A stretch of 60,561 bases of DNA from an uncultured Chlorobiaceae bacterium (GCA_903836465.1 CAILRB010000042.1:1-60561); one strand, 5' to 3'. Shown: positions 1-60,561, counted from the stretch's first letter. The notes: generated by a model not told the origin, from the sequence alone. Numbers and translations: made by a program.

Positions 1-171
1 CCTTTTCTCAGTCAAAAATGACTCTAATGGGGTGTTATTACGCTTTTGTTCAGGGGTACGCCAAATCTTTCGATCTTTATAAAGCAATATAAGCTATTAT
101 TTTATAATATCATAACGACTTTTCGTTCAACCACTAATTACTGAACAACTTTTAACTACAGGAGAATACAC

Positions 172-876
172 ATGAAAAGAAGCATTTGGCTGGCTGCTGG
201 AATTGCAGGAATGTTACTCGGTAATCCCGCAACCGATGCGCGTGCAGAAGTGAGCATTCATATCGGAGGAAGGGAAAAACCCTCATTTTTTCTCAGTACT
301 CGACCGGACTTTATCAGCCTGTCGGATTACGGGTTCTCAATATCCGTAGGGAGTCCTTATGATATCATCTTGTATAGAGACTTCTACTACATTAATCAAA
401 ACGGTATATGGTACTGTTCTCCCAATTACCGAGGACCATGGGCTATTGTTCACGAGAACAGACTTCCCTACAGAATCAAAAGCCGCCGCTGGGAGGACAT
501 AAGGAGAACACGGGATATCGAATATCGCAGGCATAACGACAGGTTCGACCACAACAGGGATAACCGTGATCAGCGTTTTGACGGTCGCAATGACAGGGGG
601 CCTCGCTTTGACGACAGAAACCGTGGCAATAGCAATAACAATGATCAACGTTTTAATGACAACAATCGGGATCAGAGGAACAACGATAATCGCGGGCCAA
701 ACAATCCGCCCCCTGACAATCGACCAAAAGAAGGAAGCAAAAACAATCAGCCTTCTGATATTCGGCCAAATGATGGCGGCAAACACAATCAGTCTTCTGA
801 CAATCGAGCAAAAGAAAAGAACAAAAACAATCAGCCATCTGACAATCGGCCAGATGATGGCGGCAAAAAAAACTGA
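172..876 (+). CDS. Secreted Asn/Asp/Arg-rich repeat protein, function unknown
   Basis: A 234-residue protein. Residues 1-25 form a signal peptide (basic start, hydrophobic core, DARA before the likely cleavage), so it is exported. Residues 26-120 form a folded part with a G-x-W-Y ... G-P-W ... L-P-Y pattern, seen in other small secreted bacterial proteins of unknown role. From about residue 121 it is low-complexity: RFD/DNR-type runs, then a tandem 14-residue repeat from residue 182 to the end. A possible -10 box (TATAAT, 103-108) lies upstream without a good -35. A GGAG Shine-Dalgarno precedes the ATG. A hairpin follows the stop. I cannot assign a function; cell-surface or periplasmic polymer binding is only a guess. 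Confidence 0.75.
   Translation: MKRSIWLAAGIAGMLLGNPATDARAEVSIHIGGREKPSFFLSTRPDFISLSDYGFSISVGSPYDIILYRDFYYINQNGIWYCSPNYRGPWAIVHENRLPYRIKSRRWEDIRRTRDIEYRRHNDRFDHNRDNRDQRFDGRNDRGPRFDDRNRGNSNNNDQRFNDNNRDQRNNDNRGPNNPPPDNRPKEGSKNNQPSDIRPNDGGKHNQSSDNRAKEKNKNNQPSDNRPDDGGKKN
715..873 (+). repeat. Coding tandem repeat, 42-nt (14-residue) period
   Basis: Three full units and one partial unit (715-756, 757-798, 799-840, 841-873) encode a D-[NI]-R-[PA]-[KND]-[ED]-x-x-K-[NH]-N-Q-[PS]-S pattern. The units have diverged in sequence, so the repeat is not a recent perfect duplication. It is hydrophilic and probably disordered. Confidence 0.8.
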
Positions 877-901
877 TTGATTTTTTGATAAAGTTTATGC
901 A

Positions 902-927
902 AAGGGGAGATACAGCTATCTCCCCTT
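902..927 (+). terminator. Hairpin after the repeat protein (possible terminator)
   Basis: An 11-bp perfect stem (902-912 with 917-927) closes on a 4-nt loop. It lies 25 nt after the stop at 876. There is no clear T-run on the plus strand, so it may stabilise mRNA or attenuate transcription rather than be a classical intrinsic terminator. Confidence 0.5.
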
Positions 928-1024
928 ACTGTTATCCAAAACCGGCGAAAGGAATTCTCTCTCCGCACTCTTTGTCTCTCTCCAAAATTTTCAGTAAACT
1001 CTCTTTTAATCAACAGAGATCATT

Positions 1025-1201
1025 ATGCTTAAATTTATTTTGGTAGTGGCAGCTCTATCTGCATCACTGTCCGGATGCTCTGAATACAAATACCAGATTG
1101 TTGGAGCAGGAAACGCCTGTGCGTACAAGCTTGATCGGGAAACCGGCCATGTATGGTTTATTTCACCTGACGGGGAGCGGAAGCTTGCTAATGTTCCATA
1201 G
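1025..1201 (+). CDS. Small lipoprotein (58 aa), unknown function
   Basis: An ATG at 1025 opens a 58-codon frame ending in TAG at 1199-1201. Residues 1-18 are a textbook lipoprotein signal: Lys3, a hydrophobic core and the lipobox L-S-G-C with Cys18. The mature part is about 40 residues and contains a further Cys and the segment HVWFISPDGERK. It follows the secreted repeat protein on the same strand. Neither the gene's function nor its family is recognised. The lipobox is what makes it credible as a gene; the short length keeps confidence moderate. Confidence 0.6.
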   Translation: MLKFILVVAALSASLSGCSEYKYQIVGAGNACAYKLDRETGHVWFISPDGERKLANVP

Positions 1202-1260
1202 GATTAGAAGAGTAAAAATGGATCAACAACCCATGCGGTTGAACGCTTCTTGCCTATTCT

Positions 1261-1680
1261 TTAGTCTCTGACAAGTTTCGTGGCCCAGGTTATGGCGCAC
1301 CCTGATCCTCTGAGCATGGCAGCAACGCTACAATACTTTTCTATCGAAAGACGGGCGGCTTTTTCAAGTTCGTCCTGACTGCAATCGGGACTTTCCAGGT
1401 GATAGTTGAGATGAATCGAGGTAAAAACCTTCGGATGCTCTTCTGACCTTTTGGCATCAAGTGATACCTTGAGGAGAATTGGCTCTTTTCTCATTTTCCG
1501 AAGAATGCTGATAATATCCATCATAGAACAGGCACCAAACGCTTCGAGCACCGTCTCCATCGGCGAGGCTGCCGAATCGGTACCTGAAAATGCGACAGAC
1601 GCATCAAACATTGTTGTATGTCCCTTTTCATTTATGCCGGAAATCGGCATTTTCTTGTCATAAGTCACCGTTGCGTGCAT
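1261..1680 (-). CDS. OsmC-family (Ohr/OsmC) protein
   Basis: 139 residues, the usual length of single-domain OsmC/YhfA-type proteins. The two family cysteines are visible: Cys51 in F-G-A-C-S-M-M-D and Cys117 in E-K-Y-C-S-V-A. In this family such a Cys pair reduces organic hydroperoxides, though the YhfA-like branch is less well characterised. It is cytoplasmic. It lies 15 nt downstream of a small winged-helix gene on the same strand and is probably co-transcribed with it. The substrate cannot be read from the sequence. Confidence 0.85.
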   Translation of the reverse strand: MHATVTYDKKMPISGINEKGHTTMFDASVAFSGTDSAASPMETVLEAFGACSMMDIISILRKMRKEPILLKVSLDAKRSEEHPKVFTSIHLNYHLESPDCSQDELEKAARLSIEKYCSVAAMLRGSGCAITWATKLVRD

Positions 1681-1695
1681 AAGAAGAGTTATATG

Positions 1696-1881
1696 TTATT
1701 GTTGTTTTTTTGGCTCCCAGTAACATCGTCTCGGGGAGACAATCAGCTCCTCATCTTTCAGAGCTTTCATAGCCTTGTCAACCTCTTTACGATCCAACCC
1801 GGTGAGTTCGGTAATTCTGCCTGCGTTCAGTGGTTCGCTCTCTTTTTTCAGTACCTCAAGAATAATATCTTTTGCTCCCAT
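1696..1881 (-). CDS. Small winged-helix transcriptional regulator (61 aa)
   Basis: A 61-residue helix-turn-helix/winged-helix protein. Helices occur around residues 3-14 and 20-29, the recognition helix around 31-43, and a wing ends in the strand-like [16 protein letters not shown] Shine-Dalgarno lies just upstream of the ATG at 1881. It precedes the OsmC-family gene in the same direction. A role regulating that gene is inferred from adjacency only. Such stand-alone small wHTH proteins are often archaeal- or Chlorobi-type MarR-like regulators. Confidence 0.75.
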
Positions 1882-2128
1882 CTCTTCTCCTTTGGTTTAA
1901 AAAGTAATATTCGTCGTTCTCTTCCAGCAAAATCGCTTATAAGAGCACAAGTTATTTGTACATTAATGGTTGTTTTCATCTGTCAAAATACGATGGACAA
2001 AGAACTTGTATTGTAAAACAACAAGGTAACATAACTCAAAGCACTGAATGAAGCAAGAGAGGAGATAAGGCATTGATTGATGGCCCAGACAAAACGTTGC
2101 AATTCTGCATGTTGAAGGGAGATATCCC

Positions 2129-3631
2129 ATGAGAGATCTATTGAACAACATTCATCTCCAGTCTGAAGGGAAAACACTTGAATTTAAAAGAGATAGTGCT
2201 TCGCCGACACTGTTGATGAAAACGCTGATTGCTTATGCCAATACTGCTGGTGGGCGCCTGATCATCGGTATTGGCGACGACAGACAGATTGCGGGCGTCA
2301 AAGATCCTCTCGATGAAGAGGAGAAGCTTCGGAGTCTCATTGCAGATTCCATTACCCCTCATCTGGTTCCAAATATAGAGCTTGTCACTATCCACGACAT
2401 AACCCTGCTGGTAATAGAAGTATTTGTGAGCGCTTTTCGGCCCCATTGGCTGAAGTCCGAAGGACAGGAGCAGGGCGTCTATGTCCGCATTGGAGCATCA
2501 AATATCCGCGCTGATATTTCATTGATCGCTGAACTGGGCCGGGCGGCGGAGGGTATATCCTATGATGAAATGCCCATGCCGGAACTGAGCAAAGATGATC
2601 TCGATCTGGCGGCAGTCCAGAAATGTTTTGCCGGGGAATGGAAACTCGACGAACAGGCGCTGGTTACCATCAAGCTCCTCACCTCTTACCAGCGAAGACT
2701 GGTTCCTACAAGAGGAGCTGTGTTGCTTTTCGGTAAAGAGCGTGCACTGCACTTTTCCTCTGCATGGATACAATGCGCTCGATTTACCGGTGCCGACCGG
2801 GCTGTCATATTTGACTCTGTCGATATCTACGACCACCTCCCTCTGGCGGTTGAAAGTAGTATGGAGTTTCTAAAAAAATACGCTTCAGGAGAAGCATCAG
2901 CAACACTCCCTCTTTTGAGAGAGGCTGTTATCAATGCACTGCTTCATGCGGACTACTCCCGGGGCAGCGCTCCCATCCGTATCTCTTTTTTTGATGACCG
3001 TATTGAAATAGAAAATCCAGGCCTTCTGCTTGCCGGTATGACCCTTGAATCCATGAAACAAGGCACATCGAGAATCCGTAACCATGTTATTGCCAGAGTC
3101 TTCCGTGAGCTGAATCTTGTTGAGCGGTGGGGTAGTGGCATACTCTCCATTTTTAAAGAAGCCGGGGCTCTCGGGTTGGCAGAACCGCAGATTATGGAAG
3201 TCGCTGCGCGGATACGCTTGACTGTCTTTCTGGCAGCTCCGGTTTCCGTTTTTGCCACAAAAGCACAAGATAGGGCACAAGTTAATGTACAACAAAAAGC
3301 ACAAGTTGATAGCCAAGGCGGAGCACAAGTTAAGGTGCCCGAAAAGGCACAAGACGGGGCACAAGACGGGGCACAAGCAAGGACGGGGGTTGATCTGCAC
3401 ATTCTTTCGTTATGCGCAACTCAACCCCTTTCATCAGCAGAGATTGCGGCTTTAATGGGGCATAAACAACTGAGTGGCAATCTGCGCAAAGCACTCCCGC
3501 GCCTGAGGGAATCCGGGTTGCTTGCCTATACCATCCCTGAAAAACCAAACAGCCGTTCACAGAAATACCGGCTGACTGCAAAAGGCAAGGTGTTGCTCTC
3601 AAAACAACATCCGGGAGCCATCAGATTGTGA
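2129..3631 (+). CDS. AlbA_2/Schlafen-type ATP-binding transcriptional regulator
   Basis: A 500-residue three-part protein. Residues about 8-125 match the AlbA_2 (Schlafen-like) domain: E-F-K-R-D, then A-N-T-A-G-G-x-L-I-I-G-I-G-D-D. Residues about 250-345 are a GHKL-type ATPase (HATPase_c_4) with the N-box-like R-E-A-V-I-N-A-L-L-H-A-D-Y. Residues about 410-490 form a winged helix. A linker (roughly residues 379-416) is built from 4-residue Ala-Gln repeats. These proteins are often labelled 'RecG-like' or 'putative transcriptional regulator', and their targets are mostly unknown. GGGAG precedes the ATG. The stop overlaps the GTG start of the next gene, so the two are translationally coupled. 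Confidence 0.88.
   Translation: MRDLLNNIHLQSEGKTLEFKRDSASPTLLMKTLIAYANTAGGRLIIGIGDDRQIAGVKDPLDEEEKLRSLIADSITPHLVPNIELVTIHDITLLVIEVFVSAFRPHWLKSEGQEQGVYVRIGASNIRADISLIAELGRAAEGISYDEMPMPELSKDDLDLAAVQKCFAGEWKLDEQALVTIKLLTSYQRRLVPTRGAVLLFGKERALHFSSAWIQCARFTGADRAVIFDSVDIYDHLPLAVESSMEFLKKYASGEASATLPLLREAVINALLHADYSRGSAPIRISFFDDRIEIENPGLLLAGMTLESMKQGTSRIRNHVIARVFRELNLVERWGSGILSIFKEAGALGLAEPQIMEVAARIRLTVFLAAPVSVFATKAQDRAQVNVQQKAQVDSQGGAQVKVPEKAQDGAQDGAQARTGVDLHILSLCATQPLSSAEIAALMGHKQLSGNLRKALPRLRESGLLAYTIPEKPNSRSQKYRLTAKGKVLLSKQHPGAIRL
3263..3376 (+). repeat. 12-nt-register Ala-Gln coding repeat
   Basis: GCACAA (Ala-Gln) occurs at 3263, 3275, 3299, 3323, 3347, 3359 and 3371. All spacings are multiples of 12 nt, so the linker is a string of 4-residue A-Q-x-x units with some decayed members. 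Being in frame and protein-coding, it is not a CRISPR or an intergenic repeat. Confidence 0.85.
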
Positions 3632-4440
3632 AAAAAAATAATGGCGATCTCTCTCTCGGTGTGGTTATCACCGGAGGAACCAAAGGATTGGGATATGCTC
3701 TTGCTTCGGAGTTTCTTGCCGCTGGTGACCGTGTCGTTATTTGTGGCCGAAATTTGCAACAACTGGAGGCGGCATTACAGGCTCTTCGTTTGGCTGTGCC
3801 AGAGAGTGAGATTTATGGCCTTGGGTGCGATGTTGGGGATCCTTCTGCCGGAAGATTACTTGCGGATTTCGCTGTTTCCAGGCTTGGAAGAGTGGACCGC
3901 TGGATTAACAACGCCGGTACTGCCGGGCTTTTGAAGAGACCCTTATGGGAGCTGGATGCGGGCGATATTCTTGAAACATGCACGACAAATCTCGTTGGCT
4001 CTCTCCTTATGTGCGCCGAAGCTGTCACTGTTATGCAACGTCAACCATCTTCCCGGAAACCATGCTACCATATTTTTAATATGGGCTTTTCAATGACAGG
4101 GGCCGCCTTGTCACGTTCGGCAGTACCACACAAGGCGTCAAAAAGGGGAGTCGCTGAATTGACCCATTTTCTCTCCCGGGAGTTGAAATCGGCAGGAGTA
4201 AAGAGTATTGGTGTCCATGAGCTGAGTCCCGGGCTTGTGCTGACAGAGCTGCTGCTTCGAGATGCAACAGAAGAGACTCAAAGGTTTTTAGAGGTTATAG
4301 CAGAAAAACCTGAAAAGGTGGCGTCAATCCTGGTACCTAAAATACGATCGATAACAACTCGCAACACTCGCTTGCGGTACGAGCCTCTTGCAAAAATGTT
4401 GTTCAGAATACTGATTGGAATGCCTCGGATTTTTTGGTAA
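3628..4440 (+). CDS. Short-chain dehydrogenase, chlorophyll(ide) b reductase (NYC1)-like
   Basis: 270 residues; GTG start overlapping the TGA of the previous gene. The N-terminal Rossmann motif is T-G-G-T-K-G-L-G and the NNAG motif is present. After the active site come E-L-S-P-G-L-V-L-T-E-L-L-L and K-P-E-K-V-A-S-I-L-V-P-K-I-R. From memory these match plant and bacterial NYC1 (chlorophyll b reductase, which reduces the C7 formyl group) better than ordinary SDRs. The expected catalytic Y-x-x-x-K reads H-K-A-S-K, with His in place of Tyr. In a green sulfur bacterium the substrate could be a bacteriochlorophyll(ide), but that is inference. Activity is uncertain given the Tyr change. Confidence 0.75.
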   Translation: MKKNNGDLSLGVVITGGTKGLGYALASEFLAAGDRVVICGRNLQQLEAALQALRLAVPESEIYGLGCDVGDPSAGRLLADFAVSRLGRVDRWINNAGTAGLLKRPLWELDAGDILETCTTNLVGSLLMCAEAVTVMQRQPSSRKPCYHIFNMGFSMTGAALSRSAVPHKASKRGVAELTHFLSRELKSAGVKSIGVHELSPGLVLTELLLRDATEETQRFLEVIAEKPEKVASILVPKIRSITTRNTRLRYEPLAKMLFRILIGMPRIFW

Positions 4441-4554
4441 AGCCTTATTTTAAAACATTGGAGAACAATACCTATATTGACATAGAAATATATTGATTAC
4501 AGAGGGTTACTTGTCCGTAAACAATTTCTGTTAAATCCTAATATCAGCCTGACA

Positions 4555-5433
4555 ATGAAGAAAGTACTTGTGGCCGGTTCAACCGGCTACCTTGGTCGCT
4601 ATGCAGTGCAGGAGTTCAAAAATCGAGGTTATTGGGTGCGCGCTCTGGTGCGGAACCCTGACAAAGTCAGGCAGGCAGGCCCCTATTTTGCGCCGGCTAT
4701 TGAGATTCTGGTTGATGAGGTTGTTGTTGGTGATGCAACAAAACCCGAAACCATTGCTGCTGCATGTGATGGCATCGATGTGGTCTTTTCATCGCTTGGC
4801 ATGATCAAGCCCGATTTTGTGCATACCATTTTTGAGGTGGATTATCAGGCAAACATGAATCTTCTTGATGTGGCTCTGAAGTCCAACGTCAAGAAATTTG
4901 TTTATGTATCAGTTTTCGATGCGCATCGGATGATGAATATCCCTAACGTTCAGGCTCATGAGAAATTTGTCAGGGAGCTGAAAGCTGCGAAGATTGAGTC
5001 CGCCATTATCCGCCCGACAGGCTATTATTCAGAGATAGGACAGTTTGTCGCCAGGGCGCGCCGTGGGTTCATGCTGATGGTTGGAGATGGTTACCAGCGC
5101 TCGAATCCCATTCATGGAGCGGACCTTGCCAAAGTTTGTGTTGATGCAGTTGATGGGACAGCAAAAGAGGTTGAAGTCGGTGGTCCTGAGGTGTTTACCT
5201 ACCTCGAAATGGTTGATCTGGCAATTGAGCTTGCCCAAACGAAGCCAATTGTTTTTCCATTGCCACTCTGGGCGGCTGACGGGTTGGTTGCGGCAGTTGG
5301 TCTCTTCAATCGCGATGTGCACGATGTTGCGCTCTTTGCGACGACGCTCAGCAGAGTAGACTTTGTCGCCCCGCTTTATGGCACACACCGTTTGCGTGAT
5401 TTTTTTGAACAGTGTAAAACACTTGGCACGTAA
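4555..5433 (+). CDS. NAD(P)-binding atypical SDR (NmrA/BciA-like)
   Basis: 292 residues starting directly with a nucleotide-binding strand and G-S-T-G-Y-L-G. D-A-T-K-P-E-T and Y-V-S-V-F-D-A-H follow, as in the NmrA/SDR_a5 class to which 3,8-divinyl protochlorophyllide reductase BciA also belongs. The length is shorter than BciA as I remember it, and I see no feature that fixes the substrate. It lies 114 nt after the NYC1-like SDR on the same strand, so a tetrapyrrole or quinone role is plausible but unproven. No strong Shine-Dalgarno is visible. Confidence 0.75.
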   Translation: MKKVLVAGSTGYLGRYAVQEFKNRGYWVRALVRNPDKVRQAGPYFAPAIEILVDEVVVGDATKPETIAAACDGIDVVFSSLGMIKPDFVHTIFEVDYQANMNLLDVALKSNVKKFVYVSVFDAHRMMNIPNVQAHEKFVRELKAAKIESAIIRPTGYYSEIGQFVARARRGFMLMVGDGYQRSNPIHGADLAKVCVDAVDGTAKEVEVGGPEVFTYLEMVDLAIELAQTKPIVFPLPLWAADGLVAAVGLFNRDVHDVALFATTLSRVDFVAPLYGTHRLRDFFEQCKTLGT

Positions 5434-5600
5434 CACTCTGTATCAAAGGTTCAATATTCAGGGTTAATTTCTTGTCCGTTTACGAATCAGACTTGCAATT
5501 TCAGCATGGAAAGTGGTTTTATACGCTCGAATACTCCTAAAGAATTGTAAATTAAATAGTTCTCACCATCCCTCCATAACATTTAAAGCTTGATATTGCC

Positions 5601-5909
5601 ATGGGAACCACAACCACAAAAGTTGATCTGGTCAATGCTATTGCCCACAAAACCGGCTTGACAAAAAATGAAACGGAATCGGTGGTTAACTGTTTGTTTG
5701 AAAGCATTATAGACTCTCTGAAGGCCGGAAAACGAATTGAGATCAGAGGGTTTGGTTCATTCAATATCAGGCACAAGAATCTGCGACAGGCAAGAAACCC
5801 GAGGACAGGAGAAAAGGTTACCGTTGATCCGAAAAACGTCCCCTCCTTCAAAATTTCGCGAGAGTTCAAGCAGGCGGTGAGCGAAAGTCTTAAAACTGAT
5901 GTTGAATAA
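5601..5909 (+). CDS. HU/IHF-family DNA-binding protein
   Basis: 102 residues, full length for HU/IHF. The N-terminal helical dimerisation half (K-V-D-L-V-N-A-I-A) is followed by I-E-I-R-G-F-G-S-F. The beta-arm tip R-N-P-R-T-G-E-K-V carries the intercalating proline. It bends and compacts DNA in the nucleoid. The gene stands alone between the SDR gene and a convergent RRM gene, separated from the latter by a strong hairpin terminator. HU versus IHF cannot be decided from sequence alone. Confidence 0.93.
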   Translation: MGTTTTKVDLVNAIAHKTGLTKNETESVVNCLFESIIDSLKAGKRIEIRGFGSFNIRHKNLRQARNPRTGEKVTVDPKNVPSFKISREFKQAVSESLKTDVE

Positions 5910-6025
5910 ACTTTTTTTTCGAATCAGAAGAGTTATCTGGTGGAGCACCCACAGAAAGACTCTCTGGTTCACCCACTCATTTGTTGTATAATATATATTA
6001 TGTAAAGTAAATGGTTCAAAATTAG

Positions 6026-6061
6026 AAAACCCGGACAAAACTTTCATTCTGTCCGGGTTTT
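6026..6061. terminator. Bidirectional intrinsic terminator
   Basis: A perfect 12-bp inverted repeat (6026-6037 with 6050-6061) with a 12-nt loop. It is A-rich on the left flank and T-rich on the right, so it can serve both the HU gene (plus) and the convergent RRM gene (minus). Confidence 0.85.
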
Positions 6062-6082
6062 AGCAATAATAACTGAAAAAGC

Positions 6083-6355
6083 TTAGTAGCGATCTCTTCT
6101 TGGTGCTCTTTCTTCGCGGGGTTTTGCTTCGTTTACTGTTACTGTTCTGCCATTCAAATCTTTGCCATTCATTGATTCGATAGCTTCACGAGCCTCACTG
6201 TCCTTTGGCATTTCAACAAATCCAAACCCTTTGGAGCGACCTGAAAATTTGTCATTAATGATACTTGCGCTTGCAACCTCTCCAAATTCGGAGAAAGCAT
6301 CGCGAAGATCATCTTCAGAAACAGTATAAGCAAGATTACCGATGTAAATATTCAT
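6083..6355 (-). CDS. RRM-domain RNA-binding protein
   Basis: 90 residues comprising one RNA recognition motif. RNP2 is I-Y-I-G-N-L at residues 3-8 and RNP1 is K-G-F-G-F-V-E-M at about 42-49. A short Arg/Glu-rich tail ends R-R-D-R-Y. Such glycine-poor, single-RRM proteins (cyanobacterial Rbp type) bind RNA in the cytoplasm and are often cold- or stress-induced. The gene has its own promoter and a leader of about 100 nt, which fits post-transcriptional control. It is monocistronic. Confidence 0.93.
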   Translation of the reverse strand: MNIYIGNLAYTVSEDDLRDAFSEFGEVASASIINDKFSGRSKGFGFVEMPKDSEAREAIESMNGKDLNGRTVTVNEAKPREERAPRRDRY

Positions 6356-6464
6356 TGTTTAGTCTCAGAGTACATGTGCATTGATAGATAGAGATACCGG
6401 CAAGTAACCAAGGCACAAATTACTTGAATAGCGATCAGTCAACCATTGACCAATTTCTATTCTG

Positions 6465-6493
6465 AGTTTAACGTAATTAATTATAGTTGTCAA
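6465..6493 (-). promoter_or_regulatory. Sigma70-type promoter for the RRM gene
   Basis: Reading the minus strand, a consensus -35 TTGACA (6488-6493) and TAAACT (6465-6470) are separated by exactly 17 nt. This predicts a start near 6458 and a leader of about 100 nt before the ATG at 6355. The rest of the 6356-6721 gap contains this leader, AT-rich sequence and the acl terminator; no further gene is visible. Confidence 0.55.
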
Positions 6494-6643
6494 ACAAAAA
6501 ATGCTCAGAACCGGTAATTCTGAAAATGAATTTATTCTTCTTGAGTCGTTGTTGATTCTGAAAATGCCTTTATCTTACAAAGATAAGATATCTTATAGCA
6601 TTATTAACTGTTTTTTTATGTATTGGCTTTTTTATGCGATGAA

Positions 6644-6685
6644 ATAACAAAAGGCGGAAATTGAAGTTTCCGCCTTTTGTTATTC
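6644..6685 (-). terminator. Intrinsic terminator of the aclBA operon
   Basis: A perfect 18-bp stem (6644-6661 with 6668-6685) with a 6-nt loop lies 36 nt after the aclA stop. The A/T-rich ends give a T-run on the minus strand. It is one of the longest perfect hairpins in the window. Confidence 0.9.
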
Positions 6686-6721
6686 GTATGGATGATGTTC
6701 GTTTGTGCCGGATTGTACTGA

Positions 6722-8554
6722 TTATTTTTTTTCAGGCACTTCGCGTTCTTCCTTCACCGCATAATTGATCAGGTAGTCGTAAAGCCTGATCAGACGAGCA
6801 TTCTGGTTGTTCTGATCTATCCAGTGACCAATCATACCGATTGTCCTTGCCAGCACGAAGAAGCCATTCAGTGAGTATTCCGGGAAATCAAGATCCACAA
6901 GAATACAGCCGATTGTGCCATCAACATTCAGAATAAGGTTGTCCTTTTTCGCCGTTGTGACCTTTTCAACTTCAAGCGCATAGTTGAGACAGGGGGTATG
7001 CTGTGTCGTCTGGTTTGTAACATATTCAACCAGATACTTAACCCGTTTATCAGGATTTTTAAGGCTCTTCACCCTGTGTCCAATTCCAGGCACCGGACCA
7101 ACATTCTCTTTCATCCAGTTAAGAAATCCGGGGATGTCATTCGGGTACTCTTTTACGCCGTACTTGAAATACTTGCCTGCATTGGTCACCGCACCGCCAA
7201 ATCGTGGACCTATCATCGTCATACCTGCTGAAACGGCCTGAGGCAAGTCGATGCCGGCACATGCAGCAATAATGGAGCCAAATGCTCCGGAAACTGCCGG
7301 TCCGTGATCGGCTGAAATCATGATAATGCGTTTGATGATTTCAGATTCTGCTTTTGATGGAAGTTTCTTGTTCCACAGAAGTCCAATAACGTCTTCAATA
7401 CCGTATCCTTTCTCACAGAGTTCAGATGCTGCATAGCCAACATAACGGGGTTCTTCGCCGCGATCATCGGAAATGGTGGTACGAATCAGTGGTTCAACGA
7501 TAACTTCACCCTGCTTCATAACTTCCTGAACACTTGGAGGAAGTACTGGCAGCAATTTTTCGTCGAGCTCCGGTTCCGGTTTAATAACGCCACTTGCCTG
7601 CAGTTCCAGGTAGACCTGCTTGATAGCCTTGCTCAGACCACCGAAAGTGTCAGGAACAAGGGCCCCTGCTTCACGAAGGGCGTTTATTTTCGAGCGTGCC
7701 GATCCAAGCCCTTTTTTGCCCTCTTTTGCGCCGGCATGTCCGAATTTCATGCCCTGCGGCAACACATCCTGACAGGTCCCGCCGATTGAGGCGATCAGCT
7801 TGATCCGCCGTTTTTCCCGGCCGTACCACTCTGCGGCCTCTTCCTCAAGTGTTCCGCCAACTTCACCGATGACAACAACAGCCTTGGTTTCGGGATCGTT
7901 TTCAAACATCTGGAGATAGGTGACAAAATCAGTCCCGGGATAAGCATCTCCACCGATGGCAACGGCAGAGGTAATACCATCTCCGTTCTGGGCGCAAAGC
8001 CACATCGCTTCGTTGGAGAGTCCTCCCGATTTGGTAACAACACCAAAGGAGCCTGGTCGGTAGAGATTACAAAGTTTCAGATTTTTGAATTCTCCGCCAA
8101 TAACCCCGAGGCGGCACTCCCCTGCAGTCATAATGCCGATTGAAGAGGGGCCATTGAATATTTTGCCCTGCTCAAGCGCATATTTGCGCAGCGCTTTGGC
8201 ATCCTTTTCCGGAACACCTTCTGTAATCATGGTCACCAGCTTGATTCCCTTTACATCAAGAGCTTCTTTGGCTGACTGGTATGCCCGGGAGGCGCCGATA
8301 TAGATAAGGGCGGTATTGATCTGAGGGTTTTCTGCAAGAGCATTTTCGAGAGAACCATAGACGGTAACATTATTCAGCTCACCACCACGGTAAATCTCCT
8401 TCTGCTGGCCTTCTTCAGGAGGGTAAACAAATGCCTGTACTGTCAGAGGCCGATTGACCAGAAAGTCGAACTGGGCCATGCGCTTTGCAGCATTCAACCC
8501 GGCAACACCGCCAATGATGACCGCTCGTGTATCCTTATTTGCTAATATACTCAC
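6722..8554 (-). CDS. aclA: ATP-citrate lyase, alpha (large) subunit
   Basis: 610 residues, the expected size of the Chlorobium large subunit. The N-terminal half is succinyl-CoA-synthetase-like and contains the phosphohistidine in F-G-H-A-G-A at His273. The C-terminal half is citrate-synthase-like (G-H-R-V-K near residue 500). With AclB it cleaves citrate with CoA and ATP into acetyl-CoA and oxaloacetate, the defining step of the reductive TCA cycle. It follows aclB by 66 nt in one operon closed by a strong terminator. The start has the typical short N-terminus before the G-G-V-A-G-L strand. Confidence 0.97.
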   Translation of the reverse strand: MSILANKDTRAVIIGGVAGLNAAKRMAQFDFLVNRPLTVQAFVYPPEEGQQKEIYRGGELNNVTVYGSLENALAENPQINTALIYIGASRAYQSAKEALDVKGIKLVTMITEGVPEKDAKALRKYALEQGKIFNGPSSIGIMTAGECRLGVIGGEFKNLKLCNLYRPGSFGVVTKSGGLSNEAMWLCAQNGDGITSAVAIGGDAYPGTDFVTYLQMFENDPETKAVVVIGEVGGTLEEEAAEWYGREKRRIKLIASIGGTCQDVLPQGMKFGHAGAKEGKKGLGSARSKINALREAGALVPDTFGGLSKAIKQVYLELQASGVIKPEPELDEKLLPVLPPSVQEVMKQGEVIVEPLIRTTISDDRGEEPRYVGYAASELCEKGYGIEDVIGLLWNKKLPSKAESEIIKRIIMISADHGPAVSGAFGSIIAACAGIDLPQAVSAGMTMIGPRFGGAVTNAGKYFKYGVKEYPNDIPGFLNWMKENVGPVPGIGHRVKSLKNPDKRVKYLVEYVTNQTTQHTPCLNYALEVEKVTTAKKDNLILNVDGTIGCILVDLDFPEYSLNGFFVLARTIGMIGHWIDQNNQNARLIRLYDYLINYAVKEEREVPEKK

Positions 8555-8620
8555 GATTCTTTACGGTTTAATATGTTAAAAATTTTTCTTTATGGGGTTA
8601 AACTGCGATAAGGCTGAACC

Positions 8621-9817
8621 TTATGAATTCAAGGCAAGGTCGACAATATCGGTCATCGGCATGCTGCGATCATAAACATGGATATCGAATCCCTCTTCCT
8701 GCAGCTTTTTCATTGCGGCAAGTCCCTGATTTTCATTTGGTCCACCGCGTCTCACCCAAATTTTCACATTTTCAAGGTATCCTTTTGATTTGCTTTCCCG
8801 GAATCCATTGATAATCCCGTTAAAGGTCGCCTTGACATCAGTAAAATTGGCAATAGCACCGCCGACAATAATATGCCGGATGTTGGGCAGTCTGCAAATC
8901 GTCTCGGTCAGAGCCTCGACAGCCCAGTCCGGGGGATCACCAGAATACTCTGCATAATTGGCAATAGAACCGCCCCTGGCCACAACAGCGTCTGAATAAA
9001 AGACTGATGCTCCTCCCCCTGCGGTAAGCAGCGCAATGTCTCCGCCCGGCACCTCAACCAACTTTACCGATCCCTTGATGCGCGCATCAATATCCATGAT
9101 CTGCTGTTCTGCCTCAGTAAATGGTCTTCCGATTTCTGAAACAGGTTTGAAATCCCAGTCGGCATGACGGAAACGCGCATCCCAGTCGACATTCATGACA
9201 GCATCAAGGGCTGCAAAACGCATATCACTCTTGCGTATGACAAGCGGATTGATTTCAATGGATTGAGCATCTTCATTGTCAAAACAGAGAATAAGGCGTG
9301 AAGCAATTTTAGCGACACGTTCAGCGATTTCACCGGTAAAACCAGCCTCAAGAGCAGATTCAGTGATACGCTCAATCGTCGGCGTTTCATCAAGAGGAAT
9401 AAAAAGCCGTTTTACAGTATCCCAGTTTTCTTCAATATCCACACCGCCTTTATTGGAAAGGAGCAGTTCGCTTCCGTCACGGTTACCGGCAATGGATAAA
9501 TAATACTCCTCGTCATGGTCAAGCATCTCTGCAACAATAACCTGACGAACGACCGATGTGCCAATCTCTCGTCCTATCATCTCTTTTGCTGCCGCAAAAG
9601 CCTCATCGAGGTTAAGTCCAAGTTTGACCAGTCCGAGCTTAAAACGCCCCCCGATCGCTTCATGAGCCTTAACAACAAGTTTTGATTCTCTCAACCATTT
9701 ATTAGCTTCCCCAAGTTGCGCAAGGCGGTCGGGATCCATGATAACAACATAATTTGGCACGGGAATGCCCCATTTGTTGAATAGTTTCATGGCTGGCCCT
9801 TCAAGTATCTTAGCCAT
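8621..9817 (-). CDS. aclB: ATP-citrate lyase, beta (small) subunit
   Basis: 398 residues matching the small subunit of the two-gene green sulfur bacterial enzyme. It has an ATP-grasp N-terminal region (L-V-V-K-A-H) and a C-terminal CoA-ligase-type domain ending R-R-G-G-P-N-E-N-Q-G-L. It supplies the nucleotide-binding part of the lyase and precedes aclA. The start at 9817 is followed by E-G-P-A-M-K-L-F, a typical ATP-grasp opening. Upstream it is divergent from lgt across 108 nt that must hold both promoters. Confidence 0.96.
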   Translation of the reverse strand: MAKILEGPAMKLFNKWGIPVPNYVVIMDPDRLAQLGEANKWLRESKLVVKAHEAIGGRFKLGLVKLGLNLDEAFAAAKEMIGREIGTSVVRQVIVAEMLDHDEEYYLSIAGNRDGSELLLSNKGGVDIEENWDTVKRLFIPLDETPTIERITESALEAGFTGEIAERVAKIASRLILCFDNEDAQSIEINPLVIRKSDMRFAALDAVMNVDWDARFRHADWDFKPVSEIGRPFTEAEQQIMDIDARIKGSVKLVEVPGGDIALLTAGGGASVFYSDAVVARGGSIANYAEYSGDPPDWAVEALTETICRLPNIRHIIVGGAIANFTDVKATFNGIINGFRESKSKGYLENVKIWVRRGGPNENQGLAAMKKLQEEGFDIHVYDRSMPMTDIVDLALNS

Positions 9818-9925
9818 ACTATCGGTATTTGTATGTTAATGGGTAGAAACACAGAAAAGTGTACGAATTTAATTTAACTACATTTCTATATAATCCAATC
9901 GTTCCATTATAAAAAAAACACGTTT

Positions 9926-10780
9926 ATGAATGATTTTTTGCTTTGGTGGCACAATTTGCCCTCACAAATGAATCCCGTGATTTTTTCGGTTGGTTCATTC
10001 GCTCTTCGCTGGTATGGGATGATGTATATCATAGCATTTACCGTTGTGTATCTGTTGACCCGTTATCGCCTCAACACTGAAAAGCTCTCTTTTGAACGCT
10101 CCTTTGTCGCTGATGCTCTGACATGGTCGATGGTTGGTGTTGTCCTCGGTGGACGTCTTGGCTATATCCTTTTTTACGGAATGAGCTCATTTCTCAATGA
10201 TCCGCTCGGCAGCATCACTCCCTGGAGTTCATCTCCCGGAGGATGTCACTTTTCCGGTATTTCCGGCATGTCCTATCATGGCGGAGTAATCGGAGTCGTT
10301 ATTGCTCTGCTGCTGTTTACCCGTTCTCAGAAAAGAGGCTTTTTTGAGACGTTTGACCTGTTTATTCCATCAATTCCTCTTGGCTATTTTTTCGGTCGTC
10401 TTGGCAATTTCATCAACGGAGAACTCTATGGACGGGTAACCGATGCCGCCATCGGCATGTATTTCCCGCTCGCTCCAACATACGAACTCCGACATCCTTC
10501 ACAGCTTTATGAAGCCTTTTTCGAAGGTATCGTGCTTTTTTTCGTTCTCTGGATTCTTCGAAAGAAATCCATTTTCCCTGGATTTCTCTCGGCCGCCTAT
10601 CTTTTCGGATACGGTTTTGTCCGCTTTTTTATCGAATATTTTCGTGAACCTGATGCCCAGCTTGGGTTTGTACTGCTGAACTTTTCTATGGGACAAGTAC
10701 TTTGTTTTCTTATGATGATTGCAGGTATTGGAGTCTTTTTTGCAACAAAGTATAATGCAGCACGCACAGCAGGGGTTTAG
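9926..10780 (+). CDS. lgt: Prolipoprotein diacylglyceryl transferase
   Basis: 284 residues with about seven hydrophobic segments. It carries the Lgt signatures S-Y-H-G-G-V-I-G and G-R-L-G-N-F-I-N-G-E-L-Y-G-R. It transfers diacylglycerol from phosphatidylglycerol to the lipobox Cys of prolipoproteins in the inner membrane. Substrates in this window would include the PstS-like and BMP-family lipoproteins. A TATAAT at 9889-9894 lies 31 nt upstream of the ATG, without a clear -35. Confidence 0.96.
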   Translation: MNDFLLWWHNLPSQMNPVIFSVGSFALRWYGMMYIIAFTVVYLLTRYRLNTEKLSFERSFVADALTWSMVGVVLGGRLGYILFYGMSSFLNDPLGSITPWSSSPGGCHFSGISGMSYHGGVIGVVIALLLFTRSQKRGFFETFDLFIPSIPLGYFFGRLGNFINGELYGRVTDAAIGMYFPLAPTYELRHPSQLYEAFFEGIVLFFVLWILRKKSIFPGFLSAAYLFGYGFVRFFIEYFREPDAQLGFVLLNFSMGQVLCFLMMIAGIGVFFATKYNAARTAGV

Positions 10781-10808
10781 GCTCGGACAACCCATGCTGG
10801 GTATATAT

Positions 10809-11450
10809 TCATAACTTTCGTTTACGGAGAAAGATATAACCCGTTAGAGCAATAAAGATAGCAGCGATTCCCCACAGGTAAAGCGCAAAATGCAAGCCGC
10901 CTTCGTACATGCTGAAAATACCAAAAAGGAAAAAGATCACTGCCGCCCCGATTTTGATGATGTTTTCGGGCAGCTTCGCACCAAGCATTTTTCCGACAAC
11001 AATGGCAAGGCCATCGGAAATAACCATCCCGATGGTTGAGCCCAGCCAGACTGGCAGAAACGGATGGGTTGAAGCAAGAGTAATGGTGGAGAGCATTGTT
11101 TTGTCGCCAAGCTCGGCCATAAAAAACGTTGAAAAGACCAGCCAGAAGGGGTGAATACCGGTTTTACAGTTTTTCTCATCATCATCCAGAGTGTCACCGC
11201 GCAGCGTCCAGAACCCGAAAGCAATAAAGGCAATTCCTGCAACAAATTTTATCCATTCTGTCGGCAGCCTGTCGCCGATAAACCAGCCGATACCGGCTGA
11301 AAAAACGTGAATGGCAAGGGTTGCCCAGAAAATCCCCCATAAGACCACGCCGGTGTTATAACAGGTAGCAAGAGTCAGCGCGACAAGCTGGGTTTTGTCG
11401 CCAAGTTCAGCCAGAAAAATCATGACAAGGGAAAGCCAGAATGCGTCCAT
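10809..11450 (-). CDS. GDT1/UPF0016 (TMEM165) family cation transporter
   Basis: 213 residues with six predicted membrane segments in two homologous halves. Each half carries the family motif E-L-G-D-K-T (about residues 15-20 and 115-120). Family members move Mn2+ and/or Ca2+ across membranes, and bacterial relatives export Mn2+. It is convergent with lgt and monocistronic. No recognisable Mn riboswitch was seen in the 257 nt upstream (11451-11707), which hold no other gene. Confidence 0.9.
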
Positions 11451-11707
11451 ATTTTGGATGAATTGATTATGTGTTTGTCTGAGAGTTCAGGATAGTCCGA
11501 AAAAACAGAGCTCCAGTATAGAGCAATACCTCGGGATGTACAAGCAGAAAAGTGGAGCCTGCCGCAAATTTCTGTATTGAAACTTTGTTCCTTGAAATAA
11601 TATGATTTTATACTTGAAGAAGTTAAAATTATATGGTTGTTTATCATGGTCTTACGATATTGTGCAGGCCGAATTGAGAGATTAATATTCATAACTGATT
11701 ATAAAAT

Positions 11708-12157
11708 ATGCCCGTGATAAGAGCTGCCGTGGAAAATGACGTGGCAAAATGCGCCGAGCTTCTTGGACTTCTTTTCAGCCAGGAGCATGAGTTTACCCCT
11801 GACGCTGAACTGCAGTCGAGAGGACTCTCTTTGATTATCAACAATCCGGAACTTGGACAAATATTTGTTGCGGAAGTTGACGGAGTCATCCAGGGAATGG
11901 TAATGCTGCTGTTTACGGTGAGCACTTTTCTTGGCAGAAAAGTAGCTCTGCTTGAGGACATGATTGTAGCGCCGGCATGGCGCGGCAAAGGCCTTGGCTC
12001 ACGATTGATTGATCATGCGATGGATTTCGCCTGTCGGGAAGGATTCGGGCGCATAACACTCCTGACTGACAAGGATAATGGTGTAGCACAACACTTTTAC
12101 TCTTCAAAAGGGTTTAGCGAATCAGAGATGGTTGTTTTCAGGAAGCTTCTTGACTGA
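11708..12157 (+). CDS. GNAT-family N-acetyltransferase
   Basis: 149 residues with the acetyl-CoA-binding motif A, L-E-D-M-I-V-A-P-A-W-R-G-K-G-L-G-S-R-L, at about residues 79-97, and a C-terminal H-F-Y-S-S-K-G-F. The substrate is unknown. It is monocistronic and convergent with the LolE-like gene. Confidence 0.88.
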   Translation: MPVIRAAVENDVAKCAELLGLLFSQEHEFTPDAELQSRGLSLIINNPELGQIFVAEVDGVIQGMVMLLFTVSTFLGRKVALLEDMIVAPAWRGKGLGSRLIDHAMDFACREGFGRITLLTDKDNGVAQHFYSSKGFSESEMVVFRKLLD

Positions 12158-12183
12158 ACAGCGGCTTGAGCGAAGCTCTCTCT

Positions 12184-13434
12184 TCAGTTCGTCTTCAGAT
12201 CAAGAGAGCGGCTTGCTGCAATCAATGCCGCCTTTCGTGCAGGATAGAGACTGACGGCGAAACAAAGCAGGATCGCGGTGATTCCTACGGCAATAAAATC
12301 GCCAGTTTGCATGCTGACTGGATAGGAGTGAACAATAAAGGCGCTTCTTGAAGGGAGTTCGACAAAGCCGTAGAGTTCCTGAAGCTTGCAGAGACTCCAT
12401 GCGATGATTGTTCCTGCTGCAGTACCGGCAACTCCTGTTATTCCGCCCTGGATGATGAAGATGGACATAAACTGCGGTTTTTCCAGGCCGAGACAGCGAA
12501 GGTAAAAGAGCTCTCGCTGTTTGTCGATTGCGGTCATGGCAAGGGCTCCTGTCAGACTGAGGGCCGCCACAAGAATAATAAGCATCAAAATGCTGAAACT
12601 TATCCATTTTTCAAGTTTCATCATGGCAAAAATATTGCTGTATTTTTCTTCGAGAGTCCGCACCTTGCAGATTGTTTTCAAGGGACTTCGTGCGAGCCAT
12701 TCTCTAAGATGGCTTGTGACAATGTCGCAGGATTCGCCTTCCCTTCCCCTGATATCAATCCCGGAATACTCTCCCTTGCCAAGCAGTAGAATATTCTGGG
12801 CAAACCGGTCTGAAGTGAGTACATATCGGTCATCAAAGACTTTCTGCAGCGAGAATAGTGATGAAATTGTTGTTTCAGGAATTCTGAGTGCCGATATAAG
12901 ATAAGGTTCTGATAATGATTCCAGGCCTAAAGAGATCAGTTCCGGACTGAAAATCCTCACTGACTTGAAGGGAAAGAGGTTTGTTCGGTAGGCCAAAAGT
13001 TCTCCAACGGCAATGGTTTCCGGCATAAAAAAAGGTTGTGTTGCCCGAGTCTGACGCATAAGCCGACGGTGAGCAGCTTCACTGAGTCCTTTAACGACCA
13101 CCAGTTCACTTTTATCATGGCTGGTCATCATAGCCTCCCCTTCAGCGAATGGCTCTGCAGATTCAACTCCTTCCAGTGCCCTTAAAGCTTGCAGGAGGCT
13201 ATCAGAGACTTTGATTGTTCGCCCGTCAAGTGGAACAAGCTGAACCGGGCTGTCTATGGTGATAAAAAGATCACGAGCAAGTTTTTGAAAGCCGTTTAAA
13301 ACACTCATGACCACAAGGAGAGTGCTGACACCAATAATGATTCCTGCAAGACTTATGGCCGAAATGATATTGATAATCCTGAAGCGTTTGCGGGCAAAAC
13401 TGAAGCGTTGAGCAATCCAAAAACCAGGTTTCAT
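12184..13434 (-). CDS. LolC/LolE-family ABC transporter permease (distal copy)
   Basis: 416 residues: an N-terminal membrane helix (about 22-45), a large periplasmic MacB-type domain, then three C-terminal helices of the FtsX domain. In the Lol system such permeases pair with the ATPase LolD to release lipoproteins from the inner membrane. No LolD gene lies in this window. The gene is 21 nt downstream of a second permease of the same family, which suggests a heterodimer. LolC versus LolE assignment cannot be made safely. Confidence 0.87.
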   Translation of the reverse strand: MKPGFWIAQRFSFARKRFRIINIISAISLAGIIIGVSTLLVVMSVLNGFQKLARDLFITIDSPVQLVPLDGRTIKVSDSLLQALRALEGVESAEPFAEGEAMMTSHDKSELVVVKGLSEAAHRRLMRQTRATQPFFMPETIAVGELLAYRTNLFPFKSVRIFSPELISLGLESLSEPYLISALRIPETTISSLFSLQKVFDDRYVLTSDRFAQNILLLGKGEYSGIDIRGREGESCDIVTSHLREWLARSPLKTICKVRTLEEKYSNIFAMMKLEKWISFSILMLIILVAALSLTGALAMTAIDKQRELFYLRCLGLEKPQFMSIFIIQGGITGVAGTAAGTIIAWSLCKLQELYGFVELPSRSAFIVHSYPVSMQTGDFIAVGITAILLCFAVSLYPARKAALIAASRSLDLKTN

Positions 13435-13455
13435 ACAAGCAGCAATAACATTGAT

Positions 13456-14727
13456 TTAAGTCCCCAGTGCGGTTCCAGGTTTCAGTGAGGCGGCAATGCG
13501 AGCTGGAATAAAGGCAAACAACAACGTGAGTACCATAACGGCCAGAGAGACCAGCACATAATCCATCGGATTAATCAAGAGTGGAACATAGTTGATGAAA
13601 TAGCTTTTTTCCGGCAGGGTGATGAGGTGATATCGCATTTCGAAAAGGGAGAGAAAAAGAGCCATGATATTGCCAACAGCAATCCCTGAAAGGGAGATAA
13701 GAAATGCCTGTGCCATAAAAATCGAACTGAGTTTTCCAGGTTCAAGGCCAAGGGCGCTGAGCATGCCGATTTCACGGGTCTTTTCGATGATCAGTACCAG
13801 AAGAGTCGATATGATGTTGAAGACAGCTACAATGGTGATGGTTACAATCAACAGCGGTGTGATGTTTTTCTGGAGCTTCAGCCACTCAAAGAGATTAGCA
13901 TACCGATCAAAAACCGTATAGCCATAATATGGAATACCAAGTGCGTCGGTAACCTCCCTGACGGTAAACCCCAATTGATCAAGTTTATAAACGTTGGCAT
14001 CATACCCGCTGATCATCATTGGATTAAATCGCTGTTGAAGCTCTTTTAAATCAGCAAGAACAATGTAATCATCAAATCCCTCTTGAAGCCCTGTATCATA
14101 AATTCCACGAATCACTCCTGACTCAAGGTCAAGAGAAGAGAGCAGATCAACAATGTTTTTCTGGTTTGCGATAAGCTTTTTCCCGGATGGGTCAACGTTA
14201 AGGCTGACCAGCATGACTTTTTGACCTATCGAGAGATTGAGGTTTTCGGCCAATGTTTGTCCGGCATAGAGTGCTATTCCCTCGTCAGATTGAATTGGTA
14301 CACTATTTCCCATACGAAGAAATTTTTTCAAAAATGCTTTTCGAGATTCTTCGTTGACTCCCTTGATACGAACCGGTTTACTGAGCCAGGTGTCACCGAC
14401 TCCCTTGTTACGGCTTCGGATCACAAAACTTTTTTCCAGAAAAGGTGATGCGTTTGCAATGTTTGTATGGCTTACTACTTTAGAAAAATCAGTACGACGT
14501 TCCTGAAAAAGTTGTTCGTCGGGATAACGAATCTGCAGGTGAGCACTGAAACTGATAAGTTTGTTTTCCACACTTCGGGCAAATCCGTTAACAATTGAAA
14601 GTGTCAGAATCAAGGCGGCGGTTCCAACAGCAATACCTGCCACAGCAACAAGAACAATAAAGGTAGGTTTCGATGTCGAACGCTGCTTGAATGCAAAACG
14701 CCTTGCAATGTAAAACTCGGGTTTCAT
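13456..14727 (-). CDS. LolC/LolE-family ABC transporter permease (proximal copy)
   Basis: 423 residues with the same architecture as its neighbour: an opening M-K-P-E-F-Y-I-A-R-R-F, one N-terminal helix, a periplasmic MacB-PCD region and three C-terminal helices. The opening element resembles the M-K-P-G-F-W-I-A-Q-R-F start of the downstream copy, so the two are paralogues. Its first 4 nt overlap the stop of the diguanylate cyclase gene, implying translational coupling. Inner-membrane lipoprotein export is the most likely role. Confidence 0.87.
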   Translation of the reverse strand: MKPEFYIARRFAFKQRSTSKPTFIVLVAVAGIAVGTAALILTLSIVNGFARSVENKLISFSAHLQIRYPDEQLFQERRTDFSKVVSHTNIANASPFLEKSFVIRSRNKGVGDTWLSKPVRIKGVNEESRKAFLKKFLRMGNSVPIQSDEGIALYAGQTLAENLNLSIGQKVMLVSLNVDPSGKKLIANQKNIVDLLSSLDLESGVIRGIYDTGLQEGFDDYIVLADLKELQQRFNPMMISGYDANVYKLDQLGFTVREVTDALGIPYYGYTVFDRYANLFEWLKLQKNITPLLIVTITIVAVFNIISTLLVLIIEKTREIGMLSALGLEPGKLSSIFMAQAFLISLSGIAVGNIMALFLSLFEMRYHLITLPEKSYFINYVPLLINPMDYVLVSLAVMVLTLLFAFIPARIAASLKPGTALGT

Positions 14728-15992
14728 CCCGGTATACTCTGCGTTTCTTCCATCGACGCAAAAAACACAACTTTATTTCTGCCTTCAGCTTTAGCCTTGT
14801 AGAGTGCCCTGTCGGCATTGCTGATGAGGGTGGCCCAGTCATGTGCATCGTCGGGGAATGTTGCTATACCAATACTCACCGTAAACTCTCCGACAGGTTG
14901 ACCCTCTTCATGCAGAAAAGGTTCATCACTGATAATTTTGCGCAGACGCTCTGCGATGTCGCTTGCTGTTGCAGTTCCTGTTTTAGGAAAAAGAAGAGCG
15001 AACTCATCTCCACCAAACCTTGCTGGTACATCATAAGCCCTGCATTGACTGCTGATGATATTGGCCAGAATTTTAAGTGCCTTATCTCCTGAAAGATGCC
15101 CGTTAGTGTCATTGTAAAGCTTGAAGTGATCAATATCGATCATGGCAAGGGAGACCCTGTCATTAAGGCGCTTTGCACGTTCGACATCAATAATGAGGTG
15201 TTCCTTGAAATGGCGATAGTTGTAGAGGTTCGTCTTTTCATCCCGAATATATATTTCATCAAGCTTTTTATTTTTTGCCTCAATATCGCCGCAAAAGCTC
15301 ATGATTGATTTTGTAATCTGAGTAATATCACTGGAGTGCTCTGTTTCGGTCAGCTCCTTTTTCATCTCCTCGGCAGTATCGTGAATACTCTCAGGTATAT
15401 TTCTGTTAAGCAGTTTCAGTTGCCCGACAAGCTGGGCAAGGGGAATTAGCGTCTGTCGATAATTGTTGTGAAGCAGCCAGCCTGCAGTAATACTCAGTGT
15501 AAGAAGTACTGCCAGAATAAAAAAAAGGAAAAATTCGTTAATAACAACAAGTTTTACAGCAGCATCTTTTGACGCTATTTTAGCTTTTTCAATATTTTTA
15601 TCCAGTTCAAGCTTGAAAAGCTCAAGATTTTTTCCTGTAAGCTGTGCCTGCCAATTTTCATTTGCTGCAGGTATTGACGCAAAATGTTCCAACCCTGCCT
15701 GCTGCATCTGAACAAGAAGTTTTTCGTACGTGAGATGCAGTACTTCAGAATTGCGGTCAACAGATGGCAATGGTTCTACATTCCTGGAGAACCCAAGCTC
15801 CATAAGTTTTCCTCTGAAATCAACAAGATCAAGATAACATGCCTGCTTTTTTTCAACCTGTATTTGCAGATTATGCTGCGTCACAAAAAAGCCTGCGGTG
15901 CCTGCAATAATAATGAGAAGACTGATTGTTCCAGTAAAAACAATTGCCTGTAAAGGAGATATTTTTTTTATCGTATAACGAGTACTATCCAT
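14724..15992 (-). CDS. Membrane-anchored GGDEF diguanylate cyclase
   Basis: 422 residues. Helices at about 15-37 and 152-172 flank a periplasmic domain of roughly 115 residues. The GGDEF domain follows (about 245-410), with the intact signature R-F-G-G-D-E-F. An inhibitory I-site R-A-Y-D sits five residues upstream of GGDEF. It should therefore make c-di-GMP from two GTP and be product-inhibited. It lies 4 nt downstream of the PstS-like gene and overlaps the permease gene by 4 nt. The periplasmic part may sense a ligand presented by the lipoprotein; that is inference. Confidence 0.92.
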   Translation of the reverse strand: MDSTRYTIKKISPLQAIVFTGTISLLIIIAGTAGFFVTQHNLQIQVEKKQACYLDLVDFRGKLMELGFSRNVEPLPSVDRNSEVLHLTYEKLLVQMQQAGLEHFASIPAANENWQAQLTGKNLELFKLELDKNIEKAKIASKDAAVKLVVINEFFLFFILAVLLTLSITAGWLLHNNYRQTLIPLAQLVGQLKLLNRNIPESIHDTAEEMKKELTETEHSSDITQITKSIMSFCGDIEAKNKKLDEIYIRDEKTNLYNYRHFKEHLIIDVERAKRLNDRVSLAMIDIDHFKLYNDTNGHLSGDKALKILANIISSQCRAYDVPARFGGDEFALLFPKTGTATASDIAERLRKIISDEPFLHEEGQPVGEFTVSIGIATFPDDAHDWATLISNADRALYKAKAEGRNKVVFFASMEETQSIPG

Positions 15993-15996
15993 AGAT

Positions 15997-16917
15997 TTAT
16001 TTTAGAATTATAGTCCTTTCAACAAGCTGGTATGGAGCGAAATAACTTCTTTCGAATGCTTTCTGCCCTGAACTGCCAAGCCATGCCCCAAACCCTGTGG
16101 CAAGCGCATCACCGATATAATATACATAGTAAAGAGTCGTAACAAGAGGATAGCCGCCTTCAAACATATTTTGCTGAGTTGGCAAGTATGACTGAATGTC
16201 ACCTGATTTTCTGGAAAGGGAAAGAATTCTTGTGTGAGACGGCGCTTTTATTGATGTAATCGCCATCTCATCAAGCGTCCTTTGAAGGGATGATCGAAAA
16301 AGAAGAGCGAAGGCATTTTTATCCGCAGACACGCGCATAAGCAATTCCTTGTTGCCACCACATACCCCGGCACGTAAATCTTTCCTCTTTTTTCCAAGTT
16401 TTACAGCTAAAAGAGAATGAAGCCGGTAATCATCCTCAATAAGAGGGGTTATTCCCTTTTTCGCGGTGCCTGAAAAAAACATCTCAAGCTCTTCAATTGA
16501 GATTGTTTTTGCAGGGTTTCTTGAATTAACAACACACACAATAGCATCAAGGGCAATCGGCTCACGACGAAATTGAAGTTTCTTTTCTGCAAAAAATAAA
16601 TCCTCAGCAGTATCAGTTTCGCCATCGATCAATGCAGCTCTGACACTTCGGTCAAGAAGAAGTTTAAGAGTGTTGTTCGAACTGACGGGCATAACGGTTA
16701 GTCGAGTTTTTGGATAATAACGACTGAACAGTTCAGCCTGACTCCTGGCAATATCAGAGAGTTGCCTGTCGACAGCAAGAGTCATTCGACCGCTGCGGGC
16801 AGTTTCTTCATCCTGCTGCCGGGTGCAATTCAGTAAAAAAAAGCCCGAAAAAAGCAGCACCAGGGCTTTGATAACCCTGAAACTTGTTCTTTGATTCGAG
16901 CTTTTCCTTAATGACAT
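15997..16917 (-). CDS. PstS-like substrate-binding lipoprotein
   Basis: 306 residues from the ATG at 16917, chosen because it yields a lipoprotein signal ending in the lipobox L-L-N-C. The longer frame to 17034 would bury it. The mature part has the phosphate-binding-protein pattern: L-T-V-M-P-V-S-S-N-N, A-I-V-C-V-V-N-S and a C-terminal G-S-S-G-Q-K-A-F-E-R-S-Y-F. No pstCAB genes are nearby. It heads the operon with the diguanylate cyclase and Lol permeases, so it may act as a sensory rather than a transport component. Confidence 0.82.
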   Translation of the reverse strand: MSLRKSSNQRTSFRVIKALVLLFSGFFLLNCTRQQDEETARSGRMTLAVDRQLSDIARSQAELFSRYYPKTRLTVMPVSSNNTLKLLLDRSVRAALIDGETDTAEDLFFAEKKLQFRREPIALDAIVCVVNSRNPAKTISIEELEMFFSGTAKKGITPLIEDDYRLHSLLAVKLGKKRKDLRAGVCGGNKELLMRVSADKNAFALLFRSSLQRTLDEMAITSIKAPSHTRILSLSRKSGDIQSYLPTQQNMFEGGYPLVTTLYYVYYIGDALATGFGAWLGSSGQKAFERSYFAPYQLVERTIILK

Positions 16918-17093
16918 AAGTATTTTGCTGTTTACGGTAAAAAAGCTTAATATTTCCGCCTTACTGGATATATATCCATAAATCGGGATAAACAAAGAAA
17001 GGAACAGAGATATTTTATATTTTGCGCATCTCATTTACTCTGATTCAATTATATCCTTTTTTCTGAAAATTTCTGCATAAGCATATTCCTGAG

Positions 17094-18125
17094 ATGACAC
17101 CTCCCGTATCAGAGAGTTTGAAAAAATATTCAGTATCAATTATCGGAGCTTCTGGTTATTCCGGAGCTGAGCTGACACGGCTGCTGCTTCGTCATCCTCT
17201 GGTTGAGCTCAAGGAGCTTTACGCCTTTTCGCAGGTCGGCAACCGTGTTTCCGATCTCTACCCCGCTCTTGACTGTGAAAAGCTCTACAGACAATACAGC
17301 GGAGAAACAGAGAGTGACATCTATTTTCTTGCTCTTCCCCATGGTGAGGCACTGCAACTTGTTCCGTCCCTTGTTCAGGCAGGAAAAATTGTGATTGACC
17401 TTTCCGGTGATTTCAGACTGAAAAATTCAGATGAGCATAAAGAATTTTATAATCAGGTGAAAGCACCTGAAGCCTTTATGACCTACGGGATGCCTGAACT
17501 GTTTCACGATGAGATCATCAGAGAAAAAGCGATCAGTAATCCCGGCTGCTATGCAAGCAGTATCATTCTTGGTGTTGCTCCGTTTTTTCGCGGCACAGAA
17601 AGTTCAATCAAGGTTCGGACCATCAATTGCACCTCTACATCCGGCATATCCGGTGCGGGACGCAGCAGCAAAACTGAGCTTTCATTTTCAGAAATGAGTG
17701 AAAATATAAGAGCATACAAGGTGGGCGTCCATCAGCATATCCCTGAAATCATGCAGGCTCTCGGCACTTCTGCCACGAACCCCTCCTTTGATTTCACCTT
17801 TACGCCAATGATTGGTTCACTGGTGCGGGGTATTTACAGCATCCTCAATGTTCAGCTCGAAACTCCGGTTGAGGAAGCACAGATCGTGGAACTTTACCGA
17901 AACTTCTATAAGAACGCCCCTTTTGTCAGGGTTCGCGACACAATGACCGAGATCAAGCATGTGGTTTATACCAATTTCTGTGATATTCATATCGCCAGAG
18001 TAACCGGAAGCGGTTCGCTGCTTCTTGTGACAGCCCTCGACAACCTTCTGAAAGGTGCTGCGGGACAGGCAGTCCAGAACATGAATCTGATGCTCGCGCT
18101 TGACGAAAGAACGGGACTCATATAA
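17094..18125 (+). CDS. argC: N-acetyl-gamma-glutamyl-phosphate reductase
   Basis: 343 residues with Rossmann G-A-S-G-Y-S-G-A-E and catalytic Cys in S-N-P-G-C-Y-A-S. It performs the NADPH-dependent reduction of N-acetylglutamyl phosphate to the semialdehyde, arginine pathway step 3. It is the first gene of argCJBFR-G. The divergent upstream spacer contains TCTGCAT (17072-17078), which fits an ARG half-box, so ArgR control is plausible. The start codon gives a somewhat long N-terminus before the K-Y-S-V-S-I-I-G strand. Confidence 0.96.
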
Positions 18126-18155
18126 TTATATAAAAATTTAACACGTCACACTGCA

Positions 18156-19442
18156 TTGGAAAACCTCTCCAAAGGGCTTAAAGTCATCCATCACCTTTCT
18201 GCCACAACACCCTGGCCATCATCGGTTATCCCAATGGCGGCGGCATCAGATGGTACGCAAGAATTCTGGCCAGCCGGTTTTTCAGCGGGCGCTGTCTCTG
18301 CGAATATTAAATACAGCGACAGAAAAGACCTGATGCTGCTTGTTGCAGACAGCCCTTCAAGCGCTGCAGCCCTCTTCACCCTGAACCGCTGCTGTGCTGC
18401 TCCAATAACGCTTTCACGTGAACATCTGCAACATGCACCCTCTTCGGTTCGTGCCATTGTCTGCAACAGTGGAAATGCAAATGCGGCTACTGGCGAGAAG
18501 GGTCTGAATGATGCACACGCCATGGCCGAAGCGGTAGCACGTGAACTTTCGATTAAACCTGAAGAGGTGCTTGTTGCTTCAACCGGGGTTATCGGCCAGC
18601 TTCTGCCCATGGAGAAGGTTCTTGATGGAATATCCTCTCTCACGACCACTCTGCAGCATGACTCAGTACTTGATGCTGCAAGTGCCATCATGACCACCGA
18701 CACCTTTCCCAAATTTTTTACCCTTGAGCTCCAGCTTTCGGGCGGGCCAATCCGTCTGAGCGGCATCGCCAAGGGATCCGGCATGATTTGCCCGAATATG
18801 GCCACCATGCTGGCCTTTCTGGCCACCGACGCCTCAATATCTCCAGCTCTCCTGCATGAAGCACTTGAAAAGGCAAACCGGAACAGTTTCAACGCCATTA
18901 CTGTTGATGGCGATACCAGCACCAATGATATGGTTGCCATCCTTGCCAGCGGCACAGGCCCTGAAATCAAGGCTGGAAGCAGCGATTACACTCTTTTTGG
19001 TGAAGCGCTCGAATCGCTGATGACTTTTCTTGCAAAGCTTATTGTTATTGACGGTGAGGGCGCCACAAAACTTGTAGGGATTACTGTCAAAGGCGCTGCG
19101 GATGACCGTGATGCAGAGCTTGCCGCCAGAACCATTGCCCAGTCAAGCCTTGTGAAAACAGCTATTCACGGAGAGGATGCCAACTGGGGCAGAATCATTG
19201 CCGCAGCAGGTCGCTCAGGTGCCATCTTTAACCAGGAAGAGCTGGAGCTTTATTTCAATGAGCTTTCCATTCTCAAGCCAGGTCTTGTTGCTGACTTCTC
19301 TGAAGAGGCGGCGGCTGAGATTATGGCAAAAGATTCCTATACCATCACCCTTCGTCTTGGCAATGGAACGGGTAAGGCTACAATATGGAGTTGTGACTTG
19401 AGCAAAGAGTACATCGATATCAACGGAAGCTACAGAAGCTGA
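18156..19442 (+). CDS. argJ: Glutamate N-acetyltransferase / amino-acid N-acetyltransferase
   Basis: 428 residues from a TTG at 18156; an alternative ATG at 18234 would drop 26 residues. I keep the longer form because W-P-S-S-V-I-P upstream of that ATG appears family-like. The autocleavage region K-G-S-G-M-I-C-P-N-M-A-T-M-L contains the nucleophilic Thr. ArgJ splits into two chains and recycles the acetyl group from N-acetylornithine to glutamate. It follows argC by 30 nt. Confidence 0.94.
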   Translation: MENLSKGLKVIHHLSATTPWPSSVIPMAAASDGTQEFWPAGFSAGAVSANIKYSDRKDLMLLVADSPSSAAALFTLNRCCAAPITLSREHLQHAPSSVRAIVCNSGNANAATGEKGLNDAHAMAEAVARELSIKPEEVLVASTGVIGQLLPMEKVLDGISSLTTTLQHDSVLDAASAIMTTDTFPKFFTLELQLSGGPIRLSGIAKGSGMICPNMATMLAFLATDASISPALLHEALEKANRNSFNAITVDGDTSTNDMVAILASGTGPEIKAGSSDYTLFGEALESLMTFLAKLIVIDGEGATKLVGITVKGAADDRDAELAARTIAQSSLVKTAIHGEDANWGRIIAAAGRSGAIFNQEELELYFNELSILKPGLVADFSEEAAAEIMAKDSYTITLRLGNGTGKATIWSCDLSKEYIDINGSYRS

Positions 19443-19481
19443 TACTTCTATTAACTATTATATTTGAGCAATTTCCCCGCA

Positions 19482-20396
19482 ATGGAAAACGTAGAATGCA
19501 GTAAACTGAAATCGGCAAGAAAAGCCCCTCAGGCCGCTATTGGACAGGTGCTTATTGAAGCGTTGCCCTATATTCGCCAGTTCGAAGGTAAGACCTTTGT
19601 CATTAAATATGGCGGCGCCGCCATGAAGGATGACTGCCTTAAAAACATGTTTGCCCAGAACGTCACCCTTCTGCGGAAGGTCGGCATCAGGATCGTTCTT
19701 GTGCATGGCGGAGGCGATGCCATAACGAAAACGGCTGAAAAGCTTGGCTTGACCTCACGGTTCCTTCAGGGGCGTCGGGTCACCGACAAGGATATGGTCT
19801 CCGTTATCCAGATGACCCTTGCAGGAAAGGTAAATCAGGATATCGTACAACTTATCAGCCAGCATGGCGGCAAAGCAGTCGGTGTCAGCGGCCTTGATGC
19901 CGATACCATCAAAGCTCATCCCCATCCGAATGCTGAAATACTTGGTCTTGTCGGAGAAGTTGAGCAGATTAACACCGACTATATTGATATTCTCTGCAAG
20001 GCTGGACTCATTCCGGTCCTCGCTCCAATCGGCTTTGACGACAAGGGCAACATCTATAATATCAATGCTGATGATGCCGCCAGCAGTATCGCGATTGCCC
20101 TGAAAGCTGAAAAACTCATCTACGTCAGTGATGTTGAAGGTATTCATGTTGGCGAAAGAATCCTGAAAACCATCTGCAAGGCCGAAGCCGCTGACTTTAT
20201 CGAACAGGGTGTTATTTCGGGAGGAATGATTCCGAAAGTTCTTTCAGCATTCCAGACGCTTGACGGCGGAGTTGGAAAAATTCATCTTATAGACGGAAAA
20301 TCAACACATTCTCTCTTGCTTGAAATATTTACGCATGAAGGGGTCGGTACCCAGTTTCTTGCAGAGCAGGAGAGTGATCAATCCCTAAACAGGTAA
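19482..20396 (+). CDS. argB: Acetylglutamate kinase
   Basis: 304 residues from ATG 19482; a TTG at 19464 is possible but less likely. It carries [10 protein letters not shown] and V-L-V-H-G-G-G, the nucleotide- and substrate-binding glycine loops of the amino-acid kinase family. It phosphorylates N-acetylglutamate. The N-terminal extension of about 25 residues before the kinase core may form the helix associated with arginine feedback in hexameric NAGKs. It lies 39 nt after argJ. Confidence 0.96.
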
Positions 20397-20400
20397 CGGA

Positions 20401-21417
20401 ATGGAAGAGGTTCAAACAAAACAAGCTACAGCTAAACGTGATTTTCTGGGATTTTCAGCGCTTGATGCCAACAAAATTATTGAATTATTTGATTACTCCC
20501 TCTTTATCAAGAAAAAAAGAAAAGAGAGTTCTTCAGTAACAGGCTTTCTTCCTCTGCGCGACAAAACCGTTGCCATGATTTTCAGCAAGCCATCACTGAG
20601 AACTCGAGTCTCTTTTGAACTTGGCATTCATGAGCTTGGAGGATATACCATAAACCTTGATGGTCAATCAATCGGTCTCGGATCTCGCGAATCGGTGGAA
20701 GATATCGCCAGGCTTCTCTCCCGGTACAACGATGCCATAGTTGCCCGTCTGCATGAACATACTGTCATAGAAGGGCTTGCGGAACACGCATCAATTCCTG
20801 TCATTAATGCGCTGACCAATCTCTCGCACCCTTGTCAGGTGCTGACCGATGCTTTTACTCTCTACGAAAAATCGCTCTGGAACGAAGGAATCAAGATTGT
20901 TTTTGTCGGCGATGGCAATAATGTTGCCAATTCATGGATTGAACTTGCAGGCCTTCTCCCCTTTCATTTCGTGCTCGCCTGCCCTGAAGGGTACATGCCG
21001 AATCAGGAGCTGCTCAAGGCTGCAAGAGAAAAAGGGATCAGCAAAATTGAGATTATCCATGACCCAAAAGAAGCGGTTGCCAATGCTGATGTTCTCTATA
21101 CCGATGTCTGGACCAGCATGGGACAAGAGGAGGAGATCGCAGAACGGCTCCGGATTTTCAAACCATTTCAAATTAACAGCACTCTGCTTGCTGCGGCAAA
21201 ACCTGGTGCTGTGGTCATGCATTGTATGCCGGCACACCGTGGTCAGGAAATAAGTGCGGAGGTTATGGATGGGCCTCAATCTATTATTCTTGATGAGGCT
21301 GAAAACCGGCTTCATGTCCAAAAAGCGCTTCTGGTTAAACTGTTAAACCACGAAGAATACAGGAAATTTCACCTGACTCACCGGTTGCTGAATGCGGCTA
21401 AAAAAATCAAGGCCTGA
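20401..21417 (+). CDS. argF: Ornithine carbamoyltransferase
   Basis: 338 residues. The carbamoyl-phosphate loop reads S-K-P-S-L-R-T-R-V-S-F-E, followed by H-P-C-Q-V-L-T-D and the ornithine-binding M-H-C-M-P-A-H-R-G. D-V-W-T-S-M-G-Q-E is the OTC signature. It makes citrulline. It starts 4 nt after the argB stop. The loop has P-S-L where many enzymes have S-S-T, a known variant. Confidence 0.94.
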   Translation: MEEVQTKQATAKRDFLGFSALDANKIIELFDYSLFIKKKRKESSSVTGFLPLRDKTVAMIFSKPSLRTRVSFELGIHELGGYTINLDGQSIGLGSRESVEDIARLLSRYNDAIVARLHEHTVIEGLAEHASIPVINALTNLSHPCQVLTDAFTLYEKSLWNEGIKIVFVGDGNNVANSWIELAGLLPFHFVLACPEGYMPNQELLKAAREKGISKIEIIHDPKEAVANADVLYTDVWTSMGQEEEIAERLRIFKPFQINSTLLAAAKPGAVVMHCMPAHRGQEISAEVMDGPQSIILDEAENRLHVQKALLVKLLNHEEYRKFHLTHRLLNAAKKIKA

Positions 21418-21431
21418 AGGATGCATTTGCA

Positions 21432-21878
21432 ATGAACAAACATGCACGACAACTAAAGATTCAGGAAATTCTTCAGCAGAATAGTGTGGAAAATCAGCAT
21501 GATCTCCTGCAACTTCTCCGCGATTCCGGTATTGCGCTTGCCCAGGCGACCCTGTCGCGAGACTGCGCTGAGCTCGGCATCATTCGTACACGAATAAACG
21601 GTGGCTACCGGATGGTGGTGCCTGATGAGAATACCGACAAAATTATCAAAGGTCTTGTCGGAATTGAGGTACTTGCCGTCAACGCCAATGAAACCAACAT
21701 TATTATCAAAACCCTTCCTGGCAGGGCGCACGGTGTCGGTTCCTGGCTCGATCACCTGAAAAGCCCTCTCGTTCTCGGAACTATCGCCGGGGATGATACT
21801 GTTCTGGTAATTCCCTCTTCTGTGCTGAATATTTCAGCTTTGATATCATATATTCATAACAATCTTTCCAAAAACTGA
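21432..21878 (+). CDS. argR: Arginine repressor
   Basis: 148 residues: an N-terminal winged helix ([14 protein letters not shown], residues about 38-51) and a C-terminal arginine-binding/hexamerisation domain with [11 protein letters not shown] and G-T-I-A-G-D-D-T. It represses arginine genes when arginine is bound. Sitting inside the cluster it probably autoregulates. It lies 14 nt after argF and 16 nt before argG. Confidence 0.95.
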
Positions 21879-21894
21879 TAATTCATTACGACGC

Positions 21895-23097
21895 ATGAGC
21901 AAGGAAAAAATTGCATTAGCCTATTCCGGTGGACTTGACACCTCCATCATGATCAAGTGGCTGAAAGACAAGTATGACGCTGAAATCGTAGCCGTTACCG
22001 GCAACCTCGGTCAGCAGAAGGAAATTGAAAATCTCGAGTCGAAAGCACTTTTTACCGGTGCCTCAAAGTTCCAGTTTATTGATCTTCGCAATGAGTTTGT
22101 TGAACAATATATCTGGCGCGCACTCAAGGCCGGAGCACTCTATGAAGATGTGTACCCGCTTGCAACAGCCCTGGGACGTCCTCTGCTTGCAAAGGCTCTT
22201 GTTGATACTGCGCTTGCTGAAGACTGCACCATGCTCGCCCACGGCTGCACGGGCAAAGGCAACGACCAGGTTCGTTTTGAGGTCACTTTTGCCTCATTGG
22301 CGCCGCATCTGAAAGTGCTCGCACCGCTACGTGAATGGGAGTTCACCTCAAGAGAGGCTGAAATTGCCTACGCTCTTGAACACAACATTCCAGTCTCAGC
22401 TACCAAGAAAAGCCCCTACTCCATTGATGAAAATATCTGGGGAATCAGTATTGAGTGCGGTGTCCTTGAAGATCCAATGGTTGCGCCGCCCGAAGATGCC
22501 TACCAGATAACCACCTCACCGGAAAAAGCCCCTGACACTCCTTCAGTCGTTGATATTGAGTTTGAAAAAGGTGTGCCTGTTGCTCTTGACGGCAAAAAGA
22601 TGAGCGGACTCGACATGATCATCCGCCTGAACGAGATCGGTGCCGCCAATGGAGTCGGAAGGCTCGATATGATTGAGAATCGCGTTGTCGGCATCAAGTC
22701 ACGTGAAATCTATGAGGCCCCGGCAGCAACCATTCTCCACTTTGCCCATCGCGAACTGGAACGCCTCACCCTCGAAAAATCGGTCTTCCAGTACAAGAAG
22801 AACATCAGTCAGGATTATGCCAACATCATCTACAACGGCACCTGGTTCTCACCAATGAGAACTGCGCTTGATGCGTTTGTCAACGAGACACAGAACCCGG
22901 TGACCGGCCTTGTCCGCCTGAAACTCTACAAGGGTGGAGTCTCCCTGCTCGGCAGAAACTCACCGTATTCACTCTACAACGAGGAGCTTGCCACCTACAC
23001 CGAAGCCGACACCTTCAACCACAAGGCTGCGGCTGGGTTTATTCACCTCTATGGACTTGGATTGAAGACATTCAGCCAGGTACACGCCGGAAAGTAA
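21895..23097 (+). CDS. argG: Argininosuccinate synthase
   Basis: 400 residues with the PP-loop A-Y-S-G-G-L-D-T-S and the citrulline/aspartate-binding [12 protein letters not shown]. It joins citrulline and aspartate using ATP. It is the last tightly packed gene of the argCJBFRG run. Confidence 0.97.
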
Positions 23098-23113
23098 CAT
23101 TCGTCCATTGTCG

Positions 23114-23137
23114 CGCAGGCCACTTCAACGGCCTGCG
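23114..23137 (+). terminator. Hairpin after argG (weak terminator candidate)
   Basis: An 8-bp GC-rich perfect stem (23114-23121 with 23130-23137) and an 8-nt loop begin 17 nt after the argG stop. There is no T-run, so it may be an attenuating or mRNA-end structure rather than a full terminator. The remaining gap to argH (23138-23359) has no convincing gene. Confidence 0.45.
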
Positions 23138-23359
23138 TAGACCTGACACCATCAACGTCTCGCTATGCGCCTCGGTTAGCAGAAGAAACTACCTTCCCGC
23201 TGACGATTTGAACTCCACCAACTTTTTCAAATTAATTGCTCCGTTGGCCTTCGCAATACTCCGCATCAAATTGCTTATAGAGTCCACTTCACCCCAAGGC
23301 AATAAACCAAAATTTACTATTTTGGAGGCGGATTCTCTTTCACAACAACTGATATTCTT

Positions 23360-24745
23360 ATGAGCAGCAATAAAAAGGAGTTACTATGGCAGAGCAGATT
23401 TTCACTGCCTTTTGACCGCGATGCCCTTCTCTTTTCATCGTCGGTGCATGTCGACAAGAAACTCTATCGTGAAGATATTCAGGGCTCGATTGCCCATGTC
23501 ACCATGCTTGCTGAAGAGGGTATTGTCAGTGTTGATGAGGCTGGAGAGATAATTGACGGACTCAGGGAGATTGAGGAGGAGCTGTCGAACGGCGCTCTCC
23601 TCCCCCACTGGGAGGATGAGGATATTCATACGGTTATTGAGAATCGGCTCAAGGAAAAAATTGGCGCAACTGCGGGGAAACTGCACTCCGGCAGAAGCCG
23701 TAACGACCAGGTTGCAACCGATACACGACTCTATTTGCGACGCCAGATTACGGAACTCCAGGAAACGCTTGGAGGAATGTTAACGGTCCTTGTTGAAAAA
23801 GCGGAAAACTACCAGAAAACTATCATCTTTGGCTATACCCACTTGCAGCGGGCGCAGCCGATTTCTGCGGGCCACTACTACATGGCTTATTTCAATATGT
23901 TCAACCGCGACCGTCAGCGTCTCCACGACCTCATGAAACGCGTGAATATCTCTCCTCTTGGCGCCGCCGCTTTTGCCGGCAGTACACTTTCCCTTAACCC
24001 CGAACGATCGGCGGTACTTCTTGGGTTTGACGATATGTTTGCCAACAGCATTGATGCCGTCAGCGATCGCGATATTATCATTGAATTTATCTCCGCCTGT
24101 TCGGTCATCATGATGCATCTCTCTCGCTTTGCCGAGGATCTGATTCTCTGGAGTTCTTACGAGTTCGGCTATCTTGAGATCAGCGACGCTTTTTCCACGG
24201 GTTCGTCACTCATGCCGCAGAAGAAAAATGCCGATATTGCCGAGCTGGTAAGGGGTAAGACGGGTAGGGTGTACGGAAACTTGATGGCCATGCTGACCAT
24301 CATGAAGGGTTTACCGCTCTCCTACAACCGCGACATGCAGGAGGACAAACTGCCATTGTTTGACAGCGCAGAGACAACCATCGGAAGTGTGAGCATCTTT
24401 GCAAAACTGCTTGAGCATACCAAACTGAAGGAGGAGCGGCTGGCAAAACTGACGGCAGAGGATCTCAGCCTCGCCACAGAGATAGCGGAATATCTTGTCC
24501 GCAAGCAGATTCCTTTCCGTGATGCCCATCGCATTACCGGAAAAATTGTCACCTGGAGTATCGCTTCGGAGGTAAACCTGCCACACATCCCGCTTGAAAA
24601 GTTCAGGGAGTTCTCGGAGGTCATTGATGTTGACATTTACGACTGCCTCAAGGCGGACGCAAGTGTCAACTCAAAAAAAACACACGGTAGTTGTTCATTT
24701 GACTCCGTCGCTCTTCAGATCGAGAATGCCCGAAAACAGCTCTAA
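23360..24745 (+). CDS. argH: Argininosuccinate lyase
   Basis: 461 residues with the fumarase-superfamily signature [12 protein letters not shown] at about residues 281-292 and H-S-G-R-S-R-N-D-Q near 110. It cleaves argininosuccinate to arginine and fumarate. It is separated from argG by 262 nt, so it may have its own promoter. Its last 4 nt overlap the convergent protease gene. Confidence 0.96.
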
Positions 24746-26817
24746 CGGGATAACGGAAGCTTCAGGGAATCCGATGGCGGTGGAACTGCTGGTACTGCCT
24801 TGATCTCCGCCATATTGGCGACTACTGCCGCAGACTGGTTAAGCAGCACATCTTTACTCAGATCTTTGGTCGAATCCTGCTCAAGAGCCCATCGTTTCTC
24901 AATCTGTTTTATCGTCTCAGTTTCCGATTTCACCTCTGAGTCCTGAAGGGATACCGACTTCTTTTTACGGATCTTGTCGAGTGTATAGAGATCATTGAGA
25001 TAGCTCTGGTAAAGCAGGTTTTTTGATGATTGTTCCTGAAATTTTTTCCGGAGCAGTTCAATTTGTTCAGGACTGATTTCTGCTGTAGGTTTATAAAATG
25101 ATGGTGAAATAGTGCTCCATGGCAGACTACTGGTATAGGTGTCTTCACCAATCCTTGCCGTATCTATCAAGGAGGGCATAAGAATATCCGGTTCAACTCC
25201 TTTATGCTGGGTGCTGCCTCCGGAAATCCGGTAAAACTTTGCAATGGTGAGTTTTATCTCTCCAAGTTCAGGTTTCCCTCCCTGAAGAGAACTCTGCCTT
25301 GAAAGCGGAATAAGGCTTTGAACGGTTCCTTTTCCGAATGTTCTCTCACCGATGATAACACCACGTCCGTAATCCTGGACGGCAGCGGCAAAAATTTCAG
25401 ATGCAGAGGCGCTGTAACGATTTACCAGCACAGCAAGTGGCCCCTCATATTGTTCGCGACTGTCCTCGTCCTTGAGAACAGTTTTTTCTCCGGTTGAGTT
25501 GCTGATCTGCACGACAGGACCGCTTGGAATAAACAGTCCGGTAACTTTCACCGATTCCTCAAGTGATCCACCTCCATTTTCGCGAAGATCAATAATAATG
25601 CCGTCAACATGCTCCGCGTTCAGTTCGTCCAGAATACGGGCAACATCCCGGCTTGTGCTGTTGTAATTACCGGTATTCTGCTGCTCCCCTTCAAAATCAA
25701 GATAAAATGAAGGAATGGTAATCACACCGATTTTTTTACCCTCCTGCTGGATAATGCTTTTCTTTGCCGCCTGTTCCTGCAGGTTTACCTTATCACGCAA
25801 AAGTTCGACTATTTTTGCAGAGCCTCGTCCTCCCTGACTTGCCGGAAGGATTTTAAGTCGAACAACAGTGCCTTTTTTCCCACGAATCAGCTTTACCACA
25901 TCATTGATTCTCCAGCCCGACACATCAACAATCTCAACTTTTTTCCCCTGACCGACGCCGATAATTTTATCCCCTTTTTTCAGGTGATTACTTTTAAATG
26001 CCGGACCTCCGGGAATAAGTTCATAGATTGCAGTATACTCTCCTTCGGTCTGCAGTTTGGCTCCGATTCCCTCAAGCGAACGACTCATGTCAATCTGGAA
26101 GTTTTTGTACTCATCCGGAGAGAAATAGCTTGTATGAGGATCGAACGAGGTTGTCAGTGCATAAGTATACACTTGAAATGCATCATCCGGTTTCTGGCGG
26201 TTCAGCAGGTTAAGTCTGCTTGTAAAGCTTTTTGAAAGCTCTTTTCGAACAGCCTTGTTACTTTTTCCGGAATATTTAAGATTAAGCCATTGGTATTTCA
26301 GCTCTTTTCTCCACAGATCGGTAAGCTGCTGCTTGTCGACAGGCCAGGAGTCGGCTTTGCGGTCAAGATCAAGTGTTTCTGCCGTTGAAAAGTTAAGATG
26401 GACAGTGTCGGCTGCGGCTTTCATATACCGCATTTTTTCTTTTGCTCTTTTTAAAAAGAGGTTATAGATATCAAACCCTGCCGTCGCTTTCCCTGCAAGA
26501 AATTCATCATCGATCTTGTTGCTGTATATCTGTTTAAGATGTTCAATATCACCTGCAACAAAATAGCTTTTACTGCCGTCAAGATTGTCGATGTAACGAG
26601 TAAATATCTGCAAAGACAGTGAATCGTTAACAGCCACCTTTCTATAGTGGTTTTGCAAAAGGTATTGACTGATATATTTGCATGCCTCGGTTTCCAAAGC
26701 AGTCGGTTTGAGAGTAATCACCGTCTGAGTTGAAGAGGCTTTTCCCGTATTTCCAGCAGTAACAGGAAAAGCACTTCCAAGCGCCAAAATAATGAGAAGC
26801 AGACTTCTTCGAATCAT
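24742..26817 (-). CDS. C-terminal processing peptidase (S41, Tsp/Prc-like), copy 1
   Basis: 691 residues. A signal peptide (residues 1-21) is followed by an N-terminal helical region, a PDZ domain (about 240-325) and an S41 domain. The catalytic pair is the Ser of [10 protein letters not shown] and the Lys of [12 protein letters not shown]-terminal Tsp-type extension completes it. It is periplasmic and degrades or trims proteins at the C-terminus. A close paralogue lies at 27575-29635, with a methyltransferase gene between them. This long form resembles E. coli Prc more than the short CtpA type. Confidence 0.93.
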
Positions 26818-26834
26818 TGTTGTGTATAATGATC

Positions 26835-27353
26835 TTATGAATAAACCCAGACTGATGCAGGTGGAATATTTTTCATGATAAACCGTCTCCTGACTTTGCT
26901 CTGAAAGTTAACTTCTCCGAGAGGATCATTGAGGCCATACGTATACATAACACACCACTTCAACAGGCCCTGACTGTAAAGAGTACTTATAATGGGAATA
27001 AATGATGATTTAAATGGATTGTTAATAAGAGGAATTGAAAGCACCAGTCCAAACCGCTCATCCACTTTTTGTAACTGTTCAAGTGCGCACGAATTAACAG
27101 TGGTCAGATGGGGGTAGTTTTGACGAAGCAAGTCACAAAATTCCTGATCGATTTCAACCAATAACGGGTTTAAACTTGATATATGCTTTGTGATTGCACC
27201 GGTTCCAGCTCCAATCTCAATAATATTCGTTTGGTCTAATTCCTTAATTGATTTATAAATAGCCTTTCCTAAAAACTTTGAAGAGGGTATTACGGAACCA
27301 ATACTTTGAGGATCTTGTAAATATTTTTTTAGAAACAATATCTTTTTATGCAT
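26835..27353 (-). CDS. Small SAM-dependent methyltransferase (PmtA/KsgA-like fold)
   Basis: 172 residues. The SAM-binding motif I-I-E-I-G-A-G-T-G-A-I-T is at about residues 44-55. The preceding I-G-S-V-I-P-S-S-K-F-L resembles the opening of phospholipid N-methyltransferases of the PmtA type. N-P-F-K-S-S-F-I-P lies near the substrate region. It could methylate phosphatidylethanolamine or another lipid, but the substrate is not determined. It ends 17 nt upstream of protease copy 1 and lies 221 nt after copy 2. The intervening gap 27354-27574 holds no gene. Confidence 0.75.
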   Translation of the reverse strand: MHKKILFLKKYLQDPQSIGSVIPSSKFLGKAIYKSIKELDQTNIIEIGAGTGAITKHISSLNPLLVEIDQEFCDLLRQNYPHLTTVNSCALEQLQKVDERFGLVLSIPLINNPFKSSFIPIISTLYSQGLLKWCVMYTYGLNDPLGEVNFQSKVRRRFIMKNIPPASVWVYS

Positions 27354-27574
27354 GTAATCCTGTATAAATTTTTACGTTATTTTCCAGCCAGCAACTTTAT
27401 TATTCATCATTTGACACACCGGGCTCAATAGTGTTATTTAACTCTTTTTCAAGATCAGCCGGTGCTTTTATTCTATTCTCTCATACTTTTACAATATACA
27501 AAACCCAACGTAACGATATGACCAATCGTCTTATCGATTATTACGCGCGCCGCATGATTTTCTTTCAATAAGCC

Positions 27575-29635
27575 TTAATTCAAGGAAGGCAAAGTGCGGG
27601 TAACCGTTTGTCGCTGCTCTGTCTTAAGTTCTGCCAGATCAGAAACAATTGCTGCCGACTGGTTAAGAAGCAGATCCTTGTTTATATTTTTAGTTGAATC
27701 CTGGTCATGAACCCATAGCCCCTCAATGTGTTTGATCGTTTCTATTTCCGATTTAAAGGATGAATCCTGGAGCGATACCATTCTTTTTTTTCGTATCCGG
27801 TTAAGGGTGTTCAGATCATGTAAATAGGCCTGGTACTGGCGGTTCTTCGAAGACCGTTCTTGCTGTTTTTGTCGCAGAATGACAAGATCTTCCTGACTGA
27901 TCTCTGCTGTGGGTCGATAAAACGACGGAGAGATGGTACTCCAGGGCAAACTGCTGGTGTAGGTATCCTCACCAACGATCGATGTATCGATCATCGAGGG
28001 CATCGTAATATCCGGTACAACACCTTTATGCTGAGTACTGCCTCCGGAAATACGGTAAAACTTTGCTATAGTAAGTTTTAACTCTCCCAGTTCGGGCTTT
28101 CCAAAAAAACTGAACGGCCGTGTAAGTTTGATGATACTCTGAACGGTTCCCTTGCCGAAGGTTCTCTCACCGATGATAACCCCTCGACTGTAATCCTGAA
28201 TTGCAGCAGCAAAAATTTCGGATGCCGATGCGCTGTAGCGGTTAACAAGTACCGCAAGTGGTCCATTATAGAGTACCCGTCGATCTTCATCCCTCAGAAC
28301 CATTTTTCCGCCTGTTGAATTGCTTACCTGTACCACTGGACCAGTTGGAATAAAGAGTCCAGTGACATTCACAGACTCCTCAAGTGAACCGCCACCGTTG
28401 TCACGAAGATCAATGACAATGCCATCAACGTGCTCAGCATTCAGTTCGTTCAGAATCCGGGTTACATCACGGCTTGTACTGTTATAATTGCCGGTATTCT
28501 GTTGCTGACCTTCAAAATCAAGGTAAAATGATGGAATGGTAATCACTCCGATTTTCTGGCCATTTTTCGAAATAACGCTTTTTTTGGCCTCCTGTTCCTC
28601 CAGATTGATTTTTTCTCGAATAAGTTGAACTATTTTTGCAGGCCCCCTGCCTCCCTGACTTGCCGGAAGAATTTTCAGGCGAATAAAAGTGTTTTTCTTG
28701 CCGCGAATCAATTTTACGACATCATTGATTCGCCACCCGGTAACATCAACAATCTCTGCTGTTTTTCCCTGGCCGACACCGATAATTTTATCTCCCTTTT
28801 TCAGTAAACTGCTTTTGAATGCTGGCCCTCCGGGAATAATCTCACTCACCACGGTATATTCGCTTTCGACCTGAAGTTTGGCACCGATTCCTTCAAGTGA
28901 ACGGCTCATGTCTATCTGAAAATTTTCGTACTCATCAACAGAGAGATAATTGGTGTGAGGATCGAATGAGGTTGTCAGCGCATAAGTATATGCTTGAAAA
29001 GCATCTTCCGGTTTTTGGCGGTTAAGAAGATTCAGTCGATTCGTAAAGCTTTTTGCAAGAGCTTCCCGAATAGTCTTGCTATTTTCACCGGAATATTTCT
29101 GATTGATCCATTGGTATTTCAGCTCTTTTTTCCATAAATCGGTAAGCTGACTCCTGTCGGCAGGCCAGGGATCTGTCTTGCGATCAAGGTCAAGGGTTTC
29201 TGGTATTGAGAAGTTGAAGCGCACGGTATCGACGGTTGCTTTCATATACCGCATTTTTTCTTTAGCCCGCTTCAGAAAAAAATTATAGATGCCAAAACCT
29301 GCATCTGATTTTCCGGAAAGAAGTTCACCTTCAATACGGCTTCCATAATATTTTCGGAGACTTTCAATCTCACTTGCTACAAAATAGCTTTTGCTGCCGT
29401 CAAGATTGTCGATATAGCGATTGAATATCTGCTGGGAAAGAGAGTCATTGACTGATATCTTTCTATAGTGTTTCTGGAGAAGGGACTGACTGATATATTT
29501 ACCGGCCTCCTCTTCGGCCGCAGTTGGCCGAAGAGTAACAGTTACTGCTGGAACAGATTTAGCAGCATTTCCTGCAAATACCGGTACAGCGCTTCCCAGA
29601 ACAACCGTAATGAGAAGCAGACTTTTTCTACACAT
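27575..29635 (-). CDS. C-terminal processing peptidase (S41, Tsp/Prc-like), copy 2
   Basis: 686 residues from the ATG at 29635, chosen because it gives a signal peptide aligned with that of copy 1. An upstream in-frame ATG at 29737 would add 34 residues and hide it. PDZ, S41 Ser (S-A-S-A-S-E-I-F) and Lys (F-G-K-G-T-V-Q-S) are conserved. The whole protein aligns with copy 1 end to end, so this is a tandem duplication with conserved catalysis in both copies. It is divergent from the fba gene. Confidence 0.92.
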   Translation of the reverse strand: MCRKSLLLITVVLGSAVPVFAGNAAKSVPAVTVTLRPTAAEEEAGKYISQSLLQKHYRKISVNDSLSQQIFNRYIDNLDGSKSYFVASEIESLRKYYGSRIEGELLSGKSDAGFGIYNFFLKRAKEKMRYMKATVDTVRFNFSIPETLDLDRKTDPWPADRSQLTDLWKKELKYQWINQKYSGENSKTIREALAKSFTNRLNLLNRQKPEDAFQAYTYALTTSFDPHTNYLSVDEYENFQIDMSRSLEGIGAKLQVESEYTVVSEIIPGGPAFKSSLLKKGDKIIGVGQGKTAEIVDVTGWRINDVVKLIRGKKNTFIRLKILPASQGGRGPAKIVQLIREKINLEEQEAKKSVISKNGQKIGVITIPSFYLDFEGQQQNTGNYNSTSRDVTRILNELNAEHVDGIVIDLRDNGGGSLEESVNVTGLFIPTGPVVQVSNSTGGKMVLRDEDRRVLYNGPLAVLVNRYSASASEIFAAAIQDYSRGVIIGERTFGKGTVQSIIKLTRPFSFFGKPELGELKLTIAKFYRISGGSTQHKGVVPDITMPSMIDTSIVGEDTYTSSLPWSTISPSFYRPTAEISQEDLVILRQKQQERSSKNRQYQAYLHDLNTLNRIRKKRMVSLQDSSFKSEIETIKHIEGLWVHDQDSTKNINKDLLLNQSAAIVSDLAELKTEQRQTVTRTLPSLN

Positions 29636-29795
29636 GGTTAATGTTACAATGATCAAAGGTTCGACGACAGTGTGAAAGCTATTTTTGAATGAGAAGTCAA
29701 ATATACATATATTACGAGACGCATGGGAATCAATCAATGAAAGATCTCCCGCGAAAAATTACGGCATATAATAATAAATAAAAGGAGAGCGTTCA

Positions 29796-30770
29796 ATGCA
29801 AAAGAAAAAAATCAGTTATAAAGAACTCGGTCTTGTTAACAGCCGCGAACTTTTCAGTAAAGCGGTATCGGGAGGCTATGCCATTCCTGCATACAATTTC
29901 AATAATCTCGAACAGATGCAGGCAATCATACAGGCCTGTGTAGAGACAAAATCTCCTGTAATTCTCCAGGTTTCCAAAGGTGCAAGAAGCTACGCCAACG
30001 AAACCCTGCTTCGCTTCCTTGCCCAGGGCGCAGTTGCTTATGCTGCTGAACTCGGATCTCCGATTCCTATTGTGCTTCACCTTGACCATGGCGACAGTTT
30101 CGAACTCTGCAAAGACTGTATTGAATCAGGCTTCTCCTCAGTCATGATTGATGGTTCTCACCTTCCTTATGAAGAGAACGTCGCTCTCACCAAAAAAGTT
30201 GTAGAGTATGCCCACCAGTTTGATGTCACTGTTGAGGGAGAACTCGGAGTGCTTGCCGGCATTGAAGACGAAGTCTCTGCTGCACATCACACCTATACCC
30301 AACCGGAAGAGGTTGAAGATTTTGTCGCTAAAACTGGTGTTGACAGTCTTGCCATCTCCATTGGCACCTCACATGGAGCCTTCAAGTTTAAACCCGGTGA
30401 AGATCCAAAAATCCGTCTTGATATTCTGACTGAAATTGAAAAACGGATTCCCGGATTTCCTATTGTGCTGCACGGCTCCTCTTCCGTCCCACAAGAGCTC
30501 GTAAAGATGATCAATGAACATGGTGGAAAAATGAAAGATGCTATCGGTATCAGTGAAGACCAGCTTCGTCTTGCCGCCAAATCTGCAGTCTGTAAAATCA
30601 ATATTGACTCAGATGGACGCCTTGCCATGACCGCTGCAATCCGCAAAGTCTTTGACGAAAAACCTGAAGAGTTTGATCCAAGAAAATATCTTGGCCCGGC
30701 TCGTGATGCTCTCAAAAAGCTCTATGCCCACAAGATCATTAATGTTCTCGGATCTGACGGAAAAGCATAA
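29796..30770 (+). CDS. fba: Class II fructose-bisphosphate aldolase
   Basis: 324 residues. The zinc/active-site H-L-D-H-G-D is at about residues 94-99, with V-E-G-E-L-G-V-L-A-G and L-H-G-S-S-S-V-P. It interconverts fructose-1,6-bisphosphate with DHAP and glyceraldehyde-3-phosphate, and in an autotroph runs mainly toward hexose. A strong Shine-Dalgarno (AAGGAGAG) precedes the ATG and a perfect terminator follows, so it is a well-expressed single gene. Confidence 0.96.
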   Translation: MQKKKISYKELGLVNSRELFSKAVSGGYAIPAYNFNNLEQMQAIIQACVETKSPVILQVSKGARSYANETLLRFLAQGAVAYAAELGSPIPIVLHLDHGDSFELCKDCIESGFSSVMIDGSHLPYEENVALTKKVVEYAHQFDVTVEGELGVLAGIEDEVSAAHHTYTQPEEVEDFVAKTGVDSLAISIGTSHGAFKFKPGEDPKIRLDILTEIEKRIPGFPIVLHGSSSVPQELVKMINEHGGKMKDAIGISEDQLRLAAKSAVCKINIDSDGRLAMTAAIRKVFDEKPEEFDPRKYLGPARDALKKLYAHKIINVLGSDGKA

Positions 30771-30788
30771 TTTTTTCGCTCTTTATAT

Positions 30789-30824
30789 AACAGAAAAAGG
30801 CGCCGTTAGACGCCTTTTTCTGTT
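30789..30824. terminator. Intrinsic terminator, fba / amidohydrolase
   Basis: A perfect 14-bp stem (30789-30802 with 30811-30824) with an 8-nt loop and an A/T-rich base. It lies 18 nt after fba and 22 nt from the convergent amidohydrolase stop, and probably works in both directions. Confidence 0.9.
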
Positions 30825-30846
30825 AATGAAGCAATAACAAGCATGG

Positions 30847-32064
30847 TCATGCTGACTCAAGGAGGCGACATGCTGCATAAGCAAGCAACCCGCTTCCCGT
30901 TTCAAGGGCATGCTCTTCCGGATCGAAAGTTGGTGAATGAAGAGTGTTGCTTTTATCGTTATTTCCCATACCCGTTCCGATTTGCCAGAATGTCCCGGGA
31001 CACTCCTGAAGATAGTAGGCAAAATCTTCTGCGGTCATTATAGGCTCACAAGTAAGCACATTCTCACTGCCAAGATATTCCACGCAAATTTTCTCTGCTT
31101 TTTCGGTCACATCCGGATTATTATAGAGTACTGGATAACCTTGTCTGATCTCAAGTTCCGCCTCAACACCAAGCGCTATGGCTATATGCGTGACGGTCTG
31201 GCGCAAGCGCTCCTGAAGCAATGATCGAACTTCCTCATTCATTGTTCTCATCGTTCCTGACATGGTCACCTGCCTAGGAATGACATTTGTTGCATTGCCG
31301 CCTTGAATGGACGCTATGGAAACAACCGCCGGTTCATAAGGAGGGGCGACCCGGCTGACAAGATGCTGAACTGCAGTAATGATATGAGCTGCGGCAAGAA
31401 CTGGATCAGCCGCTTTATGCGGTGCCGACGCATGACCTCCCTGCCCTGTCACCGTAAAGTACAGTTCATCAGCCGCCGCCATAAAGCTCCCTTTGCACAG
31501 AGCCACTTTACCGTTTTCAACACTTGGGAAGCAGTGCTGACCGATAATTGCTGATGGCTTAAACTGCCTGAAAAGACCTGCATCAAGGAGTGGTTTTGCG
31601 CCTCCTGGTGCTTTTTCTTCGGCTGGCTGGAACACCAGAAGCACATCTCCGGCAAGCTCATCCTTCATCCTTGAGAGAATATTGGCTGCACCAAGAAGCA
31701 TGGCCGTATGCATGTCATGGCCACAGGCATGCATTTTTCCTGACTCAAGGGAACAGAAGTCATGCAGGTTCTCTTCATGTAGAGGGAGCGCGTCAATATC
31801 CGCACGCAAGGCGACAAGATTGTTTCTGGCAGCTTTACTGCCCCCTTGAATGACCGCAACAACTCCTGTTTCAAGCAGAGATGGTTCAGGCGTGATGCCG
31901 AGACCAAGGAGATATTCCTTTATCAATGCGGTTGTTCTCACCTCTTCATAAGCAAGTTCGGGATGACGATGAATATCCCTGCGCAATGAGACTATTTCTG
32001 AAAAAATTTCTGCTGAATTTTCCCGAATCCGCTCCACAAGCTCGACAAAGTGTTCTGTGTTCAT
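30847..32064 (-). CDS. M20 family metallo-amidohydrolase
   Basis: 405 residues. It has the M20D pattern D-I-H-R-H-P-E-L-A-Y-E-E near the start, metal-binding C-G-H-D-M-H-T-A-M-L-L-G, and A-E-E-K-A-P-G-G-A. Family members hydrolyse N-acyl amino acids, hippurate or indole-acetyl conjugates. Adjacent arginine genes make N-acetyl-ornithine deacetylation conceivable, but it is of the aminoacylase type and argJ already recycles acetyl groups. It is cytoplasmic and monocistronic. Confidence 0.88.
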   Translation of the reverse strand: MNTEHFVELVERIRENSAEIFSEIVSLRRDIHRHPELAYEEVRTTALIKEYLLGLGITPEPSLLETGVVAVIQGGSKAARNNLVALRADIDALPLHEENLHDFCSLESGKMHACGHDMHTAMLLGAANILSRMKDELAGDVLLVFQPAEEKAPGGAKPLLDAGLFRQFKPSAIIGQHCFPSVENGKVALCKGSFMAAADELYFTVTGQGGHASAPHKAADPVLAAAHIITAVQHLVSRVAPPYEPAVVSIASIQGGNATNVIPRQVTMSGTMRTMNEEVRSLLQERLRQTVTHIAIALGVEAELEIRQGYPVLYNNPDVTEKAEKICVEYLGSENVLTCEPIMTAEDFAYYLQECPGTFWQIGTGMGNNDKSNTLHSPTFDPEEHALETGSGLLAYAACRLLESA

Positions 32065-32117
32065 GCAATCATCATATTTTGCAGTAAATTACGACTATAT
32101 TTCTTTTTCAAGCTTCC

Positions 32118-32792
32118 TTACATATCCATAAACCTTATAAATTCAAGCGCCTTTTCTCTCATTTCATCATCTTTTTCAGAAAAGGGTGACGAGTAGCGTA
32201 TCATATAACCATATTTTTTCAGATTTGATACCAGTCGATAGAAATCATGGACCTGAAGCCTGAATGTTAGAACAAGCCCTTCACCATCCGGAGCAGCAGG
32301 ATAGATGCCACTACTCAACACCGTAGCGTCGTTTTTTTCAAGAGTGGCAATAATTTCGGAAAGCTTGAGGTCATAAGATGGTACATCCAGTTCAAGCGTC
32401 TTGCACTCTTCATGTAAACGAAAAACAGTGGCAATATGTTCAAAAAGAGCCGCCTTTTGTAGAACACCAACATAGTCTCCTCCCTCCCGGGATACAGGAA
32501 TTAACTGGTAAGGAAATGAATCAATTCGCACAACGATGTCAAAAAGATGCTCATGGAGTCCAATGCTGTAAGCTTGTTCAAGTTTCAGATCCATAAGCTG
32601 TTTTCTTGACTGCTTTGCAGGCAGCAAATCAAGGATAGTCACCATTGCCGAAACTTTCCCTTCATGCAAGAGTGGAGCACACTCAACTCCTTTCTCCAGC
32701 ATGAGGGAAAGAGCGTCCGCAACAAGGTCATTATCAGAAAAAAACGGAAAGCTTGTGTCAAGACTATCCTCTATACACTTATTTAACAGCAT
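32118..32792 (-). CDS. CBS-domain protein
   Basis: 224 residues with two CBS-type segments in the N-terminal half (about residues 8-60 and 70-120). A C-terminal alpha/beta part with T-F-R-L-Q-V-H-D may be ACT-like. CBS pairs usually bind adenine nucleotides and regulate partners. Its start lies within the last 10 nt of rpiB, so it is translationally coupled to the ppk-rpiB pair. Energy sensing is an inference from that context. Confidence 0.75.
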   Translation of the reverse strand: MLLNKCIEDSLDTSFPFFSDNDLVADALSLMLEKGVECAPLLHEGKVSAMVTILDLLPAKQSRKQLMDLKLEQAYSIGLHEHLFDIVVRIDSFPYQLIPVSREGGDYVGVLQKAALFEHIATVFRLHEECKTLELDVPSYDLKLSEIIATLEKNDATVLSSGIYPAAPDGEGLVLTFRLQVHDFYRLVSNLKKYGYMIRYSSPFSEKDDEMREKALEFIRFMDM

Positions 32793-33217
32793 GGTTCAAT
32801 TTTATTCACTCTTTTTTCATGCCTCCCACCTTCAAAATCAGTGCTAAACCAGTTGTGAAGGGTTTTTTCAATAGATACAGCATCAGTAAAGCGTGCGGGA
32901 AGGCAGAGAATATTGGCATTATTATGCTGACGGGCAAGTATTGCAAACTCTGGGTTGCAGGCAAGAGCTGCACGAATACCCTTGACTTTGTTTGCAGCAA
33001 TTGAGACACCAATGCCTGTACCACAAAGCAGAATCCCGTAATCGCACTGCCCATCAGCAACAGCAAAGGCAACTTTGCGGGCAAAATCAGGATAATCTAC
33101 CGACTCTTCATTATGCGGCCCCATATCGTTGATCTCATAGCTGTTTCGTTCAAGCCAGGAAAGAACTGTTTTTTTAAATTCAAACCCGGCATGATCACTT
33201 CCAACTGCTATTTTCAT
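32783..33217 (-). CDS. rpiB: Ribose-5-phosphate isomerase B
   Basis: 144 residues with the opening [13 protein letters not shown] and the catalytic Cys in [15 protein letters not shown]. It interconverts ribose-5-phosphate and ribulose-5-phosphate. Its start overlaps the ppk stop by 4 nt and its end overlaps the CBS gene by 10 nt. Confidence 0.95.
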
Positions 33218-35337
33218 AATTCATTGACGTTAAATTTGGATGAAGTTTTTTTCTGTACAGACTTGGATAGAAAAAGGGCCTGACTATTTATTTGAGGGGC
33301 ATCATTGATAATCCGTGAGTAGGTGCCATCGGCATTCATCTCCCATGCTTTAACATTATCGCTCAAAATAAGCTCAAGATCAGATTTGACGATCTGAATT
33401 AATGTTTTATCAAACACCGGAAATATCGCTTCAACCCGATCATCGAGGTTTCTTGGCATGATATCAGCGCTTCCAAGATAAAGCTCCTCCTTTCCTCCGT
33501 TATAAAAATAGTATGCTCTGCTGTGCTCAAGAAAACGTCCTATGACACTGATAACACGAATATTTTCACTGACTCCTGGAATGCCTGGCTTGAGGCAGCA
33601 AATTCCACGAACGACAAGATCAATGGTGACACCTTCACAAGATGCCCTGTAGAGCGCCTGGATGGTTTGAGCATCCACAAGGGCATTCATTTTCATGATA
33701 ATTCTTCCCTTGTTCTCTTTACCTCTCCACTCGACTTCCCTCTCAATCATCTCGATAATTCTTTTCCTGGTATTGATCGGTGAAACAAGGAGTTTTCTGT
33801 ATCCGGTGTGTTTGGAATACCCGGTCAGCGCATTGAAAAGTTCTGCAACATCGTTGGCAAGTTGTTCATTGGTTGTAAAGAGGCTGTAATCAGTATAGAT
33901 CTTACCTGTTGCCGGATTGTAGTTCCCTGTTCCAAGATGAAGGTACCTTTTCAGCTTGTGTTGTTCACGTCGTACAATCAGGGTAAGCTTTGCATGGGTT
34001 TTCAGTCGGGGCAGGCCGTAAACAACATGCACGCCAACGTCCTCAAGCGCCCGAGCCCAGACAATATTGTTCTCTTCGTCAAATCTTGCCTTGAGTTCCA
34101 CCAGAACAGCAACCTGTTTACCCTCTTCAGCCGCCATCATTAATGCCTCGACAATTGGTGAATTGCTGCCGACCCTGTACAGGGTTTGCTTTATCGACAG
34201 TACATCAGGATCAAGGGCTGCCTGGTTAAGAAAATCGACGACAGGCTGAAACGAATCGTATGGATGGTAGAGCAGAATATCTCTGGTCCTTATCAACTTG
34301 AAGATATTTGTACTGAACTCCTCCTCAATCCGGTTATAGGGAACAAAAGGCTCATCTTTCAAATCGGGCCGTTCTATCTTCAGAAGATCGACCAGACAGC
34401 CGAGTCCAAGTGCACCATCTATTTCATAAACGTTTCTTTCAGCGACTTCAAGATTTTTTATAAGCAGTTTTCGCATGGAAAGAGGCATTGCAGGTGTAAT
34501 GTCGAGACGAACAACTTTTCCATAACGGCTTGACCGGAGTCCCTGTTCGATAGTCTTCAACAAATCGCCCGCTTCATCTTCTTCAATTTCAATATCAGCA
34601 TCCCGAATCAATCTGAAAAGATGCGATTGTATAATCCTCATTTTCGGAAACAGGTGCGCAAGATTGCTTTCAACAAGATCTTCTATCCAGATAAATCTTA
34701 TGATTCCGTCATCATCATTAAATCCCTTGATAGTATTGAGCAGGAGAAGTCGGGGGAGAATGCTCGGCACTTTCACTCGGGCAAACTTCAGTGACTTGCT
34801 CTCCTCATCTTCAAGCTCTATGGCAAGGTTCAGGGAAAGGTTCGACATAAACGGAAAAGGATGGCCTGTATCGAAAGCAAGAGGAGTCAGTACAGGAAAA
34901 ATCTCCTTGCGGAAATAGTGGCTCAAGGCACGCTGCTGTATTGCGGATAGTTCGGAAACCCTCAGAAACTCTATTCCCTCTTTTTGCAGCGCAGGCATCA
35001 GATCATGATAAAAACATTCATTTCTTTCATTGAGCTGCTGCAAAACCATCGAACGGATCTTGTCGAGTTGTTCTGCGGGAGTATAGCCATCAATCGTTCG
35101 ATCCTGAATGCCTGCTTGATACTGCTCCTCAATACCTGCAACACGGATCATGAAATATTCATCCAGGTTTGAACTGAAAATTGAGATGAATTTTACCCGT
35201 TCAAGAAGAGGGTGCAACTCAGGATTGAACGCCTCTTCAAGCACTCGCTGATTGAAGTAGATCCAGCTCAGCTCCCTGTTGACATACAAGGAGGTATCAA
35301 CAAAATCCGGTAAAAGGCCTTTCAGCATACCAAACAA
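33214..35337 (-). CDS. ppk1: Polyphosphate kinase 1
   Basis: 707 residues, full length for PPK1. The N-terminal part is helical ([18 protein letters not shown]). The catalytic region holds L-K-T-H-A-K-L, with the autophosphorylated His, and H-L-G-T-G-N-Y-N-P. It polymerises the gamma-phosphate of ATP into polyphosphate reversibly. It lies 6 nt downstream of the cyclo-ligase gene, with rpiB and the CBS gene behind it. Confidence 0.96.
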
Positions 35338-35343
35338 TAAAAA

Positions 35344-35940
35344 TTAAGTGTATCGAATGACTCCATGTTCGTGAACGACTGCGTCAAGAGGTTCATCCCA
35401 CGGGTCGGTTGGAAGCTCATCAACCCTCTGCTGAAAAAATGAGAGTCCAATCCTGCAGGGATTCACTCCCTTTTGTGAAAGCCGATGTAAAAAACGGTCA
35501 TAAAATCCTTTCCCATACCCAAGGCGGTAGCCTTTTTCATCAAAGGCTAAAAGAGGAAGCAGCACAACATCAAGATGCGTTTCATCCAAAAAAGAGAGCA
35601 CTTCAGGTTCAAGTTGGCCAAATTGGGCCTTCCTGAGAGAATCGCCCTTTTTAAAAGCTACAGAAACAAGATTTTCATTTCGAATAACCGGAACCGATAA
35701 CGTTTTATCATGTACAGTAAGCTTGTCAATAATTGGATCCGTAGATACTTCAGCCAAAACAGAAAGAGAAAGGTAGAGATGAATAGAACCAGCTTTGAGA
35801 ACTTCAGGCAACCCGATAACATGCTCTGCAATAGAGCGGCTCATCACAATCCGAGAACTTTCCGTGATCGACCGACGTCTGGCAATCATTATTGCTCTGA
35901 GAGCCTTTTTTTCAATGGTTATGTATGCGCTATGATCCAT
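35344..35940 (-). CDS. 5-formyltetrahydrofolate cyclo-ligase family protein
   Basis: 198 residues from ATG 35940; a start at 35970 adds ten hydrophobic residues of doubtful value. The family signature G-Y-R-L-G-Y-G-K-G-F-Y-D-R is at about residues 136-148, and the R-R-R-S-I near the start is typical. It converts 5-formyl-THF to 5,10-methenyl-THF with ATP. It heads the run with ppk, rpiB and the CBS gene. No 6S-RNA-like structure was identified upstream, unlike in gammaproteobacteria. Confidence 0.9.
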   Translation of the reverse strand: MDHSAYITIEKKALRAIMIARRRSITESSRIVMSRSIAEHVIGLPEVLKAGSIHLYLSLSVLAEVSTDPIIDKLTVHDKTLSVPVIRNENLVSVAFKKGDSLRKAQFGQLEPEVLSFLDETHLDVVLLPLLAFDEKGYRLGYGKGFYDRFLHRLSQKGVNPCRIGLSFFQQRVDELPTDPWDEPLDAVVHEHGVIRYT

Positions 35941-36222
35941 AAAGAAATATAGGACAATGCTCTTGAACATCTCCGGTACTTTTTGAAAGTAAAATAATAA
36001 AATAGAGCTTTTGCCACCTATAAAAGCCTCCTTTTAAGACGACTAAGCATACCATCGTGATCAACATCTGGAACGCAATGGAAAACCTTATAGATCGAAT
36101 TTCCCTGCATCGTCAAGTCATGTTTAGTTCAATAATTGTAGTATCTTTAGCACATCTCCGGGGGAGATTCTCTGGGGCTGCAGAAAACAATTGTTATGAA
36201 CATCAAAAATTGAAACGAAGCC

Positions 36223-37551
36223 ATGAGCTTTATTTTTCAGCAAGCACGTCTTCTCAATCCCCTTGAACAAGTTGATCTCACCGGAACAGTAAAAGTGAGT
36301 AACGACGGAATCATAGAGGCTGTTATTTACGGTAATGAAACTCTTGACGCCTCACCTGAGGACAGAATAATTGATCTTCGAGGACAAATACTGGCTCCAG
36401 GGCTTTTCGATATGCACTGCCATTTCAGAGAACCCGGTCAGGAATATAAGGAAACTCTCGAAAGCGGTGCTAAAGCGGCTGCGTCCGGCGGCTTTACAGG
36501 CGTTGCACTCATGCCAAACACCAAACCGGTTATAGACAGTCCCCTTGGTGTTGCTTATATCCGCCATCACGCCTCAATACTTCCTGTTGATCTTGAAGTG
36601 ATCGGAGCGATGACCGTTGAAAGCAAGGGTGAACATCTCGCACCATTCGGAAAGTTCAGCTCCTATGGAGTAACGGCAGTTTCTGATGATGGTTCTGCCA
36701 TTCAAAACAGTCAAATCATGCGACTGGCCTTTGAATACGCTTCAAATTTTGATCTTCTCATTATTCAGCACTGTGAAGAGAGATCGCTTACTGTGGGTGC
36801 CGTTATGAATGAAGGACTTTTTTCAACAAAACTCGGACTGAAAGGCATCCCTGATGTTTCCGAAGCGATTATGCTTGGCAGGGATCTGCTTTTGATGCAC
36901 TATCTTGAACAGCATAAATTACATGACCCGCTCATAAGACCGCGTTACCATGTAGCCCATATCAGTACCAAAACATCGCTTGATCTTGTACGCAGGGCAA
37001 AACAGGATGGGCTTCAGGTTTCCTGCGAAGTAACGCCGCACCATTTCACCCTTTGTGATGAAGACCTTTTTCATGCTGAACAGAAAGGAAACTATATCAT
37101 GAAGCCACCGCTCTCATCAAGGGAAAACCGTGAAGCTCTTCTTGAAGGGCTTGCTGACGGGACGATTGATGCCATAGCGACAGACCATGCTCCCCATGCC
37201 TCCCATGAAAAGGAGTGTCCACCCGATCAGGCTGCTTTTGGTATTATCGGCCTTGAAACAGCCCTGGGTCTTACCATTTCCGAACTTGTTGAAAAAAAAG
37301 TAATTACCATGTCTCGCGCCATTGAACTGCTTTCTGTTAATCCAAGAAAGATCATGAAACTCAAACCCATTCTTTTTGTACCAGGAGAACAGGCTAATTT
37401 CTCAATCATCGACCCTGATGTTTTATGGAGCGTTACCTCAAGCACATTGAAATCAAAATCGTCAAACACTCCATTTCTCAACCGCTCCCTGAAAGGAAAA
37501 GCAAGAGGAATATTCCATAAGGGAAAACTTCTTGAAGCGGAAACCTTGTAA
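36223..37551 (+). CDS. pyrC: Dihydroorotase (class I)
   Basis: 442 residues. The metal motif is D-M-H-C-H-F-R-E-P-G (about residues 63-72), with M-P-N-T-K-P and A-T-D-H-A-P-H. It cyclises carbamoyl aspartate to dihydroorotate. The length and REPG motif are those of the class I (Bacillus/Thermus-type) enzyme. The 282 nt upstream (35941-36222) contain no supported gene, although a C/G-rich short stem CTCC-GGG-GGAG occurs near 36157-36167. Confidence 0.94.
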   Translation: MSFIFQQARLLNPLEQVDLTGTVKVSNDGIIEAVIYGNETLDASPEDRIIDLRGQILAPGLFDMHCHFREPGQEYKETLESGAKAAASGGFTGVALMPNTKPVIDSPLGVAYIRHHASILPVDLEVIGAMTVESKGEHLAPFGKFSSYGVTAVSDDGSAIQNSQIMRLAFEYASNFDLLIIQHCEERSLTVGAVMNEGLFSTKLGLKGIPDVSEAIMLGRDLLLMHYLEQHKLHDPLIRPRYHVAHISTKTSLDLVRRAKQDGLQVSCEVTPHHFTLCDEDLFHAEQKGNYIMKPPLSSRENREALLEGLADGTIDAIATDHAPHASHEKECPPDQAAFGIIGLETALGLTISELVEKKVITMSRAIELLSVNPRKIMKLKPILFVPGEQANFSIIDPDVLWSVTSSTLKSKSSNTPFLNRSLKGKARGIFHKGKLLEAETL

Positions 37552-37668
37552 AGAAGTCATTGATTGTGTAGAAAACTTGGTTATCGGTTATAATTTTATT
37601 AAACTTCGATTCATTTTGAGGAAAAACGACAGCAGAACCTCTTAACAAAAAGAACTACTTTACAAGTC

Positions 37669-37863
37669 ATGGCAAAGAAACAATCATTTGCAGATAAAGG
37701 CAAAAAAACAGGTACCAGTGATTTCAAGTGTGCCAAACTTATTTTTTCCGTGAAGTCAGAAAAAACCAATGCCTGGAAATTCATTGAGAAAAACGTCCGA
37801 ATCCCGAATGGGGAAAATGATCAGGTAATTCTTACAAAGGCAATTGCTGATTACGCAAAGTAA
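37669..37863 (+). CDS. Small basic protein (64 aa), DUF4295-like
   Basis: 64 residues, Lys-rich, beginning M-A-K-K. It holds a K-L-I-F-S-V-K-S-E-K-T-N-A-W-K-F core, reminiscent of the DUF4295 family of small Bacteroidetes/Chlorobi proteins (remembered, not searched). A TATAAT (37589-37594) lies about 75 nt upstream and a 10-bp hairpin follows, so it is an independent small transcription unit. Function is unknown; a ribosome-associated role is a guess. Confidence 0.7.
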   Translation: MAKKQSFADKGKKTGTSDFKCAKLIFSVKSEKTNAWKFIEKNVRIPNGENDQVILTKAIADYAK

Positions 37864-37880
37864 TTACACAGGATATTTCT

Positions 37881-37904
37881 TCAGGGTATCACAGGATGCC
37901 CTGA
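37881..37904 (+). terminator. Hairpin after the 64-aa gene
   Basis: A 10-bp stem with one G-T wobble (37881-37890 with 37895-37904) and a 4-nt loop, starting 17 nt after the stop. There is no strong T-run, so termination may be partial. Confidence 0.55.
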
Positions 37905-37944
37905 CTCTCTCCTGTTACCTCTCCGCCTTTTTCTTTCCATAGAT

Positions 37945-38733
37945 ATGGCAAAAAGACTCTATTCTTCAAAAAATGAGTCATCTCTCAGTTGGTTTGAAGA
38001 GTGGTTTAACCATCCGCTCTACCTTGAGCTCTACAGCCACCGGGACAATGATGAAGCTGCACGCTGCATTCATACTATCCTCTCCATATCTGGTCTTGAC
38101 CTGAAAAAGCCAGTATCCCTGTCAGTGCTCGATATTGCCTGCGGGGCAGGCCGCCACGCCCTTGAGCTTGCCCGACTCGGCTATACTGTCACAGGAAACG
38201 ACCTCTCACCATATCTTCTTGAGGAGGCCAGAAAAGCCGCATTGAAACGCCATTTACCGCTGAAACTCTCCTGTTGCGACATGAGGCTTATAGCTGCCAA
38301 CGATCTTTATGATCTTGTTGTTCAGCTTTTTACCAGTTTCGGCTATTTTGACTTGAAAAGAGATGATCAACAGGTCATCAAGAATGCTTACGGATTGCTG
38401 AAAAGTAATGGATGGTATGTGCTGGACCTTCTTAATCCTCTCCATCTTGCAAAAAATCTGGTTCCTTACTCCCGACGAAACGCAGGCAACCTTTCAGTTA
38501 TTGAGGAACGCGCGTTTAATGGTGACAGAATTACCAAAAGCATGAGCATTACCTCCCCTTTCGGGGAAACAGTTACCTTCAATGAGTCAGTTCGGCTTTA
38601 CAATGAGGAGGAGATTCGTGCTATGCTTCAGAACGAGGGATTTTCTGTGGTAACTATTGTTGGAAACTACCAGGGTGAATCATTCTCAGCAAATGACTCA
38701 CCACGAATGATGATTTTCAGTCGCAAAGGATAA
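37945..38733 (+). CDS. SAM-dependent class I methyltransferase
   Basis: 262 residues. Motif I is V-L-D-I-A-C-G-A-G-R-H-A-L-E at about residues 62-75, followed by V-T-G-N-D-L-S. The N-terminal S-W-F-E-E-W-F-N-H-P-L-Y-L-E-L-Y resembles a family of stand-alone methyltransferases often found in Chlorobi and Bacteroidetes. The substrate is unknown. It is convergent with the epimerase gene. Confidence 0.85.
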   Translation: MAKRLYSSKNESSLSWFEEWFNHPLYLELYSHRDNDEAARCIHTILSISGLDLKKPVSLSVLDIACGAGRHALELARLGYTVTGNDLSPYLLEEARKAALKRHLPLKLSCCDMRLIAANDLYDLVVQLFTSFGYFDLKRDDQQVIKNAYGLLKSNGWYVLDLLNPLHLAKNLVPYSRRNAGNLSVIEERAFNGDRITKSMSITSPFGETVTFNESVRLYNEEEIRAMLQNEGFSVVTIVGNYQGESFSANDSPRMMIFSRKG

Positions 38734-38739
38734 AAAATA

Positions 38740-39753
38740 TCAGTTAAGCATGTCGCGGTCGCGGTACCACTCGTAGGCGTTCCTTATACTGTATTCATGT
38801 GACTGGTATTGCATGTTGAGTTCACGGGTTGCCTTGGACGAATCAAAATAGAGAAAATGGGAGGCAACTCTAAACATTGACATATTGAAAAGTTTCGATA
38901 TACGGTTCTTGTTCTTATAGAGATCGAGTGCAGATTTCAGTATTCTTGCTGACCAGAATGGAAGTGGAAAATTAACTTTTGGTGCTCCGGTAATACGAGA
39001 AATCGTGTCAGCAAGCTGCTTGTAGGAGACATTTTCACCGCCGAGGATGTAGCGTTCCCCGGTTTTTCCTCTTTCCATGGCAGTGATTATGGTCTCTGCA
39101 ACAATCTCAACATCGACAACGCAGATGCCGCCAAGGGGATAAAAGGGAAGCCTTTTATTATAGATATCCTTGATGATCCGTCCTGCATTAAAATTTATGT
39201 CGCCAGCACCAAACACAAACGCAGGATTGACAATAACACAGTCCAGCCCTCTCTTTATGGCTTTGGCAACCTCAATTTCTGAGAGGTGTTTCGTTCTGGC
39301 ATATTCAAGGCTGATAGCATGGAAATTCCAGATAACGGATTCGTCGACCGGTTTTTTATCGAAGGCAATTCCTACAGCAGTTATTGAACTGACGTGTACA
39401 ACTCTTTTGACTCCAGTGGCGGAGGCGGCCTCTAAAATATTTCTGGTACCATCAACATTGATTTTATAGAGCAAGGCGTTTTTTTTATCCCCCATGTAGG
39501 TAAGACCAGCAGAGTGATAGACCAGATCAATTCCCTGGAGGGCCGAATCAAGAGAAGCCCTGTCGGTAATATCTCCATAAACAAGATGTACCTTATGCAG
39601 AACATCCGCAAGAGAGGTTAGATCTGAACTTTTACGAACAAGAATAAAGACTTCATCGTTAGTGGATGCCAGCTTTTTCACAAGACTCGAACCAATAAAA
39701 CCTGTTGCCCCTGTTACAAGGATTTTTTTATTCACCAGTATTGTACTAATCAA
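38740..39753 (-). CDS. NAD(P)-dependent epimerase/dehydratase (DFR-like)
   Basis: 337 residues of extended SDR type. G-A-T-G-F-I-G-S-S lies near residue 15, and the catalytic Y-A-R-T-K is at about residues 152-156. H-V-S-S-I-T-A-V is the Ser-bearing strand. Similar proteins are annotated as dihydroflavonol-4-reductase-like or hopanoid-associated sugar epimerase, and the substrate is not resolved here. It lies 69 nt downstream of the BMP-family lipoprotein gene. Confidence 0.85.
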   Translation of the reverse strand: MISTILVNKKILVTGATGFIGSSLVKKLASTNDEVFILVRKSSDLTSLADVLHKVHLVYGDITDRASLDSALQGIDLVYHSAGLTYMGDKKNALLYKINVDGTRNILEAASATGVKRVVHVSSITAVGIAFDKKPVDESVIWNFHAISLEYARTKHLSEIEVAKAIKRGLDCVIVNPAFVFGAGDINFNAGRIIKDIYNKRLPFYPLGGICVVDVEIVAETIITAMERGKTGERYILGGENVSYKQLADTISRITGAPKVNFPLPFWSARILKSALDLYKNKNRISKLFNMSMFRVASHFLYFDSSKATRELNMQYQSHEYSIRNAYEWYRDRDMLN

Positions 39754-39822
39754 TTAAGAATTCTTCATTTTTTCCGCTTTCAAAAAAAGACCATCAGTGG
39801 TTACTGAAAGGCTCTGCTATTA

Positions 39823-40866
39823 TCATTGTCCAATGGCGGTCTCATCAACAACAATTTTCCCTGCTACTATCTTATTACGAATATCCTCAAGTTGGTTATG
39901 GTTATTAGTGCCGATCAATGATGCATTTTTTTCATTATAAACATAGTCAGTATAGCGGTCGTCAAGACCAAAGACCGCAACGCCTCCCCCCTTGAAACTG
40001 CCATTCAGCACATTTTCCACAGTTTTCAGAACAGCCCTGTCGACGGCCTTGGTCATACTTGACAACACAAATCCGGGCGCTTCGGACTCCTGATCCCGAT
40101 CTGTGCAGATAACAAGAGCGTTCCTTTCCCTGGCTGCTTCAATAACACCAAGTCCACTTGCTCCTGCAGCCTCGTAAATAATATCAGCTCCCCTTCCATA
40201 CTGTCCAAGTGCAAGTTCCCGGCCTTTGGCTGGATTTGCAAATGCAGAACCGGTCATACCTATATAACCAGAAATCACTTTTATTTCTGGATTGATCGAA
40301 CGAACTCCCTTGATAAAACCGGTCTCAAATTTTTTGATGACGCTTGATTCCATTCCGCCGATAAAACCAACAGTTTTTGTTTTGGTCATCATTCCGGCCA
40401 AAGCCCCTACCAGATAAGAGCCCTTCTTTTCTTCAAAAACAATTCCCTGGAGATTTTTAGGTATAATAATGTTGGGCTGGCTGATATAATCAATGCAGAC
40501 AAATTTTTTATCAGGAAATTCCGATGCAATCCTTGTAATATCTTCACTGAAAAGCAGACCTACGCCGATAACAAGCCCTATATCAGGGTCTGTTGCCATC
40601 TGACGCAAAGCAGCCTCCCGATCAGCCCCTTCTCCCTGTGGTTCAACGTAGAGAAAATTGGTACCATACTTCTTTTTTGCAATCTCAAGACCGTTATAAG
40701 CAGAATCATTGAATGATTTATCGCCACGGCCACCGACGTCAAAAACAAGACCAATCTGCAGTTTGCTATCTGGAGAGTGTTCTTTCACTGTTTTTTCTCT
40801 GTTTTGTCCAGCACAACCGGCAAGAATAAACATAAGGCTGAGAAAAAAGGAAAGCCTGTAGCTCAT
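39823..40866 (-). CDS. BMP-family (PnrA/Med) substrate-binding lipoprotein
   Basis: 347 residues. The lipoprotein signal ends in the lipobox L-A-G-C (Cys18). The mature domain has the BMP pattern G-L-V-F-D-V-G-G-R-G-D-K-S-F-N-D-S-A-Y and A-A-G-A-S-G-L-G-V. Family members bind nucleosides or related ligands for an ABC importer, and no permease genes are adjacent. On the minus strand a TATACT -10-like box (40901-40906) precedes the gene. Confidence 0.9.
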   Translation of the reverse strand: MSYRLSFFLSLMFILAGCAGQNREKTVKEHSPDSKLQIGLVFDVGGRGDKSFNDSAYNGLEIAKKKYGTNFLYVEPQGEGADREAALRQMATDPDIGLVIGVGLLFSEDITRIASEFPDKKFVCIDYISQPNIIIPKNLQGIVFEEKKGSYLVGALAGMMTKTKTVGFIGGMESSVIKKFETGFIKGVRSINPEIKVISGYIGMTGSAFANPAKGRELALGQYGRGADIIYEAAGASGLGVIEAARERNALVICTDRDQESEAPGFVLSSMTKAVDRAVLKTVENVLNGSFKGGGVAVFGLDDRYTDYVYNEKNASLIGTNNHNQLEDIRNKIVAGKIVVDETAIGQ

Positions 40867-41220
40867 CTATTTATATTAAATAATGGTTAGTTAAGACACT
40901 AGTATACAATAACAGCGAACCGCAAATTATTAATGATCGGAATTTATGAAAAACTCTCTTTAAAAACGACAGCCTTTATTGATAAAATATTCAATTTGCA
41001 CGCTCTCTTTTCCGTACACTGAATATTCTTTTGTTTTGCCATAAGTACAAGAAAGCTAATCGAATCAGACAAAACCATTGGCGCCAGAAAATGTTGGTGA
41101 GTTCCTGTCCCCTCTTTTTTTGTGGTACCAAGCTGAAGTAGCATTTTCAAAAGGAGTTTCTCAGGAAATTGTTATATTGAGGCTGTAGCCAAGACATGAA
41201 AAATACCCCTTTAGAGTTAC
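40867..41220. other. 354-nt divergent intergenic region
   Basis: This AT-rich spacer lies between the BMP lipoprotein (minus) and the NlpC/P60 gene (plus). It contains the likely minus promoter (-10 at 40901-40906) but no convincing coding frame. I searched for a purine-riboswitch-like core because of the BMP gene and did not see one. Confidence 0.5.
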
Positions 41221-41868
41221 ATGCCTATGCCTCCTCAGCAACTATTTTCCTCATCTGCCAGTGTGAGTCTTCCCTTAAAAAAACTCATACGAACCTATTC
41301 TATTAGTGTTCTATGCATTGCAACCTCACTCTTTCAGTTTGCACTGCCTGATAATGCACTTTGTGATCTTCCCGCTGAAACTACAGTGCAGGCTGCACCC
41401 GTTGCCGGGTCTACCCGCCTGACCGCTTCAATGCAAAGCTTTTTTAATAACGTCACTCAATATTTTGGAACCCGATACAGGTTTGGCGGTCAGACTCCCA
41501 GAGGATTTGACTGTTCAGGATTTGTGCGTTTCATGTATGACAAGGTATTTAATATGCATCTTCCACGATCTTCAAGAGAGATGTCTGCCATAGGGAATAA
41601 AGTAAGCAAGAATGACCTCCAACCCGGAGACCTTGTTTTTTTTCAGACACATGGTCAGCGAATTAACCATGTAGGTATTTTTATCGGTAATGATACCTTT
41701 GTTCATTCTTCACTTTCCAAGGGAATTACCGAAGACCAACTCAAGCAGGACTATTTCGAAAAAAGATTTGCCGGAGCAGTACGTTTACTTGATCCGTCGA
41801 CTGACAAATTACCTCATCTCCCCTTGCAACAGGAAGAATCCGGAAACGATATCACCAAACCATCCTGA
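41221..41868 (+). CDS. NlpC/P60 family cell-wall hydrolase
   Basis: 215 residues. A hydrophobic export segment occurs at about residues 27-45. The NlpC/P60 domain (about 78-185) has catalytic Cys in F-D-C-S-G-F-V and His in N-H-V-G-I-F-I-G, with H-S-S following. It is predicted to cleave peptidoglycan stem peptides in the periplasm. The signal segment is preceded by some 20 residues, so a start slightly downstream is possible. It is monocistronic with a strong hairpin after it. Confidence 0.9.
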   Translation: MPMPPQQLFSSSASVSLPLKKLIRTYSISVLCIATSLFQFALPDNALCDLPAETTVQAAPVAGSTRLTASMQSFFNNVTQYFGTRYRFGGQTPRGFDCSGFVRFMYDKVFNMHLPRSSREMSAIGNKVSKNDLQPGDLVFFQTHGQRINHVGIFIGNDTFVHSSLSKGITEDQLKQDYFEKRFAGAVRLLDPSTDKLPHLPLQQEESGNDITKPS

Positions 41869-41892
41869 TTCCTTCGCTCTTGTATGGTTCTG

Positions 41893-41928
41893 GCAGCAGC
41901 CCCCTTTACGTAAAGAGGGGGCTGCTGC
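41893..41928. terminator. Strong GC-rich hairpin between convergent genes
   Basis: A 12-bp perfect stem (41893-41904 with 41917-41928), extended inward by a TTTA/TAAA pairing with a small bulge. It separates the NlpC/P60 gene from the convergent histidine kinase. No long T-run follows, but its position suits transcription termination on both strands. Confidence 0.7.
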
Positions 41929-41949
41929 TACCGTTATCTTTTCAGAACA

Positions 41950-44019
41950 TTATCGAGTCACAAATATATTTTGAAGAGACAATAGAAGAGTATTGGTAGA
42001 GAACGGCTTCTGAATAAAGTTCACCCCCGGATCAAGTAACCCATGACCTGTAATAATATCGTTGGTGTAACCCGACATAAACAGGGTTCTAAGGTCTGGA
42101 TAGAGTGAGAGAAGCTTTTTTGACAAATCACAACCGTTCATCTCGGGCAAAACAACATCAGTCAAAAGCAGGTGAATTTGACTCTTGTGTTTATTGGCAA
42201 TACTGATTGCTTCTCCAGGAGTTGCCGCATTGAGTACTGTATAACCGTTATTTTCAAGCGTAAACTTACAGATATTCAGGATATCAGGCTCATCTTCAAC
42301 AAGTAATATCGTTTCTTTGCGGTGACTGATCGGCGACGGTTGTTCGCGCTGTTCCATCCCTTCATAACCGGAATGCAGGGGTAGATAAATGATAAAGCTG
42401 CTCCCCCGGTCAAGCTCACTCCGGCAATCAATAAAAGAGTTGTTCTGCTTGACAATACCATAGACAGTAGAAAGCCCCATGCCTGTACCTCTTTTCACTC
42501 CCTTGGTGGTAAAAAAAGGCTCGAAAATATGAGGAAGATCTTTTTTATCAATTCCACAACCGTTATCGGTCACGATAAGCCTCACATAGTTTCCAGGTTT
42601 TTTGCAGGGATGGCCTGCAATGCACTCAGCTTTATCAACATGAACCATTTCAGTTTTGATGATAATTTTGCCGATTCCGCTTATTGCATCACGTGAGTTG
42701 ACGCAAAGGTTTCCAAGAATAAGATCGATTTGAGAAGGATCAATTTTTATAAGAGTACGATGACGTTCTGGTATCCATACCAGAGAAATATTCTCTCCTA
42801 TCAGTCGCCTGAGAAAAGGAAGCATTCTTTCAACCATCGTGTTCAGATCCAGAACAATTGGCATCACAGCCTGTTTTTGTGAAAAAGCAAGGAGTTGGCG
42901 TGTCAGATCGGCAGACTGTTCTACTGCTTTGAGAATAGTCTTCAGATTTGTTAGCACAGAATCTTCAATAGAGTACATAGAAATGACGATTTCGACATTG
43001 CCAAGTATAATTCCCAACATATTATTGAAGTCGTGAGCTATACCTCCGGCAAGCTGACCTACCAGCTCCATTTTCTGCGCCTGCAAAAGCACTTCCTGTA
43101 TTTTTTGTTCAGATTGCTCTGCACGTTTGCGAGCGACAATATCCCAGGCAAGATTTGCAAGAGCGCTCACCATCCTCAAATCATCCTCATCATAATCATA
43201 AGGTTTATCTCCAACACAAAAAATTGCGGAAACAGTTACTCCTCGTGTTAACGGAATAAAGATTCTCCGCTGTATTTGGGAAGAGGAATCCGGATCGTCA
43301 TGACGATTTGCAGGTATTGCACCATTATAAATTACCCCATTGTGTTCCCTTACCACTTCGGCCATCATCTCGTCTTCAGTGAACGAAGGATAATTTTCTT
43401 TGCCTTCCATCGATTGCATCTTGACTTGCATACTGGAGGACAAAACCCGCAATACCGGTATTGAAGAATCTTCAGCAATAAAGTGGCAGAAACCAATAGA
43501 ACTTTCAGTCAGGCGTTCAGCCTCATCAAGTGTAGCTCTCAGTAATTCCTCAATGGAATTTGACTCCATATGAAGAAGATGTAAACGAAATGCCGTTATA
43601 GCTTCGAATCGCTTACGTTCAGTAATGTCAATACCGATAGCGATAACAAACGGGTTGCCATTGACAATGATCCTGCGACCAGTTATCATCCGCCACTGGA
43701 ACTTAGGCCCTCCGCAAAGCAATACTCTTCCTTCAGAAGTGACTTCAATGCCAAACTTCAAAATGTTCTGCATTGACTCAAGGGCATAAGCTTTATCATC
43801 AGGATGAAAAACATCAAGCGCATTCGTATAAGGCATCTCATGTTCAGGTTTTCCTACGATCTCATCACGATGATAGGCGTTCCACCAAACAAGTTGCCCG
43901 TTGGCATCATTAATAGAAAAGGAACCGGGAATACTTTCTACAACAGCTTTACTAAAAGCGGATTCATATTCCCCCTTCGTTGCATCTGCCGAGAAAGTCC
44001 CTATGGTATTATCACTCAT
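41950..44019 (-). CDS. Hybrid sensor histidine kinase (PAS-GAF-HisKA-HATPase-REC)
   Basis: 689 residues from ATG 44019, chosen because the 50 residues of the longer frame (to 44169) are unlike a domain and overlap the divergent gene. Domains: PAS about 20-135, GAF about 155-295, H-box A-H-D-F-N-N with His329, HATPase with D-N-G-C-G-I and G-T-G-M-G-L-S, and a C-terminal receiver with L-L-L-T-D-V-V-L-P-E-M-N-G. No membrane helix is predicted, so it is a cytoplasmic sensor. The GAF could bind a ligand or tetrapyrrole, but no bilin-type Cys context is clear. No response regulator gene is adjacent. Confidence 0.92.
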   Translation of the reverse strand: MSDNTIGTFSADATKGEYESAFSKAVVESIPGSFSINDANGQLVWWNAYHRDEIVGKPEHEMPYTNALDVFHPDDKAYALESMQNILKFGIEVTSEGRVLLCGGPKFQWRMITGRRIIVNGNPFVIAIGIDITERKRFEAITAFRLHLLHMESNSIEELLRATLDEAERLTESSIGFCHFIAEDSSIPVLRVLSSSMQVKMQSMEGKENYPSFTEDEMMAEVVREHNGVIYNGAIPANRHDDPDSSSQIQRRIFIPLTRGVTVSAIFCVGDKPYDYDEDDLRMVSALANLAWDIVARKRAEQSEQKIQEVLLQAQKMELVGQLAGGIAHDFNNMLGIILGNVEIVISMYSIEDSVLTNLKTILKAVEQSADLTRQLLAFSQKQAVMPIVLDLNTMVERMLPFLRRLIGENISLVWIPERHRTLIKIDPSQIDLILGNLCVNSRDAISGIGKIIIKTEMVHVDKAECIAGHPCKKPGNYVRLIVTDNGCGIDKKDLPHIFEPFFTTKGVKRGTGMGLSTVYGIVKQNNSFIDCRSELDRGSSFIIYLPLHSGYEGMEQREQPSPISHRKETILLVEDEPDILNICKFTLENNGYTVLNAATPGEAISIANKHKSQIHLLLTDVVLPEMNGCDLSKKLLSLYPDLRTLFMSGYTNDIITGHGLLDPGVNFIQKPFSTNTLLLSLQNIFVTR

Positions 44020-44187
44020 TTTCGTTACTATCAGAAATTCTTTGAGGCGTCCAATATAATTCCAGAGATTTCCAGTAACATTGGATAGTTGCTGAAATGG
44101 AAAATATTTGGATTTATAAAGTTTTTGAACTTGAATGTAACGAAAAGAATACTTGTAATACAGGATCAAACTCCCCCAGCCAGCTCT

Positions 44188-44778
44188 ATGAAACTCTTTT
44201 TTAATCGGGTCTTGATTTTGCTTTTTTCGGTAAGCACTTTAACTGCCCTCTTTTTTTTCAGCCTTGGAGTTCTGGTTTCACAATTTGCTGGCACTCCAGA
44301 AAAATCCGATGTCATTATTGTGTTAGGAGGTGATAATGGGCTTCGAATACATAAAGGAGCGGAACTCTTCCATGCCGGGTATGCCACCCATATTATTCTG
44401 ACAGGTATTGATGAACGGTTTTACCATCCAAATCACCCCAACTGGCGTGAACGTCGAATGATGGAACTCGGGGTACCAAAAAATGCCATTAAGGTTGATG
44501 CTAAATCAAAAACGACTTGGGAGGAAGCCTTGAATACTTCAAACACCATGGAAAAAAAAGGATGGAAAAGTGCACTTATCGTCAGCGACCCACCGCACCT
44601 GCTCCGCCTTCAGCAGACGTGGAGCAGGGCATTTGATGGTTCCTCAAAAAAATTCATTCTGATTCAAACAAGTCCTGCATGGTGGCACAGGATTCTTTGG
44701 TGGCAAAACAAGAAAAGTTATCAGTTTGTCATCAGCGAAATCAAAAAAAACCTTTTTTACGCGGCAGTACATTATTGA
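44188..44778 (+). CDS. YdcF/DUF218-family membrane protein
   Basis: 196 residues from ATG 44188; the longer frame from 44089 adds a non-typical N-terminus inside the divergent promoter region. An N-terminal hydrophobic helix (about 7-32) is followed by the DUF218 core with V-I-I-V-L-G-G-D-N-G-L-R and K-S-K-T-T-W-E-E-A. Relatives include SanA/YdcF/ElyC, linked to envelope polysaccharide or vancomycin phenotypes. The exact reaction is unknown. It converges on hcp with a 3-nt gap. Confidence 0.85.
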   Translation: MKLFFNRVLILLFSVSTLTALFFFSLGVLVSQFAGTPEKSDVIIVLGGDNGLRIHKGAELFHAGYATHIILTGIDERFYHPNHPNWRERRMMELGVPKNAIKVDAKSKTTWEEALNTSNTMEKKGWKSALIVSDPPHLLRLQQTWSRAFDGSSKKFILIQTSPAWWHRILWWQNKKSYQFVISEIKKNLFYAAVHY

Positions 44779-44781
44779 TTG

Positions 44782-46410
44782 TCAGGTTCCAGCCATCATA
44801 GCTTCAACATCAGCCGCAACAGTTCCTATAGGTTTGATACCAAATTTCTCGACCAGTATAGAAGCAATCGTTGGGGTAAGAAACTCTGGAAGTGTTGGTC
44901 CGAGGCGAATTCCTTTCACTCCAAGATAGAGCAAGGCAAGCAATACCGTAACAGCTTTCTGTTCGTACCAGGCAATGTCGAAAGAGATTGGCAAATCATT
45001 GATATCTTCAAGTGCAAAAACCTCCTTGAGTTTCAGGGCAATCACCGCAAGCGAATATGAGTCATTACACTGACCGGCATCGAGAACACGGGGAATACCT
45101 GCTATATCACCAAGCTCAAGCTTGTTATAGCGATACTTTGCGCACCCCGCAGTCAGGATAATGGTATCGTTTGGCAATGCCGCTGCAACATCGGTATAGT
45201 AACGCCGTGAAGCATGTCGACCATCACAACCGGCCATCACGATAAAGCGCTTGACAGCACCGGACTTCACCGCATCCACAACCTTGTCGGCAAGCGCAAG
45301 CACCTGATTGTGCGCAAAGCCTCCGACAATCTGGCCATTTTCAAGCTCTACCGGAGATTTACAAGTTTTGGCAAGAGCAATAAGTGCGGAAAAATCTTTC
45401 TGGCCACCCTCTGGTCTGGCGGGAATATGGTTCAGTCCTGGATAACCTGCCATACCGGTAGTAAACATCCTGTTGCGATATGCTTCCCGAACCGGAACAA
45501 TACAGTTGGTTGTCATGAGAATGGGCCCATTGAAAGAGTCAAATTCCTTGTCCTGTGACCACCAGGAACCACCATAATTACCAACAAAGTGTGAATATTT
45601 CTTGAAAGCAGGATAGTAGTGCGCAGGAAGCATCTCACAGTGCGAATAGACATCAACACTTTTTCCTTCTGTCTGTTTGAGCAGATCCTCCAAATCACGC
45701 AGGTCATGACCTGAAATCAGAATACCGGGATTCTGGCCGACACCGGTTTTCACCAGGGTAATTTCGGGATGTCCATACGTTTCAGTGTTTGCCTTGTCGA
45801 GCAAGGCCATTGCCTTAACGGCAACTCCTCCAGTTTCCAGTACAAGGGCGGTCAGCTCATCCGCTGAAAGGTCTTTGGTCAGTGCAGAAAGGCCTTTGAC
45901 ATAAAAAGCATAAATATCATCATCGTGATAGCCAAGAACGGCTGCATGATCGGTATAGGCTGCAAGTCCCTTGATGCCAAAGAGCACAAGGCTTTTCAGT
46001 GAACGAAGGTCTTCGTTTTCACTGAGGCTGTCGAGCCCGACAACGAGGGCTTTCAAAAGAAAATCCTCCTTTGAACTTCCACTCCACTGAGCAGCATCAT
46101 GGAGGAGCTTGCAAGCCAGCCTTGCATTCAATTCGTCGCGCAGTGCAAGAGTTTTCAAGATCTGAACAACAATTGCATCCTCATCAAAGTTGGTATTGGT
46201 AACCGTGACAAAAAGCGACTCGCTGATAAGCTGGCCGACTTTTCTTGATACGCCCTCAGGGAGTTTTTCAGCCGAAAGCGCAAGCCCCTCAGTTGCATAG
46301 ACAAGTACATCCTGGAGTTTTGCTGTCAATTCATCCTTTCCGCACACCCCGCGCGCTCTGCATCCGGTGCCATGAATGCTCTCCTGACATTGGTTACAAG
46401 ACATTCCCAT
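44782..46410 (-). CDS. hcp: Hybrid cluster protein (hydroxylamine / NO reductase)
   Basis: 542 residues from ATG 46410. The N-terminal C-x2-C-x8-C-x5-C spacing is that of the anaerobe-type class with a [4Fe-4S] cluster. Further ligands of the hybrid [4Fe-2O-2S] cluster are visible as G-H-D-L-R-D, H-C-E-M-L-P and G-C-A-K-Y-R. Hcp reduces NO (and hydroxylamine in vitro) under anoxia. It is the last gene of the Rrf2-ferredoxin-TPR-hcp operon, 17 nt after the TPR gene. Confidence 0.95.
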
Positions 46411-46418
46411 TGTTCTAT

Positions 46419-46423
46419 CCTCC
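46419..46423 (-). promoter_or_regulatory. Shine-Dalgarno site fixing the hcp start
   Basis: On the minus strand GGAGG occupies 46423-46419 with 8 nt to the ATG at 46410. The upstream ATG at 46425 overlaps this site and is therefore unlikely to be the true start. Confidence 0.75.
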
Positions 46424-46427
46424 ATTA

Positions 46428-46847
46428 TTATAATGTTGTTTTTTTATTCGACGAGAGCTGCATCGCTATTCTTCTGTCATCAATTGCGCCTGCAGAGTCG
46501 CCTTTTTTTTCTTTCAGTAAAGCCCTGTTCAGATATGCTGTACGTAACATCCAGAGGTTTTTTGGTTTCCGTTCAATGATCACGCTGAAATCCTCAATTG
46601 CCCCATCAAGATCACCTGTTTCGATTCTTGCCATAGCACGATTGCCGTAAGCATTAATGGCTTCACGAAATCGAAGACCAAGTTGCAGAGCCATGGTATA
46701 GTCACTGAGAGCTTCCCTAAACTCACCGCAACTTGCACGATCATTTCCCCTGTTGTACCACGCCTCCGCATTTTCCGGATACTTCAGAATAATTCTGCTT
46801 ATTTCACAGGCCGTTCCGCGATATCCGCCCATCGCATCCTTCAGCAT
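46428..46847 (-). CDS. TPR-repeat protein in the hcp operon
   Basis: 139 residues with about three tetratricopeptide repeats: [18 protein letters not shown], and [10 protein letters not shown] spaced about 35-38 residues. TPRs mediate protein contacts. Its place between the ferredoxin and hcp genes suggests it scaffolds the electron-transfer partner of Hcp or an assembly factor; this is inference. No signal peptide is seen, so it is cytoplasmic. Confidence 0.82.
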
Positions 46848-46878
46848 ATTACCCTCATTACTTCAATTTTCTCTAATT

Positions 46879-47745
46879 TTAAATCCAATCCTCGGACATA
46901 ATGTCACCCTCTAAGTTGATAAGCACTTTTTTCACGGGAACCTTGCGCCGGGCATTTCGAAGCGCTTCCAAAACAATCGACATCAACCCGCCACAACAGG
47001 GAACTTCCATGATTGCAACAGTGATGGTATTGAGGCGAGCCATATCAATCATTGCCGTAAGCTTCTCAACATAAATATCCATATCGGAATCAAGTTTCGG
47101 ACAGGCAATGGCCAGACTTTTTCCGCGCATGAAAGAGCCATGGAAATCACCGACTGCAAAGGCAGTACAATCTGCAGCAAGCAGCAAATCTGAACCCTGG
47201 AAGTAAGGCGCCTGCGGTGAAACGAGATGAAGCTGAATCGGCCATTGACGCAGGGCACTCTCAAGACCCAGAGAAGGCGAAGCACGTTTGCTTCCCTTTT
47301 CATTGAATTCCATCGTCCGACTCCCCGGGCATCCTCCACCGTGGCCTACATGAGCATGAGGGACGGCAGATTTTTCTGAGCTCATATTTTTCAGAGGATT
47401 TGCAATCCCCTGCTCTTGAAGGTATTCAAGCGCCTGCTCCAGGTAAACATTCTGGGCATGATCAGCAAGATGCTGCAGGTGCGCTGCAATGACATTAGTA
47501 CCTCCTGGCACAATACTTTCATGCATCACCCGTTTTTCATCATAGGGCTCAGCCTCTCGGGTTTCAATCTTCATTGCACCGGTTGGACAATAACCAAGAC
47601 AGGCTCCAAGTCCGTCGCAAAACAAATCACTTATCAAACGGGCCTTTCCATCAATAACCTGCAATGCGCCTTCGGGACATCCTGGAATACAGTCACCGCA
47701 GCCGGTACACTTATTCTCATCTATTGTAATAATCTCTCGTTTCAT
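46879..47745 (-). CDS. Ferredoxin-domain protein, probable Hcp electron donor
   Basis: 288 residues. The N-terminal 2x[4Fe-4S] ferredoxin (residues about 5-60) has C-T-G-C-G-D-C-I-P-G-C-P and a second, variant cluster segment C-D-G-L-G-A-C-L-G-Y-C-P. The C-terminal domain has H-V-G-H-G-G-G-C-P-G-S and E-V-P-C-C-G-G-L, a Cys-rich pattern common in proteins encoded next to hcp. A GAGGGG Shine-Dalgarno precedes it. It is 6 nt after the Rrf2 gene stop and 31 nt before the TPR gene. Confidence 0.88.
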   Translation of the reverse strand: MKREIITIDENKCTGCGDCIPGCPEGALQVIDGKARLISDLFCDGLGACLGYCPTGAMKIETREAEPYDEKRVMHESIVPGGTNVIAAHLQHLADHAQNVYLEQALEYLQEQGIANPLKNMSSEKSAVPHAHVGHGGGCPGSRTMEFNEKGSKRASPSLGLESALRQWPIQLHLVSPQAPYFQGSDLLLAADCTAFAVGDFHGSFMRGKSLAIACPKLDSDMDIYVEKLTAMIDMARLNTITVAIMEVPCCGGLMSIVLEALRNARRKVPVKKVLINLEGDIMSEDWI

Positions 47746-47751
47746 CGTTCA

Positions 47752-48216
47752 TTACCCCTCTTGTAATGTTTTGTCCTCTTTCTTCAGCGCTGACATCATA
47801 TTACTTCCTGCATTGAGCTTCCGAAGAAGCTTCCCTATCGTTACTTGTTCAAATTCACTATTAACAACTTCCTCAATTCGCATGATTTCATGACGAAGTA
47901 CACACCGCGACCGATTTGCACAAATCTGCTTGCGAAACACACACTCCGAGACCTGCACTGCCCCCTGAAATATTTCAATCAACTGCCTGACACGAATCTC
48001 ATCAGGATCCCTTTCCAGCATAAACCCTCCTTTAACCCCCTCCTTCGACACAATCAAGTTATGACGAATCATCTCCTGGAGGAGACCGCGAAGAAACTGG
48101 TAAGGCATCTGCTGTTCAACCGCAATTGCTTTTGCAGAGAGATAGCTTCCTCTTTTTGCTCCGAGCATCAACAAGGCCCGTATTGCATAATCCGTTTTTT
48201 TTGTCAGTACTTTCAT
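47752..48216 (-). CDS. Rrf2-family Fe-S transcriptional regulator
   Basis: 154 residues with an N-terminal winged helix opening K-T-D-Y-A-I-R-A-L-L-M-L, the Rrf2 signature. Three Fe-S-ligand-like cysteines occur at C-V-F-R-K-Q-I-C-A-N-R-S-R-C. It is the first gene of the hcp operon, so an NsrR-like NO sensor is the likely role; IscR-type is the alternative. A palindrome lies 11 nt upstream of its ATG. Confidence 0.9.
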   Translation of the reverse strand: MKVLTKKTDYAIRALLMLGAKRGSYLSAKAIAVEQQMPYQFLRGLLQEMIRHNLIVSKEGVKGGFMLERDPDEIRVRQLIEIFQGAVQVSECVFRKQICANRSRCVLRHEIMRIEEVVNSEFEQVTIGKLLRKLNAGSNMMSALKKEDKTLQEG

Positions 48217-48226
48217 AGCTCCTTTT

Positions 48227-48251
48227 AATTGATATCAATATAGTATCAGTT
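48227..48251. promoter_or_regulatory. Inverted-repeat operator before the Rrf2/hcp operon
   Basis: An imperfect 8-9-8 inverted repeat (left arm 48227-48234, right arm 48244-48251, 7 of 8 pairs match) overlaps a perfect 12-nt palindrome at 48228-48239. It lies 11-35 nt before the regulator's start, as expected for autoregulation by a dimeric Rrf2 protein. Confidence 0.6.
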
Positions 48252-48565
48252 AGCGTGAAATCAAAAAAATATTTTAATAACGCCTCTTCTCCGCCAGCAT
48301 CGAGGCCTCTGTCTTGAAGATGAAGCCTTACAAGAATTCACTGCAAACGGTGTAAAACTCAGGCCTCAACAATTTTATAAGAAGAGTGGTTATTGAGGCG
48401 ATACAGGAACTCTATCTGTTTTCGAAAAAAACCTGGAGAATCGAAACAGGAGAATGCTGATATTTGAGTGCAAAAATAAATGACATAAATCCATAAAAAA
48501 ATGGTAATCTTCTTATACACTGTTCGATAATTGAAACTTTTGTTTACCACGAGGAAAACTCATTC
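48252..48565. other. Gene-free spacer between the Rrf2 operon and higA
   Basis: These 314 nt contain no supported gene. A plus-strand frame around 48289-48394 encodes a short segment ending F-Y-K-K-S-G-Y before a stop, which looks like a GNAT acetyltransferase C-terminus. It may be a decayed fragment. No HigB/RelE-like toxin frame is present. Confidence 0.4.
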
Positions 48566-48874
48566 ATGCTTGCCAGGAAAATGTCACCACTTCATCCAGG
48601 AACCGTTCTGTTTGAAGAATATCTCAGCCCCATGAAGCTTAGTGAGAAAAGAGTTGCCGAAGATATCCATATTCCTGTCTGGCGTATCAACGAAATAATA
48701 GCAGGAAAGAGGTGCATTACCGCTGAAACAGCTCTGCGTCTTGGTCGATATTTCAGTACCCCACCACAGTTCTGGTTTGGGCTGCAGATGGATTATGACC
48801 TTAAAGTCGCCCTGAACAATGAAGGAGCAAATATTGAGCGGGATATCATGGCCTATGATGAGTCAAGGGCATAA
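48566..48874 (+). CDS. HigA-type XRE antitoxin, apparently orphan
   Basis: 102 residues with the HigA opening M-S-P-L-H-P-G-T-V-L-F-E-E-Y-L. The helix-turn-helix (about residues 29-64) includes V-A-E-D-I-H-I-P-V-W-R-I-N-E-I-I-A-G-K. Its C-terminal part P-P-Q-F-W-F-G-L-Q is typical of the family. HigA binds and neutralises HigB and represses the operon. The toxin normally lies just upstream, but the 314-nt spacer there has no such gene. It may now be a solitary regulator. Confidence 0.85.
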   Translation: MLARKMSPLHPGTVLFEEYLSPMKLSEKRVAEDIHIPVWRINEIIAGKRCITAETALRLGRYFSTPPQFWFGLQMDYDLKVALNNEGANIERDIMAYDESRA

Positions 48875-48880
48875 GCCTTG

Positions 48881-50182
48881 TTAATCGCTCTTGACTTCAT
48901 CGTTTTCAGCATCGATCGCAAAATTCGACGGAATCTGTCGGGTTACCTTGGCACCGAGCCTCCGAATCTCTTCGACCCTGCCGACAAGATTTCCTCTTCC
49001 TTCTTTGATGCGTTTTAAAGCAATATCAAACGAGTCCGACACACCTGAAAGTCTTTTGCGCGCTTCTGTCATGGCCTCAAAAACGAGAAGAACCTGATCG
49101 TAGATCTTCCCGGCCTTTTCAGCAATAAGTTCCGCATTACGGTTCTCATTCTCTCGTCGCCAGATCTGGGCGATGAGCTTCAGGGTGATCATCAATGTTG
49201 TCGGGCCGCACAGGACAACATTTTTACCGGCAAGGTCGTACATCAAATCTGGATCGGCCTTCATGACGGCCTGCCATGCAGGTTCAAGGGGAATACACAG
49301 GATGACAAAATCGAGCGTTCTGTTTCCATCAATGCCACTGTACTCTTTTGCCTGTAATTCGGCTATATGACGACGGACAGACTGCACATGCTCTTTGAGC
49401 GCCGTCTGGCGTGGAGCATCTTCATCAAGGGCACAAAATCGTTCATAAGCGGTAAGTGAAACCTTTGAATCTACAATAACCGCCTTGTTGCCAGGCAATA
49501 ACACCATAAAATCCGGTCTTTTTAGTAACCCATCCTCAGTTCGAAAACTCTCCTGGGCAATATATTCTCTCCCTTTTTCCAGGCCGGAAGCTTCGAAAAC
49601 CCTTTCGATAATCATTTCGCCCCAGTCGCCCTGCTTTTTTGACTCACCCTTGATAGCCCGTGCAAGAGTGTTTGCTTCATCGCTGACCCTGCCGCTGAGC
49701 CGTTGCAGTTGGCGTACCTCTTCAATGAGCTGCCCTGAAAGGGCTGTATCTGTATCATGGACCTCTTCAATCCTTTTTCGATAAGCGTCAAGCTGTTCGC
49801 GCAAGGGGAAAAGAAGAGCTTCCATACGTTCGCGGTTCTCCTGACCAAATGCTTTTCCCCTATCCTCAAAAATCCTGTTGGAGAGGTTTTCAAACTCTAT
49901 CTTCAACCTCGATTCCGACTCCTGCATCAGAGCAGTTTTTTCTGCGGCGCTACGTTGTTCGTTACTGATATCAGCCTCAAGCCGTGCTTGCAGAATCTTT
50001 AAACTTTCAAGTTCCTTGGATTTCGATTCGAGCCTCATGGCTACTGCACTCGCCTCCTCTTCAACACCACGAAGTCGCTGGAGTTCAGCTTTCAAAGGAG
50101 CGTCACGTACGATACGATACGCCACAAAGCCAAGTAAGACAAGAAGAGCAAGGAGAATTGGAAAAGAGAGTGCTTCTATCAT
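48881..50182 (-). CDS. rmuC: RmuC-family DNA recombination protein
   Basis: 433 residues from ATG 50182. An N-terminal membrane helix (about 4-22) is followed by a long coiled coil (about 30-150) and the RmuC nuclease-like domain, with G-D-W-G-E-M-I-I-E-R-V and P-D-F-M-V-L-L-P-G-N-K-A-V-I-V-D-S-K. It limits inverted-repeat recombination in E. coli. The open frame continues to 50365 but would overlap the tRNA-Cys gene, so the shorter start is preferred. Confidence 0.93.
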   Translation of the reverse strand: MIEALSFPILLALLVLLGFVAYRIVRDAPLKAELQRLRGVEEEASAVAMRLESKSKELESLKILQARLEADISNEQRSAAEKTALMQESESRLKIEFENLSNRIFEDRGKAFGQENRERMEALLFPLREQLDAYRKRIEEVHDTDTALSGQLIEEVRQLQRLSGRVSDEANTLARAIKGESKKQGDWGEMIIERVFEASGLEKGREYIAQESFRTEDGLLKRPDFMVLLPGNKAVIVDSKVSLTAYERFCALDEDAPRQTALKEHVQSVRRHIAELQAKEYSGIDGNRTLDFVILCIPLEPAWQAVMKADPDLMYDLAGKNVVLCGPTTLMITLKLIAQIWRRENENRNAELIAEKAGKIYDQVLLVFEAMTEARKRLSGVSDSFDIALKRIKEGRGNLVGRVEEIRRLGAKVTRQIPSNFAIDAENDEVKSD

Positions 50183-50250
50183 GATCGTATTAATAAATGG
50201 CCATTGATTTGAAAAGAATAACTTTTTTCTTACCTTAACACTCTTGAAAT

Positions 50251-50324
50251 GGCGAAGTGGCCGAGTGGTCAGGCAGAGGTCTGCAAAACCTTCTACAGCG
50301 GTTCGAGTCCGCTCTTCGCCTCCA
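50251..50324 (+). tRNA. tRNA-Cys (anticodon GCA)
   Basis: 74 nt. The acceptor stem GGCGAAG (50251-50257) pairs with CTTCGCC (50314-50320). The anticodon loop CTGCAAA places GCA at 50283-50285. The T-arm contains GGTTCGAGTCC, and CCA is encoded at 50322-50324. All four stems can be drawn. It is the only tRNA in the window and is followed at once by a terminator. Confidence 0.97.
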
Positions 50325-50363
50325 GCAACAAAAAAGCCTGCATCCTGCAGGCTTTTTTGTTGC
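50325..50363. terminator. Intrinsic terminator after tRNA-Cys
   Basis: A perfect 18-bp stem (50325-50342 with 50346-50363) with a 3-nt loop and a T6 tract on the plus strand. By symmetry it can also end the minus-strand sugar operon, whose last stop is at 50376. Confidence 0.92.
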
Positions 50364-50375
50364 AAACAGATCCAA

Positions 50376-51533
50376 CTATCCTATCTTTTCCGCACCGGTA
50401 ATAATCGCTTTGACAAGCTTTTCAATGGTCGCATCATCCATCAGCACAGGAATATTCAGGCAGATACTGCTGCGCAGCATAATACCGGTTTTCGGCCAGA
50501 GCGCTTCAAGATCAGTGTCACGGTACTGGTCATACTCACCAAGAAGATGACCCCATACTCCAGCGAAGTGCCAGTCAAGTGCTTCTGGTAAAATTTTGGT
50601 ACCAAAACCATGCTCCGTCAAATGTGCTTCAAACTGCAGTGCCGCTTCACGATTCCTGACCCTGAATATCAGGGTGTCTCCCTGAGATCCAGCTTCGTCA
50701 CTGAAAGGCCTGAGAATAATATTATCGAGATGACGAATGGCATCCTTGATTTTTTTCTTGTTCTCCCTTGATGCTGAAAGAATGGTATCAATTTTTGCAA
50801 GCTGAGCCAGACCGATTGCCGCAGTCACTTCACTGAGACGTAAATTAAGCCCTTTTGATCTTCTGGGATCTTTTCCCCTCGGCAGACCTGGCAGGTGCAT
50901 GTGTCCGTGGTCGGAGAACTCGGCCGCACGATCGTAGATCTCCTTGTCATTGGTTACAATAATCCCGCCCTCACCAGTGTGGAGCGTTTTGCCTGCATCA
51001 AACGAGAACGACGCAACACTGCCAAACGTACCAAGCTTTTGTCCCTTGTACGATGCACCAAGCGCCTGTGCGGCATCTTCAATCAGTATCAGGCCATGCT
51101 TCTTGCAGAGAGCCACAAGTTCATCCATTTTCGGAGAGGCCCACATAGGAATAGCAACAACCGCTTTCGTTGCTGGAGTGATTGCCTTTTCCACTTCAAC
51201 AGGATCAAGATGATAGGTTTCATCAAGCTCAACCGGCACAGGTATTGCGCCGAGAGCACTGATGGCCTCCACTGGGGCTATAAACGTCCAGGCTGTCGTT
51301 ATGACCTCATCACCAGCTCCAATCCCGGCACCAGCAAGCGCGCAATGAATGGCTGCTGTCCCTGACGAAACGGCATGGGCATACTTGACGCCCATCCATG
51401 CTGCAAATTTTTCCTCAAACTCCCTTGCTTTATAATTACCTCCGCCGTAACGGTACAAATTGACCTTTTCCCGACTGAAAAGCTCCTGTATTTCAGCCAG
51501 TTCTTCACGACCGATGAGTTCTGCGCCCGCCAT
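50376..51533 (-). CDS. DegT/DnrJ/EryC1/StrS aminotransferase, KdnA-like
   Basis: 385 residues of PLP-dependent sugar aminotransferase type. It has S-S-G-T-A-A-I-H-C-A-L near residue 57 and the Schiff-base Lys in S-F-D-A-G-K-T-L-H-T-G-E-G-G. It contains F-S-D-H-G-H-M-H and G-L-N-L-R-L-S-E, which as I recall are shared with KdnA, the transaminase that makes 8-amino-8-deoxy-Kdo in Shewanella. It lies 18 nt downstream of the KdnB-like dehydrogenase. Substrate identity is inferred. Confidence 0.85.
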   Translation of the reverse strand: MAGAELIGREELAEIQELFSREKVNLYRYGGGNYKAREFEEKFAAWMGVKYAHAVSSGTAAIHCALAGAGIGAGDEVITTAWTFIAPVEAISALGAIPVPVELDETYHLDPVEVEKAITPATKAVVAIPMWASPKMDELVALCKKHGLILIEDAAQALGASYKGQKLGTFGSVASFSFDAGKTLHTGEGGIIVTNDKEIYDRAAEFSDHGHMHLPGLPRGKDPRRSKGLNLRLSEVTAAIGLAQLAKIDTILSASRENKKKIKDAIRHLDNIILRPFSDEAGSQGDTLIFRVRNREAALQFEAHLTEHGFGTKILPEALDWHFAGVWGHLLGEYDQYRDTDLEALWPKTGIMLRSSICLNIPVLMDDATIEKLVKAIITGAEKIG

Positions 51534-51551
51534 AATAGGTGTCCTGTTCTT

Positions 51552-52682
51552 TTAGGTTAATTGAAAAACAACATTCCGTGCCGATTCTTCGGTAAATTCA
51601 ACGGGATTGCCCGAAAATGAGCCTTTCAGGGCTTCTGAAGCATTATGCGCAAACTCTTCAGCATTACCCTTCCCATATCCATAAGGAACAAGTGTTGGAA
51701 TCTGAAGCTGCCTGTAAAGTTCATCCATCTCCTCAAGCAGTTCAGCCGTTGCCTCTTTTGGTGAGGGGGTTGAGCGCATTGGATTAAGAAGGGCATACTT
51801 TTCATAGCCATGAAGATGGTTGTAACGCATCACCTCTTTGAGAAAAATTGCTCCCGCAAGACCGTGTGGAACACGATGCTTTACTCCAAGATAGTATGCA
51901 AAGCCATTCGTCGGGCCGTCACCGGAATTCATGAGGGCCACCGTACCACAGACGCTGCCTATCGCAAGATCAAGTCGCGACTCAGCCCGATCGAGCTGAT
52001 TCTGCTGCAAAGCGTAAAAGGTACGCTGAAAACCTTCGATGGCAAAAATCCGGCTCAACGCCGTGTGCTTTACTGAACCGAAACTGTCAACACAATGAAC
52101 AAGGCTATCCATGGCTGAAGCAATAACGCTTTCAAATGGGGCTGTCATGGAAAGTTGTGGATCGATCACTGCTTTTTTGGGGAAATTTTTCCGGCTGTTA
52201 ATGCCAAGCTTGCGACCCTCAGCCTCGTCAATAAAGACCGCATTAAAGCTGACCTCAGCGCCGCTGCCCAGCAGTGACGGTACCGTAATCAGCGGCAATG
52301 GATCATTCACTCCTGAAGGAAAGCCCTTGAGGGAAAGTGCAGGAACCGCGTTGGTCATGAGAAGAGCAACTCCTTTGCCAAGGTCAAGTGTACTTCCCCC
52401 ACCTATGGCAACGATGGCATCAGGCGAGTTTGTCCTGAAAAATTCTGCCACATTTTCGAGATGAGCATACGTTGGCTCTCCGCCAAATTCATTGCAATAC
52501 AATACAGCATCTTTGTATTCTGAGGTAAGATTCTTCAGAACATCCTGAAAATAAAGACTGCCAGCAACATTGGCATCATAAATGATCCCGGGCTTCTTCA
52601 CTGACAACTGTGCAAGATGCCCATTCAGGTTCAGCGCTTCATTAACCCCGATAACAAGATCGGTGGATAAAAAGAAATTCAT
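51552..52682 (-). CDS. Iron-containing alcohol dehydrogenase, KdnB-like
   Basis: 376 residues of group III (Fe-ADH) type. The nucleotide loop is A-I-G-G-G-S-T-L-D-L-G-K-G, and metal ligands lie in M-D-S-L-V-H-C-V-D-S and H-R-V-P-H-G-L-A-G. KdnB, the Kdo 8-oxidase, is a member of this family and works with a DegT aminotransferase on the aldehyde it makes. Here it sits between such an aminotransferase and a CMP-sugar synthetase, which argues for oxidation of the terminal hydroxymethyl of a 3-deoxy-ulosonic acid. Other Fe-ADH roles remain possible. Confidence 0.85.
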   Translation of the reverse strand: MNFFLSTDLVIGVNEALNLNGHLAQLSVKKPGIIYDANVAGSLYFQDVLKNLTSEYKDAVLYCNEFGGEPTYAHLENVAEFFRTNSPDAIVAIGGGSTLDLGKGVALLMTNAVPALSLKGFPSGVNDPLPLITVPSLLGSGAEVSFNAVFIDEAEGRKLGINSRKNFPKKAVIDPQLSMTAPFESVIASAMDSLVHCVDSFGSVKHTALSRIFAIEGFQRTFYALQQNQLDRAESRLDLAIGSVCGTVALMNSGDGPTNGFAYYLGVKHRVPHGLAGAIFLKEVMRYNHLHGYEKYALLNPMRSTPSPKEATAELLEEMDELYRQLQIPTLVPYGYGKGNAEEFAHNASEALKGSFSGNPVEFTEESARNVVFQLT

Positions 52683-52694
52683 AAAAACAGTAAT

Positions 52695-53408
52695 CTAAGG
52701 GTTCTGTTGGTTTGCATCCTGGAGTGCCAGGTTTTTTTTATAAAGGTAATACTCAATTAAATCTATTTCTTCGAGAGAATCAATCTCCCACGTTTGCCAA
52801 AACTCCATCTCATAAACCGAAAGTTTTTCGCCAATCCTGTTGTTGAAGGTAACAAGAGTTTCTGGCTTGAACATATAAATTGAGCCATTTTCTATAAACT
52901 GTGCAGGGCGATCCTGGCGCATACCGCGATTTCGGTAATCAAAATTGACGCTTGTCCACTTCCCGTTTCTTGATTCCCACAAGGTAAGATCGTCAGCTTT
53001 CGTTACTGAAATCAGAGAATCTGCACCTTCACGAATAAATACAGCTACCGCCCGGTCGATATCATCGGGTTTGCGCAAAGGAGATGTTGCCTGAAGAAAC
53101 ACAACCTTGTCAATCGGCATCTGGAAGTCCCGCTCGATAACTCCAATGGCATGGAGAATGGCCGATTCGGAGCTGGCCTTATCACCGGCGAGTTCAGGGG
53201 AACGCACAATTACTTCCGCACCATATTCAATGGCTATGCTGGCGATAGCCTGGTCATCGGTCGAAACAAAAACTTTATCAATGCTCGACGAGGCTAAGGC
53301 TTGCAGAACAGTCCAGGCAAGCAAGGGTTTTCTTGCTACGGGATAAATATTTTTTTCTTTCAACCCCTTTGACCCGCCTCTCGCGGGAATGATTGCTACG
53401 GTATGCAT
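52695..53408 (-). CDS. CMP-sugar synthetase (NeuA-type acylneuraminate cytidylyltransferase)
   Basis: 237 residues opening I-I-P-A-R-G-G-S-K-G-L-K-E-K-N. This CTP-binding loop is of the NeuA/acylneuraminate type rather than the I-P-A-R-Y-x-S-x-R-L-P loop of KdsB. L-Q-A-T-S-P-L-R confirms the family. It activates a 3-deoxy-2-ulosonic acid as a CMP sugar. It lies 12 nt before the dehydrogenase gene. The acceptor sugar (nonulosonate or modified Kdo) cannot be read from the sequence. Confidence 0.88.
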   Translation of the reverse strand: MHTVAIIPARGGSKGLKEKNIYPVARKPLLAWTVLQALASSSIDKVFVSTDDQAIASIAIEYGAEVIVRSPELAGDKASSESAILHAIGVIERDFQMPIDKVVFLQATSPLRKPDDIDRAVAVFIREGADSLISVTKADDLTLWESRNGKWTSVNFDYRNRGMRQDRPAQFIENGSIYMFKPETLVTFNNRIGEKLSVYEMEFWQTWEIDSLEEIDLIEYYLYKKNLALQDANQQNP

Positions 53409-53428
53409 ATAAAGAAAACAGTTTCGGT

Positions 53429-54385
53429 TCAGCCGTCAATCACCTGCCGACAAATATCAGCAATTTTTTTTGCCGCAGATTTATTCTGAAGAGGAGTCAA
53501 AGATTTTAATTGATCAGGAGGCAGTCCGCAATGAACGATCTTGTTCAGTGCAGATCCTACAAAAATTGTCGATGAAAACTGAGCAATCAGCATCCTGGAG
53601 TTAGCTATCATCTCTTCTGTTTTACCTTCACTGAACACAAGGCTGTCTGGAGCATAGCGCTCGATTTCCCTGATTGCTCTTTCAACATTTTCATTTGGAT
53701 GAAGCTTGAAAAGAAGCTGATGATCTTCCGCTATTTCAAGATACTTCTCAATATTTTTTCTGCGATTCTCATAAATAAATGTTTCACGATTGTCTGACGT
53801 GCAGACAAGCACGTAATCATGATGTTTAAAATCATTCTGAAGGTACTGCTCGCAATTATCAAAGTTTGGAATGCTGGTCACTTCGATTTTGGCAGGGCTC
53901 ACCCCTTTACGTACAAAAAGATCGCGGTATCCTTCACTGGCAACGCAAAACTTCTCATAGGCATCAGAGAGCCCTGTAGTCGCCGTACCGGCAATCCAGC
54001 GGGGCACCCAATGAAAGTTCCTGGCAAGATGGTAAAGAATCGTTTCAGGTTCTGTCATCCCTTCCTGTACCAGCACTATTTTCTTTAATCGGATATGTTT
54101 TGGTACAATAAGATCCGTACAGGTCACCACAAGATCATAAGCATGGGCAAAACCACCTGGATCAAGCTTCAAATGATGAGCACGAAGATAATCAAGAGTT
54201 CGTTCTGACCGCTTGCGTCCCATAATGGTAAACTCAAGCAACCCGATATCACTGGCTTTTCCGAGAAGACCGTCGCTGAAAAAGGGGGAAAAATACTGCT
54301 CATAATCCGTCAGCCACCCTGCAATCTGATGCATCTGGGTCGTCTGATTCATTGACCCGCAAATAAATAAAATTTTTTTCTTCAT
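53429..54385 (-). CDS. GT-B-like glycosyltransferase/capsule-type protein
   Basis: 318 residues without a membrane segment. The C-terminal half has L-L-F-K-L-H-P-N-E-N and Q-F-S-S-T-I-F-V-G-S-A-L, patterns seen in GT-B-fold capsule and teichoic-type transferases. The family is otherwise unrecognised. It is probably the transferase using the CMP sugar made by the adjacent genes. Its first 4 nt overlap the stop of the membrane-protein gene. Confidence 0.6.
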   Translation of the reverse strand: MKKKILFICGSMNQTTQMHQIAGWLTDYEQYFSPFFSDGLLGKASDIGLLEFTIMGRKRSERTLDYLRAHHLKLDPGGFAHAYDLVVTCTDLIVPKHIRLKKIVLVQEGMTEPETILYHLARNFHWVPRWIAGTATTGLSDAYEKFCVASEGYRDLFVRKGVSPAKIEVTSIPNFDNCEQYLQNDFKHHDYVLVCTSDNRETFIYENRRKNIEKYLEIAEDHQLLFKLHPNENVERAIREIERYAPDSLVFSEGKTEEMIANSRMLIAQFSSTIFVGSALNKIVHCGLPPDQLKSLTPLQNKSAAKKIADICRQVIDG

Positions 54386-55440
54386 GCCCCTCCCGTACTG
54401 ACTCCTTCAACATCACGCAGATGAACACCTGAAAAAAACATAATACCGTAACCGACCGCATACCATATAGCCTCTTTTAAACGCCTCAACAACACAAATG
54501 CGCCTCCATAAGCAAGAACATCAGGCATCCCGAGAGCCTGAAAAAATGCCAGATAACCAAGATCCTGTACACCAAGTCCCGAAGGAATAAAAAAGAATAC
54601 AGTACGAAGCATCGTAAGGGCTATATCAATGGCAAGCACTTGCAAAAATGAGATTTCAATACCCATAAGCCTTAATATAATATAACTCTCAATCGCAAGC
54701 GTGCTCCAAGCCACAAGATAGATAAACAGCACAGGAACCAGCCTTACGACAAAAGAACCTCTGTAACTTCTCAGCTCCTCATCAGTATCAAGAAATCCTG
54801 ATTCCTTTACAAGCAACCATGTTTTTACTCTCTTGAACGGAACAAGCATCAAAAGTCTATGGACATTTTGTGCTGCTTTTCCGTTGAGCAGCAGCAAAAG
54901 AAAAAACAAAAAAAGGGAAAAAACTACAAAGCCAACCATGACCATAAGATATCCAAGCCCCTCGAATCCAAGCATCCTGACAGAAACCACCTGAAGAAGC
55001 GAAAAACCTGCTATAGAACCGATAATCGTATACAGCCCCTGGGCCACACCAAGCATAAGCTTGCGAACCGCCACGCTTGCCACTCCTGAAGGAAGTGGGA
55101 TGCCTATAAACCGGTTACAGAGAAAAGGACGAAGAGGTTCACCGATCGCCACTCCCGCAGGAAGCGTCATGGAAACAGTTTCGGCAATAAACTGTATTTT
55201 CAGGAGCTTGAAAAACGGTATTGTAGTTATGCTTCTGGGAAAAACCCTTGTCCAGGCAAAAGTTTCGAGAAGATGAAGCGAAAAAAAAGGCAAAAGAATA
55301 AATAACGATGAGAAACCTATTGAGGAAATAAGTTCAAGCGATCGGAGAAGGTCGAGTTGGCTAAAAAGATAAACAATCAGGATAATGCCAAGACCGAGCC
55401 CGACATAGCCAGTCCATGAAAGACTTGATTTTTTCGTCAT
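54382..55440 (-). CDS. Flippase-like multispanning membrane protein (UPF0104/LPG-synthase TM type)
   Basis: 352 residues with about eight hydrophobic segments. It carries the UPF0104-like P-A-G-V-A-I-G-E-P-L-R and, near the C-terminus, P-S-G-L-G-V-Q-D-L-G-Y, resembling the membrane part of lysyl-phosphatidylglycerol synthases. Relatives act in lipid-linked glycan handling. It starts the five-gene sugar operon. Confidence 0.82.
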   Translation of the reverse strand: MTKKSSLSWTGYVGLGLGIILIVYLFSQLDLLRSLELISSIGFSSLFILLPFFSLHLLETFAWTRVFPRSITTIPFFKLLKIQFIAETVSMTLPAGVAIGEPLRPFLCNRFIGIPLPSGVASVAVRKLMLGVAQGLYTIIGSIAGFSLLQVVSVRMLGFEGLGYLMVMVGFVVFSLFLFFLLLLLNGKAAQNVHRLLMLVPFKRVKTWLLVKESGFLDTDEELRSYRGSFVVRLVPVLFIYLVAWSTLAIESYIILRLMGIEISFLQVLAIDIALTMLRTVFFFIPSGLGVQDLGYLAFFQALGMPDVLAYGGAFVLLRRLKEAIWYAVGYGIMFFSGVHLRDVEGVSTGGA

Positions 55441-55621
55441 CTGTATGAATAATCAGGAAACAAGGCTAAAAAAATGCTTAAAACTCATTATCACAATTTG
55501 CAAAGATAAGAATGTATCGTTAAATATTTATTGATTCATTATAAGTGCCGTAACACCCTCATTGGAGCATAGACTGTTTTCCCCGTTAAGGTTCTCTATC
55601 ACAAGAAAATACCTTTTACTG

Positions 55622-57454
55622 ATGGGACTTATCAATCCTGACTTTCAGACACTGCCGGAACTTTTCTCCTCAGTTTTCAACCATTACAGGGACGTTGATT
55701 CGAAATCTCCTTTTGCTCGAAAAATCAATGGCGTCTATGAACCAATTTCGTATCGTGCGTTTGAAGAGGATGTGCACTCTTTTGAGGCATTTCTGAAACA
55801 AAACGGTGTGAAGGCAAAAGACCGTGTCGCCATTCTTTCGGAAAACAGACCCGGATGGTATCTGACCGATATGGCTATTTTGAATCTCGGAGCCATCAAT
55901 GTACCTCTCTATCCCTCTTTGCCATCTAACCAGATAGAATACATTCTCAAGAACTGTGGTGCAAAAGCTGTCGTTGTCTCAAATATGCTTCAGCTTGGCA
56001 AAATCCTTTCGATTTGGCAAAATCTGCCGGAATTAACGGTAATCGTTGTTATGAACCGCCTCGAGGAAGCTGTTGAGGATGTTCTTGACCTGAACAAGGC
56101 AAAAGCTACTGGTAAAATAATTCTTGAAAAAACACCATGGTTTCTTGACCGCACACCTGTAGAACCTGACGATGTTGCCACCATCATCTATACCTCTGGA
56201 ACGACCGGGCTGCCAAAAGGGGTTATGCTTACCCATCGTAACATTTGTGAAAACGTCAAGTCCTGTTCCTCGGTTATCCGTCTTGATGATTCTGACTGTG
56301 GACTCTCTTTTCTTCCTCTCTCACACGCTTATGAACGAACTGGAGGTTATTACCTGCTCTTCTCATGCGGAGCAACCATTTATCTGGCCGAAAGCATTGA
56401 AACGATTTCATTGAACATGACAGAAGCACGGCCAACCATCATCTTTACGGTTCCAAGACTGTTTGATCGCATCAAGATGAGCATACTCAAGCAGATTTCT
56501 AACGAAATTGCCATAAAACAGAAAATATTTTACTGGGCGTTAAGAACTGGAGGTGAGTATCACCGCAAGATTGATACTAAAGGAAGTGCGCCAAAACTTC
56601 TCGGCATCCAGCATGCAATAGCCGAAAAGCTGGTCTACAAAAAAATAAAAAACAAGCTCGGGGGAAGAATGCGCTTTTTTGTTTCAGGTGGCGCTGCTTT
56701 GCCGCAAAAGCTCGGCGAGTTTTTCCAGGCGCTTGATATCAACATCCTTGAGGGATTCGGTCTCACTGAAACCGCACCGGTCACCCATGTCAATCGCCCT
56801 GAAAGAATAAAGTACGGTACTGTAGGAAGAGCGGTAAACAACGTTGAGGTCAAGATTGCACCGGACGGTGAAATACTGCTCAAAGGTCCGAACATAATGA
56901 AGGGATACTGGAATGACGAAGAGGCCACACGGGAAGTTATCAGGGATGGATGGTTTTACACGGGCGACATTGGAGAGATCGACAAGGATGGCTATTTGAA
57001 AATAACCGGTCGAAAAAAACATATCATTGTCACCTCTGGTGGGAAAAATATTGCACCGGTACCTATCGAGAACCTTATTTCTGATAGTCCTTATATCGAA
57101 CAGGTCATTGTGATCGGTGAAAAACGTCCATTTCTGGTCGCTCTTATAGTACCAAACTTCAGTAAACTCAGAGAGTTTGCCGCAGCAGAAGGTATAATGG
57201 TGGGAACCAGTAAAGAGTTGATAGAAAATAAAAATATTCTGCAAATTTACGAAAAACTACTGCGCACCATTTCACGGCAGCTTGCAACCCATGAAAAGGT
57301 GCGCAAGTTTCTGTTGATCGAAAACCCCTTCACCATTGAAAACGGTCAAGCAACGCCGACTTTGAAACTCAAGCGGGAAGTAATTACAACAATCTACGCC
57401 TCCGAAATAGATAAACTGTATAATACACTTAACATGGTCTATAATACGGAGTAA
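55622..57454 (+). CDS. Long-chain fatty acid-CoA ligase (AMP-forming)
   Basis: 610 residues from ATG 55622; a TTG at 55562 would add 20 residues without domain support. AMP-binding motif [13 protein letters not shown] is at about residues 186-198. [10 protein letters not shown] and the hinge [10 protein letters not shown] follow. It activates fatty acids to acyl-CoA, usually at the inner membrane. It is a single gene, divergent from the sugar operon. Confidence 0.93.
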
Positions 57455-57500
57455 ACTAAATAAAAATGTTCATGTGCGAAGCCAAAATCAGAGTTCTGGA

Positions 57501-58355
57501 TTACCCTTTTATCTTGAGCATGGGTCGAACACCAGGATTTGCACTCTCCTGAAATTCGACAAGCCCTTCATCAATGAGTTCAATGATGATATCATCAAGA
57601 TTCCACGGGCTGTCGGCATATTTGGCTTCGATTTCTTCAAGGGACATAACTTCCGCCTGCAAAAGCTCCTTTATGAGCCTGCCTCGATACCAGCGTTTTG
57701 AGCCCTGAAACCTTGACTGCCTGGCAAGAGGGCGAATCCCGGTTTTTTTGCTGGTAACCACAAGAGCCCCATAATCCATCAAAGCGTTATGCCAGTCTCG
57801 GCTTTGGCCTGCAGGAAGTACCGCGTCAGCAATCCCCTGCAATTCGAACGCAGAAATATCTTCAGGCAGCACGAATTCATGGATAAGGATTCTACGAATA
57901 TTGGTATCGACCGCAGCCATATCAAGATTATCTGCAAACACAGGGATGGACCGACAGGTATACTCTCCTATACCAGGAAGCTTTTTCAGGAGTTCTGGCT
58001 GTGACGGTACAATCCCCCCATAACACTCTGCAATGATGGAAGCACAACGATGCAGTCGCACTGCCCTGGAGTTGTAACCCAGCCCGCTCCACATAGAGAG
58101 TACCTCTCTGAGTGGAGCAGATGCAAGATGAACTGAATCGGGAAAATGGTGCAACCATTGATTAAACCTTGGAACCACCCTTTCGGCTTGTGTTTGCTGT
58201 AACATGATTTCGCTTATCATGACAGCATATCGGTCGGTTGTCTCGCGCCAGGGAAAACTTCTGCGGTTCTGCCGGTAAAAATCAAAAATTTTTTGGTGGA
58301 AAAGTTCCGAGTCATCGGTTTCCACAGCTCTTTTCCCATGTGTAACGAGCTTCAT
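57501..58355 (-). CDS. MutY-like A/G-specific adenine glycosylase lacking the Fe-S motif
   Basis: 284 residues. The HhH-GPD core has M-L-Q-Q-T-Q, the hairpin L-P-G-I-G-E-Y-T-C-R, and the catalytic Asp in A-A-V-D-T-N-I-R-R-I. MutY removes adenine mispaired with 8-oxoguanine. The C-x6-C-x2-C-x5-C cluster found in most MutY proteins after this core is absent; that region reads T-S-K-K-T-G-I-R-P-L-A-R-Q-S-R-F. A C-terminal NUDIX-like domain is also missing, replaced by about 60 residues of unknown type. The gene lies just downstream of the ribosomal operon. Confidence 0.87.
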   Translation of the reverse strand: MKLVTHGKRAVETDDSELFHQKIFDFYRQNRRSFPWRETTDRYAVMISEIMLQQTQAERVVPRFNQWLHHFPDSVHLASAPLREVLSMWSGLGYNSRAVRLHRCASIIAECYGGIVPSQPELLKKLPGIGEYTCRSIPVFADNLDMAAVDTNIRRILIHEFVLPEDISAFELQGIADAVLPAGQSRDWHNALMDYGALVVTSKKTGIRPLARQSRFQGSKRWYRGRLIKELLQAEVMSLEEIEAKYADSPWNLDDIIIELIDEGLVEFQESANPGVRPMLKIKG

Positions 58356-58439
58356 AGTACAGGATTATAACAACCCGGTCAGGGATATACCTTTTTCGTC
58401 ACCATGATGGAACGTTGGGCTTCAAGCATAGAGGGAAAA

Positions 58440-58464
58440 CCCGGCAGCATTCATGCATGCCGGG
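58440..58464 (-). terminator. Intrinsic terminator of the rpsP-rplS operon
   Basis: A 7-bp GC-rich stem (58440-58446 with 58458-58464) is followed on the minus strand by TTTT. It sits 12 nt after the rplS stop. Confidence 0.8.
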
Positions 58465-58476
58465 ATTACCATAAAA

Positions 58477-58839
58477 TCAGGCGCTCTCTACAATCTTGCG
58501 TTCCTTGACTTTCAATGCCGCCTTGCCGGTACGTTTGCGCAAGTAGAAGAGTTTTGCCCTTCTGGCCTTGCCGTGTTTAACAACGGTAACACTTTCAATG
58601 TTCGGTGAGTTGACTGGAATAATCCGTTCAACACCGACACCATGAGAAATTTTGCGAACCGTGATGGTCTTGTTTCCGCCAGCTCCCCTGTCGCTGATAA
58701 CAACACCCTCAAAAGCCTGAAGCCTCTCCTTTTCACCCTCAATAACCTTCAACTGAATCTTGACGGTATCACCCGGCCGGATTTCCGGAAAATCGGTAAC
58801 CGCCTGGGTGGCTTCAACTAACTTGATTAACTGATCCAT
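58477..58839 (-). CDS. rplS: Ribosomal protein L19
   Basis: 120 residues with the L19 core [28 protein letters not shown] and [11 protein letters not shown]. It sits at the 30S-50S interface. It is the last gene of the rpsP-rimM-trmD-rplS operon, 18 nt after trmD. Confidence 0.98.
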
Positions 58840-58857
58840 GACAACAACTTATTTACG

Positions 58858-59589
58858 TTATTTTTTCTTATATCCTTCTAATTCAACTCGATCAAGCAGA
58901 TCCGGCCTCCGTTGTCTTGTTCGCTCAAGAGCATTTTCATGACGCCACTGCTCAATCTTTCCATGATTACCGGTCAACAGCACTTCAGGAACCTTCATCC
59001 CCCTGAATTCCGCTGGTCTGGTGTAATAGGCAGAGTCAAGGAACCCTGCCTGAAAAGAATCGGTCAACGCCGATTCACTATCACCTAGAACTCCTGGTAT
59101 AACCCTGACAAGTGCATCCATAAGAAGCAGTGCCGGTATCTCCCCGCCTGAAACAACAACATCACCGATAGAGATCTCCATAGTAACCAGATTCTGCCTG
59201 ATCCGTTCATCAATGGCCTTGTAATGCCCACAGAGAATAATCAGATTACGCATCATCGAAAGCCTGTTTGCCATAGCCTGCTCAAACAACACTCCATCAG
59301 GAGAAAGAAAAATCACCGCATCATACTCTCTTTCCGCCTGCAACCCTTCTATACAGGAGAAGACTGGCTCTGGACGGAGAACCATCCCTGCACCTCCACC
59401 ATAAGGCGAATCATCAACCTGTTTATACCTGCCCAGTCCGTAATCATGCAGGTTGTGAAGATAAATTTCCGCATGGTTTTTTTTTCGTGCAATGCTTAAC
59501 AGCCCATTGTTGAGCGGAGAATCAAAAAAACCGGGAATGACGGAAATAACATCAATCCTTATTGCATCCATGGGCTGAGGCACAACCAT
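58858..59589 (-). CDS. trmD: tRNA (guanine-N1)-methyltransferase
   Basis: 243 residues. The SPOUT trefoil knot shows [21 protein letters not shown], and [11 protein letters not shown]. It makes m1G37 in tRNA to prevent frameshifting. It directly abuts rimM (no spacer) and precedes rplS. Confidence 0.98.
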
Positions 59590-60093
59590 TTACAGAAATT
59601 CATCAACTCTTGGTATGATAATATACTTTTCACCAAGATTGAACTCTTCAACAAACTCATCTATTGCCGGCAGCAGAATCTTTTTACCGTCGACCTGAAC
59701 CTCGTATACTTCATGCGCAGGCATCGTGATCACATTGGTAACAACGCCGACCACCCTTCGATGACGATCCAAAACCTTCATTCCAATAATCTCATGAAGA
59801 TAGGCTCGGTTATCCGGCTGTGGCAAAAGCTGATCTTCTTCAACAAACAATTGCCAGCCTGAAAGTGCTTCAGCTTTTTCCATGTTATCAATCCCGTCAA
59901 AGAACAGCCATGCAAATCCTCCAGCAAGAGACGCTTTTTTGACCTTCAAGCGCTCAACAGAATCGACAGACTTTCCTGCATAATACTCCTGGCGTGAAAG
60001 AAAACTTTCAGGGAAATCCGTAATAACCTCCACTTTCATCTCACCCTTCAACCCTTTCGGTTTGAGAATGATACCTGTCAAATAGAGCTCCAC
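59590..60093 (-). CDS. rimM: 16S rRNA processing protein RimM
   Basis: 167 residues. The N-terminal beta-barrel begins G-I-I-L-K-P-K-G-L-K-G-E, and the PRC-barrel C-terminus ends P-A-I-D-E-F-V-E-E-F. It assists 30S maturation and binds S19. It is the second gene of the operon, 23 nt after rpsP. Confidence 0.96.
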   Translation of the reverse strand: MELYLTGIILKPKGLKGEMKVEVITDFPESFLSRQEYYAGKSVDSVERLKVKKASLAGGFAWLFFDGIDNMEKAEALSGWQLFVEEDQLLPQPDNRAYLHEIIGMKVLDRHRRVVGVVTNVITMPAHEVYEVQVDGKKILLPAIDEFVEEFNLGEKYIIIPRVDEFL

Positions 60094-60116
60094 ACTGACC
60101 TCACCATAAAAGATGA

Positions 60117-60527
60117 TTACGCCTCTCCACCCGTAGCTGCTTTCGCTTCAGCCTCTTTTTTAGCACTGCGGCGATGAGACTTCAGTGCAAGTCTTTTCTG
60201 ACGTCTTACATTCTGGTGCTCCTGCCACTTTTCCATCTCTGCTGAAATTTCAGCCTCGCTGCGTCCCATGCTTTTGAGCCGTAGTTCGTAGAGCAATCCA
60301 GTTGTACGAATAAGACTATTCACGGTTGCCGTCGGCTGTGCGCCAGTCTGCATCCAGTAAACAATACGGTCTTTTTTAATAGTGACAGCATGCGGTTTTG
60401 CGGTAGGCTGATAATGGCCTACAACTTCAAGAAATTTGCCGTCCCTTGGTGAGCGCGCATCAGCCACGACAATCTGGTATACCGGCAATTTTTTTCTTCC
60501 TGCTCTTTTAAGTCTGATCTTTACCAA
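60117..60527 (-). CDS. rpsP: Ribosomal protein S16
   Basis: 136 residues. The S16 core is [23 protein letters not shown] with Y-W-M-Q-T-G-A-Q-P. The C-terminal tail is longer than in E. coli and rich in Lys, Arg, Ala and Glu, as often in Chlorobi. It heads the operon; the promoter is probably beyond the window end. Confidence 0.97.
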
Positions 60528-60561
60528 GGCTAAAATATTTTAGTTAATGTTTACTGGTAAC

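Follow-up and report, generated by a model that had tools for sequence, protein, structure and literature searches.

Which surface sugar is made by an operon in which a KdnA-type aminotransferase and a dehydrogenase of the Fe-ADH family stand beside a CMP-sugar synthetase of the NeuA type? The question is raised by positions 50376-55440 of the window, the whole stretch of 60,561 nucleotides of an uncultured Chlorobiaceae bacterium that was analysed. The sequence evidence suggests, with a probability of about 0.5, that the role of this operon is to synthesise a nine-carbon nonulosonic acid with an amino group at the terminal carbon, in CMP-activated form, and to attach it to the Chlorobiaceae cell surface. 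The preliminary description of the locus had placed five tightly spaced genes here, and all five were found as minus-strand open reading frames:

54382-55440, minus strand: LPG_synthase_TM protein, a polytopic membrane protein of the LPG_synthase_TM/HpnL superfamily, putatively a flippase or a partner of the glycosyltransferase (GT) in export
53429-54385, minus strand: GT-like protein, a predicted GT-B-fold glycosyltransferase whose gene has a 4-nt overlap with the upstream gene
52695-53408, minus strand: cytidylyltransferase, a predicted NeuA-type CMP-ulosonic acid synthetase
51552-52682, minus strand: Fe-ADH, a predicted Fe-ADH-family dehydrogenase with an altered metal site
50376-51533, minus strand: DegT aminotransferase, a predicted KdnA-type PLP aminotransferase

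From the flippase-like gene to the DegT gene, the intergenic gaps are -4, 20, 12, and 18 nt. The Pfam matches are DegT (PF01041, 266 bits), Fe-ADH (PF00465, 122 bits), CTP_transf_3 (87 bits), and LPG_synthase_TM (PF03706, 86.4 bits), and the GT-like protein has a weak similarity to Epimerase_2 and otherwise no family in Pfam and NCBIfam. All five genes occur in identical order in 46 of 50 related Chlorobiaceae loci, which excludes chance, and the remaining four loci carry a partial set on short contigs of 4-16 kb. This survey of co-occurrence agrees with the earlier view that the genes form one operon. In the family-wide search, a Fe-ADH match at E<=1e-20 is present in 85 of 86 genomes, although in G013, G043, and G056 it is only a paralogue of ~30% identity, and a KdnA-like protein is present in 80 of the 86 at E<=1e-60. 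No KdnA was found in four incomplete genomes (66-86% complete), in G006, where the ADH ends 10 bases from a contig end, and in G013, where neuA lies 53 bases from a contig end. Since these genomes are incomplete or the genes run into contig ends, a true absence is established in none of them, and a real loss of ADH and KdnA in G013 was rejected because of the position of neuA. The five-gene operon is essentially universal in the Chlorobiaceae, and every gap seen coincides with a contig end or belongs to an incomplete genome.

The aminotransferase provides the clearest link to a characterised enzyme. Its best solved match is 5k8b, the KdnA of Shewanella (8-amino-3,8-dideoxy-manno-octulosonate transaminase), with 284 bits, which is 123 bits ahead of the next-best, a perosamine synthetase (161 bits). 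It belongs to the DegT/DnrJ/EryC1/StrS fold family and carries the PLP lysine; the lysine block SFDAGKTLHTGEGG aligns with SFDSVKTITCGEGG of 5k8b and is present in 48 of 50 loci. In a small tree with few outgroups (ArnB and two other DegT proteins), the aminotransferases of Chlorobiaceae, Shewanella, Aliikangiella, and the Bacteroidota genome G196 form one clade with 100/99 support, and those of Chlorobiaceae and G196 are paired (91/90). A plasmid search returned no relative of KdnA at E<=1e-50. The earlier assignment as KdnA-like is borne out by the bit scores and by the clade shared with Shewanella KdnA, and the protein is accepted as a predicted KdnA-family member, its substrate being left aside. 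To our knowledge, terminal amination by a KdnA-type enzyme has so far been shown solely for Kdo, in Shewanella, where the sole characterised KdnA makes Kdo8N, and the KdnA proteins are 40-46% identical. Both points favour a rival explanation that is nevertheless somewhat unlikely: the pair would oxidise and aminate C8 of free Kdo, supplied by KdsA and a Kdo-8-P phosphatase, the NeuA-type enzyme would be a convergent CMP-Kdo8N synthetase, and the product would enter the core of the lipooligosaccharide (LOS), as in Shewanella.

The dehydrogenase had also been described as KdnB-like, a description that is valid no further than membership of the Fe-ADH superfamily. KdnB (5k8c), which is filed as FeADH3/cd08184 (PMC5125639), is the 25th entry in the list of its PDB matches with 61 bits, and the best scores are those of 1,3-propanediol and methanol dehydrogenases. 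In the Fe-ADH tree, for which the Shewanella KdnB sequences were taken from kdnA-kdnB-kdsB loci, the KdnB clade (100/100) comprises Shewanella, Aliikangiella, and a KdnB-like protein of G028, whereas the window ADH falls outside it and forms a separate branch with the ADH of G196 (99/99). Phylogeny, on which the preliminary description had made its reading depend, thus divides the pair, with the aminotransferase inside the KdnA clade and the dehydrogenase outside that of KdnB. KdnB orthology is rejected by the tree and by the metal ligands, which argues against Kdo8N. On the other side, a sister relation of the window ADH to KdnB has equivocal support in the tree (95/79), and KdnB may be its closest sampled branch, a point in favour of Kdo8N. 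A grouping with the FucO, EutG, propanediol, and methanol dehydrogenases was rejected by the AU test (p=0.005), with long branches remaining.

The metal ligands of the window ADH and its orthologues are Asp, His, Asn, and His in place of the canonical Asp, His, His, and His, and the third ligand, Asn here, is Gly in G196. Four residues past the third ligand, the canonical His is replaced by a Tyr that KdnB also has, and KdnB retains the metal-ligand His. Since the metal site is non-canonical, the dehydrogenase activity is uncertain. The loss of this ligand, common to the Chlorobiaceae loci, would suit a very improbable case in which the Fe-ADH homologue is non-catalytic or acts differently and the operon yields a plain or non-terminally aminated CMP-nonulosonic acid. 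Against it stand the Tyr in common with KdnB, the constant position of the ADH beside KdnA in the loci compared, and its place among the most conserved proteins of the operon, typically with at least 90% identity among the closest 30 genomes. The motifs AMD.LVHC and GPTNGFAYYLG...PHG are found in 48 of 49 loci, the exception being a partial sequence. The unusual metal site, together with the PDB scores and the lack of any characterised subfamily as closest relative, is also consistent with another explanation, itself improbable, in which the pair aminates some other polyol or alcohol and not a 3-deoxy-ulosonic acid, and the CMP conjugate formed by the NeuA-type enzyme is a different one; the specifically KdnA-like aminotransferase speaks against it. 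The plasmid search gave one distant ADH, in a catabolic context in Priestia. The dehydrogenase thus belongs to a distinct Fe-ADH branch found together with KdnA, and in the proposed ulosonic acid pathway it is predicted to oxidise a terminal CH2OH.

The best solved matches of the cytidylyltransferase are CMP-NeuNAc synthetases (NeuA), with 119.7 and 115 bits, compared with 31 bits for the best KdsB. In the tree, it groups with NeuA enzymes (95/95), away from KdsB and SpsF. The protein (CYTIDYLYLTRANSFERASE) passes no curated equivalog cut-off, reaching 109.4 bits with the PseF model TIGR03584 (cut-off 205.7) and 27.8 bits with the KdsB model (cut-off 155.2). As judged from its relatives, the enzyme is NeuA-type and not KdsB-type, and the same view in the preliminary description is upheld by the structure matches and the tree. 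The grouping with CMP-nonulosonate synthetases also counts against a substrate other than an ulosonic acid. Outside the window, the genome has a canonical KdsB (203.7 bits, cut-off 155.2) as well as KdsA and WaaA, and strong KdsB-family matches are found in nearly all members of the Chlorobiaceae. Ordinary Kdo activation therefore needs no NeuA-type enzyme, and NeuA-type activation despite a canonical KdsB elsewhere supports the nine-carbon reading. With regard to Kdo8N, the presence of KdsA, KdsB, and WaaA is in its favour and the NeuA-type activation is against it. Chlorobaculum tepidum, in which the structure of the outer-membrane lipid is not established, has LOS with lipid A, and Kdo was detected by DMB-HPLC (PMC12285230). 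Kdo is therefore not wholly replaced; the unmodified Kdo reported in this LOS is a further point against Kdo8N, although the two could coexist.

The preliminary description reported neither NeuB nor KdsA. This is correct for the window but not for the genome, where KdsA and a universal NeuB-type synthase lie elsewhere. A NeuB-family match (PF03102 barrel) occurs in 65 of 65 good-quality Chlorobiaceae genomes, and a conserved short NeuB (about 290-300 aa; 298 aa in G000) is carried by 94 of the 98 class genomes, with 72-76% identity outside the Chlorobiaceae. The short NeuB is without the C-terminal SAF domain, as the 298-aa protein matches TIGR03569 from position 1 to position 279 of the 329 in the model. 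In five of the five genomes read (G000, G002, G013, G029, and G086), it adjoins a HAD phosphatase whose best model is the KDN-9-phosphate phosphatase NF058599, with 142.6 bits in G000 and 159.8 in G086, both below the cut-off of 180; KdsC is the second-best model (128-130 bits). The HAD adjacent to KdsA has KdsC as its best model, with 112 bits versus 71.7 for KDN-9-phosphatase. Hence, two different phosphatases are probably encoded, one by NeuB and one by KdsA. The KdsA-adjacent KdsC is without the nucleophile Asp (FPVDG), and the NeuB-adjacent HAD may therefore also serve Kdo. The short NeuB is unlinked to the five-gene operon and, since it is also found in families without KdnA, is not operon-specific. 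That the short NeuB and KdnA were gained together as a dedicated set was rejected, as NeuB is order-wide.

The flippase-GT pair is likewise order-wide, and it co-occurs with the short NeuB across the order. The GT orthologues in families f2 and f4 are 54-60% identical, and in several of these genomes the pair is followed by an SpsF-type cytidylyltransferase. Other Chlorobiales loci of this kind (L172, L173, and L175) share the orthologous pair and the syntenic place with the Chlorobiaceae, but have the SpsF-type synthetase where the Chlorobiaceae have NeuA-ADH-KdnA behind the pair. G086 has flippase-GT, SpsF, split transketolase genes, and an aminotransferase resembling glutamate-1-semialdehyde aminomutase, and a divergent AMP-ligase gene (57% identity) is kept next to its locus. 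In G092, SpsF lies apart from the pair. G088, the single f3 genome, keeps KdsB and is missing both the GT and the short NeuB. Neither a NeuA- nor an SpsF-type gene was found in G088, whose sole CTP_transf match besides KdsB is a weak one (36 bits). The GT is therefore tied to the NeuB-type pathway and not to Kdo (an absence with n=1), contrary to Kdo8N.

G196, which is a distant Bacteroidota genome, is the only one outside the Chlorobiaceae with a close relative of the ADH (about 33-34% identity, E 1e-62), 394 Bacteroidota genomes having been sampled. Its nonulosonic acid cluster (L139) resembles the Chlorobiaceae operon in keeping KdnA (40% identity), ADH (33%), and NeuA-type genes together. 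It differs in that these genes are embedded with NeuB (487.7 bits), NeuC (367.5), and NeuD (199.8), all above the NCBIfam cut-offs, and a CBS nucleotidyltransferase, and no adjoining GT/flippase of the Chlorobiaceae type was found. The cluster thus provides a direct context for the terminal amination of a nonulosonic acid, and the location of the trio within it argues against both Kdo8N and a non-ulosonic substrate.

In 46 of 46 full loci, and also in several f2 and f4 genomes, the LPG_synthase_TM gene lies ahead of the GT gene, and its product scores 85.7 bits with the HpnL model TIGR03476, below the cut-off of 195.65. No PDB sequence matched the GT in a profile search. The AlphaFold model of the GT, for which 37 sequences were used, has low confidence (pLDDT 60.8, pTM 0.60) and aligns over its full length with GT-B enzymes (Z about 12-12.7, rmsd 4.0, 247 aligned). 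The fold search gave generic GT-B matches that name no donor, and CMP-sialyltransferases and KpsC are absent among the matches listed. The blocks QEGMT.PE and KLHPNE are invariant, and QEGM and KLHPNE may resemble bacterial sialyltransferase motifs. The protein is predicted to be a GT-B glycosyltransferase using a CMP-ulosonic acid.

A terminal-amino ulosonic acid pathway, as first suggested in the preliminary description, has good support from the sequence and remains the best reading of the KdnA relationship, the NeuA-type enzyme, and the conserved operon. Of the two products that it had left side by side, Kdo or a nine-carbon acid, the genomic context favours the latter, and Kdo8N is retained as a rival. 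The nine-carbon acid is preferred because of the NeuB/HAD pair, the co-distribution of the flippase-GT pair with the short NeuB, and the NeuB-NeuC-NeuD context in G196. In the proposed pathway, the short NeuB-type synthase would join PEP with a hexose phosphate, and the adjoining KDN-9-phosphatase-like HAD would remove the phosphate to free the terminal CH2OH. The Fe-ADH would convert the terminal carbon to an aldehyde, the KdnA-type enzyme would aminate it, and the NeuA-type enzyme would produce the CMP-sugar. Finally, the GT-B protein would transfer the sugar, most likely to lipooligosaccharide, and the LPG_synthase_TM protein would aid export or presentation. The favoured product would be a 9-amino-3,9-dideoxy-nonulosonic acid (9-amino-KDN type). 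Several observations lie on the other side of the nine-carbon reading: Kdo is the substrate of the sole KdnA yet characterised, the HAD falls below the KDN-9-phosphatase cut-off and may also serve Kdo, the short NeuB is neither linked nor specific to the operon, the ADH metal site is non-canonical, and the co-absence of GT and NeuB is seen once. A fuller version, tentative and at slightly less than even odds, is that the Chlorobiaceae carry a near-universal surface sugar of the 9-amino-3,9-dideoxy-KDN type, made by a KdnA-type enzyme, a new Fe-ADH branch, and a NeuA-type enzyme recruited into an older flippase-GT locus.

Bacteroides thetaiotaomicron has a KDN pathway consisting of KDN-9-P synthase, KDN-9-P phosphatase, and CMP-KDN synthetase. 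The Chlorobiaceae resemble it in having a NeuB-type synthase paired with a KDN-9-phosphatase-like HAD and a NeuA-type CMP synthetase in the genome. In contrast, their synthase and phosphatase are unlinked to the CMP synthetase, their short NeuB cannot accommodate a C-terminal SAF domain, and a dehydrogenase and KdnA are added. With the Shewanella kdnA-kdnB-kdsB locus (Kdo8N; PDB 5k8b, 5k8c), the operon has in common a KdnA-type aminotransferase (40-46% identity) with an Fe-ADH and a CMP-ulosonate synthetase as neighbours, whereas the gene order is reversed, the Fe-ADH is of another branch, the synthetase is of the NeuA and not the KdsB type, GT and flippase-like genes are linked, and KdsB is kept elsewhere. 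Kdo8N is known from Shewanella, and an 8-amino nonulosonic acid, in which the amine is not at the terminal carbon, was reported in Flexibacter maritimus (PMC3210612). Neither a natural 9-amino nonulosonic acid nor work on nonulosonic acids in Chlorobi was found in the literature searched.

Very little is known about the outer-membrane sugars of green sulfur bacteria. If the nine-carbon reading is true, the operon would be a new variant of the KdnA pathway that is widespread in one bacterial family, and KdnA chemistry would extend from Kdo to nonulosonic acids. That the same glycosyltransferase is followed by one CMP-sugar synthetase in place of another would also be a clear example of a rewired pathway. 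The amino-ulosonic acid would add positive charge to the surface glycan, and it would give a concrete mass to seek in a cultured model strain by mass spectrometry.

In the window Fe-ADH (51552-52682, minus strand), the third metal-ligand position, usually His, is occupied by Asn, and the Fe-ADH of a distant Bacteroidota genome (G196) has Gly at the same position. The window protein is possibly a dehydrogenase whose metal site is unusual or absent. A true KdnB-clade Fe-ADH, sharing 39-41% identity with Shewanella KdnB, is present in another Chlorobium genome (G028):

L201:9729-10841, minus strand, KdnB-clade Fe-ADH

NeuB, SpsF and NeuA-type genes share the variable cluster of this Fe-ADH, and no DegT gene was seen among its listed ORFs.

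The genome G000 carries the following gene on its contig C28:

L060:2250-2867, plus strand, KdsC-like gene immediately 3' of KdsA

The HAD nucleophile Asp is absent from this gene because FPVDG replaces the expected FD.DG, and its product is perhaps inactive or serves a new function.

Two further features of the window lie outside the operon:

44782-48216, minus strand, row of hybrid-cluster protein-, ferredoxin-like protein- and Rrf2-type regulator-like genes
48566-48874, plus strand, HigA-like antitoxin ORF (102 aa) flanked by two minus-strand genes

The row, recognized by eye, looks like the arrangement of nitrosative-stress modules.

The flippase-GT locus varies in other genomes:

L072:5803-7129 (same interval in L087), insert of ~1.3 kb separating gt from neuA
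L172:6796-11050, region behind the flippase-GT pair in G086, from another Chlorobiales family

The L072 insert holds two opposite-strand ORFs; by eye, one resembles a DUF1778-type antitoxin and the other a GNAT toxin. In G086, the pair is the same as in the window operon, and the genes that follow it encode an SpsF-type cytidylyltransferase, a split transketolase, and an aminotransferase resembling glutamate-1-semialdehyde aminomutase. This gene set is perhaps an alternative route to an amino-ulosonic acid.
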